Origin: Microlunatus antarcticus
Lineage (GTDB): Bacteria; Actinomycetota; Actinomycetes; Propionibacteriales; Propionibacteriaceae
Direction: 5' to 3'
Assembly (NCBI RefSeq): GCF_014193425.1
Contig: NZ_JACHZG010000001.1
Span: forward strand, 1,240,001 to 1,304,000
Length of the DNA: 64,000 nucleotides
How positions within the stretch are numbered: position 1 is the stretch's first letter; each line of letters opens with the position of its first letter. The position numbers and the translations under genes are program-made. This document shows positions 1 through 64,000 of this stretch, in pieces. Under the pieces are notes generated by a model, which saw only the letters and a list, made by a program, of their open reading frames with translations, had not been told where the DNA came from and ran no database searches.

Positions 1-561
1 GGGGCGTTCGACTCCTTCGGGCTCTCCCGGCGCCAGGCGCTGTGGAACGCGGGGTACGCCGACAGCGCGGACACCCTGCCGGGCACGGCGGTGGACGCTG
101 CACCGCCGGAGCTGCCGGGGATGAGCGCGGCCGAGCTGACCCTCGCCGACCTGTGGGCGACGCAGATCAGCCCGGACGACCACCCGATCGGGCACCTGCG
201 TCCGGTGCTCGACGGCCACGAGATCGTCCCGATCAGCGCGCTGGGGGCCCAGCACGACCGCACCCGGGTACGGGTGGCCGGGCTGGTCACCCACCGGCAA
301 CGGCCCTCGACGGCCGGCGGGGTCACGTTCCTCAACCTGGAGGACGAGACCGGCATGCTCAACGTGGTCTGCTCGCGCCCGATGTGGCAACGCTTCGTCC
401 GGGTGGGCCGACGGACCAACGCGATGCTGGTGCGCGGCACCATCGAGCACTCCGAGGGGGTGACGAACCTGGTCGCCGACAAGCTCGAGGCGCTCAGCGG
501 GCTCTTCCCGGCCGCAACCGCGGTGATCCCGCAGAGCTACCGCTCACGCGACTTCCGCTAG
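1..561 (+). CDS. dnaE2: Error-prone DNA polymerase DnaE2, C-terminal end (partial)
   Basis: This is the C-terminal part of an alpha-family DNA polymerase III subunit of the DnaE2 type, the translesion polymerase of actinobacterial mutagenic repair. The frame is open from base 1, so the N-terminal PHP and polymerase domains lie outside the window. The visible 186 residues hold the OB-fold region: the stretch THRQRPSTAGGVTFLNLEDE followed by TGMLNVVC is typical of DnaE2, and the protein ends in SRDFR, the usual DnaE2 terminus. In other actinobacteria dnaE2 is often damage-inducible together with imuA'/imuB; neither partner is visible here. Identification is by recognised family sequence. Confidence 0.9.
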   Translation, partial: GAFDSFGLSRRQALWNAGYADSADTLPGTAVDAAPPELPGMSAAELTLADLWATQISPDDHPIGHLRPVLDGHEIVPISALGAQHDRTRVRVAGLVTHRQRPSTAGGVTFLNLEDETGMLNVVCSRPMWQRFVRVGRRTNAMLVRGTIEHSEGVTNLVADKLEALSGLFPAATAVIPQSYRSRDFR

Positions 562-585
562 GGCGGTCGGACGCGGAGCGCACGC

Positions 586-726
586 TCAGGTGACGAGCCA
601 CCACACGAGGGCGATCATCAGGACGGCCGACACCACCGACAGCAGCAGACCCAGCCACACCAGGTCCCCGTCGCGCCAAGTCGGCTTCGTCCGCAGGCGC
701 TCAGCAAGGCGCGTTCTCTCCGACAC
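586..726 (-). CDS. Small single-pass membrane protein, unknown function
   Basis: A 46-codon frame on the minus strand starts at a GTG. It encodes a charged N-terminus (ERTRLAERLRTK), then a tryptophan, a short acidic turn, and one hydrophobic helix (VWLGLLLSVVSAVLMIALVW) before the stop. The basic-tail, single-helix pattern and the GC-rich third positions suggest a real gene rather than chance. It converges on the end of dnaE2, 24 bases away. No Shine-Dalgarno sequence is obvious, and I know no family for it. It is too short for most gene callers. Confidence 0.5.
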   Translation of the reverse strand: MSERTRLAERLRTKPTWRDGDLVWLGLLLSVVSAVLMIALVWWLVT

Positions 727-1125
727 CCGACACCCGATCGGTCACGTGCGTCCCCGGCCGCCCCGAGGCGGCCACACACCCAAGAGAATACCAAGAGAAG
801 CAGAAAGGCCCTACCGACCTGCCCGGCCGCACGGGAAGGTTCGGCCGGGTCGACCAGGTGAAGCTATTTCTCTGCTTCAGGGCGCCTCGGCGCCAATAGT
901 TGGCGTTCACCCGTCAGGGAAATCGTTGTCAGCAGAACGGATTGGTGCAGCGCACGAGATTCTCGTGTGATTGACATCTCAAGCAAGTCTGGCGAAATTG
1001 CCCGACGACGCCAGCGGATCCGGGAGCACCGACATAGGCTCGTCTCAGTCCTGGGGGCAGGACTTCTAAGACGTCGACGCTGATGTCACGCGTCTGCTTT
1101 TTGTAGTTGTTCTCGGGGGGGAACC
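727..1125 (+). promoter_or_regulatory. Gene-free 399-nt region upstream of the priming sugar transferase
   Basis: No convincing coding frame is present. The stretch 780-1010 is clearly less GC-rich than its surroundings. A perfect TTGACA sits at 971-976, and 17 nt downstream is GAAATT (994-999), a weak but correctly spaced -10. If this pair is used, the transferase mRNA has a leader of about 120 nt. The run of G at 1116-1121 just before the ATG may serve as the ribosome binding site. Long AT-richer leaders before exopolysaccharide genes often carry regulator sites, but I cannot name one here. Confidence 0.4.
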
Positions 1126-2604
1126 ATGTCTGAATCGTCCGCGCTCACGCGCACCCAGCGCCAGATGGCTTTCACGGCAGTCTCTGTCGTCGTCGACGTC
1201 TTCGCACTCTTCGTCGCCTGCATCGCGGCCTACGTCTTGCGGGTGTCGACGCCCAAGCACCCTTGGGCGGAGTTCGCCTCGTTCGGTCAGTACACGTCCG
1301 TGGTGTGCGTCGCCGCGCCGGCTTGGGCCCTGATTTTCGCCGCCTCTGGCCTGTACTCGACCCGGCAGAGCTGGGGGCGCCTCACCGAGCTGTCGAGGGT
1401 GATGGGCGGCATCGGCGTCGGCGTCGCGGCGCTCATCCTCGCCGACTACTTCTACCTGGGCCTGCCGCTGTTCCCGGGGCGGGCCGTCCCTGTGTACGCC
1501 TTCGTCATCGGCACCGTGCTGGTGATGGGCGGCCGGGCCGCGGTGCGGGCGGCGCTCCGCCGGGCCCACGCTCAGGGTCGTGCGCTGCACAACGTCATCG
1601 TGGTCGGGACCGGACCCGTGGCGGAGCGGGTGGCCGCCACTCTGACGCGCTCCGGGCGTGGGCACTCCATCGTTGCCGCTGTATCGAAGGACGAGGCCGG
1701 TGGCGTGTTCCTCGGTGATCGTCCGGTCTACGCGACGGTCGAGCGCGCGCTGGACTCGCACCGCGTCCGCATCGACGAGATCGTGCAGACCGACACGACG
1801 ATGACCAAGGAGGAAGCCACCCGTCTCATGGCGCTGGCCAACGACCGGGGCATGGGCTACCGGTTCGTGCCCGACCTCTTCGGGGTCTTTGCCGCCAGCT
1901 CCACCATGGCGACCGTCGACGGCATCCCGGTCATGGAGGTGCGTCTCACCTCGCTCGACGGCTGGGCGACCGTGACGAAGCGGGTCATCGACGTCCTCGG
2001 ATCTCTGGTCGGTCTCGTCCTCCTCGCTCCGCTGTTCCTGACCGTGGCCGCGCTGGTCAAGATCACCGACCCGGCTGGTCCGGTGCTCTACAAGCAGCGG
2101 CGTCTCGGCCGCGGTGGTCGCTCCATCGGCGTGTACAAGTTCCGCTCGATGCTCTGGGAGTACTCGACCGGTGCCGACCGTCCGTACAAGACGGCCGAGG
2201 AGGCCTTCATCGCCATGGGCCGCGAGGACCTGGTGGCGGAGTTCGCCCACGAGCAGAAGGTCGCCGACGACCCCCGGGTCTCCAACCTGGGCAAGTTCCT
2301 GCGCCGGACGAGCCTCGACGAGATCCCGCAGCTCTTCAACTCGCTGCTGGGTCACCTGTCGCTCGTCGGTCCGCGACCGATCACGCCCATGGAGCTCGAG
2401 CGCTATGGCGCGCACCAGCGCAGCTTCCTCGCGCTCAAGCCGGGCATCACCGGCCTGTGGCAGGTCTCCGGGCGCAGCGACGTCGGCTACGACCAGCGCG
2501 TCAAGCTCGACGTCTTCTACGCCGAGAACTGGAGCACCATGCTCGACGTCTCCATCCTGGCCCGCACCGTGACCACGGTGGCCGCCCGCCGCGGGGCCTA
2601 CTGA
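1126..2604 (+). CDS. Exopolysaccharide priming glycosyltransferase (WbaP/CpsE type)
   Basis: This is a polyprenyl glycosylphosphotransferase that moves a sugar-1-phosphate from a nucleotide sugar to undecaprenyl phosphate, the first step of Wzx/Wzy-dependent polysaccharide synthesis at the inner membrane. The 492 residues show several N-terminal membrane helices (about 12-140), a soluble CoA-binding-like middle region with VVGTGPVA near 160, and a C-terminal bacterial sugar transferase domain from about 285. That domain starts with a hydrophobic helix and carries YKFRSM, SLDEIPQLFNSLLG, LVGPRP and PGITGLWQVSGRS. The length matches the family. It stands alone here, but a flippase, polymerase and chain-length protein at 44-50 kb are plausible partners. 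Confidence 0.92.
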   Translation: MSESSALTRTQRQMAFTAVSVVVDVFALFVACIAAYVLRVSTPKHPWAEFASFGQYTSVVCVAAPAWALIFAASGLYSTRQSWGRLTELSRVMGGIGVGVAALILADYFYLGLPLFPGRAVPVYAFVIGTVLVMGGRAAVRAALRRAHAQGRALHNVIVVGTGPVAERVAATLTRSGRGHSIVAAVSKDEAGGVFLGDRPVYATVERALDSHRVRIDEIVQTDTTMTKEEATRLMALANDRGMGYRFVPDLFGVFAASSTMATVDGIPVMEVRLTSLDGWATVTKRVIDVLGSLVGLVLLAPLFLTVAALVKITDPAGPVLYKQRRLGRGGRSIGVYKFRSMLWEYSTGADRPYKTAEEAFIAMGREDLVAEFAHEQKVADDPRVSNLGKFLRRTSLDEIPQLFNSLLGHLSLVGPRPITPMELERYGAHQRSFLALKPGITGLWQVSGRSDVGYDQRVKLDVFYAENWSTMLDVSILARTVTTVAARRGAY

Positions 2605-2687
2605 CCGCCGTTCCTCCTCCCTCTCCCCTCATCCCGGGCTGAGGTGCGTCCCCGCGTGACCCCAGCCCACGGGCGGAGGAGCGGTCA

Positions 2688-2723
2688 GAAGAGCCCGTCC
2701 AGCCTCGGCTGGCCGGGCTCTTC
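2688..2723. terminator. Bidirectional terminator-like hairpin between convergent genes
   Basis: A 10-bp stem (GAAGAGCCCG with CGGGCTCTTC), one mismatch, then a further stem CCAGCC/GGCTGG with a tiny loop. It lies between the convergent sugar transferase and CPBP protease genes. There is no U-tract, as is common for actinobacterial terminators. Confidence 0.7.
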
Positions 2724-2753
2724 GCCTCTCACGGCAGATCCTCAGGATACGAC

Positions 2754-3773
2754 TCAGCGGACCGCCTGGTCCCAGGGACCGACGTACGTCGAGGCGGGGT
2801 CGAGTGCCGCAGGTGCTGCGTGCTCGGGCACGTACGTGCGCTGCAGGCCCGCACGGGACGCCCACAGCCAGAGCGCGCCTGCGCTGAGCAGCAGGATCAC
2901 CCCCGGCAGCAGGACCGCGGGGCCCGCGCTGCCGGCGCCGCGGTCGAAGACCGATGCAGTGTCCTGCTGCAGCAGGACCAGGCTGCCGAAGGCGACGAGG
3001 TTGTTGGCCGCGTGCAGCAGCACCGCCACCTCCAGCCCGCCGGTGCGCCAGGTGATCAGCGACAGGACCACGGCGAAGAAGAAGTAGAAGGCGATCAGCC
3101 AGGGGTCGCCCGCCCCGTGGGCCAGGGTGAAGACCGCGCCCGACAGCACCGTGCCGACGAGGAGCGCGAGCCGGGGCGACGCGCACCACGAGCCGGCGCC
3201 GCGGGTGATGAGGCCACGGGCCCCGTACTCCTCGCCGGCCGCCTGGAAGGGCGTGGTCAGCACGACGATCACGAGCAGGGCGACGTAGGTGCCGCTCGGG
3301 ACCTTCACCGACTCGGGCGCGAAGACCAGCGTGATCACGAGGTACGCCGCCCAGAACGGGAGGGCGACGAGCGCGCCGCGCGCCAGCACGCCCCAGCGGA
3401 ACCGTCCCGTCACCGAGCTGAGCCACCGACCGCGCTGGCCGAAGAACGCGCGCTGCAGGACCATGCTCAGCGGGATGGCGGCGACGTTCGACAGGTTGAC
3501 CGACAGGAGCAGCGCGGGTGTGAGGTCCAGCCGCATGGCCAGCACGTCATCCAGCGACGTGGCGCCGCGGTAGACGTCGAACCCGATCGCGGCGCCCTGC
3601 AGCACCGTGCTGACGAGCAGGTACGACAGCACGAAGCAGACGATCATCAGCACCCCGCGCCCCCACGTCGCGCGCGGCGTCCGCAGCATCTGGGGGTAGG
3701 CGACGGGCTCGACGGGCATCGGGTCACGCTGCGCGAGCACGGGCGGCGGCCCGTACGGCACGGGGTAGGTCAC
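2754..3773 (-). CDS. CPBP-family intramembrane metalloprotease (CAAX/Abi type)
   Basis: This is a multi-pass membrane protein of the CPBP (CAAX protease and bacteriocin-processing) family. The motif GEEYGARG at about residues 180-187 supplies the EExxxR signature. A histidine follows in LAHGAGDPW, and HAANN occurs near the C-terminus; together they match the three conserved family motifs that bind the catalytic metal. About eight hydrophobic helices lie between residues 40 and 320. The GTG at 3773 was chosen because it has GGAGGG a few bases upstream; a longer frame exists but its extra 39 residues look like non-coding shadow. The natural substrate is unknown. Confidence 0.85.
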   Translation of the reverse strand: MTYPVPYGPPPVLAQRDPMPVEPVAYPQMLRTPRATWGRGVLMIVCFVLSYLLVSTVLQGAAIGFDVYRGATSLDDVLAMRLDLTPALLLSVNLSNVAAIPLSMVLQRAFFGQRGRWLSSVTGRFRWGVLARGALVALPFWAAYLVITLVFAPESVKVPSGTYVALLVIVVLTTPFQAAGEEYGARGLITRGAGSWCASPRLALLVGTVLSGAVFTLAHGAGDPWLIAFYFFFAVVLSLITWRTGGLEVAVLLHAANNLVAFGSLVLLQQDTASVFDRGAGSAGPAVLLPGVILLLSAGALWLWASRAGLQRTYVPEHAAPAALDPASTYVGPWDQAVR

Positions 3774-3983
3774 GGGTCTTCCCTCCAGGTCCGCCCGCGG
3801 GCCGGGCCGGACGTCCAGTGTGCCCGGACCCGACCTGAGGGCGACCGACCCGATTCTTGGTAACGGCGAGGGCTTCCCGAGCGAGGTCACGGGCAGACGG
3901 CGGTCGACGCGCCGTCGCGGTGCGCGGGGACACGGCTGCCGGCACGGGCCGCCTCACGGCGGTCCGGTCCTCGAAGGAGCCCG

Positions 3984-5111
3984 ATGACCCCCACCTCCCG
4001 GCCTGAGCGCGGCCTCCTCGCGCGCCGGCCCCGTCCTACGTGCTCGTCGCGCGTCTGGCTAGCCGGTGCCGCGGCGCTCGCCGCCCTGGTGCTGCCCGTG
4101 AGCGTGCCGGCGGGGTCCGTCCTCAGCCCCGCGGCGCAGGCCGCCCCGGTGGCGACCGTCGCGACACCGGTCTCCGCGCCGCTGCGGGTGGCCTCGTACA
4201 ACATCCGCAACGCCAACTCCTACGAAGGACGCAAGAACGAGAAGCGCTGGGAGGACCGCCGCGGTGCGGTGGTCGACACGATCCTGGGCCAGGACCTCGA
4301 CGTGCTCGCGGTCCAGGAGGCGACCCAGGGCCTGCTCCACGACGAGGAGTCCGAGCCGAAGAAGATCAACCAGTACGACGACCTCCTCGCCCGGCTCGGC
4401 GGGACCTGGGCGATCACCAACGGCACCCGCTACAACTGTGTCAAGGACACGTCGCCCAACCGCTGCACCTACGCGGACAAGGGCGCCTCCGAGGGCCAGC
4501 GGATCCTCTACGACGCCGCCCGCATCGAGGTCGTCGCCCAGGGGTCGAAGCTGCTGCCGGTGCCGAAGGGCAAGGGCGACAACTACATGGCGTGGGCCGA
4601 GCTGCGCCAGCGGAGCACGGGCCAGCGGTTCCTGTTCTCCAACCTGCACACGGTGGGGACCGACAAGGACTACAAGGTCAAGAACAAGCAGGCGGAGGTC
4701 GCGCTCGCCGAGCTCCGGGCGCACAACCCCGATGGCCTCCCCATGATCGCCGTGGGCGACTGGAACTCGACGCGCTTCGAGAAGCCCAGCAACGGCCCGT
4801 ACGACGTCTACGTCAAGGCCGGCTTCGTCGACCCGCTCGGCGGGAAGTACAAGACGCACAAGCCGAAGGGTGCGACCGTCGAGCACAAGATCCGCACCTA
4901 CCTGAACAGCTCGAACGGCGACTGGGCGCGCAAGGCCCCGAACCACAAGAGCTGGGGCCTGGGCAGCTACATCGACTACATCCTCACGACCGAGATGCGC
5001 GTCAGCGAGTGGGAGACGGTGGCGAGGCTGGACAAGAAGGGGAAGATCGTCGGCACCATCCCCTCGGACCACCAGATGATCCGCGCGACCGTCTGGCTCC
5101 CGACCCGGTAG
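3984..5111 (+). CDS. Secreted endonuclease/exonuclease/phosphatase-family protein
   Basis: This 375-residue protein belongs to the EEP superfamily (DNase I/sphingomyelinase fold), metal-dependent phosphodiester hydrolases. It has a basic N-terminus and a hydrophobic stretch (about 25-50) ending in AQAAP, a signal peptide, so it should act outside the cell. Superfamily motifs are visible in order: SYNIRNANS, the catalytic glutamate in VQEATQG, VGDWNST, and SDHQMI near the C-terminus. Two cysteines (YNCVKD, NRCTY) may form a disulfide. AAGGAG lies just before the ATG. Whether the substrate is nucleic acid, phospholipid or another phosphoester cannot be told. Confidence 0.87.
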   Translation: MTPTSRPERGLLARRPRPTCSSRVWLAGAAALAALVLPVSVPAGSVLSPAAQAAPVATVATPVSAPLRVASYNIRNANSYEGRKNEKRWEDRRGAVVDTILGQDLDVLAVQEATQGLLHDEESEPKKINQYDDLLARLGGTWAITNGTRYNCVKDTSPNRCTYADKGASEGQRILYDAARIEVVAQGSKLLPVPKGKGDNYMAWAELRQRSTGQRFLFSNLHTVGTDKDYKVKNKQAEVALAELRAHNPDGLPMIAVGDWNSTRFEKPSNGPYDVYVKAGFVDPLGGKYKTHKPKGATVEHKIRTYLNSSNGDWARKAPNHKSWGLGSYIDYILTTEMRVSEWETVARLDKKGKIVGTIPSDHQMIRATVWLPTR

Positions 5112-5125
5112 CGCGGCCCGGCGCT

Positions 5126-5163
5126 GATGCTCAGGCTTTGATGCTCAGGCGCTGATGCTCAGC
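5126..5163. repeat. Three-copy tandem repeat, 14-nt period
   Basis: The core GATGCTCAG occurs at about 5126, 5140 and 5154, with spacing 14 nt. The third copy and part of the second encode the last residues and the stop of the NTF2-like gene on the minus strand. The copies probably arose by slippage and leave that protein's end intact. Confidence 0.8.
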
Positions 5164-5486
5164 GCACGCACCAGCCCGTCCGGCCCCAGCTCGAACGTGT
5201 GCGTCAGCTCGACGCGCCCGCCCGGGAAGTCGCCCTCCAGGAGGACGACGACCGTCGCCGTCGTACCGGCCTGCTCGGCCGACAACCGCGTCGACGTGGT
5301 CGTGAACTCGCTCGCCGCGCCCGTCAGCCAGGTGCGGACGGCGTCACGCCCGCGGTAGGTCCGCCCGTCGTCGACCACGACGGCGTCGGGGGTGAAGACG
5401 TCGATCACCCGGAGCTTGTCCGGGCCCTCCATCAGCGCGAAGTACGTCGTGACGGCGGGGGCGAGGGCGGGTCGGTCCGGGTTCAT
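5145..5486 (-). CDS. SnoaL/NTF2-like domain protein
   Basis: A 113-residue protein with the cone-shaped alpha+beta fold of the NTF2/SnoaL superfamily, judged from the opening helix (VTTYFALMEGPDKLRVIDVFTPDAVVVDDG), the turn TYRGRDAVRTWL, and the alternating strands ending VELTHTFELGPDGLVRALSI. The family includes small isomerases, hydrolases and binding proteins, so the reaction cannot be assigned. The gene is preceded by a MerR-type operator/promoter that matches the one before the MerR regulator upstream, so it is probably that regulator's target. No Shine-Dalgarno sequence precedes the ATG; the promoter position suggests a leaderless mRNA. Confidence 0.82.
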   Translation of the reverse strand: MNPDRPALAPAVTTYFALMEGPDKLRVIDVFTPDAVVVDDGRTYRGRDAVRTWLTGAASEFTTTSTRLSAEQAGTTATVVVLLEGDFPGGRVELTHTFELGPDGLVRALSISA

Positions 5487-5492
5487 GACCCC

Positions 5493-5524
5493 AACGTCGA
5501 CCTTCCCGTGGGGGGAAGGTCAAG
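5493..5524 (-). promoter_or_regulatory. MerR-type operator/promoter of the NTF2-like gene
   Basis: On the minus strand: TTGACC, then a 19-nt spacer filled by the inverted repeat TTCCCCCCACGGGAAGGTC, then GACGTT, and the ATG 6 nt later. A 19-nt spacer carrying a dyad is the hallmark of promoters activated by MerR-family proteins through DNA distortion. The start position implies leaderless initiation. Confidence 0.75.
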
Positions 5525-5542
5525 ACACGGGTCCCGTGGCGG

Positions 5543-6364
5543 TCAGCGCGTCGTGCGGAAGATGGGCCAGCCGACCTCGGTGACCACGTCCGGCGAGCCC
5601 GGGGTGCAGGTCTCGAGGTACGTCTCCCGCACCGGCCCCTCGACCCCCAGCTCGTGCTCCGCGACGTACGCGCCCAGCGCGCCGTACGTCTGCGCCATCG
5701 TCTCGTCCGGCCCGCGGTGGACCGCGACGGCGAGGTCGACGGCGGGCAGCAGCTCGGTCCGGACGCGTCCCGTCGGCGTCGGGCGGTGGTCCAGCGTCGT
5801 CAGCGGTGCGAACAGGGCGGCCTCGCCGCGCTCGTCGAGGAACAGCCCCGTGTCCCAGATCCCGCCGAGCGGCCCCGCCGCCTCCTGGCCCAGGTGGGCC
5901 CGGGCCGCCTCGAGCTCCGCGGACGCGCCGACGTACCAGGCGCCGAGGTCGTCCAGCCGGATCGACTGGCGGACCACCAGGGCCGGCGTCGCCGGGACGC
6001 TCCGGTGCTCCACCTCGAGGTGGGTCGGCGGGTCGGTCAGGAGACCTCGGAGCGCGCTGACGGCGGCCCGCGTGGCGGCCAGCTCGGACTCGAGCCGGAC
6101 GAGGTGCGCCGAGATCAGCCGGTGACGGGTCTCGACGGCGGGCGCCGAGAGGATCTCGCGGACCGTCTCGACCGGGACCGAGAGCGCGCGCAGCTGCCGG
6201 ACGACCTGCGCGTCGACGATCTGGTCGGGCTCGTACAGGCGGTAGCCGTTGACGGGGTCCACCGCGGCGGGCTCGAGCACCCCGGCCCGGTGGTAGAAGC
6301 GGAGCGCCTTGGCGCTGAGCCGCGTCGCCCGGGCGAAGTCGCCGATCGTCATCCGGGAGGTCAC
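5543..6364 (-). CDS. MerR-family regulator with GyrI-like ligand-binding domain (BmrR type)
   Basis: A 273-residue transcription regulator. The N-terminal winged helix (MTIGDFARATRLSAKALRFY, then GVLEP and NGYRLY) is a clear MerR DNA-binding domain. A linker helix follows, and the C-terminal ~150 residues resemble the GyrI-like multidrug-binding fold of BmrR, ending in PIFRTTR. Such proteins sense small hydrophobic or cationic compounds and activate promoters with 19-nt spacers. The GTG at 6364 was chosen over the ATG four codons later because it lies exactly 6 nt after the -10 of the operator/promoter, as in the co-controlled NTF2-like gene. Likely autoregulated. Confidence 0.88.
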   Translation of the reverse strand: MTSRMTIGDFARATRLSAKALRFYHRAGVLEPAAVDPVNGYRLYEPDQIVDAQVVRQLRALSVPVETVREILSAPAVETRHRLISAHLVRLESELAATRAAVSALRGLLTDPPTHLEVEHRSVPATPALVVRQSIRLDDLGAWYVGASAELEAARAHLGQEAAGPLGGIWDTGLFLDERGEAALFAPLTTLDHRPTPTGRVRTELLPAVDLAVAVHRGPDETMAQTYGALGAYVAEHELGVEGPVRETYLETCTPGSPDVVTEVGWPIFRTTR

Positions 6365-6369
6365 GCCGT

Positions 6370-6406
6370 CATCCTCGACCTTCCCCGTGGGGAAGGGTCG
6401 AGGACC
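6370..6406 (-). promoter_or_regulatory. MerR-type autoregulatory operator/promoter
   Basis: On the minus strand: TCGACC, a 19-nt spacer CTTCCCCACGGGGAAGGTC, then GAGGAT, then the GTG start 6 nt downstream. The dyad CCTTCCCC/GGGGAAGG is perfect. Layout and sequence match the element before the NTF2-like gene. Confidence 0.78.
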
Positions 6407-6425
6407 CGGGCGGGTCCGCGCGGGC

Positions 6426-7244
6426 TCAGCCCCGCCGCGGGGCGCGCTGCGCCGGCTCCTCGTCGTCGTCGGCGATCTCGACGGACGGGGCCCCGCGGTC
6501 TGCCCCCGTGACGCGGGCGTACGTCGCGCCGGCGAGGGCGGCACCGACCAGCGGGGCGAGGACGAAGAGCCAGACCTGGCCGAGGGCCGCGCCGCCGACG
6601 TACCAGGCCACGCCGAGCGAGCGGGCCGGGTTCACCGACGTGTTCGTGACCGGGATGCTGATCAGGTGGATCAGGGTCAGCGCGAGCCCGATGGCGATCG
6701 GCGCGAAGGCCTTGTTCGTCCGGTCGTCGGTGGCACCGAGGATCACGTAGAGGAACGCCGCCGTCATGACGATCTCGGTCAGCAGGGCCGCGCCGAGCCC
6801 GTAGCCGCCGGGGGAGTGGGCGCCGTAGCCGTTGGTGGCGAAGCCCGACGCGCGGAGCTCGCCCGCGGTCGTGGGGCCGCCGGTGGCGATGATCCACAGG
6901 ACGCCGCCGGCCGCGGTGGCGGCCACGACCTGCGTGACGACGTAGTGCGGCACCTCGCGCCAGCCGAAGCGACGCGCGACCGCGAGGCCGACGGTCACCG
7001 CGGGGTTGAAGTGACCGCCCGAGACGTGGCCGAAGGCGAAGGCCCCGGTGAGCACGGTCAGGCCGAAGGCGAGCGCGACGCCCGCGAAGCCGATGCCGAG
7101 CTGCACACCGTCCTCGGTGAGGAACTTGGCCGCGAGCACGGCGCTGCCGCAACCCCCGAAGACCAGGCCGAAGGTGCCGAGGAACTCGGCCCCCAGGCGG
7201 CCGCGGAGGCGGACGTCGGACGGCGGGGCGGGAACGGCAGGCAT
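6426..7244 (-). CDS. aqpZ: Aquaporin Z-type water channel (first copy)
   Basis: A 272-residue MIP-family channel of the inner membrane. Both pore-forming NPA boxes are present: GGHFNPAVT near residue 75 and TSVNPARS near 200. Residues of the water-selective filter match E. coli AqpZ (the histidine in [10 protein letters not shown], the threonine before SVNPAR and the arginine in it), so it should pass water rather than glycerol. It is closely similar to the second aquaporin at 32.5 kb except in the region [10 protein letters not shown] and an acidic C-terminal tail ([17 protein letters not shown]) that the other lacks. It lies 50 nt after an MFS gene on the same strand. Confidence 0.95.
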
Positions 7245-7294
7245 GGTCGACTCACTTCGGTGCTCGGGGGTTCGTACGACTGACCAGTGTGGGG

Positions 7295-8626
7295 TCAGGA
7301 GGCGCGACGGCGGTGGGCGACTCTCGCGACGATCGCGGCCGCCGCGACGCCGAGCGCCGCACCGCCGAACGACCAGGACAGCCCGGCCACGTCGATGACG
7401 ACGCCGGCGATCGCCGTGCCGAGCGCGGCCCCGGCCGTGTTCGACGCGGACAGGAACGACTGGGCCTCGTTCAGCCGGGCGGGCGGCACGAGCTGGTCGA
7501 GCAGCGCCTGCTGCATGATCAGGGCCGGCGCGATGGTCAGCCCCGTCAGGAACAGCACCGGCAGGAGGACGACGAGCTGCGTCGTCCCTGTCGCCAGCAG
7601 CACGGCGAGCACGCCCAGCAGGGTCGCGAACACGGCGAGCAGGCGGGGTACGGCCTGACGCTCGCTGTGCGACCACGTCCGGGCCCCGTACGCCAGTCCC
7701 CCGAGGGTGCTGCCGCCCGCGATGGCGGCGAAGAGGATGCCGACGCGCTCGGTGCTGCCGAGCGCGAGGTCGGCCGTGCCGGCCATCGACGTGTCGAGCT
7801 GTCCGAAGCCGATGCTGATGACGAGCATCACCGCGAGGACGACCGGGACTCCGGCGGCCGTCAGCGCCGTCCGCGGGCCGCTGGGCGCCGCCGACGCGTC
7901 GTGGCCGGCCGCGGCCTGCTGCGTCCGGGCGGTCGCACGCCGGGCGACCCCGGTCAGGCAGTAGCCGATCCCGCCGACCGCGAGGAGCCCGGCGGTGACC
8001 AGCAGCGGCAGGGCGTTGATCCCGGGCAGCAGCAGGACCGAGAGCAGCAGCGGACCGAGGACGAAGGCGAGCTCGACCGATGTGGCGTCCAGGGCGAAGG
8101 CGACCCGCCGGGCATCCGGGTCGGGCAGGACGATGCGAAAGCTGGAGCGCAGGGCCGGTCCGATGGGCGGATAGCTGACGCCGACGCCGGCGGCGATGAC
8201 GAGCAGCAGGTGGTCGGGCGCACCGCGCGTGGTGGCCAGGGCGAGGAGGGCGAGCAGCGCCGCGCTGGTCAGGGCGGTGGGCAGCAGCACCCGGAGCTGC
8301 CCGAAGCGGTCCATCAGCCGGCCCCAGAGCGGGGTCCCGAGCGCGGCGCCGATGGCGTACACCCCGCTGACCAGGCCCGCCAGGGCGTACGTCCCGCGCT
8401 CGGACTCGACGAGGATGAGCACGCCGAGCGGCGTCATCGACAGGGTGAGCCGCGCGAGCGCGGCGAAGAGGAACGGCCGTGATGCCGGTCCGTGGCGGAG
8501 GAGCCGTCCGTACGCCCGGACCCCCGTGCCCAGCTCGACAGGCTGATCCGTCGGCGCGGGCCCCTCGACGACGCCGGGCGCGGGAGGCCCCGCGTCAGGC
8601 GGTCGTTGTGAGGGTGTGTTCGACAA
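7295..8626 (-). CDS. Major facilitator superfamily transporter (first)
   Basis: A 443-residue carrier with about twelve hydrophobic helices and the MFS loop motif between helices 2 and 3 ([20 protein letters not shown]). A long central loop (about residues 220-245, alanine-rich) separates the halves. The substrate is unknown; the overall look is of a drug or metabolite exporter. The only start codon upstream of the first helix is a TTG, four nt beyond the discriminator base of tRNA-Leu, so this gene is probably cotranscribed with the tRNA and begins almost at the tRNA processing site. No Shine-Dalgarno site is possible there without using tRNA sequence. Confidence 0.85.
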
Positions 8627-8630
8627 GATG

Positions 8631-8716
8631 TGTCCGAGGGGGGACTTGAACCCCCATTCCCCGTAAAGGGAACTAGCACCTCAAGCTAGCGCGTCTACCT
8701 ATTCCGCCACCCGGAC
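8631..8716 (-). tRNA. tRNA-Leu (anticodon GAG)
   Basis: A complete type II tRNA on the minus strand: acceptor GTCCGGG paired with CTCGGAC, a D arm containing AATAGGTAGACGC, anticodon stem CTAGC/GCTAG with loop TTGAGGT (anticodon GAG, reading CUC and CUU), a long variable arm (TTCCCTTTACGGGGAA) and T arm GGGGGTTCAAGTCCCCC. The discriminator is A. CCA is not encoded. Confidence 0.97.
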
Positions 8717-8818
8717 CGGTGCGGCCCGTTTCCGGACCGAGGGATGACTATACCTGTCCCGGAGGGCTGCTGACGCACGGTCGGTCCCGTGGACGCCTGG
8801 GACGCCTGCTGCCCGCGA

Positions 8819-10120
8819 TTACTGCCCGCGGTCGTGCCAGTGCCGGGCGATGGCGTGGGGCAGGGTGTCGATCACGTCGCCCTGCTCCGCCATCCCGGCG
8901 CGGGTCAGCCGGCGGGTCCGGACCACGGCGAGGAAGCCGAAGGCCCAGGGCAGGTACTGGAAGCAGAAGCCGAGCTTGAAGTCGCGCAGCGTGTACGCGC
9001 CGTCGGGCGCCAGCGCGTCGAGCACGATCCCGATGACGAGGATCGTGGTGAGCGAGGCGGTGAAGCCGCCGACGTTGACGATGCCGGAGGCCACCCCGAG
9101 CCGGGGCGTCGGGTTGAACGAGCGGGCGAAGTCGAAGCCGACCGCCGACGCCGGGCCGTTGGCCGACAGCACGAGCATGAGGATCACGACGACGGGCAGC
9201 GGTGCCGGTCCCGGCCAGAGCAGCACCACGGTCCAGATCACGACGGTGGCGACGAGCACGGTCAGGACGAGGTTGGAGCGGCGGCGCGGGTAGGCCGCGG
9301 TGAGCTGACCGGTGACCGGCAACACGACCAGCCCGGCGAGCACCATCAGGGTCAGCAGCGAGCCGGCGAGCGTCGCGCTGTAGCCCAGGCCGATGGTGAG
9401 GAACGGGAAGCCCCAGAGCAGGGCGAAGACCATCTGGGAGAACTGCGAGGTGAAGTGCGACCACAGACCGAGGCGCGTGCCCGGCTCGGCGAAGGACAGC
9501 CGCAGCTGGCCGACGGCCTCGCGCCAGGTGATCGGCGGCGAGGCCTGCGCCCCGATCGGCGAGTCTCGGATCCCGGCGAGCACGGCGACGCCCACGAGCA
9601 CCCCGATCGCCGCGGCGCCCAGGTAGGCCGGGGTCCACCCGAACGTGTGCAGCACCAGGACCAGCGGGATGGTGGCCGCCACCTGCCCCAGCTGCCCGAG
9701 CAGGCCGGTGACCTGCGTGAGGATCGGCACCCGGCGCGCCGGGAACCAGGACGGGATCAGCCGCAGGACGCTGACGAAGGTCATCGCGTCGCCGGTGCCG
9801 ACGAGCATCCGGGCGACGATCGCGCCGGCGGGCGAGGTCGTGAGGGCCATCAGCACCTGGCCGCCCGCCATGACGAGCGCGCCGAGGGCGACCATCTTGC
9901 GCGACCCGATGCGGTCGACGAGCACCCCCACGGGCACCTGCATCACCGCGTACATGACCAGCTGCAGGACCGCGAAGACCGAGAACAGGGACGCCCCGAT
10001 CGCGAAGCGCGCCGTCGCGTACTCCGCCGCGACGCTCAGCGAGGAGCGCTGGAACACCGCCAGCCCGTACGCGAGGACGCCGACCCCCCAGACCAGCCAG
10101 GCTCGGGAGGGGAAGCGCAC
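8819..10120 (-). CDS. Major facilitator superfamily transporter (second)
   Basis: A 12-helix MFS carrier of about 433 residues. It shows the loop motif VPVGVLVDRIGSRKMVALG between helices 2 and 3 and a shorter echo in the second half. The domain arrangement with SWFPARRVPILTQVTGLLGQLGQ after helix 4 resembles the nitrate/hexuronate-like branch of MFS, but the substrate is not deducible. Three start codons are in frame (GTG 10135, ATG 10129, GTG 10120). The first two overlap a -10-like GAGAAT, so the GTG at 10120, 7 nt after it, is preferred as a leaderless start. It is divergent from the M20 peptidase. Confidence 0.82.
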   Translation of the reverse strand: MRFPSRAWLVWGVGVLAYGLAVFQRSSLSVAAEYATARFAIGASLFSVFAVLQLVMYAVMQVPVGVLVDRIGSRKMVALGALVMAGGQVLMALTTSPAGAIVARMLVGTGDAMTFVSVLRLIPSWFPARRVPILTQVTGLLGQLGQVAATIPLVLVLHTFGWTPAYLGAAAIGVLVGVAVLAGIRDSPIGAQASPPITWREAVGQLRLSFAEPGTRLGLWSHFTSQFSQMVFALLWGFPFLTIGLGYSATLAGSLLTLMVLAGLVVLPVTGQLTAAYPRRRSNLVLTVLVATVVIWTVVLLWPGPAPLPVVVILMLVLSANGPASAVGFDFARSFNPTPRLGVASGIVNVGGFTASLTTILVIGIVLDALAPDGAYTLRDFKLGFCFQYLPWAFGFLAVVRTRRLTRAGMAEQGDVIDTLPHAIARHWHDRGQ

Positions 10121-10179
10121 GTGCCTCATTCTCACCCCTGGCGCCGGGTCGGTCGGGTCGGCCGGACGAGAATGAGCGC
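10121..10179. promoter_or_regulatory. Mirror-image divergent promoter
   Basis: The perfect inverted repeat CTCATTCTC / GAGAATGAG (10125-10133 and 10168-10176) places a GAGAAT hexamer 7 nt before the MFS GTG on the minus strand and 6 nt before the peptidase GTG on the plus strand. Both genes would then be leaderless. The repeat could also be bound by a regulator. Confidence 0.5.
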
Positions 10180-11523
10180 GTGAGCGACGACACGAGGACG
10201 AACGTGCAAGGTCTGGACGCAGCCCCGGACCGCGAGGTGGTCGAGCTCTGCCGGGAGCTGATCCGCATCGACACCACGAACTACGGCTCCGAGCCGGGTC
10301 CGGGGGAGCGCGACGCGGCCGAGCGGGTGGCCGGCTGGCTGGACGAGGTCGGCATCGAGAGCCAGCTCTACGAGTCGGAGCCGCGCCGTACGTCGCTGGT
10401 CGCGCACTGGTCGCCCGAGGGGACCGACGAGAGCCTGCCGCCGCTGCTGGTCCACGGCCACCTCGACGTCGTGCCCGCGAACGCGGACGACTGGAGCGTC
10501 GACCCGTTCTCCGGGGAGATCCAGGACGGCTGCGTCTGGGGCCGCGGCGCGGTCGACATGAAGGACTTCGACGCGATGGTGCTGAGCGTCGTACGGGACC
10601 GCGTCCGGACGGGCCGCGCGCCCCGGCGTCCGATCCGGCTGATCTTCACCGCGGACGAGGAGGCCGGCAGCGGGCTCGGTGGGCGCTGGCTGGTCGAGAA
10701 CCACCCGGAGGTCGTGGAGGGCTGCACCGAGGCGATCGGCGAGGTGGGCGGCTTCTCGCTCACCGTCCGCGACGACCTGCGGCTCTACCTCGTCCAGACG
10801 GCGGAGAAGGGGCTGGCCTGGCTCAACCTCATCGCCGACGGACGCGCCGGGCACGGGTCGTTCCGCAACGACGACAACGCCGTGACCGAGCTCGCCGCCG
10901 CGGTCGGGCGCATCGGGACGTACGAGTGGCCCAACCGCATCACCGCGTCGCAGCAGGCGTTCCTCGAGGCGGTGTCGGAGGCGCTCGGCGTCGAGCTCGA
11001 CACGAACGACGTCGAGCCGACGCTGGCCAAGCTCGGCAGCATCGCGCGCATGGTCGGGGCGACGATGGGCAACACGGCCAACCCGACGATGCTGCGCGCC
11101 GGCTACAAGCACAACGTGATCCCCGGCCGGGCGACCGCGTCGGTGGACGGGCGGTTCGTGCCGGGCGGGCAGGACGCCTTCTTCGAGACCATCACCGAGC
11201 TGCTGGGGGAGAAGGTCCGCTACGAGATCGAGAACGTCCAGCCCGCGGTGGAGACGGAGTTCTCCGGGGCGCTGGTCGAGGCGATGCAGTCATGCCTGGC
11301 CGCCGAGGACCCGGGGGCCAAGGCGGTGCCGTTCCTGATGAGCGGCGGCACGGACGCCAAGGCGTGGGACGCGCTGGGCGTGCGCTGCTTCGGCTTCGCA
11401 CCGCTCCGGCTGCCGCCGGACCTCGACTTCGTCGGCATGTTCCACGGCGTGGACGAGCGGGTACCCGTCGAGTCGCTGGAGTTCGGGGCACGCGTGCTCG
11501 ACCGGTTCCTGGACCAGGCCTGA
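10180..11523 (+). CDS. M20-family zinc peptidase / acyl-amino-acid deacylase
   Basis: A 447-residue member of the M20/M25/M40 family, two-zinc hydrolases that cleave dipeptides or N-acyl amino acids (relatives include DapE and ArgE). Metal-site motifs are clear: VHGHLDVVPA (His and following Asp), GRGAVDMKDFD (bridging Asp), FTADEEAGSGLGG (catalytic Glu pair) and the late SGGTDAKAW with its His partner in MFHGVDERV. The dimerisation lid lies between residues 210 and 340. In many actinobacteria an enzyme of this kind is annotated as a dipeptidase; the exact substrate is open. Confidence 0.9.
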   Translation: MSDDTRTNVQGLDAAPDREVVELCRELIRIDTTNYGSEPGPGERDAAERVAGWLDEVGIESQLYESEPRRTSLVAHWSPEGTDESLPPLLVHGHLDVVPANADDWSVDPFSGEIQDGCVWGRGAVDMKDFDAMVLSVVRDRVRTGRAPRRPIRLIFTADEEAGSGLGGRWLVENHPEVVEGCTEAIGEVGGFSLTVRDDLRLYLVQTAEKGLAWLNLIADGRAGHGSFRNDDNAVTELAAAVGRIGTYEWPNRITASQQAFLEAVSEALGVELDTNDVEPTLAKLGSIARMVGATMGNTANPTMLRAGYKHNVIPGRATASVDGRFVPGGQDAFFETITELLGEKVRYEIENVQPAVETEFSGALVEAMQSCLAAEDPGAKAVPFLMSGGTDAKAWDALGVRCFGFAPLRLPPDLDFVGMFHGVDERVPVESLEFGARVLDRFLDQA

Positions 11524-11590
11524 CCTCACGGCTGAGACGCGCCCCACAAGTCCTCGCAGCCGCTCCGGTCGCGGATTACCCTCGGTCTCG

Positions 11591-11803
11591 ATGATCACGA
11601 GCTACGCCGACGCACGGCCGGTCGACTACGAGGTCCAGAAGGTCCGGCTGCCCCGCGACCTGTCGCGCGGCGCGGTCCGCCAGCTGCTCACGGAACGGTG
11701 CGAGCACGGGGGCTGGGAGCTGACCCGCCTGCGGCGCTACCGCGACGGCACGCGCGACGTCTGGGTGCGCCGCAAGATCATCCGCGCGCGCCTGACGGTC
11801 TGA
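11591..11803 (+). CDS. DUF5703-family small protein
   Basis: A 70-residue protein matching the actinobacterial DUF5703 pattern: VDYEVQKVRLPRDLSRGAVRQLL, then the conserved HGGWELTRLRRYRDGTRDVWVRRK. It is basic and soluble, and its function is unknown. TACCCT lies 8 nt before the ATG with no Shine-Dalgarno site, so the mRNA is probably leaderless. It follows the M20 peptidase, an arrangement I recall from other actinobacterial genomes. Confidence 0.85.
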   Translation: MITSYADARPVDYEVQKVRLPRDLSRGAVRQLLTERCEHGGWELTRLRRYRDGTRDVWVRRKIIRARLTV

Positions 11804-11879
11804 CCTTCCTCGTCGTACGCCCTCGCCCCGGTCACGAAGTCCTTCCGCGCGGCCTCCACGCAGCCGCGTACCGGCGGCA

Positions 11880-11909
11880 CAGCCGCACAGGTTGCGGCCT
11901 GTGCGGCTG
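11880..11909. terminator. Strong hairpin terminator between convergent genes
   Basis: A perfect 12-bp stem CAGCCGCACAGG / CCTGTGCGGCTG with a 6-nt loop, between the DUF5703 gene and the aldo/keto reductase on the opposite strand. No U-tract on either side. It can end transcription in both directions. Confidence 0.8.
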
Positions 11910-11925
11910 ACCCGGAGGTGCGCGG

Positions 11926-12906
11926 CTAGCTCCGGGCGGCGAGGGGCGAGCGCAGCGCGTTCGGCCCACCGGAGACGTCGTCGAGCGCCGAGCTGATCTC
12001 CGGGGGCAGCGTCAGGCCCTCGGTGGCCAGGGCGGGTGCGAGCTGACCCGCCGTCCGGGCGCCGAGCAGGGGAGCGGTGACGCCGGGCGCGTCACGGACC
12101 CACAGGAGGGCGACCTGCAGCGGGGTGAGGTCGAGGCCCTCGGCCGCCCGGCTCACGGCCTCGACGACGCCGCGGCTGCGCGGCTCCAGGTAGGGCTCGA
12201 CGAACCAGGCGAAGTGCTCGCTCGCAGCCCGTGACCCGCGGGGCGTGCCCACGCGGTACTGGCCGGTCAGCACGCCGCGGCCCAGCGGCGACCACGGGAA
12301 GCAGCCCATCCCGAACGCGTGCAGCGCCGGGAGCACCTCGACCTCCGCGCGCCGCGCCAGCAGGGAGTACTCGACCTGCGCGCTCACCAGCTGGCTCCGG
12401 CCCGGCACCGCCCGCTGCCAGGTCGCGGCCTGCGCGGTCTGCCAGCCGACGAAGTTCGAGACGCCGGCGTAGCGGACCCGCCCGCTCGTCACCGCCTGGT
12501 CGACGGCGCTGAGCGACTCCTCCAGCGGTGCGTCGCCCCAGGCGTGCACCTGCCAGAGGTCGAGGTGGTCGGTGCCGAGGCGGGCCAGGGAGGCGTCCAG
12601 GTCGCGGAGCAGCGCGCGCCGGGAGGTGTCGACCACGCGCTCGCCGCGGCGGACGACGAACCCGGCCTTGCTGGCGATCACGACGTCGTCGCGGTGGGTG
12701 ACCTCGTCGACGAGTCGCCCGACCAGGCGCTCGGCGTCGCCGGCCCCGTACGCGGCGGCGGTGTCGATCAGCGTGCCGCCGGCCTCGCAGAACGTCTCGA
12801 GCAGGCCACGGGCCTGCTCCTCGCCGGTGTCGCGGCCCCAGGTGAGCGTGCCGAGCCCGAGCCGTGAGACGACCAGGCCGCTGTCGCCGACGCGTCGTGA
12901 CTCCAC
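11926..12906 (-). CDS. Aldo/keto reductase
   Basis: A 326-residue NADPH-dependent oxidoreductase with the (beta/alpha)8 barrel of the AKR family. Catalytic tetrad positions are visible: IDTAAAYGAGDAERLVG (Asp, Tyr), VIASKAGF (Lys) and DLWQVHAWGD (His). The C-terminal AQVEYSLLARRAEVEVLPALHA and LGARTAGQL are cofactor-binding segments typical of the Tas/YajO-like branch. The GTG at 12906 follows TAGGGT by 7 nt and lacks a Shine-Dalgarno site, consistent with leaderless initiation. It is divergent from the LLM oxidoreductase with 62 nt between starts. The physiological carbonyl substrate is unknown. Confidence 0.9.
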   Translation of the reverse strand: MESRRVGDSGLVVSRLGLGTLTWGRDTGEEQARGLLETFCEAGGTLIDTAAAYGAGDAERLVGRLVDEVTHRDDVVIASKAGFVVRRGERVVDTSRRALLRDLDASLARLGTDHLDLWQVHAWGDAPLEESLSAVDQAVTSGRVRYAGVSNFVGWQTAQAATWQRAVPGRSQLVSAQVEYSLLARRAEVEVLPALHAFGMGCFPWSPLGRGVLTGQYRVGTPRGSRAASEHFAWFVEPYLEPRSRGVVEAVSRAAEGLDLTPLQVALLWVRDAPGVTAPLLGARTAGQLAPALATEGLTLPPEISSALDDVSGGPNALRSPLAARS

Positions 12907-12968
12907 GCAGGCGACCCTATGGCCCGGCGGCTCCTGGACCGGTCCGCGGGCTGGCCTACCGTCGGACG

Positions 12969-14012
12969 ATGCGGCTCGCGCTCAACCTCGGCTACCTGTC
13001 CGGCCGGGCCGACCCGGCCGAGACCTTCGCGCTCGCGCAGCACGCGGAACGGCTCGGCTTCGCGTCGGTCTGGGCCGCCGAGGCGTACTCGTCCGACAGC
13101 CCGAGCGTGCTCGCCTGGCTCGCCGGGCAGACCTCGACGATCGGCCTCGGCGCGGGCGTGATGCAGATCCCCGGACGCACGCCGGCCCTGACGGCGATGA
13201 CCGCCGCGACGCTCGACCTGCTGAGCGGCGGCCGGTTCTCCCTCGGCCTCGGGGTGTCCGGACCGCAGGTGTCCGAGGGCTGGCACGGGGTCCCGTTCGC
13301 GGAACCGTCGGCCCGCACCCGGGCGTACGTCGAGGTCGTCCGTCTCGCGCTCAGCCGGCAGACGGTCCGCCACGACGGCCCGCACCACCCGCTGCCGCTG
13401 CCCGACGGGCCGGGCAAGGCGCTGCGGCTGGGGCTGCGACCGGTCCGCGACCACCTGCCGCTCTACCTCGCCGCCGTCGGACCCAGGAACCTCGAGCTGG
13501 CGGGTGAGATCGCCGACGGCTGGCTCGCCGTCTTCTTCGACCCCGACCTCGCGGCCGAGCAGCTCGGTCACGTCGGGTCCGGCCGGGCCCGGGCCGGGCT
13601 CGACCTCGACGGCTTCGACGTCGTGGCGACGGTCCCGCTGTCGGTCGGCGAGGACCTGCACGCCTGCGCCGACCCGGTCCGGGCGTACGCCGCCCTCTAC
13701 GTCGGCGGCATGGGCAGCCGCGAGCAGAACTTCTACTTCTCTCTCGCCGTCCGGATGGGCTTCGCGAACGAGGCCGCCGAGATCCAGGACCTCTACCTCG
13801 CCGGGCGTCCGCGCGACGCCGAGGCCGCGGTCCCGTACCCGCTCGTCGACCGCACGTCGCTCCTCGGGGACCGCTCCCGGGTCGCCGACGGGCTGGCCCG
13901 GCTGGCGGCCGCCGGCGTGACGACCTGCGCGCTGGTCCCGTACGGGGTGACGCTCGCCGACCGGCTGGGCGCGCTGACCCTGGCCGCCGAGGCGCTAGAA
14001 CTGACGGCATGA
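12969..14012 (+). CDS. LLM-class flavin/F420-dependent oxidoreductase
   Basis: A 347-residue luciferase-like monooxygenase family protein with a TIM-barrel fold. In actinobacteria most of these use coenzyme F420. Typical segments are ALAQHAERLGFASVWAAEAY, GAGVMQIPGRTPALTAMTAATLDLLSGGRFSLGLGVSGPQV and PLYLAAVGPRNLELAGEIADGW. The ATG at 12969 sits 6 nt after TACCGT, so a leaderless start is likely; longer upstream frames were rejected. It overlaps the next gene by 4 nt (ATGA), implying translational coupling with a flavin-binding partner. The substrate is unknown. Confidence 0.88.
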   Translation: MRLALNLGYLSGRADPAETFALAQHAERLGFASVWAAEAYSSDSPSVLAWLAGQTSTIGLGAGVMQIPGRTPALTAMTAATLDLLSGGRFSLGLGVSGPQVSEGWHGVPFAEPSARTRAYVEVVRLALSRQTVRHDGPHHPLPLPDGPGKALRLGLRPVRDHLPLYLAAVGPRNLELAGEIADGWLAVFFDPDLAAEQLGHVGSGRARAGLDLDGFDVVATVPLSVGEDLHACADPVRAYAALYVGGMGSREQNFYFSLAVRMGFANEAAEIQDLYLAGRPRDAEAAVPYPLVDRTSLLGDRSRVADGLARLAAAGVTTCALVPYGVTLADRLGALTLAAEALELTA

Positions 14013-14548
14013 CGATCCACAGCGAGCACCCCTTCGCCGAGGCCGCGGGCGACCGCAGCCCCCTGCGCCGGTTCCGAGGGCGCATGGTGTCCCCGGTGAG
14101 CGTCTGGACGGCCCTCGGCGAGGGGCGTCGGGCGGGCTGGACCGTGTCGTCGTTCCTCGTCGCCGAGGGCGAGCCGGCCGAGGTCCTCGGGCTCGTCGAC
14201 GAGGACAGCGACCTGGGCGAGCTCCTGACCCACCCCGAGGCCCAGCCGGCCGTGGTCGTCAACCTGCTCGGGTGGGACCAGCGCCAGCTGGCGGACGCCT
14301 TCGCCGGCCAGGCGCCCGCCCCGGGCGGGGTGTTCCGGCTGGGGGAGTGGACGGAGTCGGCGTGGGGTCCGGTGCTGCTCGGGTCGGCCGGGTGGATCGG
14401 GGCGCGGCTGACCGCGGAGCCGCCCGGCCACGCGGGCTGGGGCCTCCTCGTGCGGGCCACGGTGGAGCACGTCGAGCTGTTTGACGTGCCGACGGACGGG
14501 CTGCTGGCCCACGTCCGGGGCCGCTACCGGGCGGTCACCGGGGACTGA
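14009..14548 (+). CDS. Flavin reductase-like FMN-binding split-barrel protein
   Basis: A 179-residue protein resembling the flavin reductase-like domain: FRGRMVSPVSVWTALGEGRRAGWTVSSFLVAEGEP is the usual opening, in which backbone groups bind FMN. The family provides reduced flavin to monooxygenases or reduces small substrates. It is coupled by a 4-nt overlap to the LLM-class oxidoreductase, which suggests a two-component system, although F420 enzymes do not need a flavin reductase. The C-terminus VRGRYRAVTGD is ordinary for the family. Confidence 0.8.
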   Translation: MTIHSEHPFAEAAGDRSPLRRFRGRMVSPVSVWTALGEGRRAGWTVSSFLVAEGEPAEVLGLVDEDSDLGELLTHPEAQPAVVVNLLGWDQRQLADAFAGQAPAPGGVFRLGEWTESAWGPVLLGSAGWIGARLTAEPPGHAGWGLLVRATVEHVELFDVPTDGLLAHVRGRYRAVTGD

Positions 14549-14592
14549 GCCCGCACCCTTGACCCCGGAGCCGCGGTGCGGGACGGTCAGCC

Positions 14593-14982
14593 ATGACCAG
14601 ACGAGCCGTCACCAGCTCCCGGGCGCCGGCCGCGCTCGGGCCGTACAGCCAGGCCGTCGTCGCGGGCGGGTTCGTGTTCTGCTCCGGCACGGCCGGCATC
14701 GACCCGGCGACCGGGTCGGCCCCCGACGGGATCGAGGCGCAGACCGAGCAGGCGCTGCTCAACCTCGCCGCGGTCCTCGGGGCCGCGGGCGCCTCGATGG
14801 ACGACCTGGTGAGGACCACGATCTTCTACGCCGACGTCGACGACTTCGCCGCCCTCAACGCCGTGTACGCCCGGCACATGCCCGACCCTCCGCCCGCGCG
14901 CTCCGCCCCGGCGAACGTCCGCCTGCCGCGCGGGCTGCTGGTCTCGATCGACGCGATCGCGGTGCTTCCGAGCCCGCACTAG
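14593..14982 (+). CDS. RidA-family protein (enamine/imine deaminase)
   Basis: A 129-residue Rid/YjgF protein. It has the typical opening LGPYSQAVVAGGFVFCSGTAGIDPATG, the central segment TEQALLNLAAVLGAAGASMDDLVRTTIFYADVDDF, and PPPARSAPANVRLPRGLLVSIDAIA, in which the arginine is the conserved substrate-carboxylate ligand. RidA proteins trim reactive enamines formed by PLP enzymes. It sits 45 nt after the flavin reductase-like gene and 10 nt before the phosphatase gene. Confidence 0.93.
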   Translation: MTRRAVTSSRAPAALGPYSQAVVAGGFVFCSGTAGIDPATGSAPDGIEAQTEQALLNLAAVLGAAGASMDDLVRTTIFYADVDDFAALNAVYARHMPDPPPARSAPANVRLPRGLLVSIDAIAVLPSPH

Positions 14983-14992
14983 CCTGACGGAC

Positions 14993-15730
14993 GTGACCAC
15001 CGTCCTGCTCGTCCGGCACGGACGTACGTCCGCCAACACCGCCGGCGTGCTCGCCGGCCGCTCCTCCGGGGTGGAGCTCGACGAGCTCGGGCGCGAGCAG
15101 GTCCGCGCCCTCGGCGAGCGGATCGCCGGCGTCCCCCTCCGCGCGCTCGTCAGCTCGCCGCTGCGGCGCTGCCGGCAGACCAGCCAGGCGCTGCTCGCGG
15201 CCCGTACCGACGGTCTCGGGCTCACCGTCGAGCAGGGTCTGACCGAGTGCGGCTACGGCGACTGGACCGGGAAGTCGCTCCGCGACCTGGCCAAGGAGGA
15301 CCTCTGGAAGACGGTGCAGACCCAGCCGTCCGCGGTCCGCTTCCCGGGCGGGGAGTCGATGACCGAGATGTCGTCCCGGGTCGTGCAGACCATCCGGCGC
15401 TGGGACGCGGAGATCGCGGCCGAGCACGGCGACGACGCGGTCTGGGCCGCGGTCTCGCACGGCGACCCGATCAAGGCGATCCTCGCCGACGCGCTCGGCC
15501 TGCACCTCGACAGCTTCCAGCGGATCATGGTCGACCCCGCCTCGCTCTCGGTGATCCGCTACACCGCCACCCGCCCGTACGTCGTCACCACCAACTCGAC
15601 GAACGCCGACCTGGGCAAGCTGCTGACGCCGCCCCCGAAGAAGGCCGCCGAGGGCGACGCCGCCGCGGGTGACAGCTCTGCGGACGACGCCGCGGTGGGC
15701 GGCGGGCTCGGCGCGGGCGGGCACGCGTAG
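14993..15730 (+). CDS. Histidine phosphatase (MSMEG_4193-type putative phosphomutase)
   Basis: A 245-residue member of the histidine phosphatase (phosphoglycerate mutase-like) superfamily. The catalytic RHG is in LLVRHGRTSAN near residue 8, and the partner histidine is in AVSHGDPIKAI near 160. The C-terminal low-complexity tail ending in a glycine-rich GGGLGAGGHA is common in the actinobacterial group placed just before DUF3090 genes. The GTG lies 7 nt after TAGCCT without a Shine-Dalgarno site. It begins the conserved run leading to mshC; a role linked to inositol or mycothiol metabolism has been suggested from neighbourhood only. Confidence 0.87.
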   Translation: MTTVLLVRHGRTSANTAGVLAGRSSGVELDELGREQVRALGERIAGVPLRALVSSPLRRCRQTSQALLAARTDGLGLTVEQGLTECGYGDWTGKSLRDLAKEDLWKTVQTQPSAVRFPGGESMTEMSSRVVQTIRRWDAEIAAEHGDDAVWAAVSHGDPIKAILADALGLHLDSFQRIMVDPASLSVIRYTATRPYVVTTNSTNADLGKLLTPPPKKAAEGDAAAGDSSADDAAVGGGLGAGGHA

Positions 15731-15784
15731 GTCGGCTCCGCCCGGACGCCCGGACACCGCTCCGCGGCGCACTAGGCTGGTTCC

Positions 15785-16381
15785 ATGGCGATTCTCGTGC
15801 ACCGCTACGACGCGCCGGACCGGTTCGTCGCCGGCACCGTCGGCACCCCCGGCGAGCGCACCTTCTTCCTCCAGGCCCGCGAGGGCAACCGCATCACCAG
15901 CGTCGCGTGCGAGAAGCAGCAGGTCTCGGTGCTCGCCGAGCACCTCGACCGCGTCCTCGACGAGATCGTGAAGCGCGGGACGCTGACCTCGGGCTCGTCG
16001 GTCAGCACCGGGCGGGCGCGGGACGTGGACCCGCTCGACGCCCCGATCGCGGAGGAGTTCCGCGTCGGCACGATGACGATCGCGTGGGACCCGAGCATCG
16101 ACCGGATCGTCATCGAGCTGTTCTCCAACATCGACCAGGACGAGACCGAGACGCCGGGCGAGGGGACGGGCGGTACGCCCGCCGGCCTCGACGCCGAGGT
16201 CGAGGCCGACGAGGTGTTCGTGGTCAAGATCACCGCCTCGTACGCCCGTGAGTTCGTGACCCGCGCGCAGGCGCTCGTCGCCGCCGGACGGCCCCCGTGC
16301 CCCTTCTGCCTGCAGCCGATCGAGCCGACCGGTCACATCTGCCCGCGGGCCAACGGCTACCGCCGCGCGCTGTTCTCCTGA
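15785..16381 (+). CDS. DUF3090-family protein
   Basis: A 198-residue actinobacterial conserved protein of unknown function. It begins MAILVHRYDAPDRFVAGTVG and ends with a zinc-knuckle-like set: CPFCLQPIEPTGHICPR, where two Cys, one His and a further Cys could bind a metal. The middle EFRVGTMTIAWD is also family-typical. TAGGCT is exactly 6 nt before the ATG. It is flanked by the histidine phosphatase and the SCO1664-type gene, the standard order before mshC in actinobacteria. Confidence 0.9.
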   Translation: MAILVHRYDAPDRFVAGTVGTPGERTFFLQAREGNRITSVACEKQQVSVLAEHLDRVLDEIVKRGTLTSGSSVSTGRARDVDPLDAPIAEEFRVGTMTIAWDPSIDRIVIELFSNIDQDETETPGEGTGGTPAGLDAEVEADEVFVVKITASYAREFVTRAQALVAAGRPPCPFCLQPIEPTGHICPRANGYRRALFS

Positions 16382-16408
16382 GCCCGCGCGAACCCCCGAG
16401 ACGCTGAC

Positions 16409-17245
16409 GTGACCGACGCCGCGCACGACCTCGTCCACGCGGACGGGTCGCGGCACCCTGCGCTCACCGCGCCGCTGCGCAGCGGCCGCCTCGACCGCGA
16501 GGAGCTCGAGATCACGGGGCGGCTGCTGACCGCGTCGAACGCGACGTTCCTGGGTCAGCTGCGGACCGACGGGCTCGACCTGACGTGCGTCTACAAGCCG
16601 ACGCAGGGCGAGCGACCGCTGTGGGACTTCCCGACCGACACGCTCGGCCGTCGCGAGGTGGCGGCGTACGAGGTGTCGCGCGCGGCGGGCTTCGACTGCG
16701 TCCCGGTGACGGTGTTCATCGACGGTCCCTTCGGGCCCGGCTCGCTGCAGGTCTGGGTCGAGTCCGAGGACGACGCCGTCGCCCGGCTGGTCGACCTGGT
16801 GCCCAGCAAGCGGGTGCCGAAGCGGGGCTGGTTCCGGTGCGTGGAGGGGCTCGGCGCCGACGACACCGCCGTGGCGGTCATCCACGCGGACGACCCGGCG
16901 CTGCGGCGGCTGGCCGTCTTCGACGTGCTCGTGAACAACGCCGACCGCAAGGGCGGCCACATCCTCTCCAGCGAGGGCCACCTCTTCGGCATCGACCACG
17001 GCGTGACCTTCAACGTCGAGAACAAGCTGCGCACGCTGCTGTGGGGCTGGGGCGGCTCCGAGCTGACCGAGGACGAGCGCGAGCTGGTGCGCCGGGCTCG
17101 GGACGAGGCCCCGGCGGTCCTGGTGGGGCTGCTGGACGACGAGGAGGTGGACGTCTTCGCGCGTCGCGCCGACCGCCTGCTCGACCGCAACCACCTCCCG
17201 CGCCCGAAGGGCCAGTGGCCGTCCATCCCCTGGCCGCCGTTCTGA
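16409..17245 (+). CDS. SCO1664-family protein (PI3/4-kinase-like fold)
   Basis: A 278-residue protein of the actinobacterial SCO1664 family, distantly related to the phosphatidylinositol 3/4-kinase catalytic fold. Visible kinase-like elements are CVYKPTQGERPLWDFPTDTLGRRE, with a lysine in the nucleotide-binding position, and the later VLVNNADRKGGHIL and GIDHGVTFNVENKLRTLLWGW, which resemble catalytic and metal-binding loops. The activity is not established. It starts at a GTG 27 nt after the DUF3090 gene and is probably in the same operon. Confidence 0.87.
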   Translation: MTDAAHDLVHADGSRHPALTAPLRSGRLDREELEITGRLLTASNATFLGQLRTDGLDLTCVYKPTQGERPLWDFPTDTLGRREVAAYEVSRAAGFDCVPVTVFIDGPFGPGSLQVWVESEDDAVARLVDLVPSKRVPKRGWFRCVEGLGADDTAVAVIHADDPALRRLAVFDVLVNNADRKGGHILSSEGHLFGIDHGVTFNVENKLRTLLWGWGGSELTEDERELVRRARDEAPAVLVGLLDDEEVDVFARRADRLLDRNHLPRPKGQWPSIPWPPF

Positions 17246-17255
17246 TCTGTCGCTC

Positions 17256-17377
17256 TGAGCGTGGTGCGCCTTGATCTGCCGCCTTCGTCTCTTCTCGTGA
17301 AGCGCAGCTCCCGCGGTGCTGGGGCTGGGCGTGCTTCACGATCCGTTCCTCCAGGCGGCAGAGGCGCACCACGCTCA
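17256..17377. repeat. Long nested inverted repeat upstream of mshC
   Basis: Outer arms TGAGCGTGGTGCGCC (17256-17270) and GGCGCACCACGCTCA (17363-17377) pair perfectly over 15 bp. Inside, TGCCGCC pairs with GGCGGCA, and TCGTGAAGC with GCTTCACGA. A small GC-rich hairpin fills the loop. The whole ~122 nt can fold as one long interrupted stem. It fills most of the gap between the SCO1664-type gene and mshC. It may be a small palindromic mobile repeat, a terminator, or a cis-regulatory structure. Confidence 0.8.
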
Positions 17378-17415
17378 TAGCTCCGCGGTCGCGGCTTCGC
17401 TCCGGTTGGCGCCGG

Positions 17416-17427
17416 TAGGGTGCTGCG
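17416..17427 (+). promoter_or_regulatory. Extended leaderless -10 of mshC
   Basis: TAGGGT at 17416-17421, 6 nt before the GTG start and with no Shine-Dalgarno sequence between. It suggests that mshC has its own promoter after the inverted repeat and does not rely only on the upstream operon. Confidence 0.55.
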
Positions 17428-18672
17428 GTGCAGGCCTGGCGTTCCCGTCCCGTTCCCGAGCTCCCCGCCCCGAAGGTCGCGGTGCGGGTGCGGGCGTACG
17501 ACTCCAAGGCGCAGGGGCTGGTCGAGGTCGGTCCGACCGACGGCACCGCGCGGATGTACGTCTGCGGGATCACCCCGTACGACGCCACCCACCTCGGGCA
17601 CGCGAACACGTACGTGGCGTTCGACCTGCTCAACCGGGCGTGGCGCGACGCCGGTCTCCTCGTGAACTACGTGCAGAACGTCACCGACGTCGACGACCCG
17701 CTGATCGAGCGGGCCGACCGGGACGGCGTCGACTGGCGCGAGCTCGCCGACAGCCAGATCGAGCTGTTCCGCGAGGACATGGAGGCGCTGAACGTGCTCG
17801 CGCCCGCCAGCTACGTCGGCGCGGTCGAGGCGGTGCCGCTGATCGTCGAGCTGGTCGAGCGCCACCAGCGCGAGGGCAACGTGTACGCCGTCGACGACCC
17901 CGAGCACCCCGACCTCTACTTCGCCCAGACGGCGGACCCGACGTTCCTGTCGTTGTCCCACCTGAGCCCGGACGAGGCGCGCCCCGTGTTCGCGGAACGC
18001 GGCGGCGACCCCGACCGGCCCGGCAAGCGCGACCCCCTCGACGCGCTCGTCTGGCGCCTCGAGCGACCGGGGGAGCCCGCGTGGGACTCGCCCTTCGGCC
18101 GCGGACGGCCCGGCTGGCACGTCGAGTGCGCCGCCATCGCGCTCGACCGGCTCGGCCCGGCCTTCGACGTCCAGGGCGGCGGCAGCGACCTGGTCTTCCC
18201 GCACCACGAGATGTGCGCCGGCGAGGCGCAGCTGACCACGGGCGAGACGTTCGCCCGGGCGTACCTGCACAGCGGCATGGTCGGCCTCGACGGCGAGAAG
18301 ATGAGCAAGTCGCGGGGCAACCTCGTGTTCGTCTCCGCGCTCCGACGCGAGGGCGTCGACCCGATGGCGATCCGGCTCGCGCTGCTCTCCCAGCACTACC
18401 GCTCGGACTGGATGTGGACGCCCGACCTGCTGGTCGCCGCCCAGGACCGCCTGGCCGCCTGGCGCGAGGCCGTCCGGCTCGACAGCGGGCTGAACGCCGA
18501 CGGGGTCCTCGCCGAGGTCCGGGCCGCGCTGGCCGACGACCTCGACGCACCGCGCGCCCTGGCCGCGGTGGACGCCTGGGCCGACGCCTCGCTCGCGGTC
18601 GACGCCGACGACGCGTACGCCCCGAGCCTGGTGGCGCAGACCGTCGACGCCCTGCTCGGCGTGGCCCTCTGA
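17428..18672 (+). CDS. mshC: Cysteine:1D-myo-inositol 2-amino-2-deoxy-glucopyranoside ligase
   Basis: MshC joins cysteine to GlcN-inositol with ATP, the third step of mycothiol synthesis. The 414-residue protein is a class I aminoacyl-tRNA-synthetase-like enzyme derived from CysRS without its anticodon-binding end. Visible are the zinc-site cysteine in [10 protein letters not shown], the HIGH-like THLGHANTY, further zinc ligands in [10 protein letters not shown] and FPHHEMC, and the KMSKS loop in [10 protein letters not shown]. It starts at a GTG directly after a leaderless-type -10. Its presence shows that the organism uses mycothiol as its main low-molecular-weight thiol. Confidence 0.96.
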
Positions 18673-18745
18673 GGGTCACGCCTCGGCCTTCGCGCGCGGG
18701 GCTTGCCGGGAACGCTTAGGATTCACCCGACGAGTTGAACGAGCT

Positions 18746-18888
18746 CGCGCGTGTTCCGGGGTCGGTGAAAGTCCGAGCCGGCGGTGACAGTCCGCGACCC
18801 GTACGCAGCCCCACCCGGGGCCGCGTCCGGTTGATGTGGTGAAACTCCACGACCGACGGTGAGAGTCCGGATGGGAGGATCACGCCGC
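18746..18888 (+). ncRNA. FMN riboswitch (RFN element)
   Basis: The conserved blocks of the RFN aptamer are present in order: GGGGTCGGTGAAAGTCCGAG, CCGGCGGTGACAGTCCGCGA, a variable arm, GGTTGATGTGGTGAAACTCC, then GACCGACGGTGAGAGTCCGG and GGATGGGAGGAT. The closing stem pairs GCGTG near 18750 with CACGC near 18883. TAGGAT at 18717-18722 can be its promoter -10. The element controls the transporter gene 90 nt downstream, repressing it when FMN is plentiful. The segment between aptamer and ATG can form a GCTCGGAGCCGAGC hairpin, a possible expression platform. Confidence 0.96.
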
Positions 18889-18979
18889 AGCCTGTCCGCG
18901 CGCCCGCTCGGAGCCGAGCGAGCGCCTGGACGTGCCTGCGCACCCCGGACGCCTGCGGCGTACCGAGCGGAGCACGAAC

Positions 18980-19687
18980 ATGGACCTGCTGAACCGGCTG
19001 CTGGAAGCCAAGCTCGACTGGGGACCCGGCGTCTACTGGCGGGAGATCGTCGGGAACGTCTTCGGGCTGGCCAGCGCCCTGCTGGGGATGCGCCGTCGCG
19101 TCTCCGCCTGGCCCGTCGGCATCGTCGGGAACGTGCTGCTCTTCACCGTCTTCGTCGGCGGTGCCCTGGGCGGCCCGTTCGACGAGGCCGGCAAGTCCGA
19201 CCTCTGGGGCCAGGCCGGTCGCCAGGTGTTCTTCGTGGTCGTGAGCGTCTACGGGTGGGTCCGCTGGTCGCAGTTCCGCCGTCAGGGCGGCTCGGGCGGC
19301 GCGGGGGTCACCCCGAGGTGGGCCGGGATGCGGGGACGCTTGCAGCTCCTGGTCGGCGCCGTCGTGCTCTGGGTCGCCTTCTACTTCATCCTCGGTGCGC
19401 TGCACTCCTACAACGCGCCCGCCGACGCCTGGATCCTGACCGGCTCGATCCTCGCCACGTACGGGATGGCCCGCGGCTGGGTGGAGTTCTGGCTCGTCTG
19501 GGTGGCGGTCGACGTCGTCGGCGTGCCGCTGCTGCTCGTCGCCGGCTACTACCCCTCCGCGATCATGTACATCGTCTACGGCGCCTTCTGCGTGTTCGGC
19601 TTCGTCTCCTGGCTCCGCCTCGAGCGTGCTGGCCGCCAGGGCGAGCCGATCGCCGCCGCCGACCCGGTCATCGAGACGGTCGGCTGA
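18980..19687 (+). CDS. ribM: PnuC-family riboflavin transporter (PnuX/RibM type)
   Basis: A 235-residue membrane protein of the PnuC family with about seven hydrophobic helices. PnuC proteins carry nicotinamide riboside, but actinobacterial members under an FMN riboswitch (PnuX in Corynebacterium, RibM in Streptomyces) carry riboflavin. The riboswitch directly upstream makes riboflavin the likely substrate. Family features include WREIVGNVFGLASALLGMRRRVSAWPVGIVGN near the N-terminus and the aromatic FWLVWVAVDVVGVPLL. The ATG at 18980 was chosen because the helical core starts right after it; an upstream ATG would put the riboswitch tail inside the coding region. Confidence 0.9.
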   Translation: MDLLNRLLEAKLDWGPGVYWREIVGNVFGLASALLGMRRRVSAWPVGIVGNVLLFTVFVGGALGGPFDEAGKSDLWGQAGRQVFFVVVSVYGWVRWSQFRRQGGSGGAGVTPRWAGMRGRLQLLVGAVVLWVAFYFILGALHSYNAPADAWILTGSILATYGMARGWVEFWLVWVAVDVVGVPLLLVAGYYPSAIMYIVYGAFCVFGFVSWLRLERAGRQGEPIAAADPVIETVG

Positions 19688-19700
19688 CCCTCGGCCCTCA

Positions 19701-19799
19701 CGCTCCCTGAGCTTGTCGAAGGGCCTCGGAGAGGTTGGCGTCAGCCCGTCAGCAGACGAGTGCCAACCCGTTCCGGGCCCTTCAAAGGCTCAGGGAGCG
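19701..19799. repeat. Paired REP-like palindromic element
   Basis: Two inverted copies of the actinobacterial repeat CCCTGAGCTTGTCGAAGGG face each other: CGCTCCCTGAGC... at 19701-19725 and ...GCTCAGGGAGCG at 19775-19799. An inner GTTGGC/GCCAAC pair closes the loop. The structure lies between the riboflavin transporter and hisE, where it could act as a terminator. Related single copies occur at 33.3 kb and inside argH. Confidence 0.85.
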
Positions 19800-19834
19800 G
19801 CGGCTGTGGTGCGCGGCGCTTAGGGTGGCCGATC

Positions 19835-20101
19835 GTGAGCAAGACGTTCGAGACCCTGTACGCCGAGCTGGCCGCCAAGGCCGCCGCCCGTGAGCCCGGG
19901 TCGTCGACGGTGGCCCGCCTCGACGCCGGGGTGCACGAGATCGGCAAGAAGGTCGTCGAGGAGGCCGCCGAGGTCTGGATGGCCGCCGAGTTCCAGTCCA
20001 AGGACGACGCGGCGACGGAGATCAGCCAGCTGCTCTACCACCTCCAGGTGATGATGCTGGCCCTCGACCTCTCGCTCGAGGACGTCTACTCCCACCTCTG
20101 A
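19835..20101 (+). CDS. hisE: Phosphoribosyl-ATP pyrophosphatase
   Basis: HisE hydrolyses phosphoribosyl-ATP to phosphoribosyl-AMP, the second step of histidine synthesis. The 88-residue protein shows the MazG-like helical fold motifs: [15 protein letters not shown], the metal-binding [16 protein letters not shown] with its EExxE pattern, and [16 protein letters not shown]. The GTG at 19835 follows TAGGGT by 8 nt; an upstream ATG lies in the palindromic repeat and was rejected. It precedes hisG by about 60 nt, the common actinobacterial pairing of the first two pathway enzymes. Confidence 0.95.
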
Positions 20102-20164
20102 GGGCCCCCGACCTGACCTGAGAACTCCGGGGTCGCTCCCACCGCCCCACCTAGGATGACGGCC

Positions 20165-21082
20165 GTGACGAGCCTGGGCAGCGTGGACCGAGAGGCCGAC
20201 CGAGGGGTCGACGGCGGGGCCGACGGAGGACGTCGCCTGATCCGCGTGGCGGTCCCCAACAAGGGCGCGCTGTCGGAGTCCGCCTCCGGGATGCTCCGCG
20301 AGGCCGGCTACCGGCAGCGCACGGACACCAAGGAGCTCGTCCTGCTGGACGAGGCGAACGGCGTCGAGTTCTTCTACCTCCGCCCCCGCGACATCGCCGT
20401 CTACGTGGGGGAGGGCACCCTCGACGTCGGCATCACCGGCCGCGACATGCTGCTCGACTCCCGCGCCCCGGTCACCGAGGTGCTGCCGCTCGGCTTCGGC
20501 CGCAGCCGGTTCCGCTTCGCCGCACCCGCCGGCAGCGGCCTGGACGTGCCGTCGCTCCAGGGTCTGCGCATCGCCACCTCGTACGCCGGCCTCGTCGGGG
20601 GCTACCTCGCCGAGCGCGGCGTCACCGCCCGGCTCATCTCGCTCGACGGGGCGGTCGAGACCGCGATTCGCCTCGGCGTGGCCGACGTGGTCGCCGACGT
20701 CGTCGAGACCGGCACGACCCTGCGGCAGGCGGGCCTCGAGCTCTTCGGCGAACCGCTGCTCCTCAGCGAGGCGGTCCTGATCCGCCGCCGCGACGCCGCG
20801 GTCCCCGGCGGTCTCGAGGGGCTCGAGCGCCGCCTCAACGGCGTCCTCATCGCCCGCAACTACGTGATGATGGACTACGACGTCGCCGACGACGTGATGG
20901 ACGCCGCGTGCGCGATCACGCCCGGCTTCGAGGGTCCGACCGTCTCGCCGCTGGCCCGCGAGGGCTGGCAGGCGGTCCGTGCCCTGGTGCCTCGGCGAGA
21001 GGCTCAGCAGGTGATGGACGACCTCTGGGGCCTCGGCGCCCGGGCCATCCTCGTCACCGACATCGCCGCCTGCCGGTTCTGA
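20165..21082 (+). CDS. hisG: ATP phosphoribosyltransferase
   Basis: HisG condenses ATP and PRPP, the committed and histidine-inhibited step of histidine synthesis. It is the long form (about 305 residues): a catalytic part starting LIRVAVPNKGALSESASGMLREAGY, the PRPP loop region ADVVADVVETGTTLRQAGLE, and a C-terminal ACT-like regulatory domain ending GARAILVTDIAACRF. TAGGAT overlaps an ATG at 20156, so the GTG 7 nt after the hexamer (20165) is preferred for a leaderless mRNA. The first ~24 residues (VTSLGSVDREADRGVDGGADGG) are a low-complexity extension. Confidence 0.95.
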   Translation: MTSLGSVDREADRGVDGGADGGRRLIRVAVPNKGALSESASGMLREAGYRQRTDTKELVLLDEANGVEFFYLRPRDIAVYVGEGTLDVGITGRDMLLDSRAPVTEVLPLGFGRSRFRFAAPAGSGLDVPSLQGLRIATSYAGLVGGYLAERGVTARLISLDGAVETAIRLGVADVVADVVETGTTLRQAGLELFGEPLLLSEAVLIRRRDAAVPGGLEGLERRLNGVLIARNYVMMDYDVADDVMDAACAITPGFEGPTVSPLAREGWQAVRALVPRREAQQVMDDLWGLGARAILVTDIAACRF

Positions 21083-21087
21083 CGCCC

Positions 21088-21621
21088 GTGCCCGCGTCGC
21101 CGGTCGGCCCGACCGACCCCGTCCAGCCCGACCCCGTCCAGCCCGTGGTCTTCGCACCCCGGCGTCTCCGCGTGGTCGGCGTCGTCGTCGCGGTCGCCCT
21201 GGTCGCGCTGACTTTCTACGGCTGGTTCGCGCTGCCGCGGGAGGTCCGGGTGCTGTTCACCGTCTCGCAGCTGCTGACCCTGCTCGGCTTCCTCGCGGCG
21301 CTGGTCCTCACCGTGCTCGGCGTCGCCGCCAGCTCGGTCCGGGCGGACGCCGACGGGCTCCGCGTCCGCAACGGCCTCCGGGTGCACCACGAGCCCTGGT
21401 CGCGCGTCCACCAGGTCGTGCTGCGGCCCGGCGACGCCTGGGCCTTCGCGCTGATGCGCCCCGAGGGCGGTCCCGAGGGCGAGTTCACCGCCGACATGGA
21501 CACGCGCAAGCGCTACCTCGTCGGGATCCAGGCCGGGGACGGGGCGTACGCCCGCGAGGCCGTGGTCGAGCTGAAGCGACGGCTGGCGCAGGCCCGCGCT
21601 ACTGGATCCCGCGCGACTTGA
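21088..21621 (+). CDS. Membrane protein with bacterial PH-like domain
   Basis: A 177-residue protein with a proline-rich start, two hydrophobic helices (about 25-45 and 50-72), and a C-terminal PH-like domain (ASSVRADADGLRVRNGLRVHHEPWSRVHQVVLRPGDAWAFALM). A PH-domain membrane protein after hisG is a known actinobacterial arrangement (in M. tuberculosis Rv2120c follows hisG). It starts at a GTG 5 nt after the hisG stop. Its 3' end overlaps the convergent neighbour by 23 nt. Function unknown. Confidence 0.83.
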   Translation: MPASPVGPTDPVQPDPVQPVVFAPRRLRVVGVVVAVALVALTFYGWFALPREVRVLFTVSQLLTLLGFLAALVLTVLGVAASSVRADADGLRVRNGLRVHHEPWSRVHQVVLRPGDAWAFALMRPEGGPEGEFTADMDTRKRYLVGIQAGDGAYAREAVVELKRRLAQARATGSRAT

Positions 21622-22099
21622 GCAGGGCCTCGATCTCGGCCATGTCGTCGTCCTGGGCAGGCGCGGCCGCCTTCGTCTGACGACCGCCGGTGGTCGCGGG
21701 GGCCCGGCCCGCGGGCGGCTGGCCCGCCGCAGCCTTTCCGCCCGTGACCTCCTTCGACGCAGCCGACCCGGCCGGAGCCGCCTTCGCGGCCCTGCGGCTG
21801 CGCCGCCCGAGGGTCCGCCCGACGAACCAGAGCACCACGCTCAGGGCGAGCAGGCCGAAGCCGATCCAGGCGGTGAGGTCGAAGACGTTGCCGGTGGCCC
21901 AGCGGACGACGGCGACGACGGCGTCCCACACGAGGCGCAGCAGCCCGACCAGGTAGAGGGCGGTGACGGCCAGGGCGAAGGCGAGGCCCTGGAGCGCGCG
22001 TCCGCGTCGGCCCCGGAGGAACAGCACCACCGCGACGACCACCCCCAGCAGGCTGAGGCCGATGCAGAGGGGCAGGAGGACGACGTCTACGGCAGGCAC
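21599..22099 (-). CDS. Uncharacterised membrane protein with SHOCT-like C-terminus
   Basis: A 166-residue protein with about three hydrophobic helices in the first 95 residues, a basic segment ([12 protein letters not shown]), an alanine-rich linker, and a short C-terminal amphipathic end DMAEIEALLKSRGIQ that resembles the SHOCT motif found at the ends of many bacterial membrane proteins. The GTG at 22099 puts the first helix directly after the start; CACGCT lies 6 nt before it as a possible leaderless -10. It converges on and overlaps the PH-domain gene and is divergent from the SseB-family gene. Confidence 0.72.
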   Translation of the reverse strand: MPAVDVVLLPLCIGLSLLGVVVAVVLFLRGRRGRALQGLAFALAVTALYLVGLLRLVWDAVVAVVRWATGNVFDLTAWIGFGLLALSVVLWFVGRTLGRRSRRAAKAAPAGSAASKEVTGGKAAAGQPPAGRAPATTGGRQTKAAAPAQDDDMAEIEALLKSRGIQ

Positions 22100-22181
22100 C
22101 GTCCCAGCGTGCCACCGGAACTTCCCCGGAGCATCGGGGAGAGCACCCGGTCCACCCCTGGTCCCGCGTACGGTGGCCCGC

Positions 22182-22739
22182 ATGCCCGACGCCCAGCACC
22201 CCCCGCACCTCGAGCGCACGCTGGCGCCCTCACCCTTCCCCGGCGACGACGGCCTGGCCGACCCGGCGGCCCGCCGGGCCCTGGCCGCGGCGGTCCGGGA
22301 GCCCGGGACGGAGACCTACCTGCGGGCCGTCACCGCGCTGTGCACCACGCGCGTCCTCGTCCCCGTCGTGGCCACGGCCACCCGCGTGGGCACCACGTCC
22401 GGGGGACTCGTGGGGGACAAGGAGGCCGACATGTCGGTCGTCATGCTCGAGGCGGCCGACGGCCGCCGCGCGCTCCTCGGCTTCACCGGCCTGGACGCGC
22501 TGAAGGCGTGGCGCGCGGACGCCCGCCCGGTCCCCGTCACCCTCGACCTGGCGGCGCGGACCGCCCGGGCCGAGCAGGTGACGACGGTGCTCGTCGACGT
22601 CGCCGGCCCCCACCCGCTGGTGATCGAGGGGGAGGTGCTGGACGCGCTCGCCGTCGGGCACCGGCTGGTCGAGGTGGAGCCGGGGGAGTTCGGCTGGGCC
22701 GTCCCCGTGGCCGACCCCACGGACGACGGCCCGGAATAG
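22182..22739 (+). CDS. SseB-family protein
   Basis: A 185-residue protein of the SseB N-terminal-domain family, widespread in actinobacteria and of unknown role (the name comes from an enhanced-serine-sensitivity protein of E. coli). Family-like stretches are ALAAAVREPGTETYLRAVTALCTTRVLVPVVA, DKEADMSVVMLEAADGRRALLGFTGLDALKAW and PLVIEGEVLDALAVGH. TACGGT precedes the ATG by 7 nt. The next gene on this strand is infC, after a long leader. Confidence 0.85.
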   Translation: MPDAQHPPHLERTLAPSPFPGDDGLADPAARRALAAAVREPGTETYLRAVTALCTTRVLVPVVATATRVGTTSGGLVGDKEADMSVVMLEAADGRRALLGFTGLDALKAWRADARPVPVTLDLAARTARAEQVTTVLVDVAGPHPLVIEGEVLDALAVGHRLVEVEPGEFGWAVPVADPTDDGPE

Positions 22740-23089
22740 CCCGAGCGCCGTAGGACGTTGTTCCAGGCGTCGGAGGCCCGGGCGAACGTGCCCGGACGCC
22801 GTCGTCGGTGCTAGCATCGGTGCCGACCGATTCGGCGTCCGCGCCGGATCCGCAAGCGGAGACCTGATCTCCCACCCGTACGACTCCTGCGGCTCACGCC
22901 GCGAAGGCTGTTGTCGGGTCGGTCCATCGCACCGGCGTGCTCGCCGGTCGCTGTGGTGTTCAGGGTCTTCGCGCGTGCGCGAGGACCCTTGTCCTCGTTC
23001 CGGGCGGATCCGTCCCGAGGCCGGCTCGGCGCCGACGGCCTCAGACGTACGACCGCATGACCCAGAGCACCACCACAACTGGAGGACAT
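22740..23089 (+). promoter_or_regulatory. Structured 5' leader of infC-rpmI-rplT
   Basis: About 350 nt without a gene. TAGCAT (22812-22817) is a likely -10, giving a leader of roughly 260 nt. Two strong hairpins are visible: ACCGGCG-TGCT-CGCCGGT (22931-22948), and GGGTC.TCGCGC / GCGCGA.GACCC (22963-22988) followed by TTGTCC. The second resembles an attenuator stem. Leaders of this operon are regulated in other bacteria (by L20 or IF3), but I cannot match this one to a named family. Confidence 0.55.
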
Positions 23090-23779
23090 ATCAGCACCGA
23101 ACCGCGCATCAACGACCGCATCCGCGTCCCCGAGGTCCGCCTCGTCGGCCCCGCGGGCGAGCAGGTCGGGATCGTGAAGATCGAGACCGCGCTGCAGCTG
23201 GCGACGGACTCCGAGCTCGACCTGGTCGAGGTCGCTCCGATGGCCCGGCCGCCGGTCGCGAAGCTCATGGACTACGGCAAGTTCAAGTACGAGAACGCGC
23301 AGAAGGCGCGGGACAGCCGTCGTAACCAGACGAACACGATCATCAAGGAGATGAAGCTCCGCCCCAAGATCGACGTGCACGACTACGAGACCAAGAAGGG
23401 TCACGTCGTGCGGTTCCTCAAGGGTGGGGACAAGGTCAAGATCACGATCATGTTCCGCGGTCGTGAGCAGTCGCGGCCCGAGCTGGGCTACAACCTGCTC
23501 AAGAAGCTTTCCGCCGACGTCGACGAGTTCGGCTTCGTGGAGTCGTCGCCCAAGCAGGACGGGCGCAACATGATCATGGTCCTCGGCCCGCACAAGAAGA
23601 AGACCGAGGCCAAGGTCGACATCGCGGCCGAGCGCGACCGCCGCATGGCCGCCCGGGCCGAGAACATCGCCGCTGAGGAGCAGGCCGCCGCCGAGCAGCG
23701 CGCGCAGCACGCGGCCCAGCCCTCGGTCCCGCGCCGTCGCGGCCCCGCCGACAACATGGACCCCGACATCGAGGTCTGA
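23090..23779 (+). CDS. infC: Translation initiation factor IF-3 (probable ATC start)
   Basis: IF-3 binds the 30S subunit, keeps it dissociated and checks the start codon. The protein shows the N-domain ([19 protein letters not shown]), the linker around residues 75-95, and the C-domain ([37 protein letters not shown]). GGAGG lies at 23081-23085, four nt before an ATC that aligns with the first residue of the mycobacterial protein ([18 protein letters not shown]). No ATG or GTG fits that site. An in-frame ATG at 23057 would add 11 residues that encode the Shine-Dalgarno sequence. A non-AUG start is known for infC elsewhere and lets IF-3 limit its own synthesis. The C-terminal tail after about residue 180 is long and charged. 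Confidence 0.93.
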
Positions 23780-23917
23780 GCCGGCACCGGATCGGCAGGA
23801 CCAGCACGACCGCGGCACCAGCACCACGCCGCGGAGCAGGACCCGCCGGGGGCAGCCCCTCGGCGGGACGTGACACGCCCGCGCCTGGCGCGGGTGAGGG
23901 AAGAGATGGAGCGGCAG

Positions 23918-24118
23918 ATGCCGAAGATGAAGACGCACTCCGGTGCCAAGAAGCGGTTCCGGTTCACCGGCACCGGCAAGGTCATGCACCGCAAGGCCGG
24001 CAAGATGCACCTGAACGAGCACAAGCCGTCCTCGCAGACCCGTCGCCTCACCGGTGACGCCGAGCTCGCGCCGGGCGACGCCGCCCGCGTGCGCAAGATG
24101 CTCGGTCGCCGCAGCTGA
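23918..24118 (+). CDS. rpmI: 50S ribosomal protein L35
   Basis: A 66-residue, very basic ribosomal protein beginning [30 protein letters not shown], the standard bL35 opening, and ending KMLGRRS. GGAG sits 6-8 nt before the ATG. It is cotranscribed with infC and rplT. An upstream in-frame GTG was rejected because L35 proteins start at MPKMKTH. Confidence 0.97.
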
Positions 24119-24192
24119 CGCTGCCCCTTCTTCCTCCTCCCGCCGGACGCCCGAGACCTCGGGGCCCGGCCCCACTCCAGTAAGGAACACCG

Positions 24193-24576
24193 ATGGCACG
24201 CGTCAAGCGCGCAGTCAACGCGCACAAGAAGCGCCGCGAGATCCTCGAGCAGGCCTCCGGCTACCGCGGTCAGCGTTCGCGTCTGTACCGCAAGGCCAAG
24301 GAGCAGGTCACCCACTCCCTGATGTACGCGTACCGCGACCGCCGCGCGCGCAAGGGGGACTTCCGCAAGCTCTGGATCCAGCGCATCAACGCTGCGGCCC
24401 GCGCGGAGGGCATGACCTACAACCGCTTCATCTCCGGCCTCAAGGCCGCGGGTGTCGAGGTCGACCGCAAGATCCTGGCCGAGCTGGCCGTGTCGGACGC
24501 TCCCGCGTTCGCCGCGCTGGTCGCGGTCGCCAAGGCGGCTGCGCCCGCCGAGGTCCCGGCCACCACCGCGGCCTGA
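24193..24576 (+). CDS. rplT: 50S ribosomal protein L20
   Basis: A 127-residue bL20 protein: [38 protein letters not shown] is the conserved basic arm, and [24 protein letters not shown] the globular end. L20 is an early assembly protein of the 50S subunit and in some bacteria represses this operon. AAGGAA lies 8 nt before the ATG. It follows rpmI by 74 nt and is followed directly by the rRNA methyltransferase. Confidence 0.97.
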
Positions 24577-24584
24577 GGCACACC

Positions 24585-25370
24585 CTGATCGGATCTCGCC
24601 CGGGACCCGGTCGTCTCCAGCGCCGCAAGGAGCGGGAGGCGGCCGGGCTCTTCCTCGCCGAGGGCCCGCAGGCCGTCCGCGAGGCCCTGCGCGCCGGGGT
24701 CGTCACCGACCTCTACGTCGACCCCACGGTCGCCGAGCGGCTCGCCGACCTGATCGGTCTCGCGGCGGAGCTCGGCGTCACGCCCCGCGAGCTCGCCGGG
24801 CGTGACCTCGCCGCCCTCACCGACACCGTCACGCCGCAGGGCGTCGTCGCCGTGTGCCGCCGCGTCGACGTCGGGCTGGCCGAGGTCGTCCGCCCCGGTA
24901 CGCGGCTGGTCGTCTGCTGCGTCCAGGTCCGCGACCCCGGCAACGCCGGCACCGTCGTGCGCTGCGCCGACGCGTTCGGTGCCGACGGCGTCGTCCTGAG
25001 CACGGGCTCGGTCGAGCTCACCAACCCCAAGACCGTCCGCGCGAGCGTGGGCAGCCTCTTCCACCTGCCGGTCGCCGTCGGGGCGGGGCTCGCCGCCGTC
25101 GTCGAGGCCGCGCACGTGGCGGGCCTGCAGGTCCTCGCGGCGGACGGATCGGGCGACGTCGAGCTGTCCGAGCTGTCGCGGACGGGCGACCTGGTCCGCC
25201 CCACGCTCTGGCTCTTCGGCAACGAGGCGTGGGGGATGCCGGCCGAGGACCGCGCGCTGGCCGACCGCGTCGTCCGCGTCCCGCTGTTCGGGGCCGCCGA
25301 GAGCCTCAACCTGGCCACCGCCGCCGCCGTCTGCCTCTACGCCACCGCGACCGCGCAGCACCCGGGCTGA
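24585..25370 (+). CDS. TrmH-family (SpoU) RNA methyltransferase, non-canonical start
   Basis: An AdoMet-dependent 2'-O-ribose RNA methyltransferase with the SPOUT knot fold. The N-terminal substrate-binding part (RLQRRKEREAAGLFLAEGPQAVREAL) is followed by the catalytic motifs VVCCVQVRDPGNAGTVVRCADAFGADG, TLWLFGNEAWGM and VRVPLFGAAESLNLATAAAVCLY. In actinobacteria the tsnR-like gene regularly follows rplT. No ATG, GTG or TTG lies between the frame's overlap with rplT and the conserved N-terminus. The best candidate is CTG at 24585, six nt after GAGG; ATC at 24588, or the CTGA overlap at 24573, are alternatives. Confidence 0.85.
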   Translation: MIGSRPGPGRLQRRKEREAAGLFLAEGPQAVREALRAGVVTDLYVDPTVAERLADLIGLAAELGVTPRELAGRDLAALTDTVTPQGVVAVCRRVDVGLAEVVRPGTRLVVCCVQVRDPGNAGTVVRCADAFGADGVVLSTGSVELTNPKTVRASVGSLFHLPVAVGAGLAAVVEAAHVAGLQVLAADGSGDVELSELSRTGDLVRPTLWLFGNEAWGMPAEDRALADRVVRVPLFGAAESLNLATAAAVCLYATATAQHPG

Positions 25371-25373
25371 GGC

Positions 25374-28100
25374 TCAGGCCTCCAGGACCTCGTCGTCCCG
25401 GACCGCGGTCGTGCCCCCGACGGCCCCGTCCGCGCGCACGAGGGCCAGCATCTGCGCCTTCGAGGCCACCCCCAGCTCGGCGTAGATGCGGGTGAGCGCC
25501 TTCTCCAGGCTGCGCAGGGAGAGGTAGAGGCGGTCGGCGACCTCCTTGTTCTTCTGGCCCAGCATCAGCAGCCGGACGATCCGCGTCTGCTGCTCGTCCA
25601 GCCGGCTGTTGAGCAGCCGACCCTGCACGTCCTCCGCCGGCGGGGCCCAGGACAGCGCCAGCGCGTGACGTCGCCAGCCCTCCAGCCCGTGGTGGGCGAA
25701 GACGAGCGCCGCCTCGTCGCGGAGCCGGTCCGCCTCAGGCCCGGCGGTGAGCTGACCCAGGCGCCGGGCGAGCGCGAGCAGCGCGCGGGCGCGGCCGACC
25801 TGACCCTCCTCGGCCTCGGCGACGGCCAGCGCGCGGGCGAAGGCGGGCCGGATCTCGAGCGGAGGGGAGACGAGCGCGGCCGCCCGGGCCGCCGCGGCGA
25901 CGGCGCCGGGACCCGCGGGCTCAGGAAGGCCCGCCGCCCGGTGGGCCTGCTTCCCGGCCGCCGGCTCCCCGTCCGCGACCTGGGCCTCGACCAGGTCGGC
26001 CAGCACGAGCCACCGCTGCTCCGGCGGCAGCGGCGGCTGCCGACGCGCCAGGGCCTGGAGCCCCACGACGGCCTCCCGGTACCGCCCGTCGACCAGCTGT
26101 CGTTCGGCCCGGGCCTGCGCGAGCGCCGGCGCCTCCGACGCGTACGCGGCCTCGCCCGGGTGCAGGGTCCCCGGAGGCAAGCCCGTGAGCGTCTCGAGCC
26201 GCACCAGCGCGGGGTCGAGCCCGCGGACGTGCACCGGCCCGGGCAGCGCGAGGTCGACGAGCTCGTCCGCCGTGCGTCGGGCGGCCCCGACCCGCCAGGT
26301 CGCCACCTCGAGCTGGAGGCGGGCGGCAGTCAGGAAGTGGGTGGCGTGGCGGCCGGCCTGCCGGTGCGCGCTGGCGGCCTCGAACAGGTGCTCCTCCGCC
26401 TCGGCGTGGGCGCCCGCCTCGACGAGCACGGTGGCGAGCAGGAAGTCGTCGTACCAGCCGCGGCCCTCGGAGGAGTCGCGCCAGCGCAGCGCCGCCTCGC
26501 GAACGGTGTCGGCCCGGGCGGCTCCGGCCGCGCGCTGCCGGCTCACGTCGACCAGCCGCCAGAGGGCGCGGTCGGCCAGGCTCGCCGAGCGGCTGGCCTG
26601 ACGGGCGCGGTCGAGGTACTTGCGGGCCTGCACGTCCGCGCCGACCAGGAGGCTGTTCCAGGCCGTCAGCGTCATGGTCTCGAAGACGACCGCGGGCCGG
26701 ATCAGCTCGAGCGCCGAGAGCAGCTTCTCCGACGGCACCGCCAGCGCACGGTCGTCGGCGACCTGGCTCAGGAACCCGCGCCACCGGGTCAGCTCCGGCA
26801 GGTCGGCCTCGTCGACGGCCGGGGCCCGCACCGCCTGCTCGAAGGCGTCGCGGGCGTCGAGGAGGTGCCCGGAACGTTCCGCGCGGGCGGTGAGCTGGAG
26901 CCAGTCGTGCGTGGTGGGTGGGTCCGCGTGGCCCACGACGGCCCAGGCCAGGGCCTCGGCGAGGCGGTCGTCGACGGCCGCGTCGGCCCCGGCGAGGGCG
27001 CGGCGGGCCCGGGCGAGCACCTCCGGGGCGGGCGCGGGGGTGTCGAGCGCGTGCAACGCGCTGCGGACCGGGTCGAGCCCGGCCCAGGCTGTGCCCAGCG
27101 CCGCGGCGAGGTCCTGGCGCGCGGTGTGGCCGAGCCGGTCCTCCGCGAGCCAGCCCGACGCGGTGCGCCGCGGACGGTACCCGCCCGGCACCGCCTCGAC
27201 CAGGCGCCGGTCGAGCAGCGACGCGAGCGGCCCGGAGCCGGTCACCCCGTCCAGCACGACGGGCGGCACGGTGCCGCCGAGCGGGAAGCAGGCCAGCGCC
27301 CGGAGCTCGCGCGGCGTCAGGCGCTCCAGGTCCGGCGCCACGACGCTGCGGCTCGTCGCGGACACCGCGAGGCGGAACGGCAGGGTCCGAGACCCCTCGA
27401 GCCGGTCGGGGTCAAGGTGCGCCGCGACCTCGCGGAGCAGCAGCGGGTTGCCGTCGGTGAGCCGGGCCAGGGCCTCGGCCACGGGCGCCGCCACCTGGCG
27501 TCCGGTCCACCCGGCGAGGGCCTCCCGGGCCTCCGCCGCCCCCAGGCCGCCGAGCCGCAGGCGCTCCAGGTCGGCGGCGCCCGGCGGGAACGCCTCGTCG
27601 GGGCAGCTCAGGACGTACGAGACGTCGAAGGTGTGGTTGTGGTGGGCGAGGAAGACCAGGAGCGCGAGCGACTGCGGGTCGCAGCGGTGGAAGTCGTCGG
27701 CGACCACCACCACCGGCCGTGAACGCTCGGGCATCGCGCGGTAGCGCTCGGTGATCCGGCGTCCGAGCTCCTCGGGGTCCAGCCCGTCCTCGACGGCCGA
27801 GGCCACGAGCCCGTCGCTGCCGCTGCGGGCGAAGTCGACCACCCCGCGGACGGTCGGACCGGCGTTCCGGACCGCCGCCCACGGCTCCGACCCGCTGCTC
27901 GCGCTACCGGACAGCCACATCAGGTCGCCCTCGAAGTCTGTCAGCGCCGCGCGCAGCAGGCTCGAGCGTCCTATGCCGCGCGGGCCGGTGACGACCAGCG
28001 TCCGTCCGACCTGGCCGCGCTCCCCGGCGACGGTACGGACCCGGGCGACCTCGTCGGACCGGCCGACGAAGACCTGCGAGCCGCCGCCGTTACCGCCCAC
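25374..28100 (-). CDS. Large LuxR-family regulator with AAA-type ATPase-like domain (LAL type)
   Basis: A 908-residue protein built like LAL regulators: an N-terminal STAND/AAA ATPase-like domain, a long alpha-helical TPR-like middle part (about 400-800), and a C-terminal LuxR helix-turn-helix (RLLMLGQKNKEVADRLYLSLRSLEKALTRIYAELG). The P-loop reads GPRGIGRSS (39-47), with arginine where Walker A has lysine, whereas the Walker B aspartates are intact (VVVVADDFH, 130-138). Nucleotide hydrolysis may therefore be weak or absent. TATCGT lies 6 nt before the GTG at 28100, suggesting leaderless initiation and fixing the start. It is divergent from the cyclase-channel-aquaporin operon, which it may control. 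Confidence 0.86.
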   Translation of the reverse strand: MGGNGGGSQVFVGRSDEVARVRTVAGERGQVGRTLVVTGPRGIGRSSLLRAALTDFEGDLMWLSGSASSGSEPWAAVRNAGPTVRGVVDFARSGSDGLVASAVEDGLDPEELGRRITERYRAMPERSRPVVVVADDFHRCDPQSLALLVFLAHHNHTFDVSYVLSCPDEAFPPGAADLERLRLGGLGAAEAREALAGWTGRQVAAPVAEALARLTDGNPLLLREVAAHLDPDRLEGSRTLPFRLAVSATSRSVVAPDLERLTPRELRALACFPLGGTVPPVVLDGVTGSGPLASLLDRRLVEAVPGGYRPRRTASGWLAEDRLGHTARQDLAAALGTAWAGLDPVRSALHALDTPAPAPEVLARARRALAGADAAVDDRLAEALAWAVVGHADPPTTHDWLQLTARAERSGHLLDARDAFEQAVRAPAVDEADLPELTRWRGFLSQVADDRALAVPSEKLLSALELIRPAVVFETMTLTAWNSLLVGADVQARKYLDRARQASRSASLADRALWRLVDVSRQRAAGAARADTVREAALRWRDSSEGRGWYDDFLLATVLVEAGAHAEAEEHLFEAASAHRQAGRHATHFLTAARLQLEVATWRVGAARRTADELVDLALPGPVHVRGLDPALVRLETLTGLPPGTLHPGEAAYASEAPALAQARAERQLVDGRYREAVVGLQALARRQPPLPPEQRWLVLADLVEAQVADGEPAAGKQAHRAAGLPEPAGPGAVAAAARAAALVSPPLEIRPAFARALAVAEAEEGQVGRARALLALARRLGQLTAGPEADRLRDEAALVFAHHGLEGWRRHALALSWAPPAEDVQGRLLNSRLDEQQTRIVRLLMLGQKNKEVADRLYLSLRSLEKALTRIYAELGVASKAQMLALVRADGAVGGTTAVRDDEVLEA

Positions 28101-28257
28101 GTCCGCACGATATCCGTACCGGGCCCGCCCGAAAACCCGCCCCGCCCCGCACAGCCCAGGACCGGACGGTTCAAGGTCGGTCCCGGCCCCTAATTTTCGG
28201 ACTCGGACGATGTCGCCCGTGCCACCCCCGAGCACGAGCGCGCGTCGAGGAGGAACC

Positions 28258-28698
28258 ATCGCTGCACAGGTAGGTGAGCTGGGACCCGCGCTGGCGTCCT
28301 GGAACGACTTCGTGGGCACCGCCGCCGCCGACGAGTCCGGACCGACGACCACCGGCCCGAGCCTGTACGAGGTGGCCGGCCTGGACCCGGCCGCCTGGAT
28401 CATCCTCAGCGTCGACCTGGACTCGGCCGGGCCGGCGTCGAGCCTCGTGGTCTACGCCCTCGACCGCCGTGTGCACGGCGTCGGCTCGTACGCCGACCTC
28501 GTCGAGCTGGGCCAGCAGACCGGGGAGCTCGGCGTCACGGCGTTCGAGCTGACCGGTCCGGAGGCCCGCCGGCTCGGCGCGTCCGCCTTCGAACGGCTCT
28601 CCGTGCGTCTCGTCGCCCGTCCCTTCCACGACCAGCGGCTCGTCGTCCAGGCGCGCCACGCGCTGCCCGCCGGCGCCGACCGCTCCACGAACCGCTGA
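28258..28698 (+). CDS. Unknown small protein opening the cyclase-channel operon
   Basis: About 146 residues, soluble, with no family I recognise. It contains LGPALASWNDFVGTAAADE, two beta-rich stretches (WIILSVDLDSAGPASSLVVYALDRRVHGVG; FERLSVRLVARPFHDQRLVVQARHAL) and a helix between them, so an alpha/beta fold is likely. A very good Shine-Dalgarno site GAGGAGG (28247-28253) is 4 nt before ATC, the same layout as infC; the in-frame ATG at 28210 has none and would add 16 proline-rich residues. It is followed after 52 nt by the cyclase-like gene. Its position suggests an accessory or ligand-binding role in that module. Confidence 0.7.
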   Translation: MAAQVGELGPALASWNDFVGTAAADESGPTTTGPSLYEVAGLDPAAWIILSVDLDSAGPASSLVVYALDRRVHGVGSYADLVELGQQTGELGVTAFELTGPEARRLGASAFERLSVRLVARPFHDQRLVVQARHALPAGADRSTNR

Positions 28699-28750
28699 GC
28701 CAGACCCGTCCGACCCTGCACCCGCACCACCCGACGACCCCCGGAGTCCC

Positions 28751-30922
28751 GTGTCCCTCGAGAACGCCCCCACGCCCGCCCTGTCCGCGCGCCCGCGCCG
28801 CCGGCGGCGCACCTACCTCTGGGGCCGGCTGGGCATCCGCTCCAAGCTGCTCGCGATGCTGCTGGTCGTCAGCATCCTGTCGATCCTCGCGGCGAGCTTC
28901 TTCGCCTACCGCTCGTCCAGCCGGGCGCTGACCGCGCAGGCGACGGAGCAGCTGACGTCGATCCGCGACGCCCGGACGCGGCAGATCCAGCAGACCTTCA
29001 CCAGCCTGGGCCGTTCGGCCGTGCTGAACAGCGCGAACGCCACGGCCACGGAGGCCATGAGCGCCTTCAGCCGGGACTACGCCGAGCTGCAGGGCCGGGC
29101 GGCGACGTCAGGCGAACAGAGCGCGCTCAACGGCTACTACGAGGACGTCTTCCTGCCCGAGCTCCGGAAGAACACGGACGGCGACGTGACCGCGCAGAGC
29201 TTCGAGCCGACGGGCAACGCCGCGCGCTACCTCCAGTCGCGCTACACCGTGCCGAGCAAGGGCGACTTCGACGCGGCGATCAAGGTCGACGACGCGGGCG
29301 ACGGCTCGGCCTGGTCGGCCGACCACGCCAAGTACCACCCCTACTTCCGACAGGTCGTGGAGTCCTACGGCTACGACGACGCCCTGCTCGTCGACCCCGA
29401 CGGCAACGTCGTCTACACCGCGTACAAGGGTGTCGACCTCGGCACGAACCTGCTGACCGGGCCCTACAAGGACTCCGGCCTCGAGGACGCGTTCCGCGCC
29501 GTGCTGCGCTCGAACACGGTCAACGACGTGAGCGTCGTCGACTTCGAGCCGTACGCCCCCTCCTACGACGTCCCCATCGGCTTCGCCCTGTCCCCGATCG
29601 GGGTCGACGGCAAGCTCACGGGCGTGCTCGTCGTCCAGCTGCCCACGACGGCCATCAACGACGTCATGACGTCCAACGGGCAGTGGGCCCAGACCGGGCT
29701 GGGGGAGAGCGGCGAGAGCTATCTCGTCGGGCCGGACGGGACGCTGCGGTCGACGTCGCGCCTGCTCGAGGAGGACCCCGAGGCCTACCGGGCCGCCGTC
29801 GTCGCCCAGGGCACGCCGCCTCAGGTGGCCGACCGGATCGTCGCGGACAAGAACCCGATCCTGCGTCAGGACGTGGAGACCCCGGCCGTCGAGGAGGCCC
29901 TGCGGGGACAGACCGGCACCTCGGTCGAGACCGACTACCTGGGCCGGCGCGTGCTCACCGCGTACGCCCCCGTCGCGATCAACGGCGTCAACTGGGCCGT
30001 GATCTCGCAGATCGACGAGGACGAGGCGCTGCGACCGGTCAGCGACCTGCTCCGCACGCTCGGTCTCACCACGCTCGGCATCGTCCTGGTCATCACGCTC
30101 GCGTCCCTGCTGCTCGCCCGGGTCTTCACCCGCCCCGTCGACCGGCTGGTCAGCGGCGTCCGCCAGGTCGCCGGTGGTGACCTGGACGCGCGGGTGGACG
30201 TCCGGGGCCAGGACGAGTTCGCGGACCTCGCCACCGCGTTCAACGACATGGGGTCCAGCCTCAGCACCAAGCAGGAGCTGCTGGACGCCGAGATGGCCGA
30301 GAACGACCGGCTGCTCGGCACCCTCATGCCGGCCGCCGTGGCCGAGCGCTACCGGACCGGCGAGACGAACATCGCCGAGGAGCACACCGACGTCTCGGTC
30401 CTCTACGCGACGATCGACAACCTCGACGCGCTGGGTCAGGGCGAGGACGTGTCGGAGGGGGTCAGCCTGCTGAACGAGCTCGTCGCGAGCTTCGACCGCG
30501 CCGCCGAGCGGACGGGCGTGGAGAAGGTCCGCGTGCTGCGCTCGGGCTACATCGCCAGCTGCGGGCTCGTCGTCCCCCGGGTCGACCACGCGCTGCGCTC
30601 GGTCGACTTCGCCACCGAGATGTGGCAGGCGGTCCAGCTGTTCAGCGCCCAGCACGGCGTCCAGCTCGGCCTGCGGGTCGGCATCGACTCGGGCAAGGTG
30701 ACCAGCGGGCTCGTGGGAGGCGCCGCCATCTACGACCTGTGGGGCGACAGCGTCAACCTCGCCTTCCGCACCCAGGCGGCGAACCGCGAGCCCGGCATCT
30801 ACCTGACCGAGGCCGTCCACCAGCGGGTGCGGGACGCCCACACCTTCAGCCCGGCCGGGGAGATCACCACCAAGACCGGCGAGGAACCCGTCTGGCGGCT
30901 GGAGGTGGACGCCCGTGTCTGA
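28751..30922 (+). CDS. Membrane sensor with HAMP and degenerate class III adenylyl cyclase domain
   Basis: A 723-residue receptor: transmembrane helix 33-53, a large extracellular Cache-like sensor (about 60-430), helix 435-457, a HAMP linker (458-510), and a class III cyclase domain (about 545-705). The cyclase keeps the adenine-selecting Lys592 and Asp662, and the transition-state Asn669 and Arg673 (WGDSVNLAFR). Both metal-binding aspartates are replaced: Thr554 in VLYATIDNL (usually FADIVGF) and Ser598 in VRVLRSGYIA (usually KTIGDAYMA). It may bind a nucleotide without making cAMP. GGAG is 4 nt before the GTG. It overlaps the channel gene by 8 nt. Rv1647 of M. tuberculosis, a cyclase, sits in the equivalent interval between tsnR and pheS. 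Confidence 0.88.
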   Translation: MSLENAPTPALSARPRRRRRTYLWGRLGIRSKLLAMLLVVSILSILAASFFAYRSSSRALTAQATEQLTSIRDARTRQIQQTFTSLGRSAVLNSANATATEAMSAFSRDYAELQGRAATSGEQSALNGYYEDVFLPELRKNTDGDVTAQSFEPTGNAARYLQSRYTVPSKGDFDAAIKVDDAGDGSAWSADHAKYHPYFRQVVESYGYDDALLVDPDGNVVYTAYKGVDLGTNLLTGPYKDSGLEDAFRAVLRSNTVNDVSVVDFEPYAPSYDVPIGFALSPIGVDGKLTGVLVVQLPTTAINDVMTSNGQWAQTGLGESGESYLVGPDGTLRSTSRLLEEDPEAYRAAVVAQGTPPQVADRIVADKNPILRQDVETPAVEEALRGQTGTSVETDYLGRRVLTAYAPVAINGVNWAVISQIDEDEALRPVSDLLRTLGLTTLGIVLVITLASLLLARVFTRPVDRLVSGVRQVAGGDLDARVDVRGQDEFADLATAFNDMGSSLSTKQELLDAEMAENDRLLGTLMPAAVAERYRTGETNIAEEHTDVSVLYATIDNLDALGQGEDVSEGVSLLNELVASFDRAAERTGVEKVRVLRSGYIASCGLVVPRVDHALRSVDFATEMWQAVQLFSAQHGVQLGLRVGIDSGKVTSGLVGGAAIYDLWGDSVNLAFRTQAANREPGIYLTEAVHQRVRDAHTFSPAGEITTKTGEEPVWRLEVDARV

Positions 30923-32366
30923 CCTGGTCCAGCAGCCGTGGTTCGGCTGGGCGGTGCTGGTGGTCGTCGGGCTGCCCGTCCTGACGATCGTGCTCACCGA
31001 GGTCGAGGGCCGCCTCGTCCGCCGGCGCAGCTCCATGGCCCGGCCCGTCCGCCTGCTGCGGGCGTTCATCCTGCCCGTGGGCGCGCTGCTGGTGCTGCTC
31101 ACCCAGGTCCCCAACTCCGTCGTGTCGAACGAGAGCGGGATCGTCAAGATCACGGCGACCGTGCTGGGCCTGACGGTGCTCGTCTTCGTGCTGTCGGGGC
31201 TCAACACCGCGCTGTTCCTCAACGCCTCGGCGGCGTCGTGGCGCGGCCGGATGCCGTCGATCTTCATCGACATCGTCCGCATCATCATCATCGGCGTCGG
31301 GCTCGCCGTGCTGCTGTCCGTGGTCTGGGGCGCCGACGTCGGTGGCCTCTTCGCCGCGCTCGGCGTGACCTCGATCGTCCTCGGCCTCATCCTGCAGAAC
31401 GCGCTCGGCTCCATCGTCGGCGGGCTGCTGCTCCTCTTCGAGCAGCCCTTCAAGCTGGGGGACTGGATCGAGTACAGCAAGACGCGGGGCCGGATCGTCG
31501 GGGTGAACTGGCGCGCGGTCCACATCGAGGTCGACAACGGCATCATGATCGTCCCGAACTCCTCGCTCGCCGAGGGGGCGTTCACCAACCTCAGCCGCCC
31601 CACCACGCAGTGGACCGAGACGGTCGAGCTGACCTTCACCGAGAACGACCCGCCGCGCGACGTCATCGACCTCTGCAACGAGGTCGCGCGGGGGCTGCCG
31701 CGGCTGGCGCCCGGGCACGAGCCCAGCACCGTCCGCACCGGGTCCGGAAAGTACGCGACCTCGATCCCGCTGACGACGTTCGCCGACAGCGGCGAGGCCA
31801 CCGCCGAGCTGCTCACCCGCCTCTGGTACGCGGCACGCCGCGCGAACCTGGCGCTGAACGGCGCGGACATCTGGCAGGGCGAGAGCACCGCCGACGTGGA
31901 GGTCCTGCTCGCCCGCGCCGCGACGCGGCTGCGGCTCGAAGCCGACCAGGTGGCCGAGCTGGCCCCCCGGATGGACCTCGAGCGCTGGGCGCCGGGCGAG
32001 GTGCTCCAGCGCGTGGGGCAGGTGCCGACCGCGATGCGGTGGATCAGCGAGGGCACGGTGGCCCTCCGGGTGCCCGCCCCGCTCGGCGGAGAGCTGGGCG
32101 TGCTCAACCTCGGGCCGGGCGACCTCCTCGGGCAGACCGCGCTCACCCGCACCGGGACGCCGTGGACGCTCACCGCGGTCAGCGAGGTGACCGTCCTGGT
32201 TCTCCCGTACGACGTCCTGACGGACCTGGTCCGCGCGGACAACCGGCTCGCACGCGAGCTGGGGGTCGAGATCGACCAGCGCAAGGCCGCCGTCGACGCG
32301 GCCCAGGTGCAGACCGACGAACCGGCGATGCGGCGATCGACCTCAGGGGCCGCCGCGCGAGCCTGA
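30915..32366 (+). CDS. MscS-family channel with C-terminal cyclic-nucleotide-binding-like domain (bCNG type)
   Basis: A 483-residue inner-membrane channel. Helices lie at about 10-30, 45-65, 80-102 and 118-140, followed by the MscS pore helix and beta-domain signature (FAALGVTSIVLGLILQNALG, FEQPFKLGDWIEY, VPNSSLAEGAFTN). A cyclic-nucleotide-binding-like domain occupies about 345-455. This combination defines the bacterial cyclic-nucleotide-gated (bCNG) branch of MscS. In the phosphate-binding cassette (LLGQTALTRTGTPWTLTAVS) glutamine 407 replaces the usual Glu, and no Arg occupies the phosphate-ligand position (Pro416/Trp417). Translation is coupled to the cyclase-like gene by an 8-nt overlap, a strong hint that the two proteins work together. 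Confidence 0.9.
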   Translation: MSDLVQQPWFGWAVLVVVGLPVLTIVLTEVEGRLVRRRSSMARPVRLLRAFILPVGALLVLLTQVPNSVVSNESGIVKITATVLGLTVLVFVLSGLNTALFLNASAASWRGRMPSIFIDIVRIIIIGVGLAVLLSVVWGADVGGLFAALGVTSIVLGLILQNALGSIVGGLLLLFEQPFKLGDWIEYSKTRGRIVGVNWRAVHIEVDNGIMIVPNSSLAEGAFTNLSRPTTQWTETVELTFTENDPPRDVIDLCNEVARGLPRLAPGHEPSTVRTGSGKYATSIPLTTFADSGEATAELLTRLWYAARRANLALNGADIWQGESTADVEVLLARAATRLRLEADQVAELAPRMDLERWAPGEVLQRVGQVPTAMRWISEGTVALRVPAPLGGELGVLNLGPGDLLGQTALTRTGTPWTLTAVSEVTVLVLPYDVLTDLVRADNRLARELGVEIDQRKAAVDAAQVQTDEPAMRRSTSGAAARA

Positions 32367-32471
32367 CTGTTCTTTCGGTGCGCGTACAGCAAGATGACCT
32401 CGATCAGCTGCGACGCCGCACCTCCACCACGATCATCCTGTGACCCACCTCTGAACCAGAAGGACCCCCTC

Positions 32472-33257
32472 ATGAACGAACCCACCCTGGGAGCCAAGCT
32501 CGGAGCCGAGGCTCTCGGCACCTTCGGCCTCGTCTTCGGCGGCTGCGGCAGCGCCGTCCTGGCCGCCAAGTTCCTCACCGAGGACGGCGTGCAGCTCGGC
32601 ATCGGCTTCGTCGGTGTCGCCCTCGCCTTCGGCCTCACCGTGCTCACCGGCGCGTACGCCTTCGGCCACGTCTCCGGCGGCCACTTCAACCCCGCGGTCA
32701 CCATCGGCCTCGCCGTGGCCAAGCGCTTCGAGTGGAAGGGCGTCCTGCCCTACATCGTCACGCAGATCGTCTCCGGCACGCTCGCCGCGCTGGTGCTCTA
32801 CATCATCGCCAGCGGCAAGTCCGGCTTCAGCGCCAGCGAGAGCGGCTTCGCGTCCAACGGCTACGGCGCGCACTCACCGGGCGGCTACGGCCTCGGCGCG
32901 GCGCTGCTGACCGAGATCGTCATGACGGCCGCGTTCCTCTACGTGATCCTCGGCGCCACCGACGACCGCGCGCCCAAGGGCTTCGCCCCGATCGCGATCG
33001 GCCTCGCGCTGACCCTCATCCACCTGATCAGCATCCCGGTCACCAACACCTCGGTGAACCCGGCCCGCTCGATCGCGGTGGCCATCTTCGCCGGCCCCGC
33101 AGCGCTGTCGCAGCTCTGGCTGTTCATCGTCGCCCCGATCATCGGTGCGGCCATCGCCGGCGCCAGCTACGCCGCCATCACCGGTGCCCGGCCGAACGCC
33201 GTCGACGTCGGCGTCGCCAACAACCCGGGCGTCGGGACGGCCAAGAAGGGTCGCTGA
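32472..33257 (+). CDS. aqpZ: Aquaporin Z-type water channel (second copy)
   Basis: A 261-residue MIP channel with two NPA boxes (GGHFNPAVT and TSVNPARS) and the AqpZ-type filter residues, hence water-selective. It is closer to E. coli AqpZ than the first copy at 6.4 kb: the segments [22 protein letters not shown] and [17 protein letters not shown] match the E. coli pattern. The first ~85 residues of the two copies are almost identical, pointing to a fairly recent duplication or gene conversion. AGAAGGA precedes the ATG. It lies 105 nt after the mechanosensitive channel on the same strand, so rapid water flow and tension-gated solute release may be expressed together. Confidence 0.96.
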
Positions 33258-33276
33258 CCCTCACCCGTACGCACCT

Positions 33277-33313
33277 CCTGAGCCCGTCGAAGCACTGCTT
33301 CGGCGGGCTCAGG
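33277..33313. terminator. REP-derived hairpin terminator
   Basis: A near-perfect palindrome: CCTGAGCCCG / CGGGCTCAGG, one mismatch, then CGAAGCA / TGCTTCG. The core TGAGCCCGTCGAAG belongs to the same repeat family as at 19.7 kb. It separates the convergent aquaporin and GNAT-like genes. A second partial copy (TGAGCCCGTCGA) lies at 33335-33346. Confidence 0.8.
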
Positions 33314-33386
33314 CACGTCCGGGGGCAACGTTCGTGAGCCCGTCGACTGCTCTCGTCCGGGGTGGGGCGTCGCTCGGGGCAGACGC

Positions 33387-34391
33387 CTATGTCCTAGCGC
33401 GAGCGGTCTCGACCTGCACGGACGAAGCTCCAACCGATGTCGTCTCCGTGCCGCTCCGGTCGACCTCGACCGGAGATGGGCTCGCACTGCCGGAACCAGA
33501 AGCAGGGGGCGCCGCGGAGACTTCGGAGTCGGGTGGCTGCTGACGGCGCCGGAGGGCGGCCGAGAGTCTGACTCGGACGACCCGGTACCCCAGCATGCGC
33601 TGGAAGTGACGCAGGCCCTCGGGAAGGTTGCTCATCGTGGCGGTGTCGACCAGGTACCGCACGCCACGGGCGACCAGCGCTTCCGCGAGCACCGAGCTCA
33701 TCAGGTAGCGGGCGTTGCTCGCGTCCGTGGAGTCCTCCAGCGTGCGAAAGTAGGCCAGCATCGACCATGCCCCGTCGGTCGGCACCACGGCCATGAGCAG
33801 CGGGACGTCGTCTCGGGAGTAGGCGACGAGCCACAGGCGGTGATCGAGCAGACGCGAGTTGTCGACGTCCGCGGAGCGGTATCTCTCCTGGGGATGGATC
33901 CGCTCCCTGCTTTCGGACAGCGCGACCAGACGCCGGCGTTCGGCGACATCGTCGACGGGTTCCCAGCGCACCCCGGCCCTCTCTGCGGCCCGCGTCTTGC
34001 GTCGGAGTGTCTGCTTCGACCGCCCCTCCGCGTACTGCTTCGGCGTCTTGGGCAGGATCAGCACGCTGGCGACCTCGTGCAGCGGCGTACGGATGAAGGC
34101 GGTCTTGAGCGTCCGTCGCCCGAAGTGGGCCAGCCCTTGGCGAATGACCCGGCCCTCGATCGAGTCCGAGACGTCGATCGTGAGGACGGGGAGAGACCGC
34201 GCGGCACGGAGGGCTCTGACAGACCTCGGGAGCTGTTCGAGGACGCCGAGACCTCGTGAGCCGGCGGCGGTCGCGTACGACGTGAAGAACGCGGAGACCA
34301 GTTCTTCGGCGCCGCCGTCCTCGAGCTCCGTGGGACTGCCACCGACCTCTTGCCGGCGGCCCAGCACGTGGCGCCAGGCCTGGTGCACCAA
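33387..34391 (-). CDS. GNAT/FemAB-like acyltransferase, uncharacterised
   Basis: About 334 residues. The middle region KQYAEGRSKQTLRRKTRAAERAGVRWEPV and the later DVPLLMAVVPTDGAWSMLAYFRTLEDSTDASNARYLMSSVLAEALVARGVRYL follow the pattern of GNAT acyltransferases of the FemAB/CelD-like group, several of which act in cell-envelope or polysaccharide modification. The C-terminal 50 residues are low-complexity and probably disordered. TTG at 34391, preceded by GGGAG at 7 nt, is the best start; GTG at 34388 or 34448 are possible. It is divergent from pheS. The substrate is unknown; nearby polysaccharide genes make an envelope role reasonable. Confidence 0.7.
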   Translation of the reverse strand: MVHQAWRHVLGRRQEVGGSPTELEDGGAEELVSAFFTSYATAAGSRGLGVLEQLPRSVRALRAARSLPVLTIDVSDSIEGRVIRQGLAHFGRRTLKTAFIRTPLHEVASVLILPKTPKQYAEGRSKQTLRRKTRAAERAGVRWEPVDDVAERRRLVALSESRERIHPQERYRSADVDNSRLLDHRLWLVAYSRDDVPLLMAVVPTDGAWSMLAYFRTLEDSTDASNARYLMSSVLAEALVARGVRYLVDTATMSNLPEGLRHFQRMLGYRVVRVRLSAALRRRQQPPDSEVSAAPPASGSGSASPSPVEVDRSGTETTSVGASSVQVETARART

Positions 34392-34569
34392 CTCAGTTCT
34401 CCCTGCATCTTCACGTGGCTCGACAGAGCTTCGATTCTCCCAGACCACGCTGTCGAAGGAGGTCGATACGGGTGGAAGAGCACGCTGCGGCGGGCGCGAC
34501 AGGCCGTGGCCGCCGTGCGGCTGGCCGTGCCCTGCGGAACGTGGTCGCGGACCCACCCGGAACGTTCCT

Positions 34570-34619
34570 AGACTGCTGGGGTTTGTGACGAGTACCGCCC
34601 CCAGGAGGTCGAGCACGCG
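34570..34619 (+). promoter_or_regulatory. pheS promoter -10 and ribosome binding site
   Basis: TAGACT at 34570-34575 is a good -10 just after the palindrome GGAACGTTCC (34559-34568), which could be an operator. AGGAGG follows near 34603-34608, about 11 nt before the ATG. No tRNA-dependent leader (T-box) is visible. Confidence 0.5.
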
Positions 34620-35729
34620 ATGTCGGGCCCGAACAAGACGTACGACCCGGTCCAGGTGACCCCGTTGGACGCCGAGCACGTCGAGGCGATGGTGGCGGAC
34701 GCCCTCGCCGCCTTCGAGGCCGCCGGCAGCACGGAGGAGCTGAAGGCCGCGCGGCTCGCGCACGCCGGCGACCGGTCGCCCATCGCGCTGGCCAACCGGG
34801 AGATCGGCGCGCTGCCCCCTCAGGGTCGCAAGGACGCCGGGGCCCGGGTCGGACGGGCGCGCGGCACGATCAACGCGGCGCTCAAGGCGCGTGAGGCCGA
34901 GATCGGCACCGTCGAGCTCGAGCGCCGGCTGCGCGAGGAGCGCGTCGACGTCACGCTGCCCGTCGCGCTGGGCCCGGTCGGGGCCGTGCACCCGATCACC
35001 GCCCTGATGAACGTCATGGAGGACGTCTTCGTCGCCATGGGCTGGGAGGTCGCCGAGGGCCCCGAGCTCGAGGCCGAGTGGCTGAACTTCGACGCCCTCA
35101 ACTTCGTCCCCGACCACCCGGCGCGCACGATGCAGGACACCCTCTTCGTCGAGCCGGAGGGCAGCAACCTCGTGCTGCGCACCCACACCTCGCCGGTGCA
35201 GGCGCGCACCATGCTGACCCGCGAGCCCCCGATCTACGTCGTCTGCCCGGGCAAGGTCTACCGCGCCGACGAGTACGACGCGACGCACACGCCCGTGTTC
35301 CACCAGATCGAGGGCCTCGTCGTCGACCGCGGCATCACGCTCGCGCACCTGCGCGGCACGCTGGACCACTTCGCGCGGGCGATGTTCGGCGACACCCGGA
35401 CGCGCATGCGACCCAACTACTTCCCCTTCACCGAGCCGTCGGCCGAGGTCGACCTGCTCTGCTTCGTCTGCCACGGCGACTCGGTCGGCAGTCCCGACCG
35501 CCCGTGCAAGACCTGCCGAAGCGAGGGCTGGATCGAGTGGGGCGGCTGCGGCGTGGTCAACCCGCGGGTGCTGGCGGCCTGCGGGATCGACCCCGAGGTC
35601 TACTCGGGCTTCGCCTTCGGCATGGGGGTCGAGCGGACGTTGATGTTCCGGAACGCGGCGGAGGACATGCGCGACATGGTCGAGGGTGACGTGCGGTTCA
35701 GCCGCTCGCTCGTGGGGACCGCCCGATGA
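34620..35729 (+). CDS. pheS: Phenylalanyl-tRNA synthetase alpha subunit
   Basis: PheS carries the catalytic site of the alpha2-beta2 enzyme that charges tRNA-Phe. The 369-residue protein has the N-terminal coiled-coil arm that contacts tRNA (about 15-95) and class II motifs: motif 1 around [28 protein letters not shown], motif 2 in [21 protein letters not shown], and motif 3 in [15 protein letters not shown] CxxC...CxxC-like set (CFVCHG, PCKTC) is typical. Its stop overlaps the pheT start (ATGA), giving equal subunit supply. Confidence 0.97.
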
Positions 35730-38218
35730 GGGCGCCGGTCTCCTGGCTGCGCGAGCACGCGGCCCTGCCCGCCGACCTGACCGGTCGGCAGCTGTCCGAC
35801 GCGCTCGTGCGCGCCGGGCTCGAGGTCGAGTCCGTCGACGAGGTGGGCGGCGACGTCCAGGGCCCGGTCGTCGTCGGTCGCGTCCTCGAGCTCACGCCCG
35901 AGGAGCACAGCAACGGCAAGACCATCAACTGGTGCTCGGTGGACGTGGGGGAGCCCGAACCGCGCGGCATCGTCTGCGGGGCCCACAACTTCGCGGCCGG
36001 CGACCTCGTCGTCGTCGCGCTGCCGGGCGCCCGGCTGCCCGGCGACTTCGACATCGCCGCGCGCAAGACGTACGGCCACGTGTCCGACGGCATGATCTGC
36101 TCGGCCGCCGAGCTCGGTCTCGGCGACGACCACTCCGGGATCATCGTGCTGCGAGCCGACGCGGGCGAGCCCGAGCCGGTCCCCGGCCAGGACGCCCGTC
36201 CGGTCCTCCACCTCGAGGACGAGGTCCTCGACATCGCGGTGACGCCCGACCGTGGCTACTGCCTCTCGGTCCGCGGCCTCGCCCGGGAGGCGGCGCAGGC
36301 GACCGGCACCGTGTTCACCGATCCGGTCGACCGTCCGGTGCCCGCCCCGAAGGCCGATGGCCACCCCGTGTCGATCAAGTCCGAGGCCTGCAGCGTCTTC
36401 ACCGCCCTCACCGTCGACGGGCTCGACCCGTCGCGCCCGAGCCCGCGCTGGCTGACCCGCCGCGTGCAGCTGGCCGGGATGCGCCCGATCTCGCTCGTCG
36501 TCGACGTCGCCAACTACGTGATGCTGCAGACCGGCCAGCCCCTGCACACGTACGACGCGGCGTCGCTCACAGGGACCGTCGTGGCCCGACAGGCCGAGCG
36601 CGGCGAGAAGCTGCGGACGCTGGACGACACCGTCCGTGCGCTCGACCCGGCCGACCTGGTCATCGCCGACGACTCCGGCCCGATCGGCCTCGCCGGCGTC
36701 ATGGGCGGAGCCGCGACCGAAGTACGCGGCACGACGACCTCGGTCGTCATCGAGGCGGCCGCGTTCGACGCGCTCACCCTGGCCCGCACGTCGCGACGCC
36801 ACAAGCTGTCGTCCGAGGCCTCCCGGCGCTACGAGCGTGGCGTCGACCCGGCCGCCGGGTACGCCGCCGCCCACCGCGCTGCCGCCCTGCTCGTCGAGCT
36901 GGGCGGGGGGACCCTGCGCGCGGAGGAGACCGTCACCGGCACCGTTCCCGTGCCGCCCACCACGCGCTTCGACGTCACGCTCCCGGAACGCATCTTGGGG
37001 ACGCCCGTGGAGCGCGCCCGGGTCGAGGAGCTGCTCGTCGCCGTCGGCGCCACGGTGCAGGACGACGCCTCGGGGACCCTCACGGTCCTGCCGCCCACCT
37101 GGCGGCCCGACCTGCGCGACCCGTACGACTTCGTCGAGGAGGTCGGCCGCCTCGTCGGCTTCGAGAACATCACCCCGGTCGTGCCGTCCGCCCCGCCCGG
37201 ACGAGGGCTCACCCGGTCGCAGCGCGACCGCCGTGCGGTGACCGCGCGCCTGGCCACGGTGGGCGCGGTCGAGGTGCTGAACTTCCCGTTCCTCTCGACC
37301 GGAGAGCTCGACCGGCTCGGGCTGCCCGCCGACGACCGACGTCGTTCGCTCAACCGCCTGGTCAACCCGCTGTCCGACACGCAGCCGGCGCTGCGCACCA
37401 CGCTGCTGCCGGGCTTGTTCGGCGCGGTCACCCGCAACACCAGCCGCGGGCTGGACGACCTCGCGATCTTCGAGACCGGGTCGGTGTTCTTCGCCGCCGT
37501 CCCGTCGATCACCGCACCCCGGCCGGGCGTCGACCGTCGGCCCGACGCGCTCGCCCTCGAGCAGATGGACGACGCCCTCGGCGACCAGCCGCGGATGCTC
37601 GCCGCCGTGCTCACCGGCGCCTGGGTGCGGGCCGGCTGGCGCGGTCCCGCCCAGCCGGCCGGCTGGACCCAGGCCGTCGCGCTCGCCGAGGAGGCGGCCG
37701 CCGCCGTCGGGACGTCGCTCGACCGGCACCCGGCGGAACGGGCTCCCTGGCACCCCGGCCGTTGCGCCGAGCTGCGACTGACGCAGACCGACGTGGTCGT
37801 CGGCCACGCGGGCGAGCTCCACCCGACGGTCTGCGCCGCGTACGGGCTGCCGCCCCGGACGAGCGCGCTCGAGCTCGAGCTCGACGTGCTCCTGGCCGGC
37901 GCCCCGGACCGGGGCGAGGTGGCACCGCTGTCGTCCTACCCCGTGGCCAAGGAGGACGTCGCCCTCGTCGTGGACGAGGCCGTCACGGCCGAGGACGTCG
38001 CCGTCGCGCTCCGGCGCGGCGGTGGTGAGCTGCTCGAGTCGCTCGAGCTGTTCGACGTGTTCCGCGGCCCGCAGATCGGCGACGGGAAGAAGTCCTTGGC
38101 CTACGCGCTGCGGTTCCGCGCCTTCGGCCGCACGCTCGCCGCGGCCGAGGTCGGTGCGGCCCGCGACGCGGCCGTCGCGGCGACGACCGAGCTGGGGGCG
38201 GTGCAGCGGACCGAGTGA
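35726..38218 (+). CDS. pheT: Phenylalanyl-tRNA synthetase beta subunit
   Basis: PheT is the 830-residue partner of PheS. In order it shows an N-terminal B1 region and an OB-fold EMAP-like domain ([28 protein letters not shown]), the B3/B4 editing domain that removes misacylated tyrosine, the B5 domain, a catalytic-like core ([34 protein letters not shown]), and the C-terminal ferredoxin-like anticodon domain ([17 protein letters not shown] ... [15 protein letters not shown]). It overlaps pheS by 4 nt. The next gene on this strand belongs to a polysaccharide cluster, whereas in other actinobacteria argC lies close by. Confidence 0.97.
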
Positions 38219-38234
38219 GGTGGGGGCTCCGGTC

Positions 38235-39443
38235 TCAGCCCACCCAGCTCGTGCGGGTGTAGACGTCCGAGGGCACGTTGGCCGAGAAGACGTTCCCGCC
38301 ACCGCGCACGGTGAACTTGTAGAGGGACACGTGCACGATCGCGCAACCGCCGTCAGCCCGCACGCCCACCTGCGACGACGCGCCGCGGCGGGTGTCGCTG
38401 ATGGTGACGTGGTCGGCCGAGATGTCCCTCGGGGGTGAGGACGGGTTGCCCGAGTAGATCAGGAACGCGCCGTGATCGACCCCGGAGGCGGTGTTGGAGC
38501 CCTGCAGATCCGCCGTCTGGACCCGCACCCGCTTCGGGGCGAAGGTGTTCCAGGGATCTCCCTCGCTGGCGATGTAGATGGCGGCCGCGCTCGAGGCCTG
38601 GACCTTGACGTCGCGCAGGGTGATGTCGTCCCCGCCCACCACGCTGACTCCTCGACCCCAGGTGTTCCCCCGCACCGTCGGCCGGTCGATGAGCACCCGC
38701 GCCACGGGGACCCTGTCGTTCCGGTAGGAGACCACGGCGACCCCGTCGTCCCCCGACCGCTCGACGAGGGCTCGTCGGACCGTCCCGTCGTGGGTCGGAC
38801 CGGTGAGGTGAATGCCGTCCGCCCGCGTGTCGTGCACCTGCACGTCCTCGAGCAGGAAGCTCGAGCTGCCCCAGAGATAGATCCCGGCGGCGGCGGAGCC
38901 GTCGATGACGACCCTGCGGACCACGATGCCGGTCCGAGCTCCGAGACGCAGCTTCATCTGCTCGAACGCCCCCCAGCGGCGCGTCGTCGTCTGCATCCTG
39001 AGCGTGATGTCGTCCACCTCGACCCGATCGGCGTCGACGAACACCTCGGAGCGGGCCTCGTTCGTCGCGAGGAGAGTTCCCTGGCCCACGATCCGCACGT
39101 CCGGAGTGCGCACGGTGAGGATGTCGGTGTGCCGGTAGACCTTGCCGTCGCCGATCGCGAGGGTGTCGCCCGGTCGGAGGGCGTCCAAGGAGCGTTGGAG
39201 CGCCGCAGTGTCGTCGGTCGAACCGTCGCCCACCGCGCCGAAGCTCTCGGGGGTGAGCGGAGGTGCCGGGGCGACGGTGGTCGGAGCCGGTGCTGCGGCC
39301 GGAGACGTCGGGGCCGCTGCGGCCCGGGGCGCCGCCGTGGCCACAGGCGCAGCCACCGAGCCTGCGAGCAGGGCCAGGACGATCGCGCCCAGGAGGGCTT
39401 TCCCACGCCCGGGCGGACAACGGTGAAGGGCGGTGGTGGACAT
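38235..39443 (-). CDS. Secreted right-handed beta-helix protein (paralogue 1)
   Basis: A 402-residue exported protein: signal peptide in the first ~38 residues, an alanine/proline linker, then a pectate-lyase-3-like opening (FGAVGDGSTDDTAALQRSLDAL) and about ten parallel beta-helix repeats (such as GIVVRRVVIDGSAAAGIYLW and GVSVVGGDDITLRDVKVQ). The conserved end is NVFSANVPSDVYTRTSWVG. Proteins of this fold cut or epimerise acidic polysaccharides or bind carbohydrate; no catalytic site is certain. CGGAGGAA precedes the ATG. It is the distal member of three tandem paralogues beside glycan genes, so it probably acts on the locally made exopolysaccharide. Confidence 0.83.
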   Translation of the reverse strand: MSTTALHRCPPGRGKALLGAIVLALLAGSVAAPVATAAPRAAAAPTSPAAAPAPTTVAPAPPLTPESFGAVGDGSTDDTAALQRSLDALRPGDTLAIGDGKVYRHTDILTVRTPDVRIVGQGTLLATNEARSEVFVDADRVEVDDITLRMQTTTRRWGAFEQMKLRLGARTGIVVRRVVIDGSAAAGIYLWGSSSFLLEDVQVHDTRADGIHLTGPTHDGTVRRALVERSGDDGVAVVSYRNDRVPVARVLIDRPTVRGNTWGRGVSVVGGDDITLRDVKVQASSAAAIYIASEGDPWNTFAPKRVRVQTADLQGSNTASGVDHGAFLIYSGNPSSPPRDISADHVTISDTRRGASSQVGVRADGGCAIVHVSLYKFTVRGGGNVFSANVPSDVYTRTSWVG

Positions 39444-39590
39444 GGCTTCCTCCGGGGGTTCGCGCACCCGGCGCACGACGCTGCGCCCGGTGCAAGTGGT
39501 CCCCCGTGCAGTGGTTCCCCGTGCGGTTCGGTCTCCTGCCTCAGCCCTTCCTGCTGGCTCGCTCCCGCAGCCTCAGGGCTAAGTCGTGGC

Positions 39591-40757
39591 TCAGCTCCTC
39601 GACTTCCAGCCTGTCCGGCGGTAGGCCGAGGCGGGCACGTTGCTGGAGAAGACGTGGCCACCTCCACTCACGGTGAAGCGGCTGAGCTTGATCTTGCGCA
39701 CGCTGCACCCCGGGTCGGCCCGGATCCCGACCTGCGAGCTCGCCTGCCGGCGGGTTCCGGTGATCTTCACCTTGTCGGCGGAGATGTCCCGCGGCGCGAA
39801 CCCCGGGTTGCCGGCGTAGACCAGGAACGCTCCATGATCGACACCGGCTGCCGTGTTCGACGAGCGCAAGCGCGCTCCCTGGACCTTCACCCGCACCGGC
39901 GCGAATGTGTTCCAGGGGCTGCCCTCGCTCGCGATGTAGACGGCCGCCGAGCTCGACGCCCGGACGTCCACCTTCCGTAGGGTGAGGTCCTCGCCCCCGA
40001 CCACGCTGATCCCGCGCCCCCAGCTGTTGTCCCGCACGGTCGGTGCGTCGACGAGGACCTTCTTCACCGGCACCCCGTCCTGCTGGTAGGAGACGATGCC
40101 GATCCCGTCGTCACCCGCCCGATCGACGACCGCGCGGCGGATCGTGCCGTCGTGCGACGGACCCGTGACGTGGATGCCGTCCGCTCTCGTGTCGCGCACC
40201 CGCACGTCGTCGATGACGAAGTGGGACGTGCCCCACAGGTAGATGCCCGCCGCAGCCGACCCGTCGACGGTCACGCGGCGCAGCACGATGCCGCTACGTT
40301 CGCCGAGCCGGAGCTTCATCTGGTCGAACGTCCCCCAGCGCTGCGTGGTCGACCGCACCGAGAAGGTCGTGTCGTCGATCTCGACCCGGTCGGCGTCGAC
40401 GAACACGGCCGAGCGGCTCTCGTCCGTCGCGAGGAGGGTCGCCTTGCCGGCGATGCGGACGCGCGGGGTGCGGAGGGTGAGAACGTCGTCGTGCGCGTAG
40501 ACCTTCCCGGCCCCGAGCTTCAGGGTCGTGCCGGGTCGGAGTGCGTCGAGGGCCCGCCGGAGAGCGGCGGTGTCGTCGACCTTCCCGTTCCCGACGGCCC
40601 CGAAGGCTTCCGGGGTCAGCGTCGTCGTGGCGGCGGAGGCTGAGGGCAGCGGACCCGTCAGGGCGACGAGCACGACGACGCCCAGTGCCGCCGCTCGACG
40701 AGCCAGGACGGTAGGCGTGCTGAGGTGCTGGTGCGTCCGGTCGGCGTGAGGAGCCAT
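39591..40757 (-). CDS. Secreted right-handed beta-helix protein (paralogue 2)
   Basis: A 388-residue paralogue of its neighbours with a clear signal peptide (hydrophobic 22-38, SASAA cleavage region). It has no long linker: the pectate-lyase-3-like FGAVGNGKVDDTAALRRALDAL starts near residue 52. Repeats and the tail (HVFSSNVPASAYRRTGWK) match the other two copies nearly position by position. GAGAGG lies before the ATG. A gap of 273 nt separates it from paralogue 3, with a possible -10 TAGATT in that gap, so it probably has its own promoter. The substrate is unknown. Confidence 0.83.
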   Translation of the reverse strand: MAPHADRTHQHLSTPTVLARRAAALGVVVLVALTGPLPSASAATTTLTPEAFGAVGNGKVDDTAALRRALDALRPGTTLKLGAGKVYAHDDVLTLRTPRVRIAGKATLLATDESRSAVFVDADRVEIDDTTFSVRSTTQRWGTFDQMKLRLGERSGIVLRRVTVDGSAAAGIYLWGTSHFVIDDVRVRDTRADGIHVTGPSHDGTIRRAVVDRAGDDGIGIVSYQQDGVPVKKVLVDAPTVRDNSWGRGISVVGGEDLTLRKVDVRASSSAAVYIASEGSPWNTFAPVRVKVQGARLRSSNTAAGVDHGAFLVYAGNPGFAPRDISADKVKITGTRRQASSQVGIRADPGCSVRKIKLSRFTVSGGGHVFSSNVPASAYRRTGWKSRS

Positions 40758-41030
40758 GGGACCTCTCGGGGCTGAGCAGGCAGCGTCGATCCCCGTGTGC
40801 TGCTGTGCAGGAGTCCCCGAGCGGTGTGACGAGACCCAGCACCTGCGTCGCCCGGCGATGGGCGGACGCGTGGCCTCGCTCGCGGCAATCTAGCGTCCTG
40901 CGGCGACCTCCGCACCAGATTGGGCAAGTCTCGACGGATCGCCGGCAAGCGAGGGAGCGCAGGGACGGACGGATCGCGTGTCCGGTCTATTCGTGCGCAC
41001 CGCACGCTCAGACGCGAGCGTCCGGGCTGC

Positions 41031-42188
41031 TCAGACCTTCCAGCCCGAGCGCGTGTAGGACGACGCAGGGACGTTGGCCAGGAAGGCCTTGCCCCCGCCC
41101 TCGACGGTGAAGTCGGTCAGCGTCACACGCTCGGCGGTGCAGGAGGGGTCGGCCCGCACCCCGACCTGCGACGAGGCCCCGGGCCGGGTGCCCCGAATGG
41201 TGACGTCGCTGGCCGAGATGTCCGAGGGTGGGTGGCCCGGGTTGCCCGCGTAGACCAGGAACGCCCCATGGTCGACGCTCGCGGCGGTGTTGGAGTCGAC
41301 GAGCGTGGCGCCGACGACCTTCACGCGCTCGGGCGCGAACGTGTAGTACGGGCTGCCCTCGCTCGCGATGTAGACGGCGGCCGAGCTGGAGGCGAGCACG
41401 TTCACGTCGGTGTAGGTGATGTCCTCGCCGCCCACGACGCTCACCCCGCGCCCCCCGGTGCTGTTGCGCACCGTGGGCGACTCGACCATCACGCGGCGGA
41501 CCGGTTCCTTGTCCTCCAGGTAGGAGACCACCGCGACGCCGTCGTCCCCCGCCCGGTCGACGACGGGTTTCCGCACGACGCCGTCGTGCGCGGTCCCCGT
41601 GATGTGGATGCCGTCGGCGCGCGTGTCCCGCACCTGCAGGTTCTCGAGCAGGAAGTTCGAGACCCCCGAGCCGACGTAGACCCCGGCTGCCGAGGAGCCG
41701 TCGATGACCACGTTCCGCACGACGATGCCCGTGTGGTCCGCCAAGCGCAGCTTCATCTGCTCGAAGGTCTCGCCGCGTCGGGTGGTGGACTGCATCTTGA
41801 AGGTCGGACCGTCGACGACCACGCGGTCGGCGTCGAGCAGGACCTCGGAACGGTCCTCGTTCGTGGCGAGGAAGGTGCCCGAGCCGCTGATGCTGACGTC
41901 CGGCTGCCGCACCGTCAGGATGTCGCTGTGCCGGTAGACCTTCCCGGCGGCGATGTCCAACGTCTGCCCGGGGCGGAGGGCGTCGAGAGCCCGCTGCAGC
42001 GCTGCGGTGTCGTCGGTGGAACCGTCGCCCACGGCCCCGAAGGACTGGGGTGAGAGACCTGACGTGGTGGCCGGCGTCGTGGTGCTGGGGGGCGGCGGGG
42101 GTTCGGTGGTGCTACCGCACCCGGCGGCCGTCCAACCAACGATGACCACCGCCGCGAGGACGCGAAACAAGGCTGAGCTGCAGTCCAC
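41031..42188 (-). CDS. Lipoprotein right-handed beta-helix protein (paralogue 3)
   Basis: A 385-residue member of the same family with a lipoprotein signal: a short basic start, a hydrophobic helix and the lipobox TAAGC, followed by a serine/proline/threonine linker. It should be anchored to the outer face of the membrane, unlike its two secreted paralogues. The core opens SFGAVGDGSTDDTAALQRALDAL and ends AFLANVPASSYTRSGWKV. The GTG at 42188 was chosen because it directly precedes the signal helix; TAACCT lies 10 nt upstream. It is divergent from the first glycosyltransferase of the cluster. Confidence 0.8.
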   Translation of the reverse strand: MDCSSALFRVLAAVVIVGWTAAGCGSTTEPPPPPSTTTPATTSGLSPQSFGAVGDGSTDDTAALQRALDALRPGQTLDIAAGKVYRHSDILTVRQPDVSISGSGTFLATNEDRSEVLLDADRVVVDGPTFKMQSTTRRGETFEQMKLRLADHTGIVVRNVVIDGSSAAGVYVGSGVSNFLLENLQVRDTRADGIHITGTAHDGVVRKPVVDRAGDDGVAVVSYLEDKEPVRRVMVESPTVRNSTGGRGVSVVGGEDITYTDVNVLASSSAAVYIASEGSPYYTFAPERVKVVGATLVDSNTAASVDHGAFLVYAGNPGHPPSDISASDVTIRGTRPGASSQVGVRADPSCTAERVTLTDFTVEGGGKAFLANVPASSYTRSGWKV

Positions 42189-42443
42189 GATGCTCTGCAG
42201 GTTACCGCAACGCGGTGGCGGACGCCGAAGGACGAGCCTGCTGGCTCGGTGGGTGACGCACTCCACCTCGTGGGTATTTGCCGTTCCGGGTGAGCGGATT
42301 CGTCCGGACCGATAGAGTGAGGTCCGCCGGACCGGGGGCGGTTCGACAACTTCTTTTGGGGGAGCTGGTCGTCGACCAGCGTTGCGATGCCGCAGACCTG
42401 GTCATCGCAAGACCAGTCGCCCGCGCCGACATTCCGGGGAGAC
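42189..42443. promoter_or_regulatory. Divergent promoter region of the polysaccharide cluster
   Basis: Between the beta-helix lipoprotein and the first plus-strand glycosyltransferase. TAACCT on the minus strand serves the lipoprotein. On the plus strand TAGAGT (42313-42318) is a possible -10, giving a leader of about 120 nt that contains an unusually T-rich patch (ACTTCTTTTGGGGG). GGGGAG precedes the glycosyltransferase start. Confidence 0.45.
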
Positions 42444-43562
42444 ATGGTGACCGAAACGCACGCCCGTGGGGCGCTCGTCCATGAGTGGATAGCCCAGTCG
42501 GGCGGGTCCGAGAACGTCTTCGAGGCGTTCAGCGAGATGTTTCCGCAGGCCGATCTCTACTGCTTGTGGAACGACTCCGTGGGGCGCTTCGCCGGCCGCC
42601 AGCTGAACGAGACGTGGCTGGCGCGCACCCCGCTGAGGCGGAGCAAGGTCGCAGCGCTGCCCTTCATGCCCGCCACCTGGCGCAGGCTGGAGGACCGTGG
42701 CTACGACTGGGCCCTGATCAGCTCGCACCTCTTCGCGCACCACGCCCGCTTCGGCGGACGTGCAGACCTTCCGCGCTTCGTCTACGTGCACAGCCCGGCC
42801 CGCTACATCTGGACCCCGGATCACGACGGTCGCGGCGCGAGCCTGCCGCTGCGGGCGGCTTCGGCCCTGCTGAAACCGATGGACCGGAAGCGAGCCCACG
42901 AAGGTGCTCAGTTCGCCGCCAACAGCGCCTTCGTGCGCGAGCGCGTCGCCTCCACCTGGGAGGTCGACAGCCGGGTGATCTTCCCCCCGGTCGAGGTGGA
43001 GTCGATCCAGGCGGTGCCCAGCTGGCGCGACGAGCTGACCGTCGAGGAGCAGGCCGTGCTGGACTCGTTGCCCGAAGGCTTCGTCCTCGGGGCCTCCCGG
43101 TTCATCCCGTACAAGCGGCTGGAGCTGGTGGTCGCGGTCGGGGAGCGCGCGGGTCGGCCGGTCGTCCTGGCCGGCCGGGGTCCTGAGCTCGACAGGTTGC
43201 GGGCCGTCGGCGAGGCGGCATCCGTCCCCGTGGTGATCCTCGAGGGGCCTTCGACCGCCATGCTGCGAGCGCTTTACCAGACCACGGACCTCTTCGTGTT
43301 CCCGGCCGTCGAGGACTTCGGGATCATGCCCGTGGAGGCCATGGCCGCCGGGGCGCCGGTGCTGGCCCAGGCCCTCGGCGGCACGGCGGAGAGCGTCGTG
43401 CCGGGACTCACGGGGGCGCTCATCACCTTCGACGACCACGACGAGATGGGTCCCGCCGCGGAGGCCGCGATGGCGACCGGCCGGACCGACCGGATCGCTC
43501 ATGCGCGGACCTTCTCGCGCGGGCGCTTCGAGCAGGAGATCCACGGATGGGTAGGCCGATGA
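42444..43562 (+). CDS. Glycosyltransferase family 4 protein (first)
   Basis: A 372-residue GT-B-fold sugar transferase. The N-terminal domain holds GALVHEWIAQSGGSENVFEAF and FVYVHSPARYIWTPDHD; the C-terminal nucleotide-sugar domain holds GFVLGASRFIPYKRLELVV and the E-x7-E motif in FVFPAVEDFGIMPVEAMAAG. It resembles the WbaZ/mannosyltransferase-like branch. It is cytoplasmic and adds a sugar to the lipid-linked repeat unit. ATG 42444 and GTG 42447 are both possible. Its stop overlaps the next gene by 4 nt. Confidence 0.88.
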   Translation: MVTETHARGALVHEWIAQSGGSENVFEAFSEMFPQADLYCLWNDSVGRFAGRQLNETWLARTPLRRSKVAALPFMPATWRRLEDRGYDWALISSHLFAHHARFGGRADLPRFVYVHSPARYIWTPDHDGRGASLPLRAASALLKPMDRKRAHEGAQFAANSAFVRERVASTWEVDSRVIFPPVEVESIQAVPSWRDELTVEEQAVLDSLPEGFVLGASRFIPYKRLELVVAVGERAGRPVVLAGRGPELDRLRAVGEAASVPVVILEGPSTAMLRALYQTTDLFVFPAVEDFGIMPVEAMAAGAPVLAQALGGTAESVVPGLTGALITFDDHDEMGPAAEAAMATGRTDRIAHARTFSRGRFEQEIHGWVGR

Positions 43563-44626
43563 CCCGCACGACCGTCGCCGTCAACCAGAGCTACGTGACG
43601 CAGCGCGTCACCGGGCAGCAGCGCTACGCCCACGAGATCGCTAGCCGGTTACGGTCACGACCCGGGGTCGTGATGCTCGAGCCGACCGGGTGGTGGCGCA
43701 CGTCGGCCCTGCGTGTGTGGGCCTGGACCCTCTCCGCGTTGCCGTTGCGGGCCGGGTCGCGGGTCCTGGTCTCGCTGACCGCCAGGGCGCCGCTGTGGGC
43801 ACGCCGACACGTGCTCGTCGTCCACGACCTGTTCGTCCTGACCAACCCCGAGTGGTTCAGCCGGGCCTACGTGTGGACCCACGCGCCGCTGCTCCGGGCA
43901 CAGCTGCGGACCGCTCAGGCGCTGGTGGCGGTCAGCGAGCCCGTGGCTGAGCAGCTGGCCGCGTACGACGTCCCTGTCCGGGTGGCGCCCAACGCGCCGA
44001 GCACCGTCTTCAGCGCCCCGAGCGGCCCGGACGACGCGGCGGTGCTGCTGTCCCGGGGTCTCGTGAGCGGCTCCTACCTGCTCGCGGTGGGCAGCCTGGA
44101 CCCGCGCAAGAACCTCCCGCTGCTGGCCCAGGCCTATGCGGCACTGTCCGACGCGGAGCGGACCACTCACCCGTTGGTCGTGGTGGGCGGGGGCGCCGGC
44201 ATCTTCCGGTCCGAGCAGATCAGCTGGCCCGCCGAGGTCGTCGACGCCGGCTACGTGAGCGACGACGAGCTGCGCGCGCTGTACGCAGGCTGCCGCGCGG
44301 TGGTGTTCGTCAGCCACGCCGAGGGTTTCGGTCTGCCGCTCGTCGAGGCTGCGGCGGCAGGGGCCGGCTCGCTGGTCATCTCAGAGCTGCCCGTGTTCCG
44401 CTGGATCTGCGGCGACGGGGCGCACTACGTGGACCCGCGGTCCGTCGAGAGCATCACCGGCGGCCTCCGTGAGGCGATCGAGGATCCACGTCCGCCCAGC
44501 ATCGACCTCGCCCGCTTCACCTGGGACCGGTCCGCGGAGATCGTGGCGGCGATCTGCTCGTTGGTGGCCCGCGGGTCGCACGCCGGACCGGCCGAGCCGC
44601 GAGACGGGGCGGCCCTCGATGACTGA
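43559..44626 (+). CDS. Glycosyltransferase family 1/4 protein (second)
   Basis: A 355-residue GT-B glycosyltransferase. The N-terminal part has VTQRVTGQQRYAHEIASRL and LVVHDLFVLTNPEWFSR; the C-terminal part has LLAVGSLDPRKNLPLLAQAY and the donor-site motif VVFVSHAEGFGLPLVEAAAAG. The start at 43559 overlaps the upstream stop (ATGA); an earlier ATG at 43547 is possible. It overlaps the flippase gene by 8 nt, so three cluster genes are translationally coupled. Donor and acceptor sugars cannot be inferred. Confidence 0.88.
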   Translation: MTRTTVAVNQSYVTQRVTGQQRYAHEIASRLRSRPGVVMLEPTGWWRTSALRVWAWTLSALPLRAGSRVLVSLTARAPLWARRHVLVVHDLFVLTNPEWFSRAYVWTHAPLLRAQLRTAQALVAVSEPVAEQLAAYDVPVRVAPNAPSTVFSAPSGPDDAAVLLSRGLVSGSYLLAVGSLDPRKNLPLLAQAYAALSDAERTTHPLVVVGGGAGIFRSEQISWPAEVVDAGYVSDDELRALYAGCRAVVFVSHAEGFGLPLVEAAAAGAGSLVISELPVFRWICGDGAHYVDPRSVESITGGLREAIEDPRPPSIDLARFTWDRSAEIVAAICSLVARGSHAGPAEPRDGAALDD

Positions 44627-46214
44627 CGACGGCTCCACGCCCGGGTCCGATGCCGAACCGCTCGGTCCGGTCCCGCCGCTGACCACGTCCGAAGCGCTGG
44701 CGCCCACGGCTCCGGTGACGGAGGCGACCAGCCGCCGTGGCGCTTTCTCGGGAGGCATCTGGAGCGCTGCCTCGGCGGTGCTGCCGATGGCCGGGACGCT
44801 GGCCCTGTCGATCGTGATCGGCCGCCGGCTCGGCACCGACGTGCTCGGGGAGCAGAGCCTGGTCGCCTACGTCGCCTCGTCGATCACGCACATCCTCGTC
44901 TTCTCGGTCACGATCGCCAGCGTGCAGCTGCTCGCCTCGGCGACCGGTGACCACGACGTCAAGAAGGCCGCCTGGTTGGCGCGCTGGTCGTACCACGTCC
45001 ACATCGCCACCGGTCTGCTCTCGGCGAGCATCCTGCTGCTGGCGGGGCTGGACCGCCAGGACTACCGGCTGCTGTGGGTGCTCGCTGCCTGCACCACCCT
45101 GGTCGATGCGGTCGGCTGGGCGCACGCCTGCCGCAACATCGCCCAGCAGGGGTGGGGCCCGACGTCGTCCAGGCGGCTCGTCGCTCAGGCCGTGAACCCC
45201 CTGCTGGCGATCGTCGCGATCTACGCCGGGCTCGGGATCGACGCGGTCTTCGCGGTGCAGCTCGTGGTCAGCATCGTCCTGACCGTCGCACTCCGGGCCA
45301 TCGACGTCCGCACCAACCAGTTCCCGCCGCGCGAGCGCCCTGCCCCTGAGTGGCGCCCCGTGGCACGCCTGTGGGGCATGTTCGTCGTCTCCGGCCTGAT
45401 CGTCCAGATCGTCGAGCGTCGTCTGGAGCTCGTGTTCCTCGACTGGTACTCGGACGCGCGCTCGGTCGCCATGTACTCGGTGGCGTTCAGCCTCATCAGC
45501 ATCCCCACCACGCTGCTGGGCTCGCTGATCGGGGCCGCCATGCCGGCGATCGCGGCGCGGAACGCCCGCGAGCCCCGAGCGGTGGAGCTGGCCCTGGGTC
45601 GGGCCGCCCGTGTCCTGCTGACGCTCGAGCTGGTGGTCGTGGCGGGTGCGGTGACGGTGGGGCCGGGCGTGCTGGTGCTTGCTTACGGTCGCGATTTCGT
45701 CGAATCGGCCAGGCTCGTCCGGTGGCTCGGGTTCAGCCTTCTCCTCACGCCGCTCGCCCAGCTCTACTCGACGTTCTGGAGCGGGACGGGTCGGCTCCGC
45801 CCGGTGCTCATCGCCGGCGGATCGGCCGCGGTCATCGACATCGCTCTGGCCTGGACGCTCATCCCGGGTCTCGGGACGACGGGCGCCGTGATCGCCACGA
45901 TCTCCGCACAGCTGGTCAGCGCGGGTGTTCTCGTCGTCTACTCGCTGCGAAGCGGGGTGGTGGTGGACCTCCGCTGGTGGCGTCTGGTCCGCGCGGGCCT
46001 CGTGGCGCTGGCCGCCGGGGGAGCAGCAGTGCTCCTGCAGCACCTGGTCGCCGGACCGTTGGGCCTGGTCCTCTCGGTCGTGGCCTTCATGGCCGTCCTG
46101 GGACTGGGCTCCCGGCTGGTCGGGATGCTCGACCACAGCGACGTGGAGTGGGTGGCGGGCACCGTCCCCGGACCGGCGTCACGCCTCGTGCTCGCCCTGT
46201 CGCGTCGGGGCTGA
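44619..46214 (+). CDS. Polysaccharide repeat-unit flippase (Wzx-like)
   Basis: A 531-residue multi-pass protein of the MVF/polysaccharide biosynthesis family that moves lipid-linked oligosaccharide across the inner membrane. About 12-14 hydrophobic helices start near residue 48 after a hydrophilic, proline-rich N-terminus. Typical are GGIWSAASAVLPMAGTLALSIVIGRRLGTDVLGE at the first helices, RRLELVFLDWYSDARSVAMYSVAFSL in the middle, and FSLLLTPLAQLYSTFWSGTGRLRPVLIAGG. The ATG at 44619 overlaps the previous gene by 8 nt. It converges on the next glycosyltransferase. Confidence 0.9.
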   Translation: MTDDGSTPGSDAEPLGPVPPLTTSEALAPTAPVTEATSRRGAFSGGIWSAASAVLPMAGTLALSIVIGRRLGTDVLGEQSLVAYVASSITHILVFSVTIASVQLLASATGDHDVKKAAWLARWSYHVHIATGLLSASILLLAGLDRQDYRLLWVLAACTTLVDAVGWAHACRNIAQQGWGPTSSRRLVAQAVNPLLAIVAIYAGLGIDAVFAVQLVVSIVLTVALRAIDVRTNQFPPRERPAPEWRPVARLWGMFVVSGLIVQIVERRLELVFLDWYSDARSVAMYSVAFSLISIPTTLLGSLIGAAMPAIAARNAREPRAVELALGRAARVLLTLELVVVAGAVTVGPGVLVLAYGRDFVESARLVRWLGFSLLLTPLAQLYSTFWSGTGRLRPVLIAGGSAAVIDIALAWTLIPGLGTTGAVIATISAQLVSAGVLVVYSLRSGVVVDLRWWRLVRAGLVALAAGGAAVLLQHLVAGPLGLVLSVVAFMAVLGLGSRLVGMLDHSDVEWVAGTVPGPASRLVLALSRRG

Positions 46215-46256
46215 CGTCGCCGGCCTTGGCGAGGGGGCGGAGCGCTGCTGCTTCCG

Positions 46257-47294
46257 TCAGGAGCGGTAAACCGCGAGCAACCCGTCGACGTGCGTGCTGA
46301 TGGTGAACTTCTCCTGCTGGAGACGTCGGAGCGCCGCCCCGTAGGCGTTGCGGGTCGGCTCCGAGGCGCCGAGGTCGTTGAGCAGCTCGGCGGCTCGGGC
46401 AGCGTCCCCCGGGGGGAAGAGCGCGGCGTCAGCCAGCGAACCGATCGTCTCCCGGTGACCGCCCGCCCCTGCCGCGACGACGGGCGTCGCCCTGGCCATG
46501 GCTTCCAACAACGTGAGGCCGCACGGTTCCGAAGGCGCCGGTGCGAGGAAGAGTCCGCAAGTCCTGAGGCGGACGTCGAGGTCGCCGACCCACCCCGTCA
46601 TGTCGACGCTGTCGGTGATCCCGAGCGCCGCCACCTCCTTGGCCAGAGCGTCCTCCAGCTCTCCGGACCCCGCGATCACGAGGCGCCAGCCCTGGTCGCG
46701 AAGGTCGCTCGCAGCCCAGGCCCGCAGCCCGGTGGAGGTGTCCTTCTCCGGGGCGAGCCGCTGCGCCATCAGGACGACCCGCTCACGCGGCAGGGCCCCG
46801 GCGGCGGCCGGGGGGACCCCGTTGATCAGGACCGCATCAGCCGGGCGATCGAGCTGGGCCGACGTCCAGGCGCTGACGGCGATCTCGCGGTGGAGCAGCC
46901 TACGGACCCCTCGGCCCAGCAGGCGGACCGGCGCCCGGTAACCACGCGGTGCCGTGATGTGCCGCGTCGAGATCCGTCGGGCACGCGTCCAAGGGTCTGC
47001 GGCGAGGGCCACGAAGTCGCTCCTGGCGATGTGGCTGTGGACCACGTCACGACGACCTGACCGCCGGAGCTCGCGCAGCGCCTCCCACGTCGTCGCACCG
47101 GGGGACCAGCGTGGGCCTGCCAGCTCGCGGGGGACGACGACCGGGTCGCCGCCGACCACGAGCACGTCGTGACCGCGGGCCGCCAGCTCGTTGCTGACGT
47201 CCACCACGTAGCGCTCGGTCCCGGCGAAGTTGGCGTTGGTCACGACATGGGTGATCCGGAGCGGATCGCTCAACACCGCCGGCCGCCTCGTCAC
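46257..47294 (-). CDS. Glycosyltransferase family 4 protein (third)
   Basis: A 345-residue GT-B glycosyltransferase with VVTNANFAGTERYVVDVSNELAARGHDVLVVGG at the N-terminus, VVHSHIARSDF in the acceptor domain, and APEKDTSTGLRAW and LAPAPSEPCGLTLLEAMARATPVVAA as the donor-site motifs. TAGTCT is 8 nt before the GTG with no Shine-Dalgarno site, so it is probably transcribed separately and leaderless. It is the promoter-distal gene of the minus-strand part of the cluster. Confidence 0.88.
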   Translation of the reverse strand: MTRRPAVLSDPLRITHVVTNANFAGTERYVVDVSNELAARGHDVLVVGGDPVVVPRELAGPRWSPGATTWEALRELRRSGRRDVVHSHIARSDFVALAADPWTRARRISTRHITAPRGYRAPVRLLGRGVRRLLHREIAVSAWTSAQLDRPADAVLINGVPPAAAGALPRERVVLMAQRLAPEKDTSTGLRAWAASDLRDQGWRLVIAGSGELEDALAKEVAALGITDSVDMTGWVGDLDVRLRTCGLFLAPAPSEPCGLTLLEAMARATPVVAAGAGGHRETIGSLADAALFPPGDAARAAELLNDLGASEPTRNAYGAALRRLQQEKFTISTHVDGLLAVYRS

Positions 47295-47358
47295 GATGGC
47301 TCAGACTAACGGGACGGCCCGACCGTCGCTGGGATTACTGCGCGTAGCAGAGGACGCC

Positions 47359-48402
47359 TCAGAGCGGGATCCCCAGCAGGTCGTCGGGACGGGTCAGACG
47401 GGTCCGTCGCAGGGAGGCGGCCGGTGGCCGACGGCCGAGCGACGTCACACCGGCGACGACCAGCCCGACCGACGCCCGCCGCGCCGAGCGCCAGCGCCGG
47501 GATCGAACGCTGCGGACGACGTGCTTGCCGAGCACGAGCACCTGCCGACGTTCGAGCAGCCGCCACGCTGTCGCGACGGCCGCCCGTTCGCGTGGAGAGG
47601 CCTCGTCGGCGGCCCAGGCGAGCCGGCGGACGCGCGCGCGATGGAACTCGGCGTCATGATGACGGCCGGTCAGGTTCGAGCTGTGCCGCCGGTAGAGGGC
47701 GACGTGCTGGTCGGTGGCGACGTACGGGCCCTGGCGAGCGACGCGCAGGTGCAGCTCCCAGTCCTCCAGGAGCGGGAACGACACGTCGAAGCCGCCGGCC
47801 CTCGAGACCGCTTCGGTGCGGTGCAGGGCCACGGCGGCCGGCCAGACCGGGTCGTCGACCACGAGCGAGTCGAAGGTGACGTCCTCCTCGGCCTCCTGGA
47901 GGACCAGCCGGCCGGACCGGAGCTGGCGATGCCAGCGCTGCCGGCTCGGGTGCAGACCGGGGTTCAGGAGCCGGCCGGCCTCGTCGATGTAGTCGGCGAG
48001 CCCGAACGCGGCCGCAGCGTCGGGACGTCTCTCGAGCGCAGCCACGAGCCCGGCCAGCGCGTCGGGCAGGTAGAGGTCGTCGCTGTCGAGGAACCCCACG
48101 TAGCGACACCCGGGTGGGAGCGCGTCGAGCCCGGCGTTCCGTGCCGCGGCCACCCCGCGACCCGGCTGCCGCAGGAGGACCACACGGTCGTCGGTGGCTG
48201 CCAAGGCCTGGACGATGCTCCGCGTGCGGTCGAGCGAGCCGTCGTCGACGACGACACACACCCAACGCTCCATCGTCTGCGCCTGCAGCGAACCGAGCGA
48301 GGCCTCGATCCACTCCTCCGCGTCCCTGGCGGGCATGACCACACCGACCAGAGGAGGCTCGGGGGCTGCGCCGTCCAGGTCGCCGGCAGGTTCGTCCGTC
48401 AT
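47359..48402 (-). CDS. Glycosyltransferase family 2 protein (first)
   Basis: A 347-residue GT-A enzyme. The nucleotide-binding start [40 protein letters not shown] and the DxD-type metal site in YVGFLDSDDLYLPDAL are clear. The C-terminal acceptor region carries WPAAVALHRTEAVSRAGGFDVSFPLLEDWELHLRVA. It is closely similar to the GT2 gene at 51.6 kb, with which it shares long stretches, so the two may be duplicates. It overlaps the polymerase gene by 4 nt. Confidence 0.9.
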   Translation of the reverse strand: MTDEPAGDLDGAAPEPPLVGVVMPARDAEEWIEASLGSLQAQTMERWVCVVVDDGSLDRTRSIVQALAATDDRVVLLRQPGRGVAAARNAGLDALPPGCRYVGFLDSDDLYLPDALAGLVAALERRPDAAAAFGLADYIDEAGRLLNPGLHPSRQRWHRQLRSGRLVLQEAEEDVTFDSLVVDDPVWPAAVALHRTEAVSRAGGFDVSFPLLEDWELHLRVARQGPYVATDQHVALYRRHSSNLTGRHHDAEFHRARVRRLAWAADEASPRERAAVATAWRLLERRQVLVLGKHVVRSVRSRRWRSARRASVGLVVAGVTSLGRRPPAASLRRTRLTRPDDLLGIPL

Positions 48403-49730
48403 CGGCCGTGTGCGTCTTGCAGCTCTGGGGCCGGTGCAGCCGCCGAGGGTGGCACCTTGGCGGACTTCATCCACCAGTGCGTGAGGACGAGGCCGAGCAG
48501 GGCCGGGGTGATGCGTCCCTGGGCCCAGTAGAGGTAGCGCGGCAGCTCGAACAGCCCCGTCACGAGAAGCGGGTACAGCAGCGTCGCCCAGCTCGTCCCG
48601 TCCCGCAGCTCGCGGTACACCAGTCCGATGAGGCTGCCGACCAGCAGCAGGAAGACGAAGCCGCCGACCGTGCCGTAGTCCAGGAACGGGATGGCCAGCC
48701 CGCCGGGGCTGTTGAACTCCGGGTTTGCATGCTGCATCAGCAGGGTGTCGTAGCTCGTGGGCGAGATGTGATAGCTCAGACGTCCGTAGAGGTCGAGCGC
48801 GCCGACGCCCGGCGCCGTCCACAGGACCTCGACGCTCTGGTAGGGCAACCGAGGGATGCCGTGCGCCGCCTGCAGGGCCAGTGCTCCGTTGTTGTACGCC
48901 GTCGCGTAGTAGCCGGCGAGCCGGTCGAGCATGAACTCGAGGAAGGACTGCTGCTTCAGGGCCGAGTAGAACACCCAGCTGCGGAAGTACTCGAAGACAC
49001 CGAAGGCGCCGATGACCAGCGGGAGGAAGAGGACCGGTCCCAGCTGCAGGAGCACCTGGCGCGACCGTCGTCGCACCGGGGTCCCGACCGCGAACACGAC
49101 CGCCACGACGGGCACAGCGAGCTCGATGAGCGCGAGCCGTTCGCTGAGGAAGAGCGCTCGCAGGAGACCCAGGAACACGACGAGGACGACACGGCGCAGG
49201 ACCTTGGCCGATCGTTGCTGCTTGAGCAGGAGCGCGGCCACGATGACGTAGGCGATCCCCACCTGCGTGAAGGTCGTCAGGCCGGCCACAGGGGCGAAGT
49301 AGGTGCGCAACGGGGAGTCGTAGGCGTCCTGCTTCGTGATGAACGTGATGAGGTCGGCCGGTCGGACGCCGCGTGCGGCCCCGACCACAAGAAAGCTGAT
49401 GTAGCCGAACATGGTGGCCCAGAAGAGCACCCCGGCCGCCTTGGTCAGCCGGACGTGCCGCTCCTCCGCAGAGCCCGGCCACTGCGCGTCGGGCCGGGGA
49501 TTGCGTCTGAGGAGCATCGGCCAGACCAGACCGACGACGAACACGGCGGCTGCAGCGGCGAAGAGGGCGATGTCAGCCGAGGTCAGGAACTTGCCGGTCC
49601 GCCAGCTGGCGCGGAAGTGTCCGTCTGAGTTGAACGCAGCCAGGGCCAGCGTGAAGGGGACGATGAGGCCCACCGTCCCGGCGGGGGACAGCCACCAGGG
49701 ACCGGACGAGCCTTTCCTGGTCCTGCTCAC
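48399..49730 (-). CDS. Polysaccharide repeat-unit polymerase (Wzy-like)
   Basis: A 443-residue protein with about ten hydrophobic helices and one large outward loop (roughly 245-345) containing YQSVEVLWTAPGVGALDLYGRL and PGGLAIPFLDYGTVGG. This layout, low sequence conservation and the position between a chain-length protein and glycosyltransferases fit the O-antigen/exopolysaccharide polymerase role: joining flipped repeat units on the outer face of the membrane. It starts at a GTG overlapping the upstream stop (GTGA) and ends overlapping the next start (ATGA). Confidence 0.82.
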   Translation of the reverse strand: MSRTRKGSSGPWWLSPAGTVGLIVPFTLALAAFNSDGHFRASWRTGKFLTSADIALFAAAAAVFVVGLVWPMLLRRNPRPDAQWPGSAEERHVRLTKAAGVLFWATMFGYISFLVVGAARGVRPADLITFITKQDAYDSPLRTYFAPVAGLTTFTQVGIAYVIVAALLLKQQRSAKVLRRVVLVVFLGLLRALFLSERLALIELAVPVVAVVFAVGTPVRRRSRQVLLQLGPVLFLPLVIGAFGVFEYFRSWVFYSALKQQSFLEFMLDRLAGYYATAYNNGALALQAAHGIPRLPYQSVEVLWTAPGVGALDLYGRLSYHISPTSYDTLLMQHANPEFNSPGGLAIPFLDYGTVGGFVFLLLVGSLIGLVYRELRDGTSWATLLYPLLVTGLFELPRYLYWAQGRITPALLGLVLTHWWMKSAKVPPSAAAPAPELQDAHGR

Positions 49731-50530
49731 GACCAGGACCGAGGTGCCTCACCCGGACGACGCGAAGAACGGTCGACCAGAAGCTTGAGGACCAGACCGA
49801 GAAGTCCGCCCAGGACCAGACCGACGAAGGCGTCTCGAACGGCTGTCGGCCACCTGCTCTGCTCGACGACCCGGGGACGCAGGATGACGGGGACAGCGGT
49901 CTGGCGGGAGTCACGGGCGAGCTGGAGACCGTTGCGCTGGGCGAGGAGACGCGTGTACTCGAGGCCGGTGTCGGACCGCGGCGCGGACGACTTGGCGAGG
50001 CTGGTGAGCTGGCCGTTGACGACCGCGAGACTGGCGTCGATGCCCTGGTCGAACGCCTGTTCGCGCCCGTCGGCGTACGCCTGGATGAGCGCCTGGGTGA
50101 GCTGGACCGCCTCATCGGCGGTAGAGGCGACGACAGTGACCTCGACGACGTCCGTCGACTCGACCTGCGTGGCGGTGATCGACAGGGCGGGAGCACCGCC
50201 CACGGCGTTCTGCGCCTGTTCCTGGAGGTCGTCCCCGGAGATCTTCAGGACCTCGCCCTGGACGAAGCGGTTGGCCTGGGACGTGTCGGGGAGGTTGCCG
50301 CTGACGGAGGGGTCCGGGACGACCTGGATCCGAGCCGTCGCCTGCGGGTCGGGCGCCGAGAGCAGGCCGAGGCCGAGGCCGACCTCGGCGCCGATGAGGA
50401 TGCAGATCAGGAGGGGGAGCATGGTGCGGATGAGGCTTCGCTTGTGAGGCGTTCCGCCCTCGTCGAGCATCCGGTTCAGACCCTCGGATATCTCCGAATC
50501 TGATGTGGTGTTCGGCATAACCTGCGTCAC
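49727..50530 (-). CDS. Chain-length determinant protein (Wzz-like)
   Basis: A 267-residue protein with two membrane helices, about 36-56 and 235-255, and a large extracellular alpha-helical region between, the usual topology of polysaccharide co-polymerases that set chain length. Segments such as ATARIQVVPDP near the first helix and VPVILRPRVVEQSRWPTAVRDAFVGLVLGGLLG before the second match the family. It lacks the tyrosine-kinase domain found in BY-kinases. GGAG is 7 nt before the GTG start. It is the first gene of the Wzz-Wzy-GT2 overlap group. Confidence 0.85.
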   Translation of the reverse strand: MTQVMPNTTSDSEISEGLNRMLDEGGTPHKRSLIRTMLPLLICILIGAEVGLGLGLLSAPDPQATARIQVVPDPSVSGNLPDTSQANRFVQGEVLKISGDDLQEQAQNAVGGAPALSITATQVESTDVVEVTVVASTADEAVQLTQALIQAYADGREQAFDQGIDASLAVVNGQLTSLAKSSAPRSDTGLEYTRLLAQRNGLQLARDSRQTAVPVILRPRVVEQSRWPTAVRDAFVGLVLGGLLGLVLKLLVDRSSRRPGEAPRSWS

Positions 50531-50664
50531 TTCTTTACTCCCCGAGACAATGCGTGTGATGAACAGTCGGACGCAAGCTGCGTTGCTCAGGTGTCCATGT
50601 TAATGCTCGTCGGTGCTCGGGGTGCGGTTCACGAGAAGCCGCCTGGTGCCATCGGTCACAGCCC

Positions 50665-51615
50665 TCAGGACCGAGGTCCGGGCTCCCGGCGTGGGCTGGG
50701 GAAGACGCGCCCGAGCAGGCCCTCGATCCTTCCCGCCGAGCGCGCAGTGGCGATCCGGAGCGAGACGCGCGGATCGGGGTGGTGCTCGAGGGGGCGACGC
50801 CAAGGCCCGAGGACGGTCTTGAGGCGGGTCGTTGCCGGGTACGGGTGGACGCGGTAGACGTAGCCCGTGCCCCGGGCGTACCGCCGGTGCTTGGCCACGA
50901 TGGCATCGACAGAGAGCTGCCGCTGCTCGCCGCGGCCAAGCACCGCGATGTCCGGTCGACTCACGATCGAACCTCCGTCCTCCAGGATGCGCAGGAGGAG
51001 GTCGGTGATCTCTCCCGACTGCCACGCCCCGGCCGAGCCTGTCCCAAGGTCGGCCCGGAACCCGCCCAGGCGTCGGAAGACCTCCGTCCGGACGTACGAC
51101 GTCTGCTCGATGGCCCGCCAGGCCGAGACCGGGTCGAGCAGGGTCCCCTTGGGGGGGAGCGCGAAACGGGTGATTCCGAACTCGACCAGGGCGCCGGCCA
51201 GGGCTTCGTGGGGATTCTCGGCGAAAGCCCTGGCGATCTCGCCCAGGCTGTCGGGCGGCAAGGTGCTGTCGTCGTTCGGGAAGCCCAGGACGTCGACCCG
51301 GTCGGCGATCGCCCGCACCGCGTCGTTCCGGCCTTGGCTCGCCCCGCCCGAGCTGGTGACCTCGACGACCTCGAACGGGAAGGCGTGCAGGTCGATCGGC
51401 AGCGGACCCCCCGACTGGTTACCGATCGCGACGACCAGCGGTCGGATGTTCGACGCGCCCGCAGACTCCAGCAGGTCGCCGATCTCGGGACGTCCGATGG
51501 TGGCGATGGCCAGACCGATCGTGGGTGTGCGGCTCGAGGGACGCGTCCTACCCTCGTCGGAGGCCGCGTTCTGGCCCGGTGCCCCGTCCAGGCGCTCGCT
51601 CGCCAACTCGTCCAT
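50665..51615 (-). CDS. Glycosyltransferase family 2-like protein (divergent)
   Basis: About 316 residues. A GT-A-like start (TIGLAIATIGRPEIGDLLES) and a possible metal site in VLGFPNDDSTLPPDSLGEIARAF suggest a glycosyltransferase, with a C-terminal region RRLGGFRADLGTGSAGAWQSGEITDLLLRILEDGG resembling the acceptor part of GT2 enzymes. Identity to the two other GT2 genes is low. ATG 51615 lies directly against the AGGAG, which is too close; TTG 51606, 9 nt from the GGAG, may be the real start. It begins 5 nt after the upstream stop. Confidence 0.75.
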   Translation of the reverse strand: MDELASERLDGAPGQNAASDEGRTRPSSRTPTIGLAIATIGRPEIGDLLESAGASNIRPLVVAIGNQSGGPLPIDLHAFPFEVVEVTSSGGASQGRNDAVRAIADRVDVLGFPNDDSTLPPDSLGEIARAFAENPHEALAGALVEFGITRFALPPKGTLLDPVSAWRAIEQTSYVRTEVFRRLGGFRADLGTGSAGAWQSGEITDLLLRILEDGGSIVSRPDIAVLGRGEQRQLSVDAIVAKHRRYARGTGYVYRVHPYPATTRLKTVLGPWRRPLEHHPDPRVSLRIATARSAGRIEGLLGRVFPSPRREPGPRS

Positions 51616-51620
51616 CTCCT

Positions 51621-53776
<2,156 letters not shown>

Positions 53777-53789
53777 CCTGGAGGAACGC

Positions 53790-54956
53790 GTGAGCGTCAC
53801 GAGAGCCGCCGGCTTCAGCGCCGCCGGCGTCACCGCCGGCCTCAAGCCGAGCGGCAAGCCGGACCTTGCGCTGGTCGTCAACACCGGGCCCGACCACGTC
53901 GCGGCCGCGGTGTTCACCACCAACCGGGTCAAGGCCGCACCCGTGCTGTGGTCGCAGCAGGCCGTCGCGGACGGCCGGCTGCAGGCCGTCGTGCTCAACT
54001 CCGGCGGCGCGAACGCGTGCACCGGCCCGGCCGGCTTCGCCGACACCCACCACACCGCGGAGCACGTCGCCGACGCGCTGGCGGGTCTCGGGCTCGAGGT
54101 CGGGGCCGGCGACGTCGCGGTCTGCTCGACGGGCCTCATCGGCACCCGGCTCCCCATGGACCTGATCACCGCGGGCGTCACGGCCGCGGCGGGCGCGCTC
54201 GACGAGGACGGCGGCGCCGACGCGGCGCGGGCGATCATGACCACCGACACCGTGCCCAAGACGGCGGCCTACGCCGACGAGGGCTGGTCGGTCGGCGGCA
54301 TGGCCAAGGGCGCGGGGATGCTCGCGCCCGGCCTGGCCACGATGCTCGTCGTCCTCACCACGGACGCCGTGCTCGACGCCGAGGCGGCCGGGACGTACCT
54401 GCGGAAGTCGTGCTCGACGACCTTCGAGCGGGTCGACAGCGACGGGTGCATGTCGACCAACGACACCGTGGTGCTCATGAGCAGCGGCGCCTCCGGTGTC
54501 CGCCCCGACGCGCGCGACTTCCAGGCCGCGCTCGACGAGACCTGCCACGACCTGGCCCTGCAGCTGCTGCGCGACGCCGAGGGTTCCGCCCACGACATCG
54601 CGATCACCGTGGAGCACGCCGCGACCGAGGCCGACGCCCTCGAGGTCGCCCGCGCCGTCGCCCGCAGCAACCTCTTCAAGTGCGCGGTCTTCGGGGGCGA
54701 CCCCAATTGGGGCCGCGTCCTCGCGGCGATCGGCACGACCGGCGCCGACTTCGAGCCCGACCGGATCGACGTCGCCTTCAACGGCGTGGAGGTGTGCCGC
54801 GACGGCGCGATCGGCGAGGACCGCAGCCAGGTGGACCTCTCCACCCGCGACGTGCGCGTCGACGTCAACCTGCGGAACGGTCGCGCCAAGGCGACCGTCT
54901 GGACCAACGACCTGACGTACGACTACGTCAAGGAGAACGCGGAGTACTCCACGTGA
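53790..54956 (+). CDS. argJ: Bifunctional glutamate N-acetyltransferase / ornithine acetyltransferase
   Basis: ArgJ transfers the acetyl group from N-acetylornithine back to glutamate, making the pathway cyclic. The 388-residue precursor cleaves itself before a threonine: [19 protein letters not shown] places that residue at about Thr184. The N-terminal [21 protein letters not shown] and the glycine-rich oxyanion region [12 protein letters not shown] are typical. GGAGG lies before the GTG. It starts 13 nt after argC and overlaps argB by 4 nt. Confidence 0.96.
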
Positions 54957-56011
54957 GCAACGCAGCCCCCCGGGCCCTCGAACGGCTCTCGCTGATCGAG
55001 AAGGCGTCGATCCTCACCGAGGCCCTGCCCTGGCTGGAGACGTACGTCGGCAAGACCGTCGTGATCAAGTACGGCGGCAACGCCATGGTCGACGAGGATC
55101 TCAAGCGCGCCTTCGCCTCCGACATCGTCTTCATGAAGCGCTGCGGCGTGCACCCCGTCGTCGTGCACGGCGGCGGCCCGCAGATCTCCTCGATGCTGGG
55201 CCGGCTCGGCATCGCCTCGGAGTTCCGTGGCGGTCTCCGGGTGACGACACCCGAGGCGATGGACGTCGTCCGGATGGTGCTCGTGGGCCAGGTCGGGCGT
55301 GACCTCGTCGGGTTGATCAACCGGCACAGCACGCTGGCCGTGGGACTCTCCGGCGAGGACGGCGGCCTGTTCACGGCGGCCCGTCGCGGCACCGTCGTCG
55401 ACGGCGAGGAGATCGACCTCGGCCTCGTCGGCGACGTCGTCTCCGTGCGGACGGAGGCGATCCGCGGGCTCATCGACGCGGGCAGCGTCCCGGTCGTGGC
55501 GAGCATCGCCCCCGACGCCGAGGGCGTCGTGCACAACGTGAACGCCGACACCGCGGCGGCCGCGCTCGCCGTGGCCCTCGGCGCCGAACGTCTCGTCGTC
55601 CTCACCGACGTCGACGGCCTCTACCGCGACTGGCCCAGCTCGACCGAGGTGATCGAGGAGCTGAGCGCCTCCGAGCTACGCGCGCTGATGCCGTCGCTGC
55701 AGTCGGGCATGCTCCCCAAGATGGAGGCCTGCCTCCGCGCGGTCGAGGGCGGGCTCACCCGGGCCACGGTCACCGACGGCCGGGTCCCGCACGCGCTGCT
55801 GCTCGAGATCTTCACCAACGCCGGCATCGGCACGATGGTCACGCAGGACGGCCTCGTCCGGCTCGGCAGCCGGGTCTTCTCCGCCGCCGAGGGCATCCCC
55901 GAGCACGAGTACGAGAACGGTGAGTTCCTGCGCACGCCGGAGCCTGAGCCGGAGCCCGCTCCGCACGATCCGGCGCCGTCGGCCCTCGACGACACGGCGG
56001 GGCTCTCGTGA
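54953..56011 (+). CDS. argB: Acetylglutamate kinase
   Basis: ArgB phosphorylates N-acetylglutamate, usually the arginine-inhibited step. The amino-acid-kinase fold is shown by [10 protein letters not shown] (phosphate-binding lysine), [14 protein letters not shown], and [30 protein letters not shown]. An N-terminal helix ([16 protein letters not shown]) is present as in arginine-sensitive hexameric enzymes. The 352-residue length is larger than usual because of a C-terminal tail ([16 protein letters not shown]) rich in proline and acid, probably disordered. It overlaps both neighbours by 4 nt. Confidence 0.96.
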
Positions 56012-57258
56012 ACGGCGTCGGGACGAGCGACGTCATGGTCAGCGCCGAGCTGGCCGGCCCGGCGCCGCGCGGTTCCGCCGGCGTGCTGGAGGGCTACGCG
56101 CAGTCGGTCATGAACACGTTCGGCCCGCCCAAGCGCGTCTTCGTGCGCGGCGAGGGCTGCTACGTCTGGGACGCCGACGGACGCCGGCACCTCGACCTGC
56201 TCGCGGGCATCGCGGTGAACGCCCTCGGCCACGCCCACCCCACGGTGCTCGCGGCGGTCACCGGGCAGATCTCGACGCTCGGCCACGTGTCGAACTTCTT
56301 CGCCACCCCCGCCCAGGTCGCCCTGGCCACGCGGCTCGCCGGGCTCACCGGCGACCCCGACGCCAAGGTGTTCTTCACCAACTCGGGCACCGAGGCGAAC
56401 GAGGCCGCGTTCAAGATCACCCGGATGACCGGGCGGACGAAGATCATCTCGACCGAGGGCGCGTTCCACGGCCGGTCGATGGGCGCGCTCGCGATCACGC
56501 ACAACCCGAAGTACCGCGCGCCGTTCGAGCCGCTGCCCGGTGACGTGACCTTCGTGCCGTACGGCGACGTCGAGGCCCTCGCGGCCGTGGTCGACGAGAC
56601 CGTGGCCGCCGTCGTGCTCGAGCCGATCCAGGGCGAGAACGGCGTGATCGTCCCGCCGGCGGGCTACCTCGCCCAGGCTCGCGAGCTGTGCGACGCCGCT
56701 GGAGCGCTGCTCTGGATCGACGAGGTGCAGACCGGCATGGGCCGGACGGGGTCCTGGCTGGTCCACACGGCCCAGGGCGTCGTCGCGGACGTCGTCACGG
56801 TGGCCAAGGGGCTCGGCAACGGCTTCCCGGTCGGGGCCTGCCTGGCCACCGGGCGGGCGTCGCGACTGCTCGGACCCGGCAGCCACGGCACGACGTTCGG
56901 GGGCAACCCGGTCGCCTCGATCGCCGGGCTGGCCGTCATCAACGTCATCGAGCGCGACGGCCTGCTCGAGAACGCGAGGGCCATGGGCGAGCACCTCGTC
57001 GCGCGGGTTGAGGGTCTGGGCCACCCGCTCGTCTCCGAGGTCCGCGGACGGGGGCTGCTGCGCGGGATCGTGCTGACCGCCGACCTCGGGCCGGCCGTCT
57101 CCGACCTCGCGCTCGAGGCGGGGTTCGTGATCAACGCACCGCGTCCGCACGTGCTGCGGATCGCCCCGCCGTTGATCATCACCGCGGCCCAGCTGGACAC
57201 GTTCGTCGACGCGCTGCCCGGCTTCCTGGACGCCGCCGTGGCCGGGGCCACCTCGTGA
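56008..57258 (+). CDS. argD: Acetylornithine aminotransferase
   Basis: ArgD moves an amino group from glutamate to N-acetylglutamate semialdehyde, with PLP as cofactor. The 416-residue class III aminotransferase shows [27 protein letters not shown], the phosphate-binding [28 protein letters not shown] (Asp contacting the PLP ring), and the Schiff-base lysine in [15 protein letters not shown]. It starts at a GTG overlapping argB by 4 nt and overlaps argF in the same way. Confidence 0.96.
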
Positions 57259-58258
57259 CCGGCACCGGGACCCACGCTGTGGCTGGTTCCGAGGTGCGGC
57301 ACCTCCTCGCCGACGACGACCTCAGCCAGGACGAGCAGGCGGTCGTGCTCGACCTCGCGGAACGTCTCCGGACCGACCCGTACGCCGCCCACCCCCTCGG
57401 CGGACCGCGCAGCGTCGCGGTGATCTTCGACAAGCCGACGCTGCGCACGCAGGCGTCGTTCAGCGCGGGCATCGCCGAGCTGGGCGGCTTCCCGATGATG
57501 GTCGACGGCCGGCTGGCGGCGATCGGGAAGCGCGAGTCCATCCCCGACGTGGCCCGCGTGATCGGCCGCCAGGCCTCGGCGATCGTCTGGCGCACGTTCG
57601 CCCAGGCCGACCTCGCGACCATGGCGGCGTACGCCGGGGTCCCGGTGGTCAACGCGCTCACGGACGACTACCACCCGTGCCAGATCCTGGCCGACCTGCA
57701 GACCCTGCGTCAGCACGGGCGGTCGCTGCCCGGGCTGACCTTCGCCTACGTCGGCGACGGCGCGAACAACATGGCCGCCTCGTACGTCCTCGGCGGCGTC
57801 ACCGCGGGGATGCACGTCCGCATCGGGGCACCCGAGGGGTTCCACCCGGCGTCCGGGCTGCTCGAACGGGCGCGAGCCCTTGCCGCGACGACCGGGGGCA
57901 GCGTCACCGTCACCGACTCGCCCACCGAGGCCGTCGCCGGCGCGGACGCCGTCGCCACCGACACCTGGGTCTCGATGGGGCAGGAGGAGGACGGTCTCGA
58001 CCGCGAGGCGGCCTTCGCGCCGTACCAGGTGGACGAGGCCTTGCTGGTTCACGCGGACGCGGACGCCCTGTTCCTGCACTGCCTGCCGGCCTACCGCGGC
58101 AAGGAGGTCAGCGACGCGGTCCTCGAGGGCCCGCGCTCGGTGGTCTGGGACGAGGCCGAGAACCGGCGACACGCCCAGAAGGCCGTGCTCACCTTCCTGC
58201 TCGAGCGCTCCGGGCTCGTCGACCCCTCCGGCCTGCTCGCCCCGGTCCGCGAGACGGC

Positions 58259-58262
<4 letters not shown>
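57255..58262 (+). CDS. argF: Ornithine carbamoyltransferase
   Basis: ArgF joins carbamoyl phosphate and ornithine to give citrulline. In the 335-residue protein, the carbamoyl-phosphate loop reads [16 protein letters not shown] where many family members have STRTR, so two of the usual residues differ. The ornithine- and phosphate-binding [12 protein letters not shown] and the late [13 protein letters not shown] are canonical, so the enzyme should be active. It starts at a GTG overlapping argD by 4 nt and overlaps argR. Confidence 0.95.
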
Positions 58263-60246
<1,984 letters not shown>

Positions 60247-60332
60247 CCGTCGTCCACAGGTGACGGTCGGACCGGCACGTCCGGCGCGATGTCCTGATGC
60301 TCTCGGTGACCAACACCGTCGAGAGGACCGTC

Positions 60333-60997
60333 ATGGGCGTCACCACGAGATACCTGGGCCACGTTCAGATCAGCCCGCCGCTCAACCAGGACGAGTACGA
60401 CTACCTGCGGGCGTTCTCGCACAGCCGTCGGAGCTACCGCGACCGGGGACCGTACGAGGTGTTCCCGCCGACCCGCACGAGGAGGCGCCGACGCTGCACG
60501 GCGACGCAGCGGCCGAGCGCTACAACCGGATCGCCGACGGCCAGCCGGGCTACTGGTGCCAGTGGGTGCCGTGCCCGCGGGGCTGCTGCCTGTCGTGGAA
60601 CGGCACCGAGAAGTTCTACGCCGGCGCCGCCTGGCTGGAGTACCTGATCGACCACTTCCTGCGGCCCGGTGCGCACGCGGAGGCCAGCGGGGACCACTGG
60701 TTCCGGCGGTTCACGTTCGACCACGACGTCAACGGGGTCGTGGTCGGCGAGCAGGGCGACAACCGAGAGCTGTTCTCGCTCACGGTCGAGCACGGGGAGA
60801 TGACCCGCACGACGCTGATCAGGGGCGAGCGGATGCCCTGGGACCCCGGCTACGCCGAGAAGGACGAGCTGCCGTGGCTGGGTCACGAGGCCAGCTTCGC
60901 CGAGCTCGAGCGGCGGGAGGAGGAGGCACTGGCAGCTGCGAGCGCAGCACCGGTACCCGTGAGCCCGCGGAAACGAGGCGGCTCACGGCGACGGTGA
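60333..60997 (+). pseudogene. Conserved hypothetical gene interrupted by a frameshift
   Basis: The gene begins at ATG 60333 (GAGAGGA upstream) with MGVTTRYLGHVQISPPLNQDEYDYLRAF...EVFPP in one frame. At about 60468-60471 the sense passes to another frame, which continues DPHEEAPTLHGDAAAERYN...YWCQWVPCPRGCCLSWNGTEKFY to a stop at 60997. Adding a single base (for example a G in GCCGACC) joins them into about 221 residues. Codon usage is gene-like on both sides. It may be a recent mutation, a sequencing error or, less likely, programmed frameshifting. The protein is soluble, with a Trp/Cys-rich centre, and of unknown function. Confidence 0.75.
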
Positions 60998-61015
60998 CGC
61001 ATAGGGTTGACGACC

Positions 61016-62284
61016 GTGACCACTGTGCTGGACGAGCTGAAGTGGCGAGGACTCCTCGCCAACTCGACCGATGAGGAAGCGCTCGCCGCGCACCTCGACG
61101 CCGGGCCGGCGACGTTCTACGTGGGCTTCGACCCGACGGCGCCGAGCCTGCACTTCGGCAACCTCGTGCAGCTCGTAGTGGCACGGATCTTCCAGCGTGC
61201 CGGGCACCGGCCCCTGCTGCTCGTCGGGGGCTCGACGGGAATGATCGGCGACCCCAAGGAGTCGGGGGAGCGGGTCCTGAGCAGCCCGGAGGTGGTGGCC
61301 GGTCGCGTCGAGCAGATCCGGGCCCAGGTGGCGCGGTTCATCGATCTGGAGGGCGCCAATCCGGCCCGGTTGGTCAACAACCTCGACTGGACCGGGCCGA
61401 TGTCGGTGCTGACCTTCCTCCGGGACATCGGGAAGCACTTCCCGGTGAATCGGATGCTGGCGCGGGACGTCGTGCGCAACCGGCTCGAGGACGGGATCTC
61501 GTACACCGAGTTCTCGTACGTGCTGCTGCAGTCCATGGACTACCTGGAGCTCTTCCGGTCCCAGGGGTGCACGCTCCAGTTCGGCGGGAGCGACCAGTGG
61601 GGGAACATCACGGCCGGCGTCGAGCTGATCCGACGAGCCGAGGGGGCGCGGGTGCACGCGGTCGCCACCCCTTTGCTGACCAAGGCGGACGGGACCAAGT
61701 TCGGCAAGACCGAGAGCGGGACCGTCTGGCTCGACGCCGAGATGACGTCCCCGTACGCCTTCCACCAGTTCTTCCTGCAGGCGGAGGACGAGAAGGTCGT
61801 CGACTACCTGAAGGTGTTCTCCCCTCGGAGCCGGGAGGAGATCGACGAGCTCGAGCGGCTCACGCGAGAGGAGCCGTTCCGCCGGGCGGCGCAGAAGGCG
61901 CTGGCCGACGACGTGACCGCGCTGGTGCACGGCGAGGCGGAGCGTGACGCTGCGGTCGCCGCCGGCCAAGCGCTCTTCGGTCAGCACGACCTTGCTGAGC
62001 TGCCGGAGTCCGTGCTGGCCGGAGTGGTGGCGGAGCTGGGGGGAGGGGCGATCGACGTCGACGGCGGATGGCCGACCGTCGCCGAGGTGCTCCAGACCGG
62101 AGGGGTGGTCGCGAGCCGGTCCGCCGGTCGGAGGGCGGCAGCCGAGGGGGGTGCGTACCTCAATAACCGGAGAGCCGGTGACGGCGACGCGACGGTCGGC
62201 GCAGACGACCTGCTGCACGGTCGCTGGGTCATCGTCAGGCGGGGCAAGCGCACGGTGGGTGCCATTACCATCACCGGCAGCTGA
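61016..62284 (+). CDS. tyrS: Tyrosyl-tRNA synthetase
   Basis: TyrS charges tRNA-Tyr. The 422-residue class I synthetase shows the HIGH-like PSLHFGNLVQL, the tyrosine-binding LLQSMDYLELF and QFGGSDQWGNITAG, the KMSKS-like LTKADGTKFGKTESG, and a C-terminal S4 RNA-binding domain (VVASRSAGRRAAAEGGAYLNNRR). The GTG at 61016 follows TAGGGT by 8 nt; a TTG at 61007 overlaps that hexamer and was rejected. It is the last protein gene before the rRNA operon. Confidence 0.96.
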   Translation: MTTVLDELKWRGLLANSTDEEALAAHLDAGPATFYVGFDPTAPSLHFGNLVQLVVARIFQRAGHRPLLLVGGSTGMIGDPKESGERVLSSPEVVAGRVEQIRAQVARFIDLEGANPARLVNNLDWTGPMSVLTFLRDIGKHFPVNRMLARDVVRNRLEDGISYTEFSYVLLQSMDYLELFRSQGCTLQFGGSDQWGNITAGVELIRRAEGARVHAVATPLLTKADGTKFGKTESGTVWLDAEMTSPYAFHQFFLQAEDEKVVDYLKVFSPRSREEIDELERLTREEPFRRAAQKALADDVTALVHGEAERDAAVAAGQALFGQHDLAELPESVLAGVVAELGGGAIDVDGGWPTVAEVLQTGGVVASRSAGRRAAAEGGAYLNNRRAGDGDATVGADDLLHGRWVIVRRGKRTVGAITITGS

Positions 62285-62337
62285 ACCGAAGGGCGGGCAA
62301 GGCGGAGGCCGTGTGAGAACCGGCACGACACCTCAGG

Positions 62338-62366
62338 TTGACCGGGGTGTCACACGGGCGTAATGT
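62338..62366 (+). promoter_or_regulatory. rRNA promoter P1
   Basis: TTGACC, exactly 17 nt, then TAATGT. A consensus-like housekeeping promoter in the rRNA leader. Confidence 0.82.
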
Positions 62367-62547
62367 TCCATCTCGCCCCCCGGGGACGCGGACGAGCAAG
62401 ACGGAGGCCTTCGGGCCACCGGATGACTCGGCCGGAACCGGGCGGGAACCACTGGGCCAAAGAAGGACCGGATCGGTGCGCGCTCTTGTCTGAGCCCACG
62501 AAGATCCGGAACTGAGATGTCTCCGGTGGGGGTCGAAAAAGGCGGAT

Positions 62548-62576
62548 TTGATCTGCTGGATGAGACCGGGTAATGT
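62548..62576 (+). promoter_or_regulatory. rRNA promoter P2
   Basis: TTGATC, exactly 17 nt, then TAATGT. Same layout and identical -10 as P1, 210 nt downstream. Confidence 0.82.
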
Positions 62577-62631
62577 TTATCGAGTTGCCCCAAGTCAGGC
62601 TGTAAGGGTCTGGTGCGGTGTGCGAGCGAAG

Positions 62632-62652
62632 TTTGAGAACTCAACAGCGTGC
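62632..62652 (+). promoter_or_regulatory. boxA-like rRNA antitermination sequence
   Basis: TTTGAGAACTCAACAGCGTG resembles the sequence found upstream of 16S genes in many actinobacteria, where it belongs to the Nus-dependent antitermination region. Confidence 0.6.
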
Positions 62653-62849
62653 TTAAAAGTCAATGCCAAATAGCACTATCGAACCCGTGCTCGGCGAGGC
62701 TGCCTCCTATTTGGGGGGTTGTTCTGGTCGGGTGTGGTTCCTTTGAGATTGAAATTGATTGACCCAGTTGGGTCTAATGTCAAGGTCAAGCTCGTTGTTT
62801 TTGACGGTTCCACGGTCTGCGCCTTCTGGGTGTGGGTCGTCTTCCGATA

Positions 62850-64000
<1,151 letters not shown>

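Follow-up and report, generated by a model that had tools for sequence, protein, structure and literature searches.

The window analysed here is a stretch of 64,000 nt from Microlunatus antarcticus (NZ_JACHZG010000001.1, positions 1,240,001 to 1,304,000), in which the feature under study spans positions 25374-33257. Five genes lie there, one on the minus strand and a run of four on the plus strand, an arrangement already proposed by the first-pass annotation and borne out by the Pfam and NCBIfam matches and by the coding pattern. The minus-strand gene (25374..28100) encodes a LAL-type ATPase/LuxR regulator, as judged from Pfam, with AAA_16 matching at 5.6e-14 and the LuxR HTH at 22.6 bits against a cut-off of 23.5. 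The ATG at 28403 seems to lie upstream of the true start of this gene: the coding codon pattern is weak over 28104-28403, and the first in-frame start listed beyond it is the GTG at 28100, near which translation probably begins.

On the plus strand, the first gene (28210..28698, candidate start ATG 28210) encodes a small protein with no assigned function, which matched no Pfam or NCBIfam model at 0.01; it shows a coding codon pattern, measured over 28258-28695, and the similarity of its relatives starts at about 28276. It is followed by the gene for P0002 (28751..30922), a dCache-HAMP-class III cyclase-like protein of 723 aa, and by that for P0003 (30915..32366), an MscS-type channel of 483 aa with a C-terminal cyclic-nucleotide-binding (CNB) fold, the two overlapping by 8 bp. 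The last gene (32472..33257) encodes an aquaporin Z, with a 353.5-bit match to the family model (cut-off 256). Its ATG at 32472 is a more likely start than 32394; similarity to the same-genus genome G059 begins at 32459, 13 bp upstream of that ATG.

Nucleotide sites of the receptor and the channel

Pfam recognises in P0002 a Guanylate_cyc domain (7.3e-29) and a HAMP domain, while dCache_1, at 43.5 bits, falls under its cut-off of 45. In the AF2 model (pLDDT 86.3), residues from about 60 to 420 form a confidently predicted mixed alpha/beta region flanked by long helices, and the predicted cyclase fold is intact, with Foldseek TM scores to target of 0.81 (5o5l) and 0.82 (4p2f). P0002 shares profile, fold and the base-recognition residue D662 with the mammalian-like class III cyclases (Rv1625c/Cya, AC9, soluble guanylate cyclase) but differs from them in the putative Cache sensor placed in front and in the replacement of both metal-binding Asp residues, Asp1 being T554 and Asp2 being S598. 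In a control set of 10 other actinobacterial cyclase domains, Asp1 was present in all 10 and Asp2 was seen in nine.

The residue table of the family, from which matches covering less than 35% of the query are left out, comprises 94 close-family rows (102 minus seven deep rows and one fragment), among them second copies from one genome (L097, L109) and possibly near-identical species. Asp2 is gone in 92 of the 94, and acidic residues stand at both metal positions in 10, including L107, which has Asp at both. The domain has an enzyme-like fold but, judged from its residues, looks unable to make cAMP; because Asp2 is lost in almost all of the family and both Asps are lost here, P0002 should not make it as a homodimer. 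Rv1359 and MSMEG_0545, mycobacterial cyclase-like proteins without the first metal Asp and thought to be inactive, are described in passages of PMC3961136; the P0002 family differs in the Asp that is lost, and those passages name no channel.

P0003 matches MS_channel_2nd (9.9e-18) and cNMP_binding (3.3e-10) on sequence only, its single-sequence structure model (pLDDT 44.6) not being usable. The phosphate-binding Glu that contacts cAMP in CNB domains is Q407 here, and the Arg is P416 or W417, depending on the solved structure used for the alignment. Across 91 channel rows (95 minus four without a residue at the CNB sites, and counting three deep rows and L066, which is frame-broken in its CNB part), the Glu occurs in none; the Arg occurs in three at column 416 and in none at column 417, so that it is absent in 88 or in all 91, and 11 rows have an Arg at column 418, which would count should the CNB alignment be shifted by one position. 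A conserved G-x-T-x-L-T-R stretch replaces the usual motif across the rows. The CNB domain is still recognisable, and its cAMP pocket looks broken. Together with the LAL regulator, in which the Walker A Lys is Arg (GPRGIGRSS), three of the five proteins do have altered nucleotide sites, as the first-pass annotation held.

The bCNG channels reportedly described by Caldwell in 2010 and by Malcolm in 2012 consist of an MscS channel plus a CNB domain. P0003 has the same order, MscS pore and beta-domain followed by CNB, and its gene lies beside that of a cyclase-like protein, but its family lacks the contacting Glu (91/91) and Arg (88 or 91 of 91). Since the Glu is lost, and the Arg in nearly all members, gating of these channels by cyclic nucleotides is not expected, nor is P0003 expected to read cAMP in the usual way. 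The CNB of P0003 also matches NF041163, the Family 2B encapsulin shell protein, at 5e-9, far under the model cut-off, and weakly matches PDB entries 9bje and 9bix, which are labelled Crp/Fnr regulators and which we take to be Family 2B encapsulins; the CNB-like parts are alike, whereas the encapsulin is a shell protein and not a channel.

With the Asp of D662 present in 94/94 close-family rows, nucleotide may still be bound by the cyclase domain. It is possible, if rather unlikely, that the domain takes up ATP or some other nucleotide but does not cyclise it, and that it would inform the channel of energy state or crowding in combination with the Cache signal. The second base position is Lys or Arg in 79/94 rows, Asp1 is acidic in 92/94, and the Gly preceding Asp2 has become Arg or His in 91/94, all consistent with such a sensor; but the Asn and Arg positions are only partly conserved (55/94 and 56/94), and P0002 itself lacks Asp1.

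We find it more doubtful that P0002 acts as a C2-type half which, having no metal Asps, would supply an active partner with Lys, Asp, Asn and Arg, the heterodimer making a cyclic nucleotide that the channel reads unusually. P0002 does retain K592, D662, N669 and R673, presumably the mammalian C2 set; the profile search gave AC9 as top match, aligned in both AC9 cyclase domains, and the one other cyclase of the window genome has both metal Asps. Yet the complete set occurs in just 18 of the 94 rows, the window genome yielded no close second cyclase, and none of the 91 channel rows has the Glu. A site that uses one metal or is differently liganded, still making a cyclic nucleotide while the CNB has come to recognise a different ligand, seems improbable: the acidic Asp1, the residual Glu (9/94) or Asp (2/94) at Asp2 and the conserved replacement stretch of the CNB would fit it, but 83/94 rows have no acidic residue at Asp2 and 31/94 have Gln at the position of the transition-state Arg.

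Linkage of the receptor and channel genes

The receptor and channel genes are adjacent wherever full-length matches to both were found in a family sample (n=117; four of four genomes, the window genome included), and the receptor adjoins the channel in all 12 channel-bearing genomes, again counting the window genome, of a phylum sample (n=346). Among the best 80 of at least 530 relatives, taken as named loci, the pair is adjacent in 79; by scripted start choice the commonest junction in these 79 loci is a 4 bp overlap (38/79), and nearly all of the remaining junctions are of 14 bp or less. In the genus of genome G190, mycobacterial by its tree placement, comparison of the tables by eye found both genes in 158 of 198 genomes, neither in 36, the channel only in two and the cyclase only in two, each gene thus being present in 160/198. 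We read the two genes, receptor and channel, as the functional unit, conserved with degenerate nucleotide sites.

Cyclases standing apart from a channel were also seen. L094 is one, and going by the record title the same organism carries a full pair (L120). In the phylum sample a cyclase match was obtained in 22 genomes, of which 10 gave none for the channel; in nine of these 10 the similarity covers only part of the receptor protein. The tenth, G272, holds two long cyclases at 29-31% identity and, where a contig ends, a fragment resembling the channel. Deep relatives occur in 2/66 genomes of the class search, both of one genus, and the deep genomes G147, G202 and G424 hold two cyclases each. 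L065, considered as a natural cyclase-channel fusion, was rejected because on our own reading the stretch probably contains a frame change in the cyclase tail. The larger groups of neighbouring genes, as delimited by a codon-position gene caller, look lineage-specific.

In M. tuberculosis, Rv2434c presumably adjoins Rv2435c and has the MscS-CNB channel layout. With a dCache cyclase-like protein next to an MscS-CNB channel, that locus would resemble the window pair, whose family is present in the mycobacterial genus of G190 as counted above. A passage of PMC4822843 describes a double Cache in Rv2435c.

Flanking genes and the tsnR-pheS position

The first-pass annotation had read all five genes as a candidate osmotic module, of which the pseudo-cyclase and the MscS channel stand as a set; membership of the LAL regulator, the small protein and the aquaporin is not supported. 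In the same genus, G088 has the LAL gene and the aquaporin between tsnR and pheS, and G059 the aquaporin alone, both without the pair; relatives of the small protein occur in the family sample only in the genus of the window, at sites unlinked to the pair. Among the 80 named loci (the best 80 of at least 530 relatives), an aquaporin lies near the pair in one, beside the channel of Agreia L047, and LAL, small protein, tsnR and pheS in 0/80 each; none of these last five genes was found in 11 further regions. Some named loci stop at contig ends, L095, L101, L122, L123 and L125 for example, so that the absence of the aquaporin is uninformative at these. Co-occurrence in relatives thus holds for the pair and fails for the other three genes, and joint action of all five is very improbable. 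Four of them share one strand, and no sigma-70-like promoter was matched in 28050-33450, which counts as weak support for a module because one promoter type was scanned and the chance expectation was also near zero.

The first-pass annotation had also remarked that every nucleotide site of the set was altered. The LAL of G088 likewise has Arg at Walker A although that genome carries no pair, and we rejected the view that the Walker change belongs to a joint loss of these sites.

Nor is the idea supported that the place between tsnR and pheS is a rebuilt Rv1647 cyclase locus. In G190 and G212 the tsnR-pheS gap is occupied by a distant cyclase-like protein and a window-type pair lies elsewhere, which led us to reject descent of the pair from an Rv1647-type locus, in a comparison based on the gap proteins. 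Such a gap protein is present in two of three genomes examined of G190's genus; in neither the G190 nor the G212 protein were both Asp motifs seen, and the two sit on very long separate branches of a tree whose rows labelled active were picked by motif, not by known activity.

Least credible of all is a decaying pair without function in the window genome, for although neither Asp is left in P0002 and its branch in the cyclase tree is long (0.75), the frames of both genes are open with a strong coding codon pattern, identity to the aligned close-family sequences is 39-49% and the cyclase fold is confidently predicted.

Proposed contact between receptor and channel

The genes keep together in many actinobacteria with both sites degenerate, suggesting that a chemical relay has been replaced by direct contact. 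Most likely, at a probability of roughly one half, the pseudo-cyclase receptor gates the channel through contact and not through cAMP. The putative double-Cache sensor of the membrane receptor would bind an external signal outside the cell, and the receptor would change shape, with HAMP as the relay; this change would be passed to the CNB domain of the channel by direct contact, which would tune how much tension is needed for opening. More tentatively, we suggest that the messenger disappeared jointly from its maker and its reader. The operon would have persisted and spread with its two domain types, leaving the receptor to gate a mechanosensitive channel by contact between domains that formerly handled nucleotides.

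Cyclase and channel distances correlate at r 0.96 over 85 pairs, an agreement of the receptor and channel trees that shared descent or joint transfer would produce as well. The divergence of the CNB domain tracks that of the cyclase domain (partial r 0.29) over that of the channel's own membrane part (-0.03), in 500 of 500 subsamples. It tracks the dCache part nearly as closely (partial r 0.26), so the covariation does not single out a contact between cyclase and CNB, and the signal could stem from uneven rates.

The pair is a variation on the known bCNG/cyclase theme. Cyclase-like and CNB-like genes of actinobacteria are usually interpreted as parts of cAMP signalling, and should this pair prove to act independently of cAMP, many annotations of that kind would be wrong. 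It offers a two-gene system for asking how an enzyme and a receptor turn jointly into a protein-protein switch. Gating by contact, if true, would be an uncharacterised route by which an outside ligand sets the opening of a channel, and would make the pair a bacterial receptor-gated tension channel, common in mycobacteria and present in many Microbacteriaceae.

Linkage of the receptor and channel genes

In the window, the gene for a dCache-HAMP-cyclase protein (723 aa; 28751-30922, plus strand) overlaps by 8 bp the gene for an MscS channel with a CNB domain (483 aa; 30915-32366, plus strand). In the family sample, a full-length cyclase was found in 4 of 117 genomes, the window genome included, and the channel directly adjoined it in the same four; the remaining two cyclase matches and one channel match were all weak and partial. 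In the phylum sample (346 genomes; channel threshold E 1e-30), the channel occurred in 12 genomes, again including that of the window, and the cyclase type adjoined it in all 12, namely nine close relatives and three deep ones (G147, G202 and G424). The converse was looser: of the 22 genomes with a cyclase match, 10 lacked one to the channel; in nine of these only part of the cyclase protein was matched, and the tenth is genome G272. Among the best 80 of at least 530 relatives, a set of named loci in which Mycobacteriaceae and Microbacteriaceae predominate and some loci end at a contig edge, the channel lay 3' of the cyclase in 79, with a 4 bp overlap as the commonest junction (38/79). For G190's genus (198 genomes), a by-eye comparison of the two tables for gene presence gave 158 genomes with both genes, 36 with neither, two with the channel alone (G579, G640) and two, on weak matches, with the cyclase alone (G565, G605). 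Cyclase and channel distances were correlated (r 0.96, 85 pairs). In the cyclase and the channel comparison alike, the copy in the family genome G073 was closest to loci from Microbacterium, which is what joint movement of the pair would produce. The adjacency in all three samples bears out the proposal, made in the first-pass annotation, of a cyclase-like receptor linked to a ligand-domain channel; the pair is real and tight.

Other arrangements were also seen. The channel lies between two cyclase-like genes at loci L134 (G202), L135 (G424) and L136 (G147), and two copies of the pair share one contig stretch at L097 and L109 and in genomes G581, G547, G603 and G515. At L094 (2106-4256) no channel was found downstream of the cyclase, and the organism also has a full pair, L120.

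The surrounding genes and the Rv1647 question

Around the pair, the window carries a small plus-strand gene of unknown product (candidate ATG 28210, to 28698), a plus-strand aquaporin Z (probably 32472-33257) and a minus-strand LAL-type regulator, whose start at 28403 is doubtful because the codon-position signal beyond about 28100 is weak. A minus-strand ORF between aquaporin and pheS (33387-35474) looks acyltransferase-like by eye in its mid-part and had no Pfam match at 0.01.

The idea that regulator, small gene, receptor, channel and aquaporin form one set did not hold up. The pair was absent from the tsnR-pheS interval in all eight same-genus genomes compared, with no full-length matches elsewhere in them. 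The gene order was tsnR-LAL-aquaporin-pheS in G088 and tsnR-aquaporin-pheS in G059, whose DNA similarity starts 13 bp 5' of the aquaporin ATG, and none of the queried genes lay inside the interval of G098, G018, G041, G074, G107 or G114. The small gene is also matched elsewhere in its own genome (47% identity) and in four further genomes of the genus (41-44% identity); all five matches lie away from the locus described here, and three of them contain one stop codon. Among the 80 named cyclase loci, the best of at least 530 relatives, an aquaporin occurred at one (Agreia, L047), and LAL, small gene, tsnR and pheS at none; 11 further regions had none of the five. Larger gene groups flanking the pair appear lineage-specific. 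The neighbourhood is ordinary, and the pair inside it is conserved and unusual.

Descent of the pair from a rebuilt Rv1647-type locus was likewise not supported. A distant cyclase-like protein occupies the tsnR-pheS gap in two of the three genomes compared from G190's genus (G190 and G212, E 5.7e-7 and 4.4e-8; not G266), and its position, which is that of Rv1647, suggests that this gene is Rv1647. Both G190 and G212 carry a window-type pair elsewhere in the genome, and long branches separate the gap proteins from the window-type cyclases in the tree.

Residues of the two nucleotide sites

At the second metal position (S598 in the window), 83 of 94 close-family cyclases have a non-acidic residue, 9 have Glu and 2 have Asp; in 91 of them Arg or His replaces the preceding Gly. 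The first metal position is acidic (Asp or Glu) in 92, with the window Thr (T554) one of the two exceptions, and the base-recognition Asp (D662) is kept in all 94. The first Asp was present in 10 of 10 other actinobacterial cyclase domains, the second motif in nine (L027 was missed by the simple pattern), and the window genome's second cyclase retains both; these controls argue against alignment error. The cyclase site is altered, as first proposed.

Asp stands at both metal positions in a single close-family cyclase, that of locus L107 (9989-12148, Mycolicibacterium vaccae), in which Lys, Asn and Arg are replaced by His, Asp and Gln, respectively. The seven deep cyclase rows all lack Asp in the first metal column, one of them through a gap; L015, L016, L017 and L028 have it at the second, with a normal-looking motif in L015 and L016 only. 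The gene for the window genome's second cyclase (L164, G000:C1:2924998-2926408) adjoins, in divergent orientation, that for a CNB protein with canonical residues.

The channel CNB site is likewise altered. Its Glu was found in none of the 91 rows that have a residue there. The Arg site falls at column 416 by alignment to 2pqq, with Arg in 3/91 rows, or at column 417 by the MlotiK1 CNB domain 3co2, with Arg in 0/91; neighbouring column 418 has Arg in 11/91. The 3co2 chain has Trp at this place, as in window W417, presumably an engineered replacement of the cAMP-binding Arg. A simple pattern picked out the canonical Glu and Arg in three of the seven other CNB proteins found in the window genome and missed the remaining four. 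From these residues, cAMP chemistry would be damaged at both ends, cyclase and CNB. The NCBIfam model for the shell protein of family 2B encapsulins also matches the CNB part (31938-32288), at 5e-9.

Proposed signalling between receptor and channel

The predicted cyclase protein model had a pLDDT of 86.3 (49 sequences), with a poor HAMP region at about 476-505, and its modelled cyclase part gave TM-scores to target of 0.81-0.88 against the solved cyclase domains 5o5l, 5o5k, 4p2f and 5oyh. Key residues are lost at both sites while linkage and folds persist, which favours a protein-protein relay between receptor and channel over a diffusible messenger. With D662 retained, the cyclase domain may still sense nucleotides. 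CNB divergence followed that of the cyclase domain (partial correlation 0.29) more than that of the channel's own membrane part (-0.03), an order kept in 500 of 500 subsamples (466 of 500 against the channel's own beta-domain). This gives weak support to the relay; the partial correlation with the dCache part was 0.26, and uneven rates could be the source of all these correlations.

In the portions of the literature consulted, Rv2435c and Rv2434c are both covered in one paper (PMC2447327), the double Cache domain of Rv2435c is named (PMC4822843) and its expression only is given (PMC3938503). PMC3961136 counts Rv1359, which misses the first metal Asp, among five H37Rv proteins annotated as cyclases for which activity had not been demonstrated. 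Judged from titles and abstract openings, with most subscription journals outside the scope, no paper on the cyclase/MscS/CNB pair was found. The pair is widespread, and the central claim is cheap to test.
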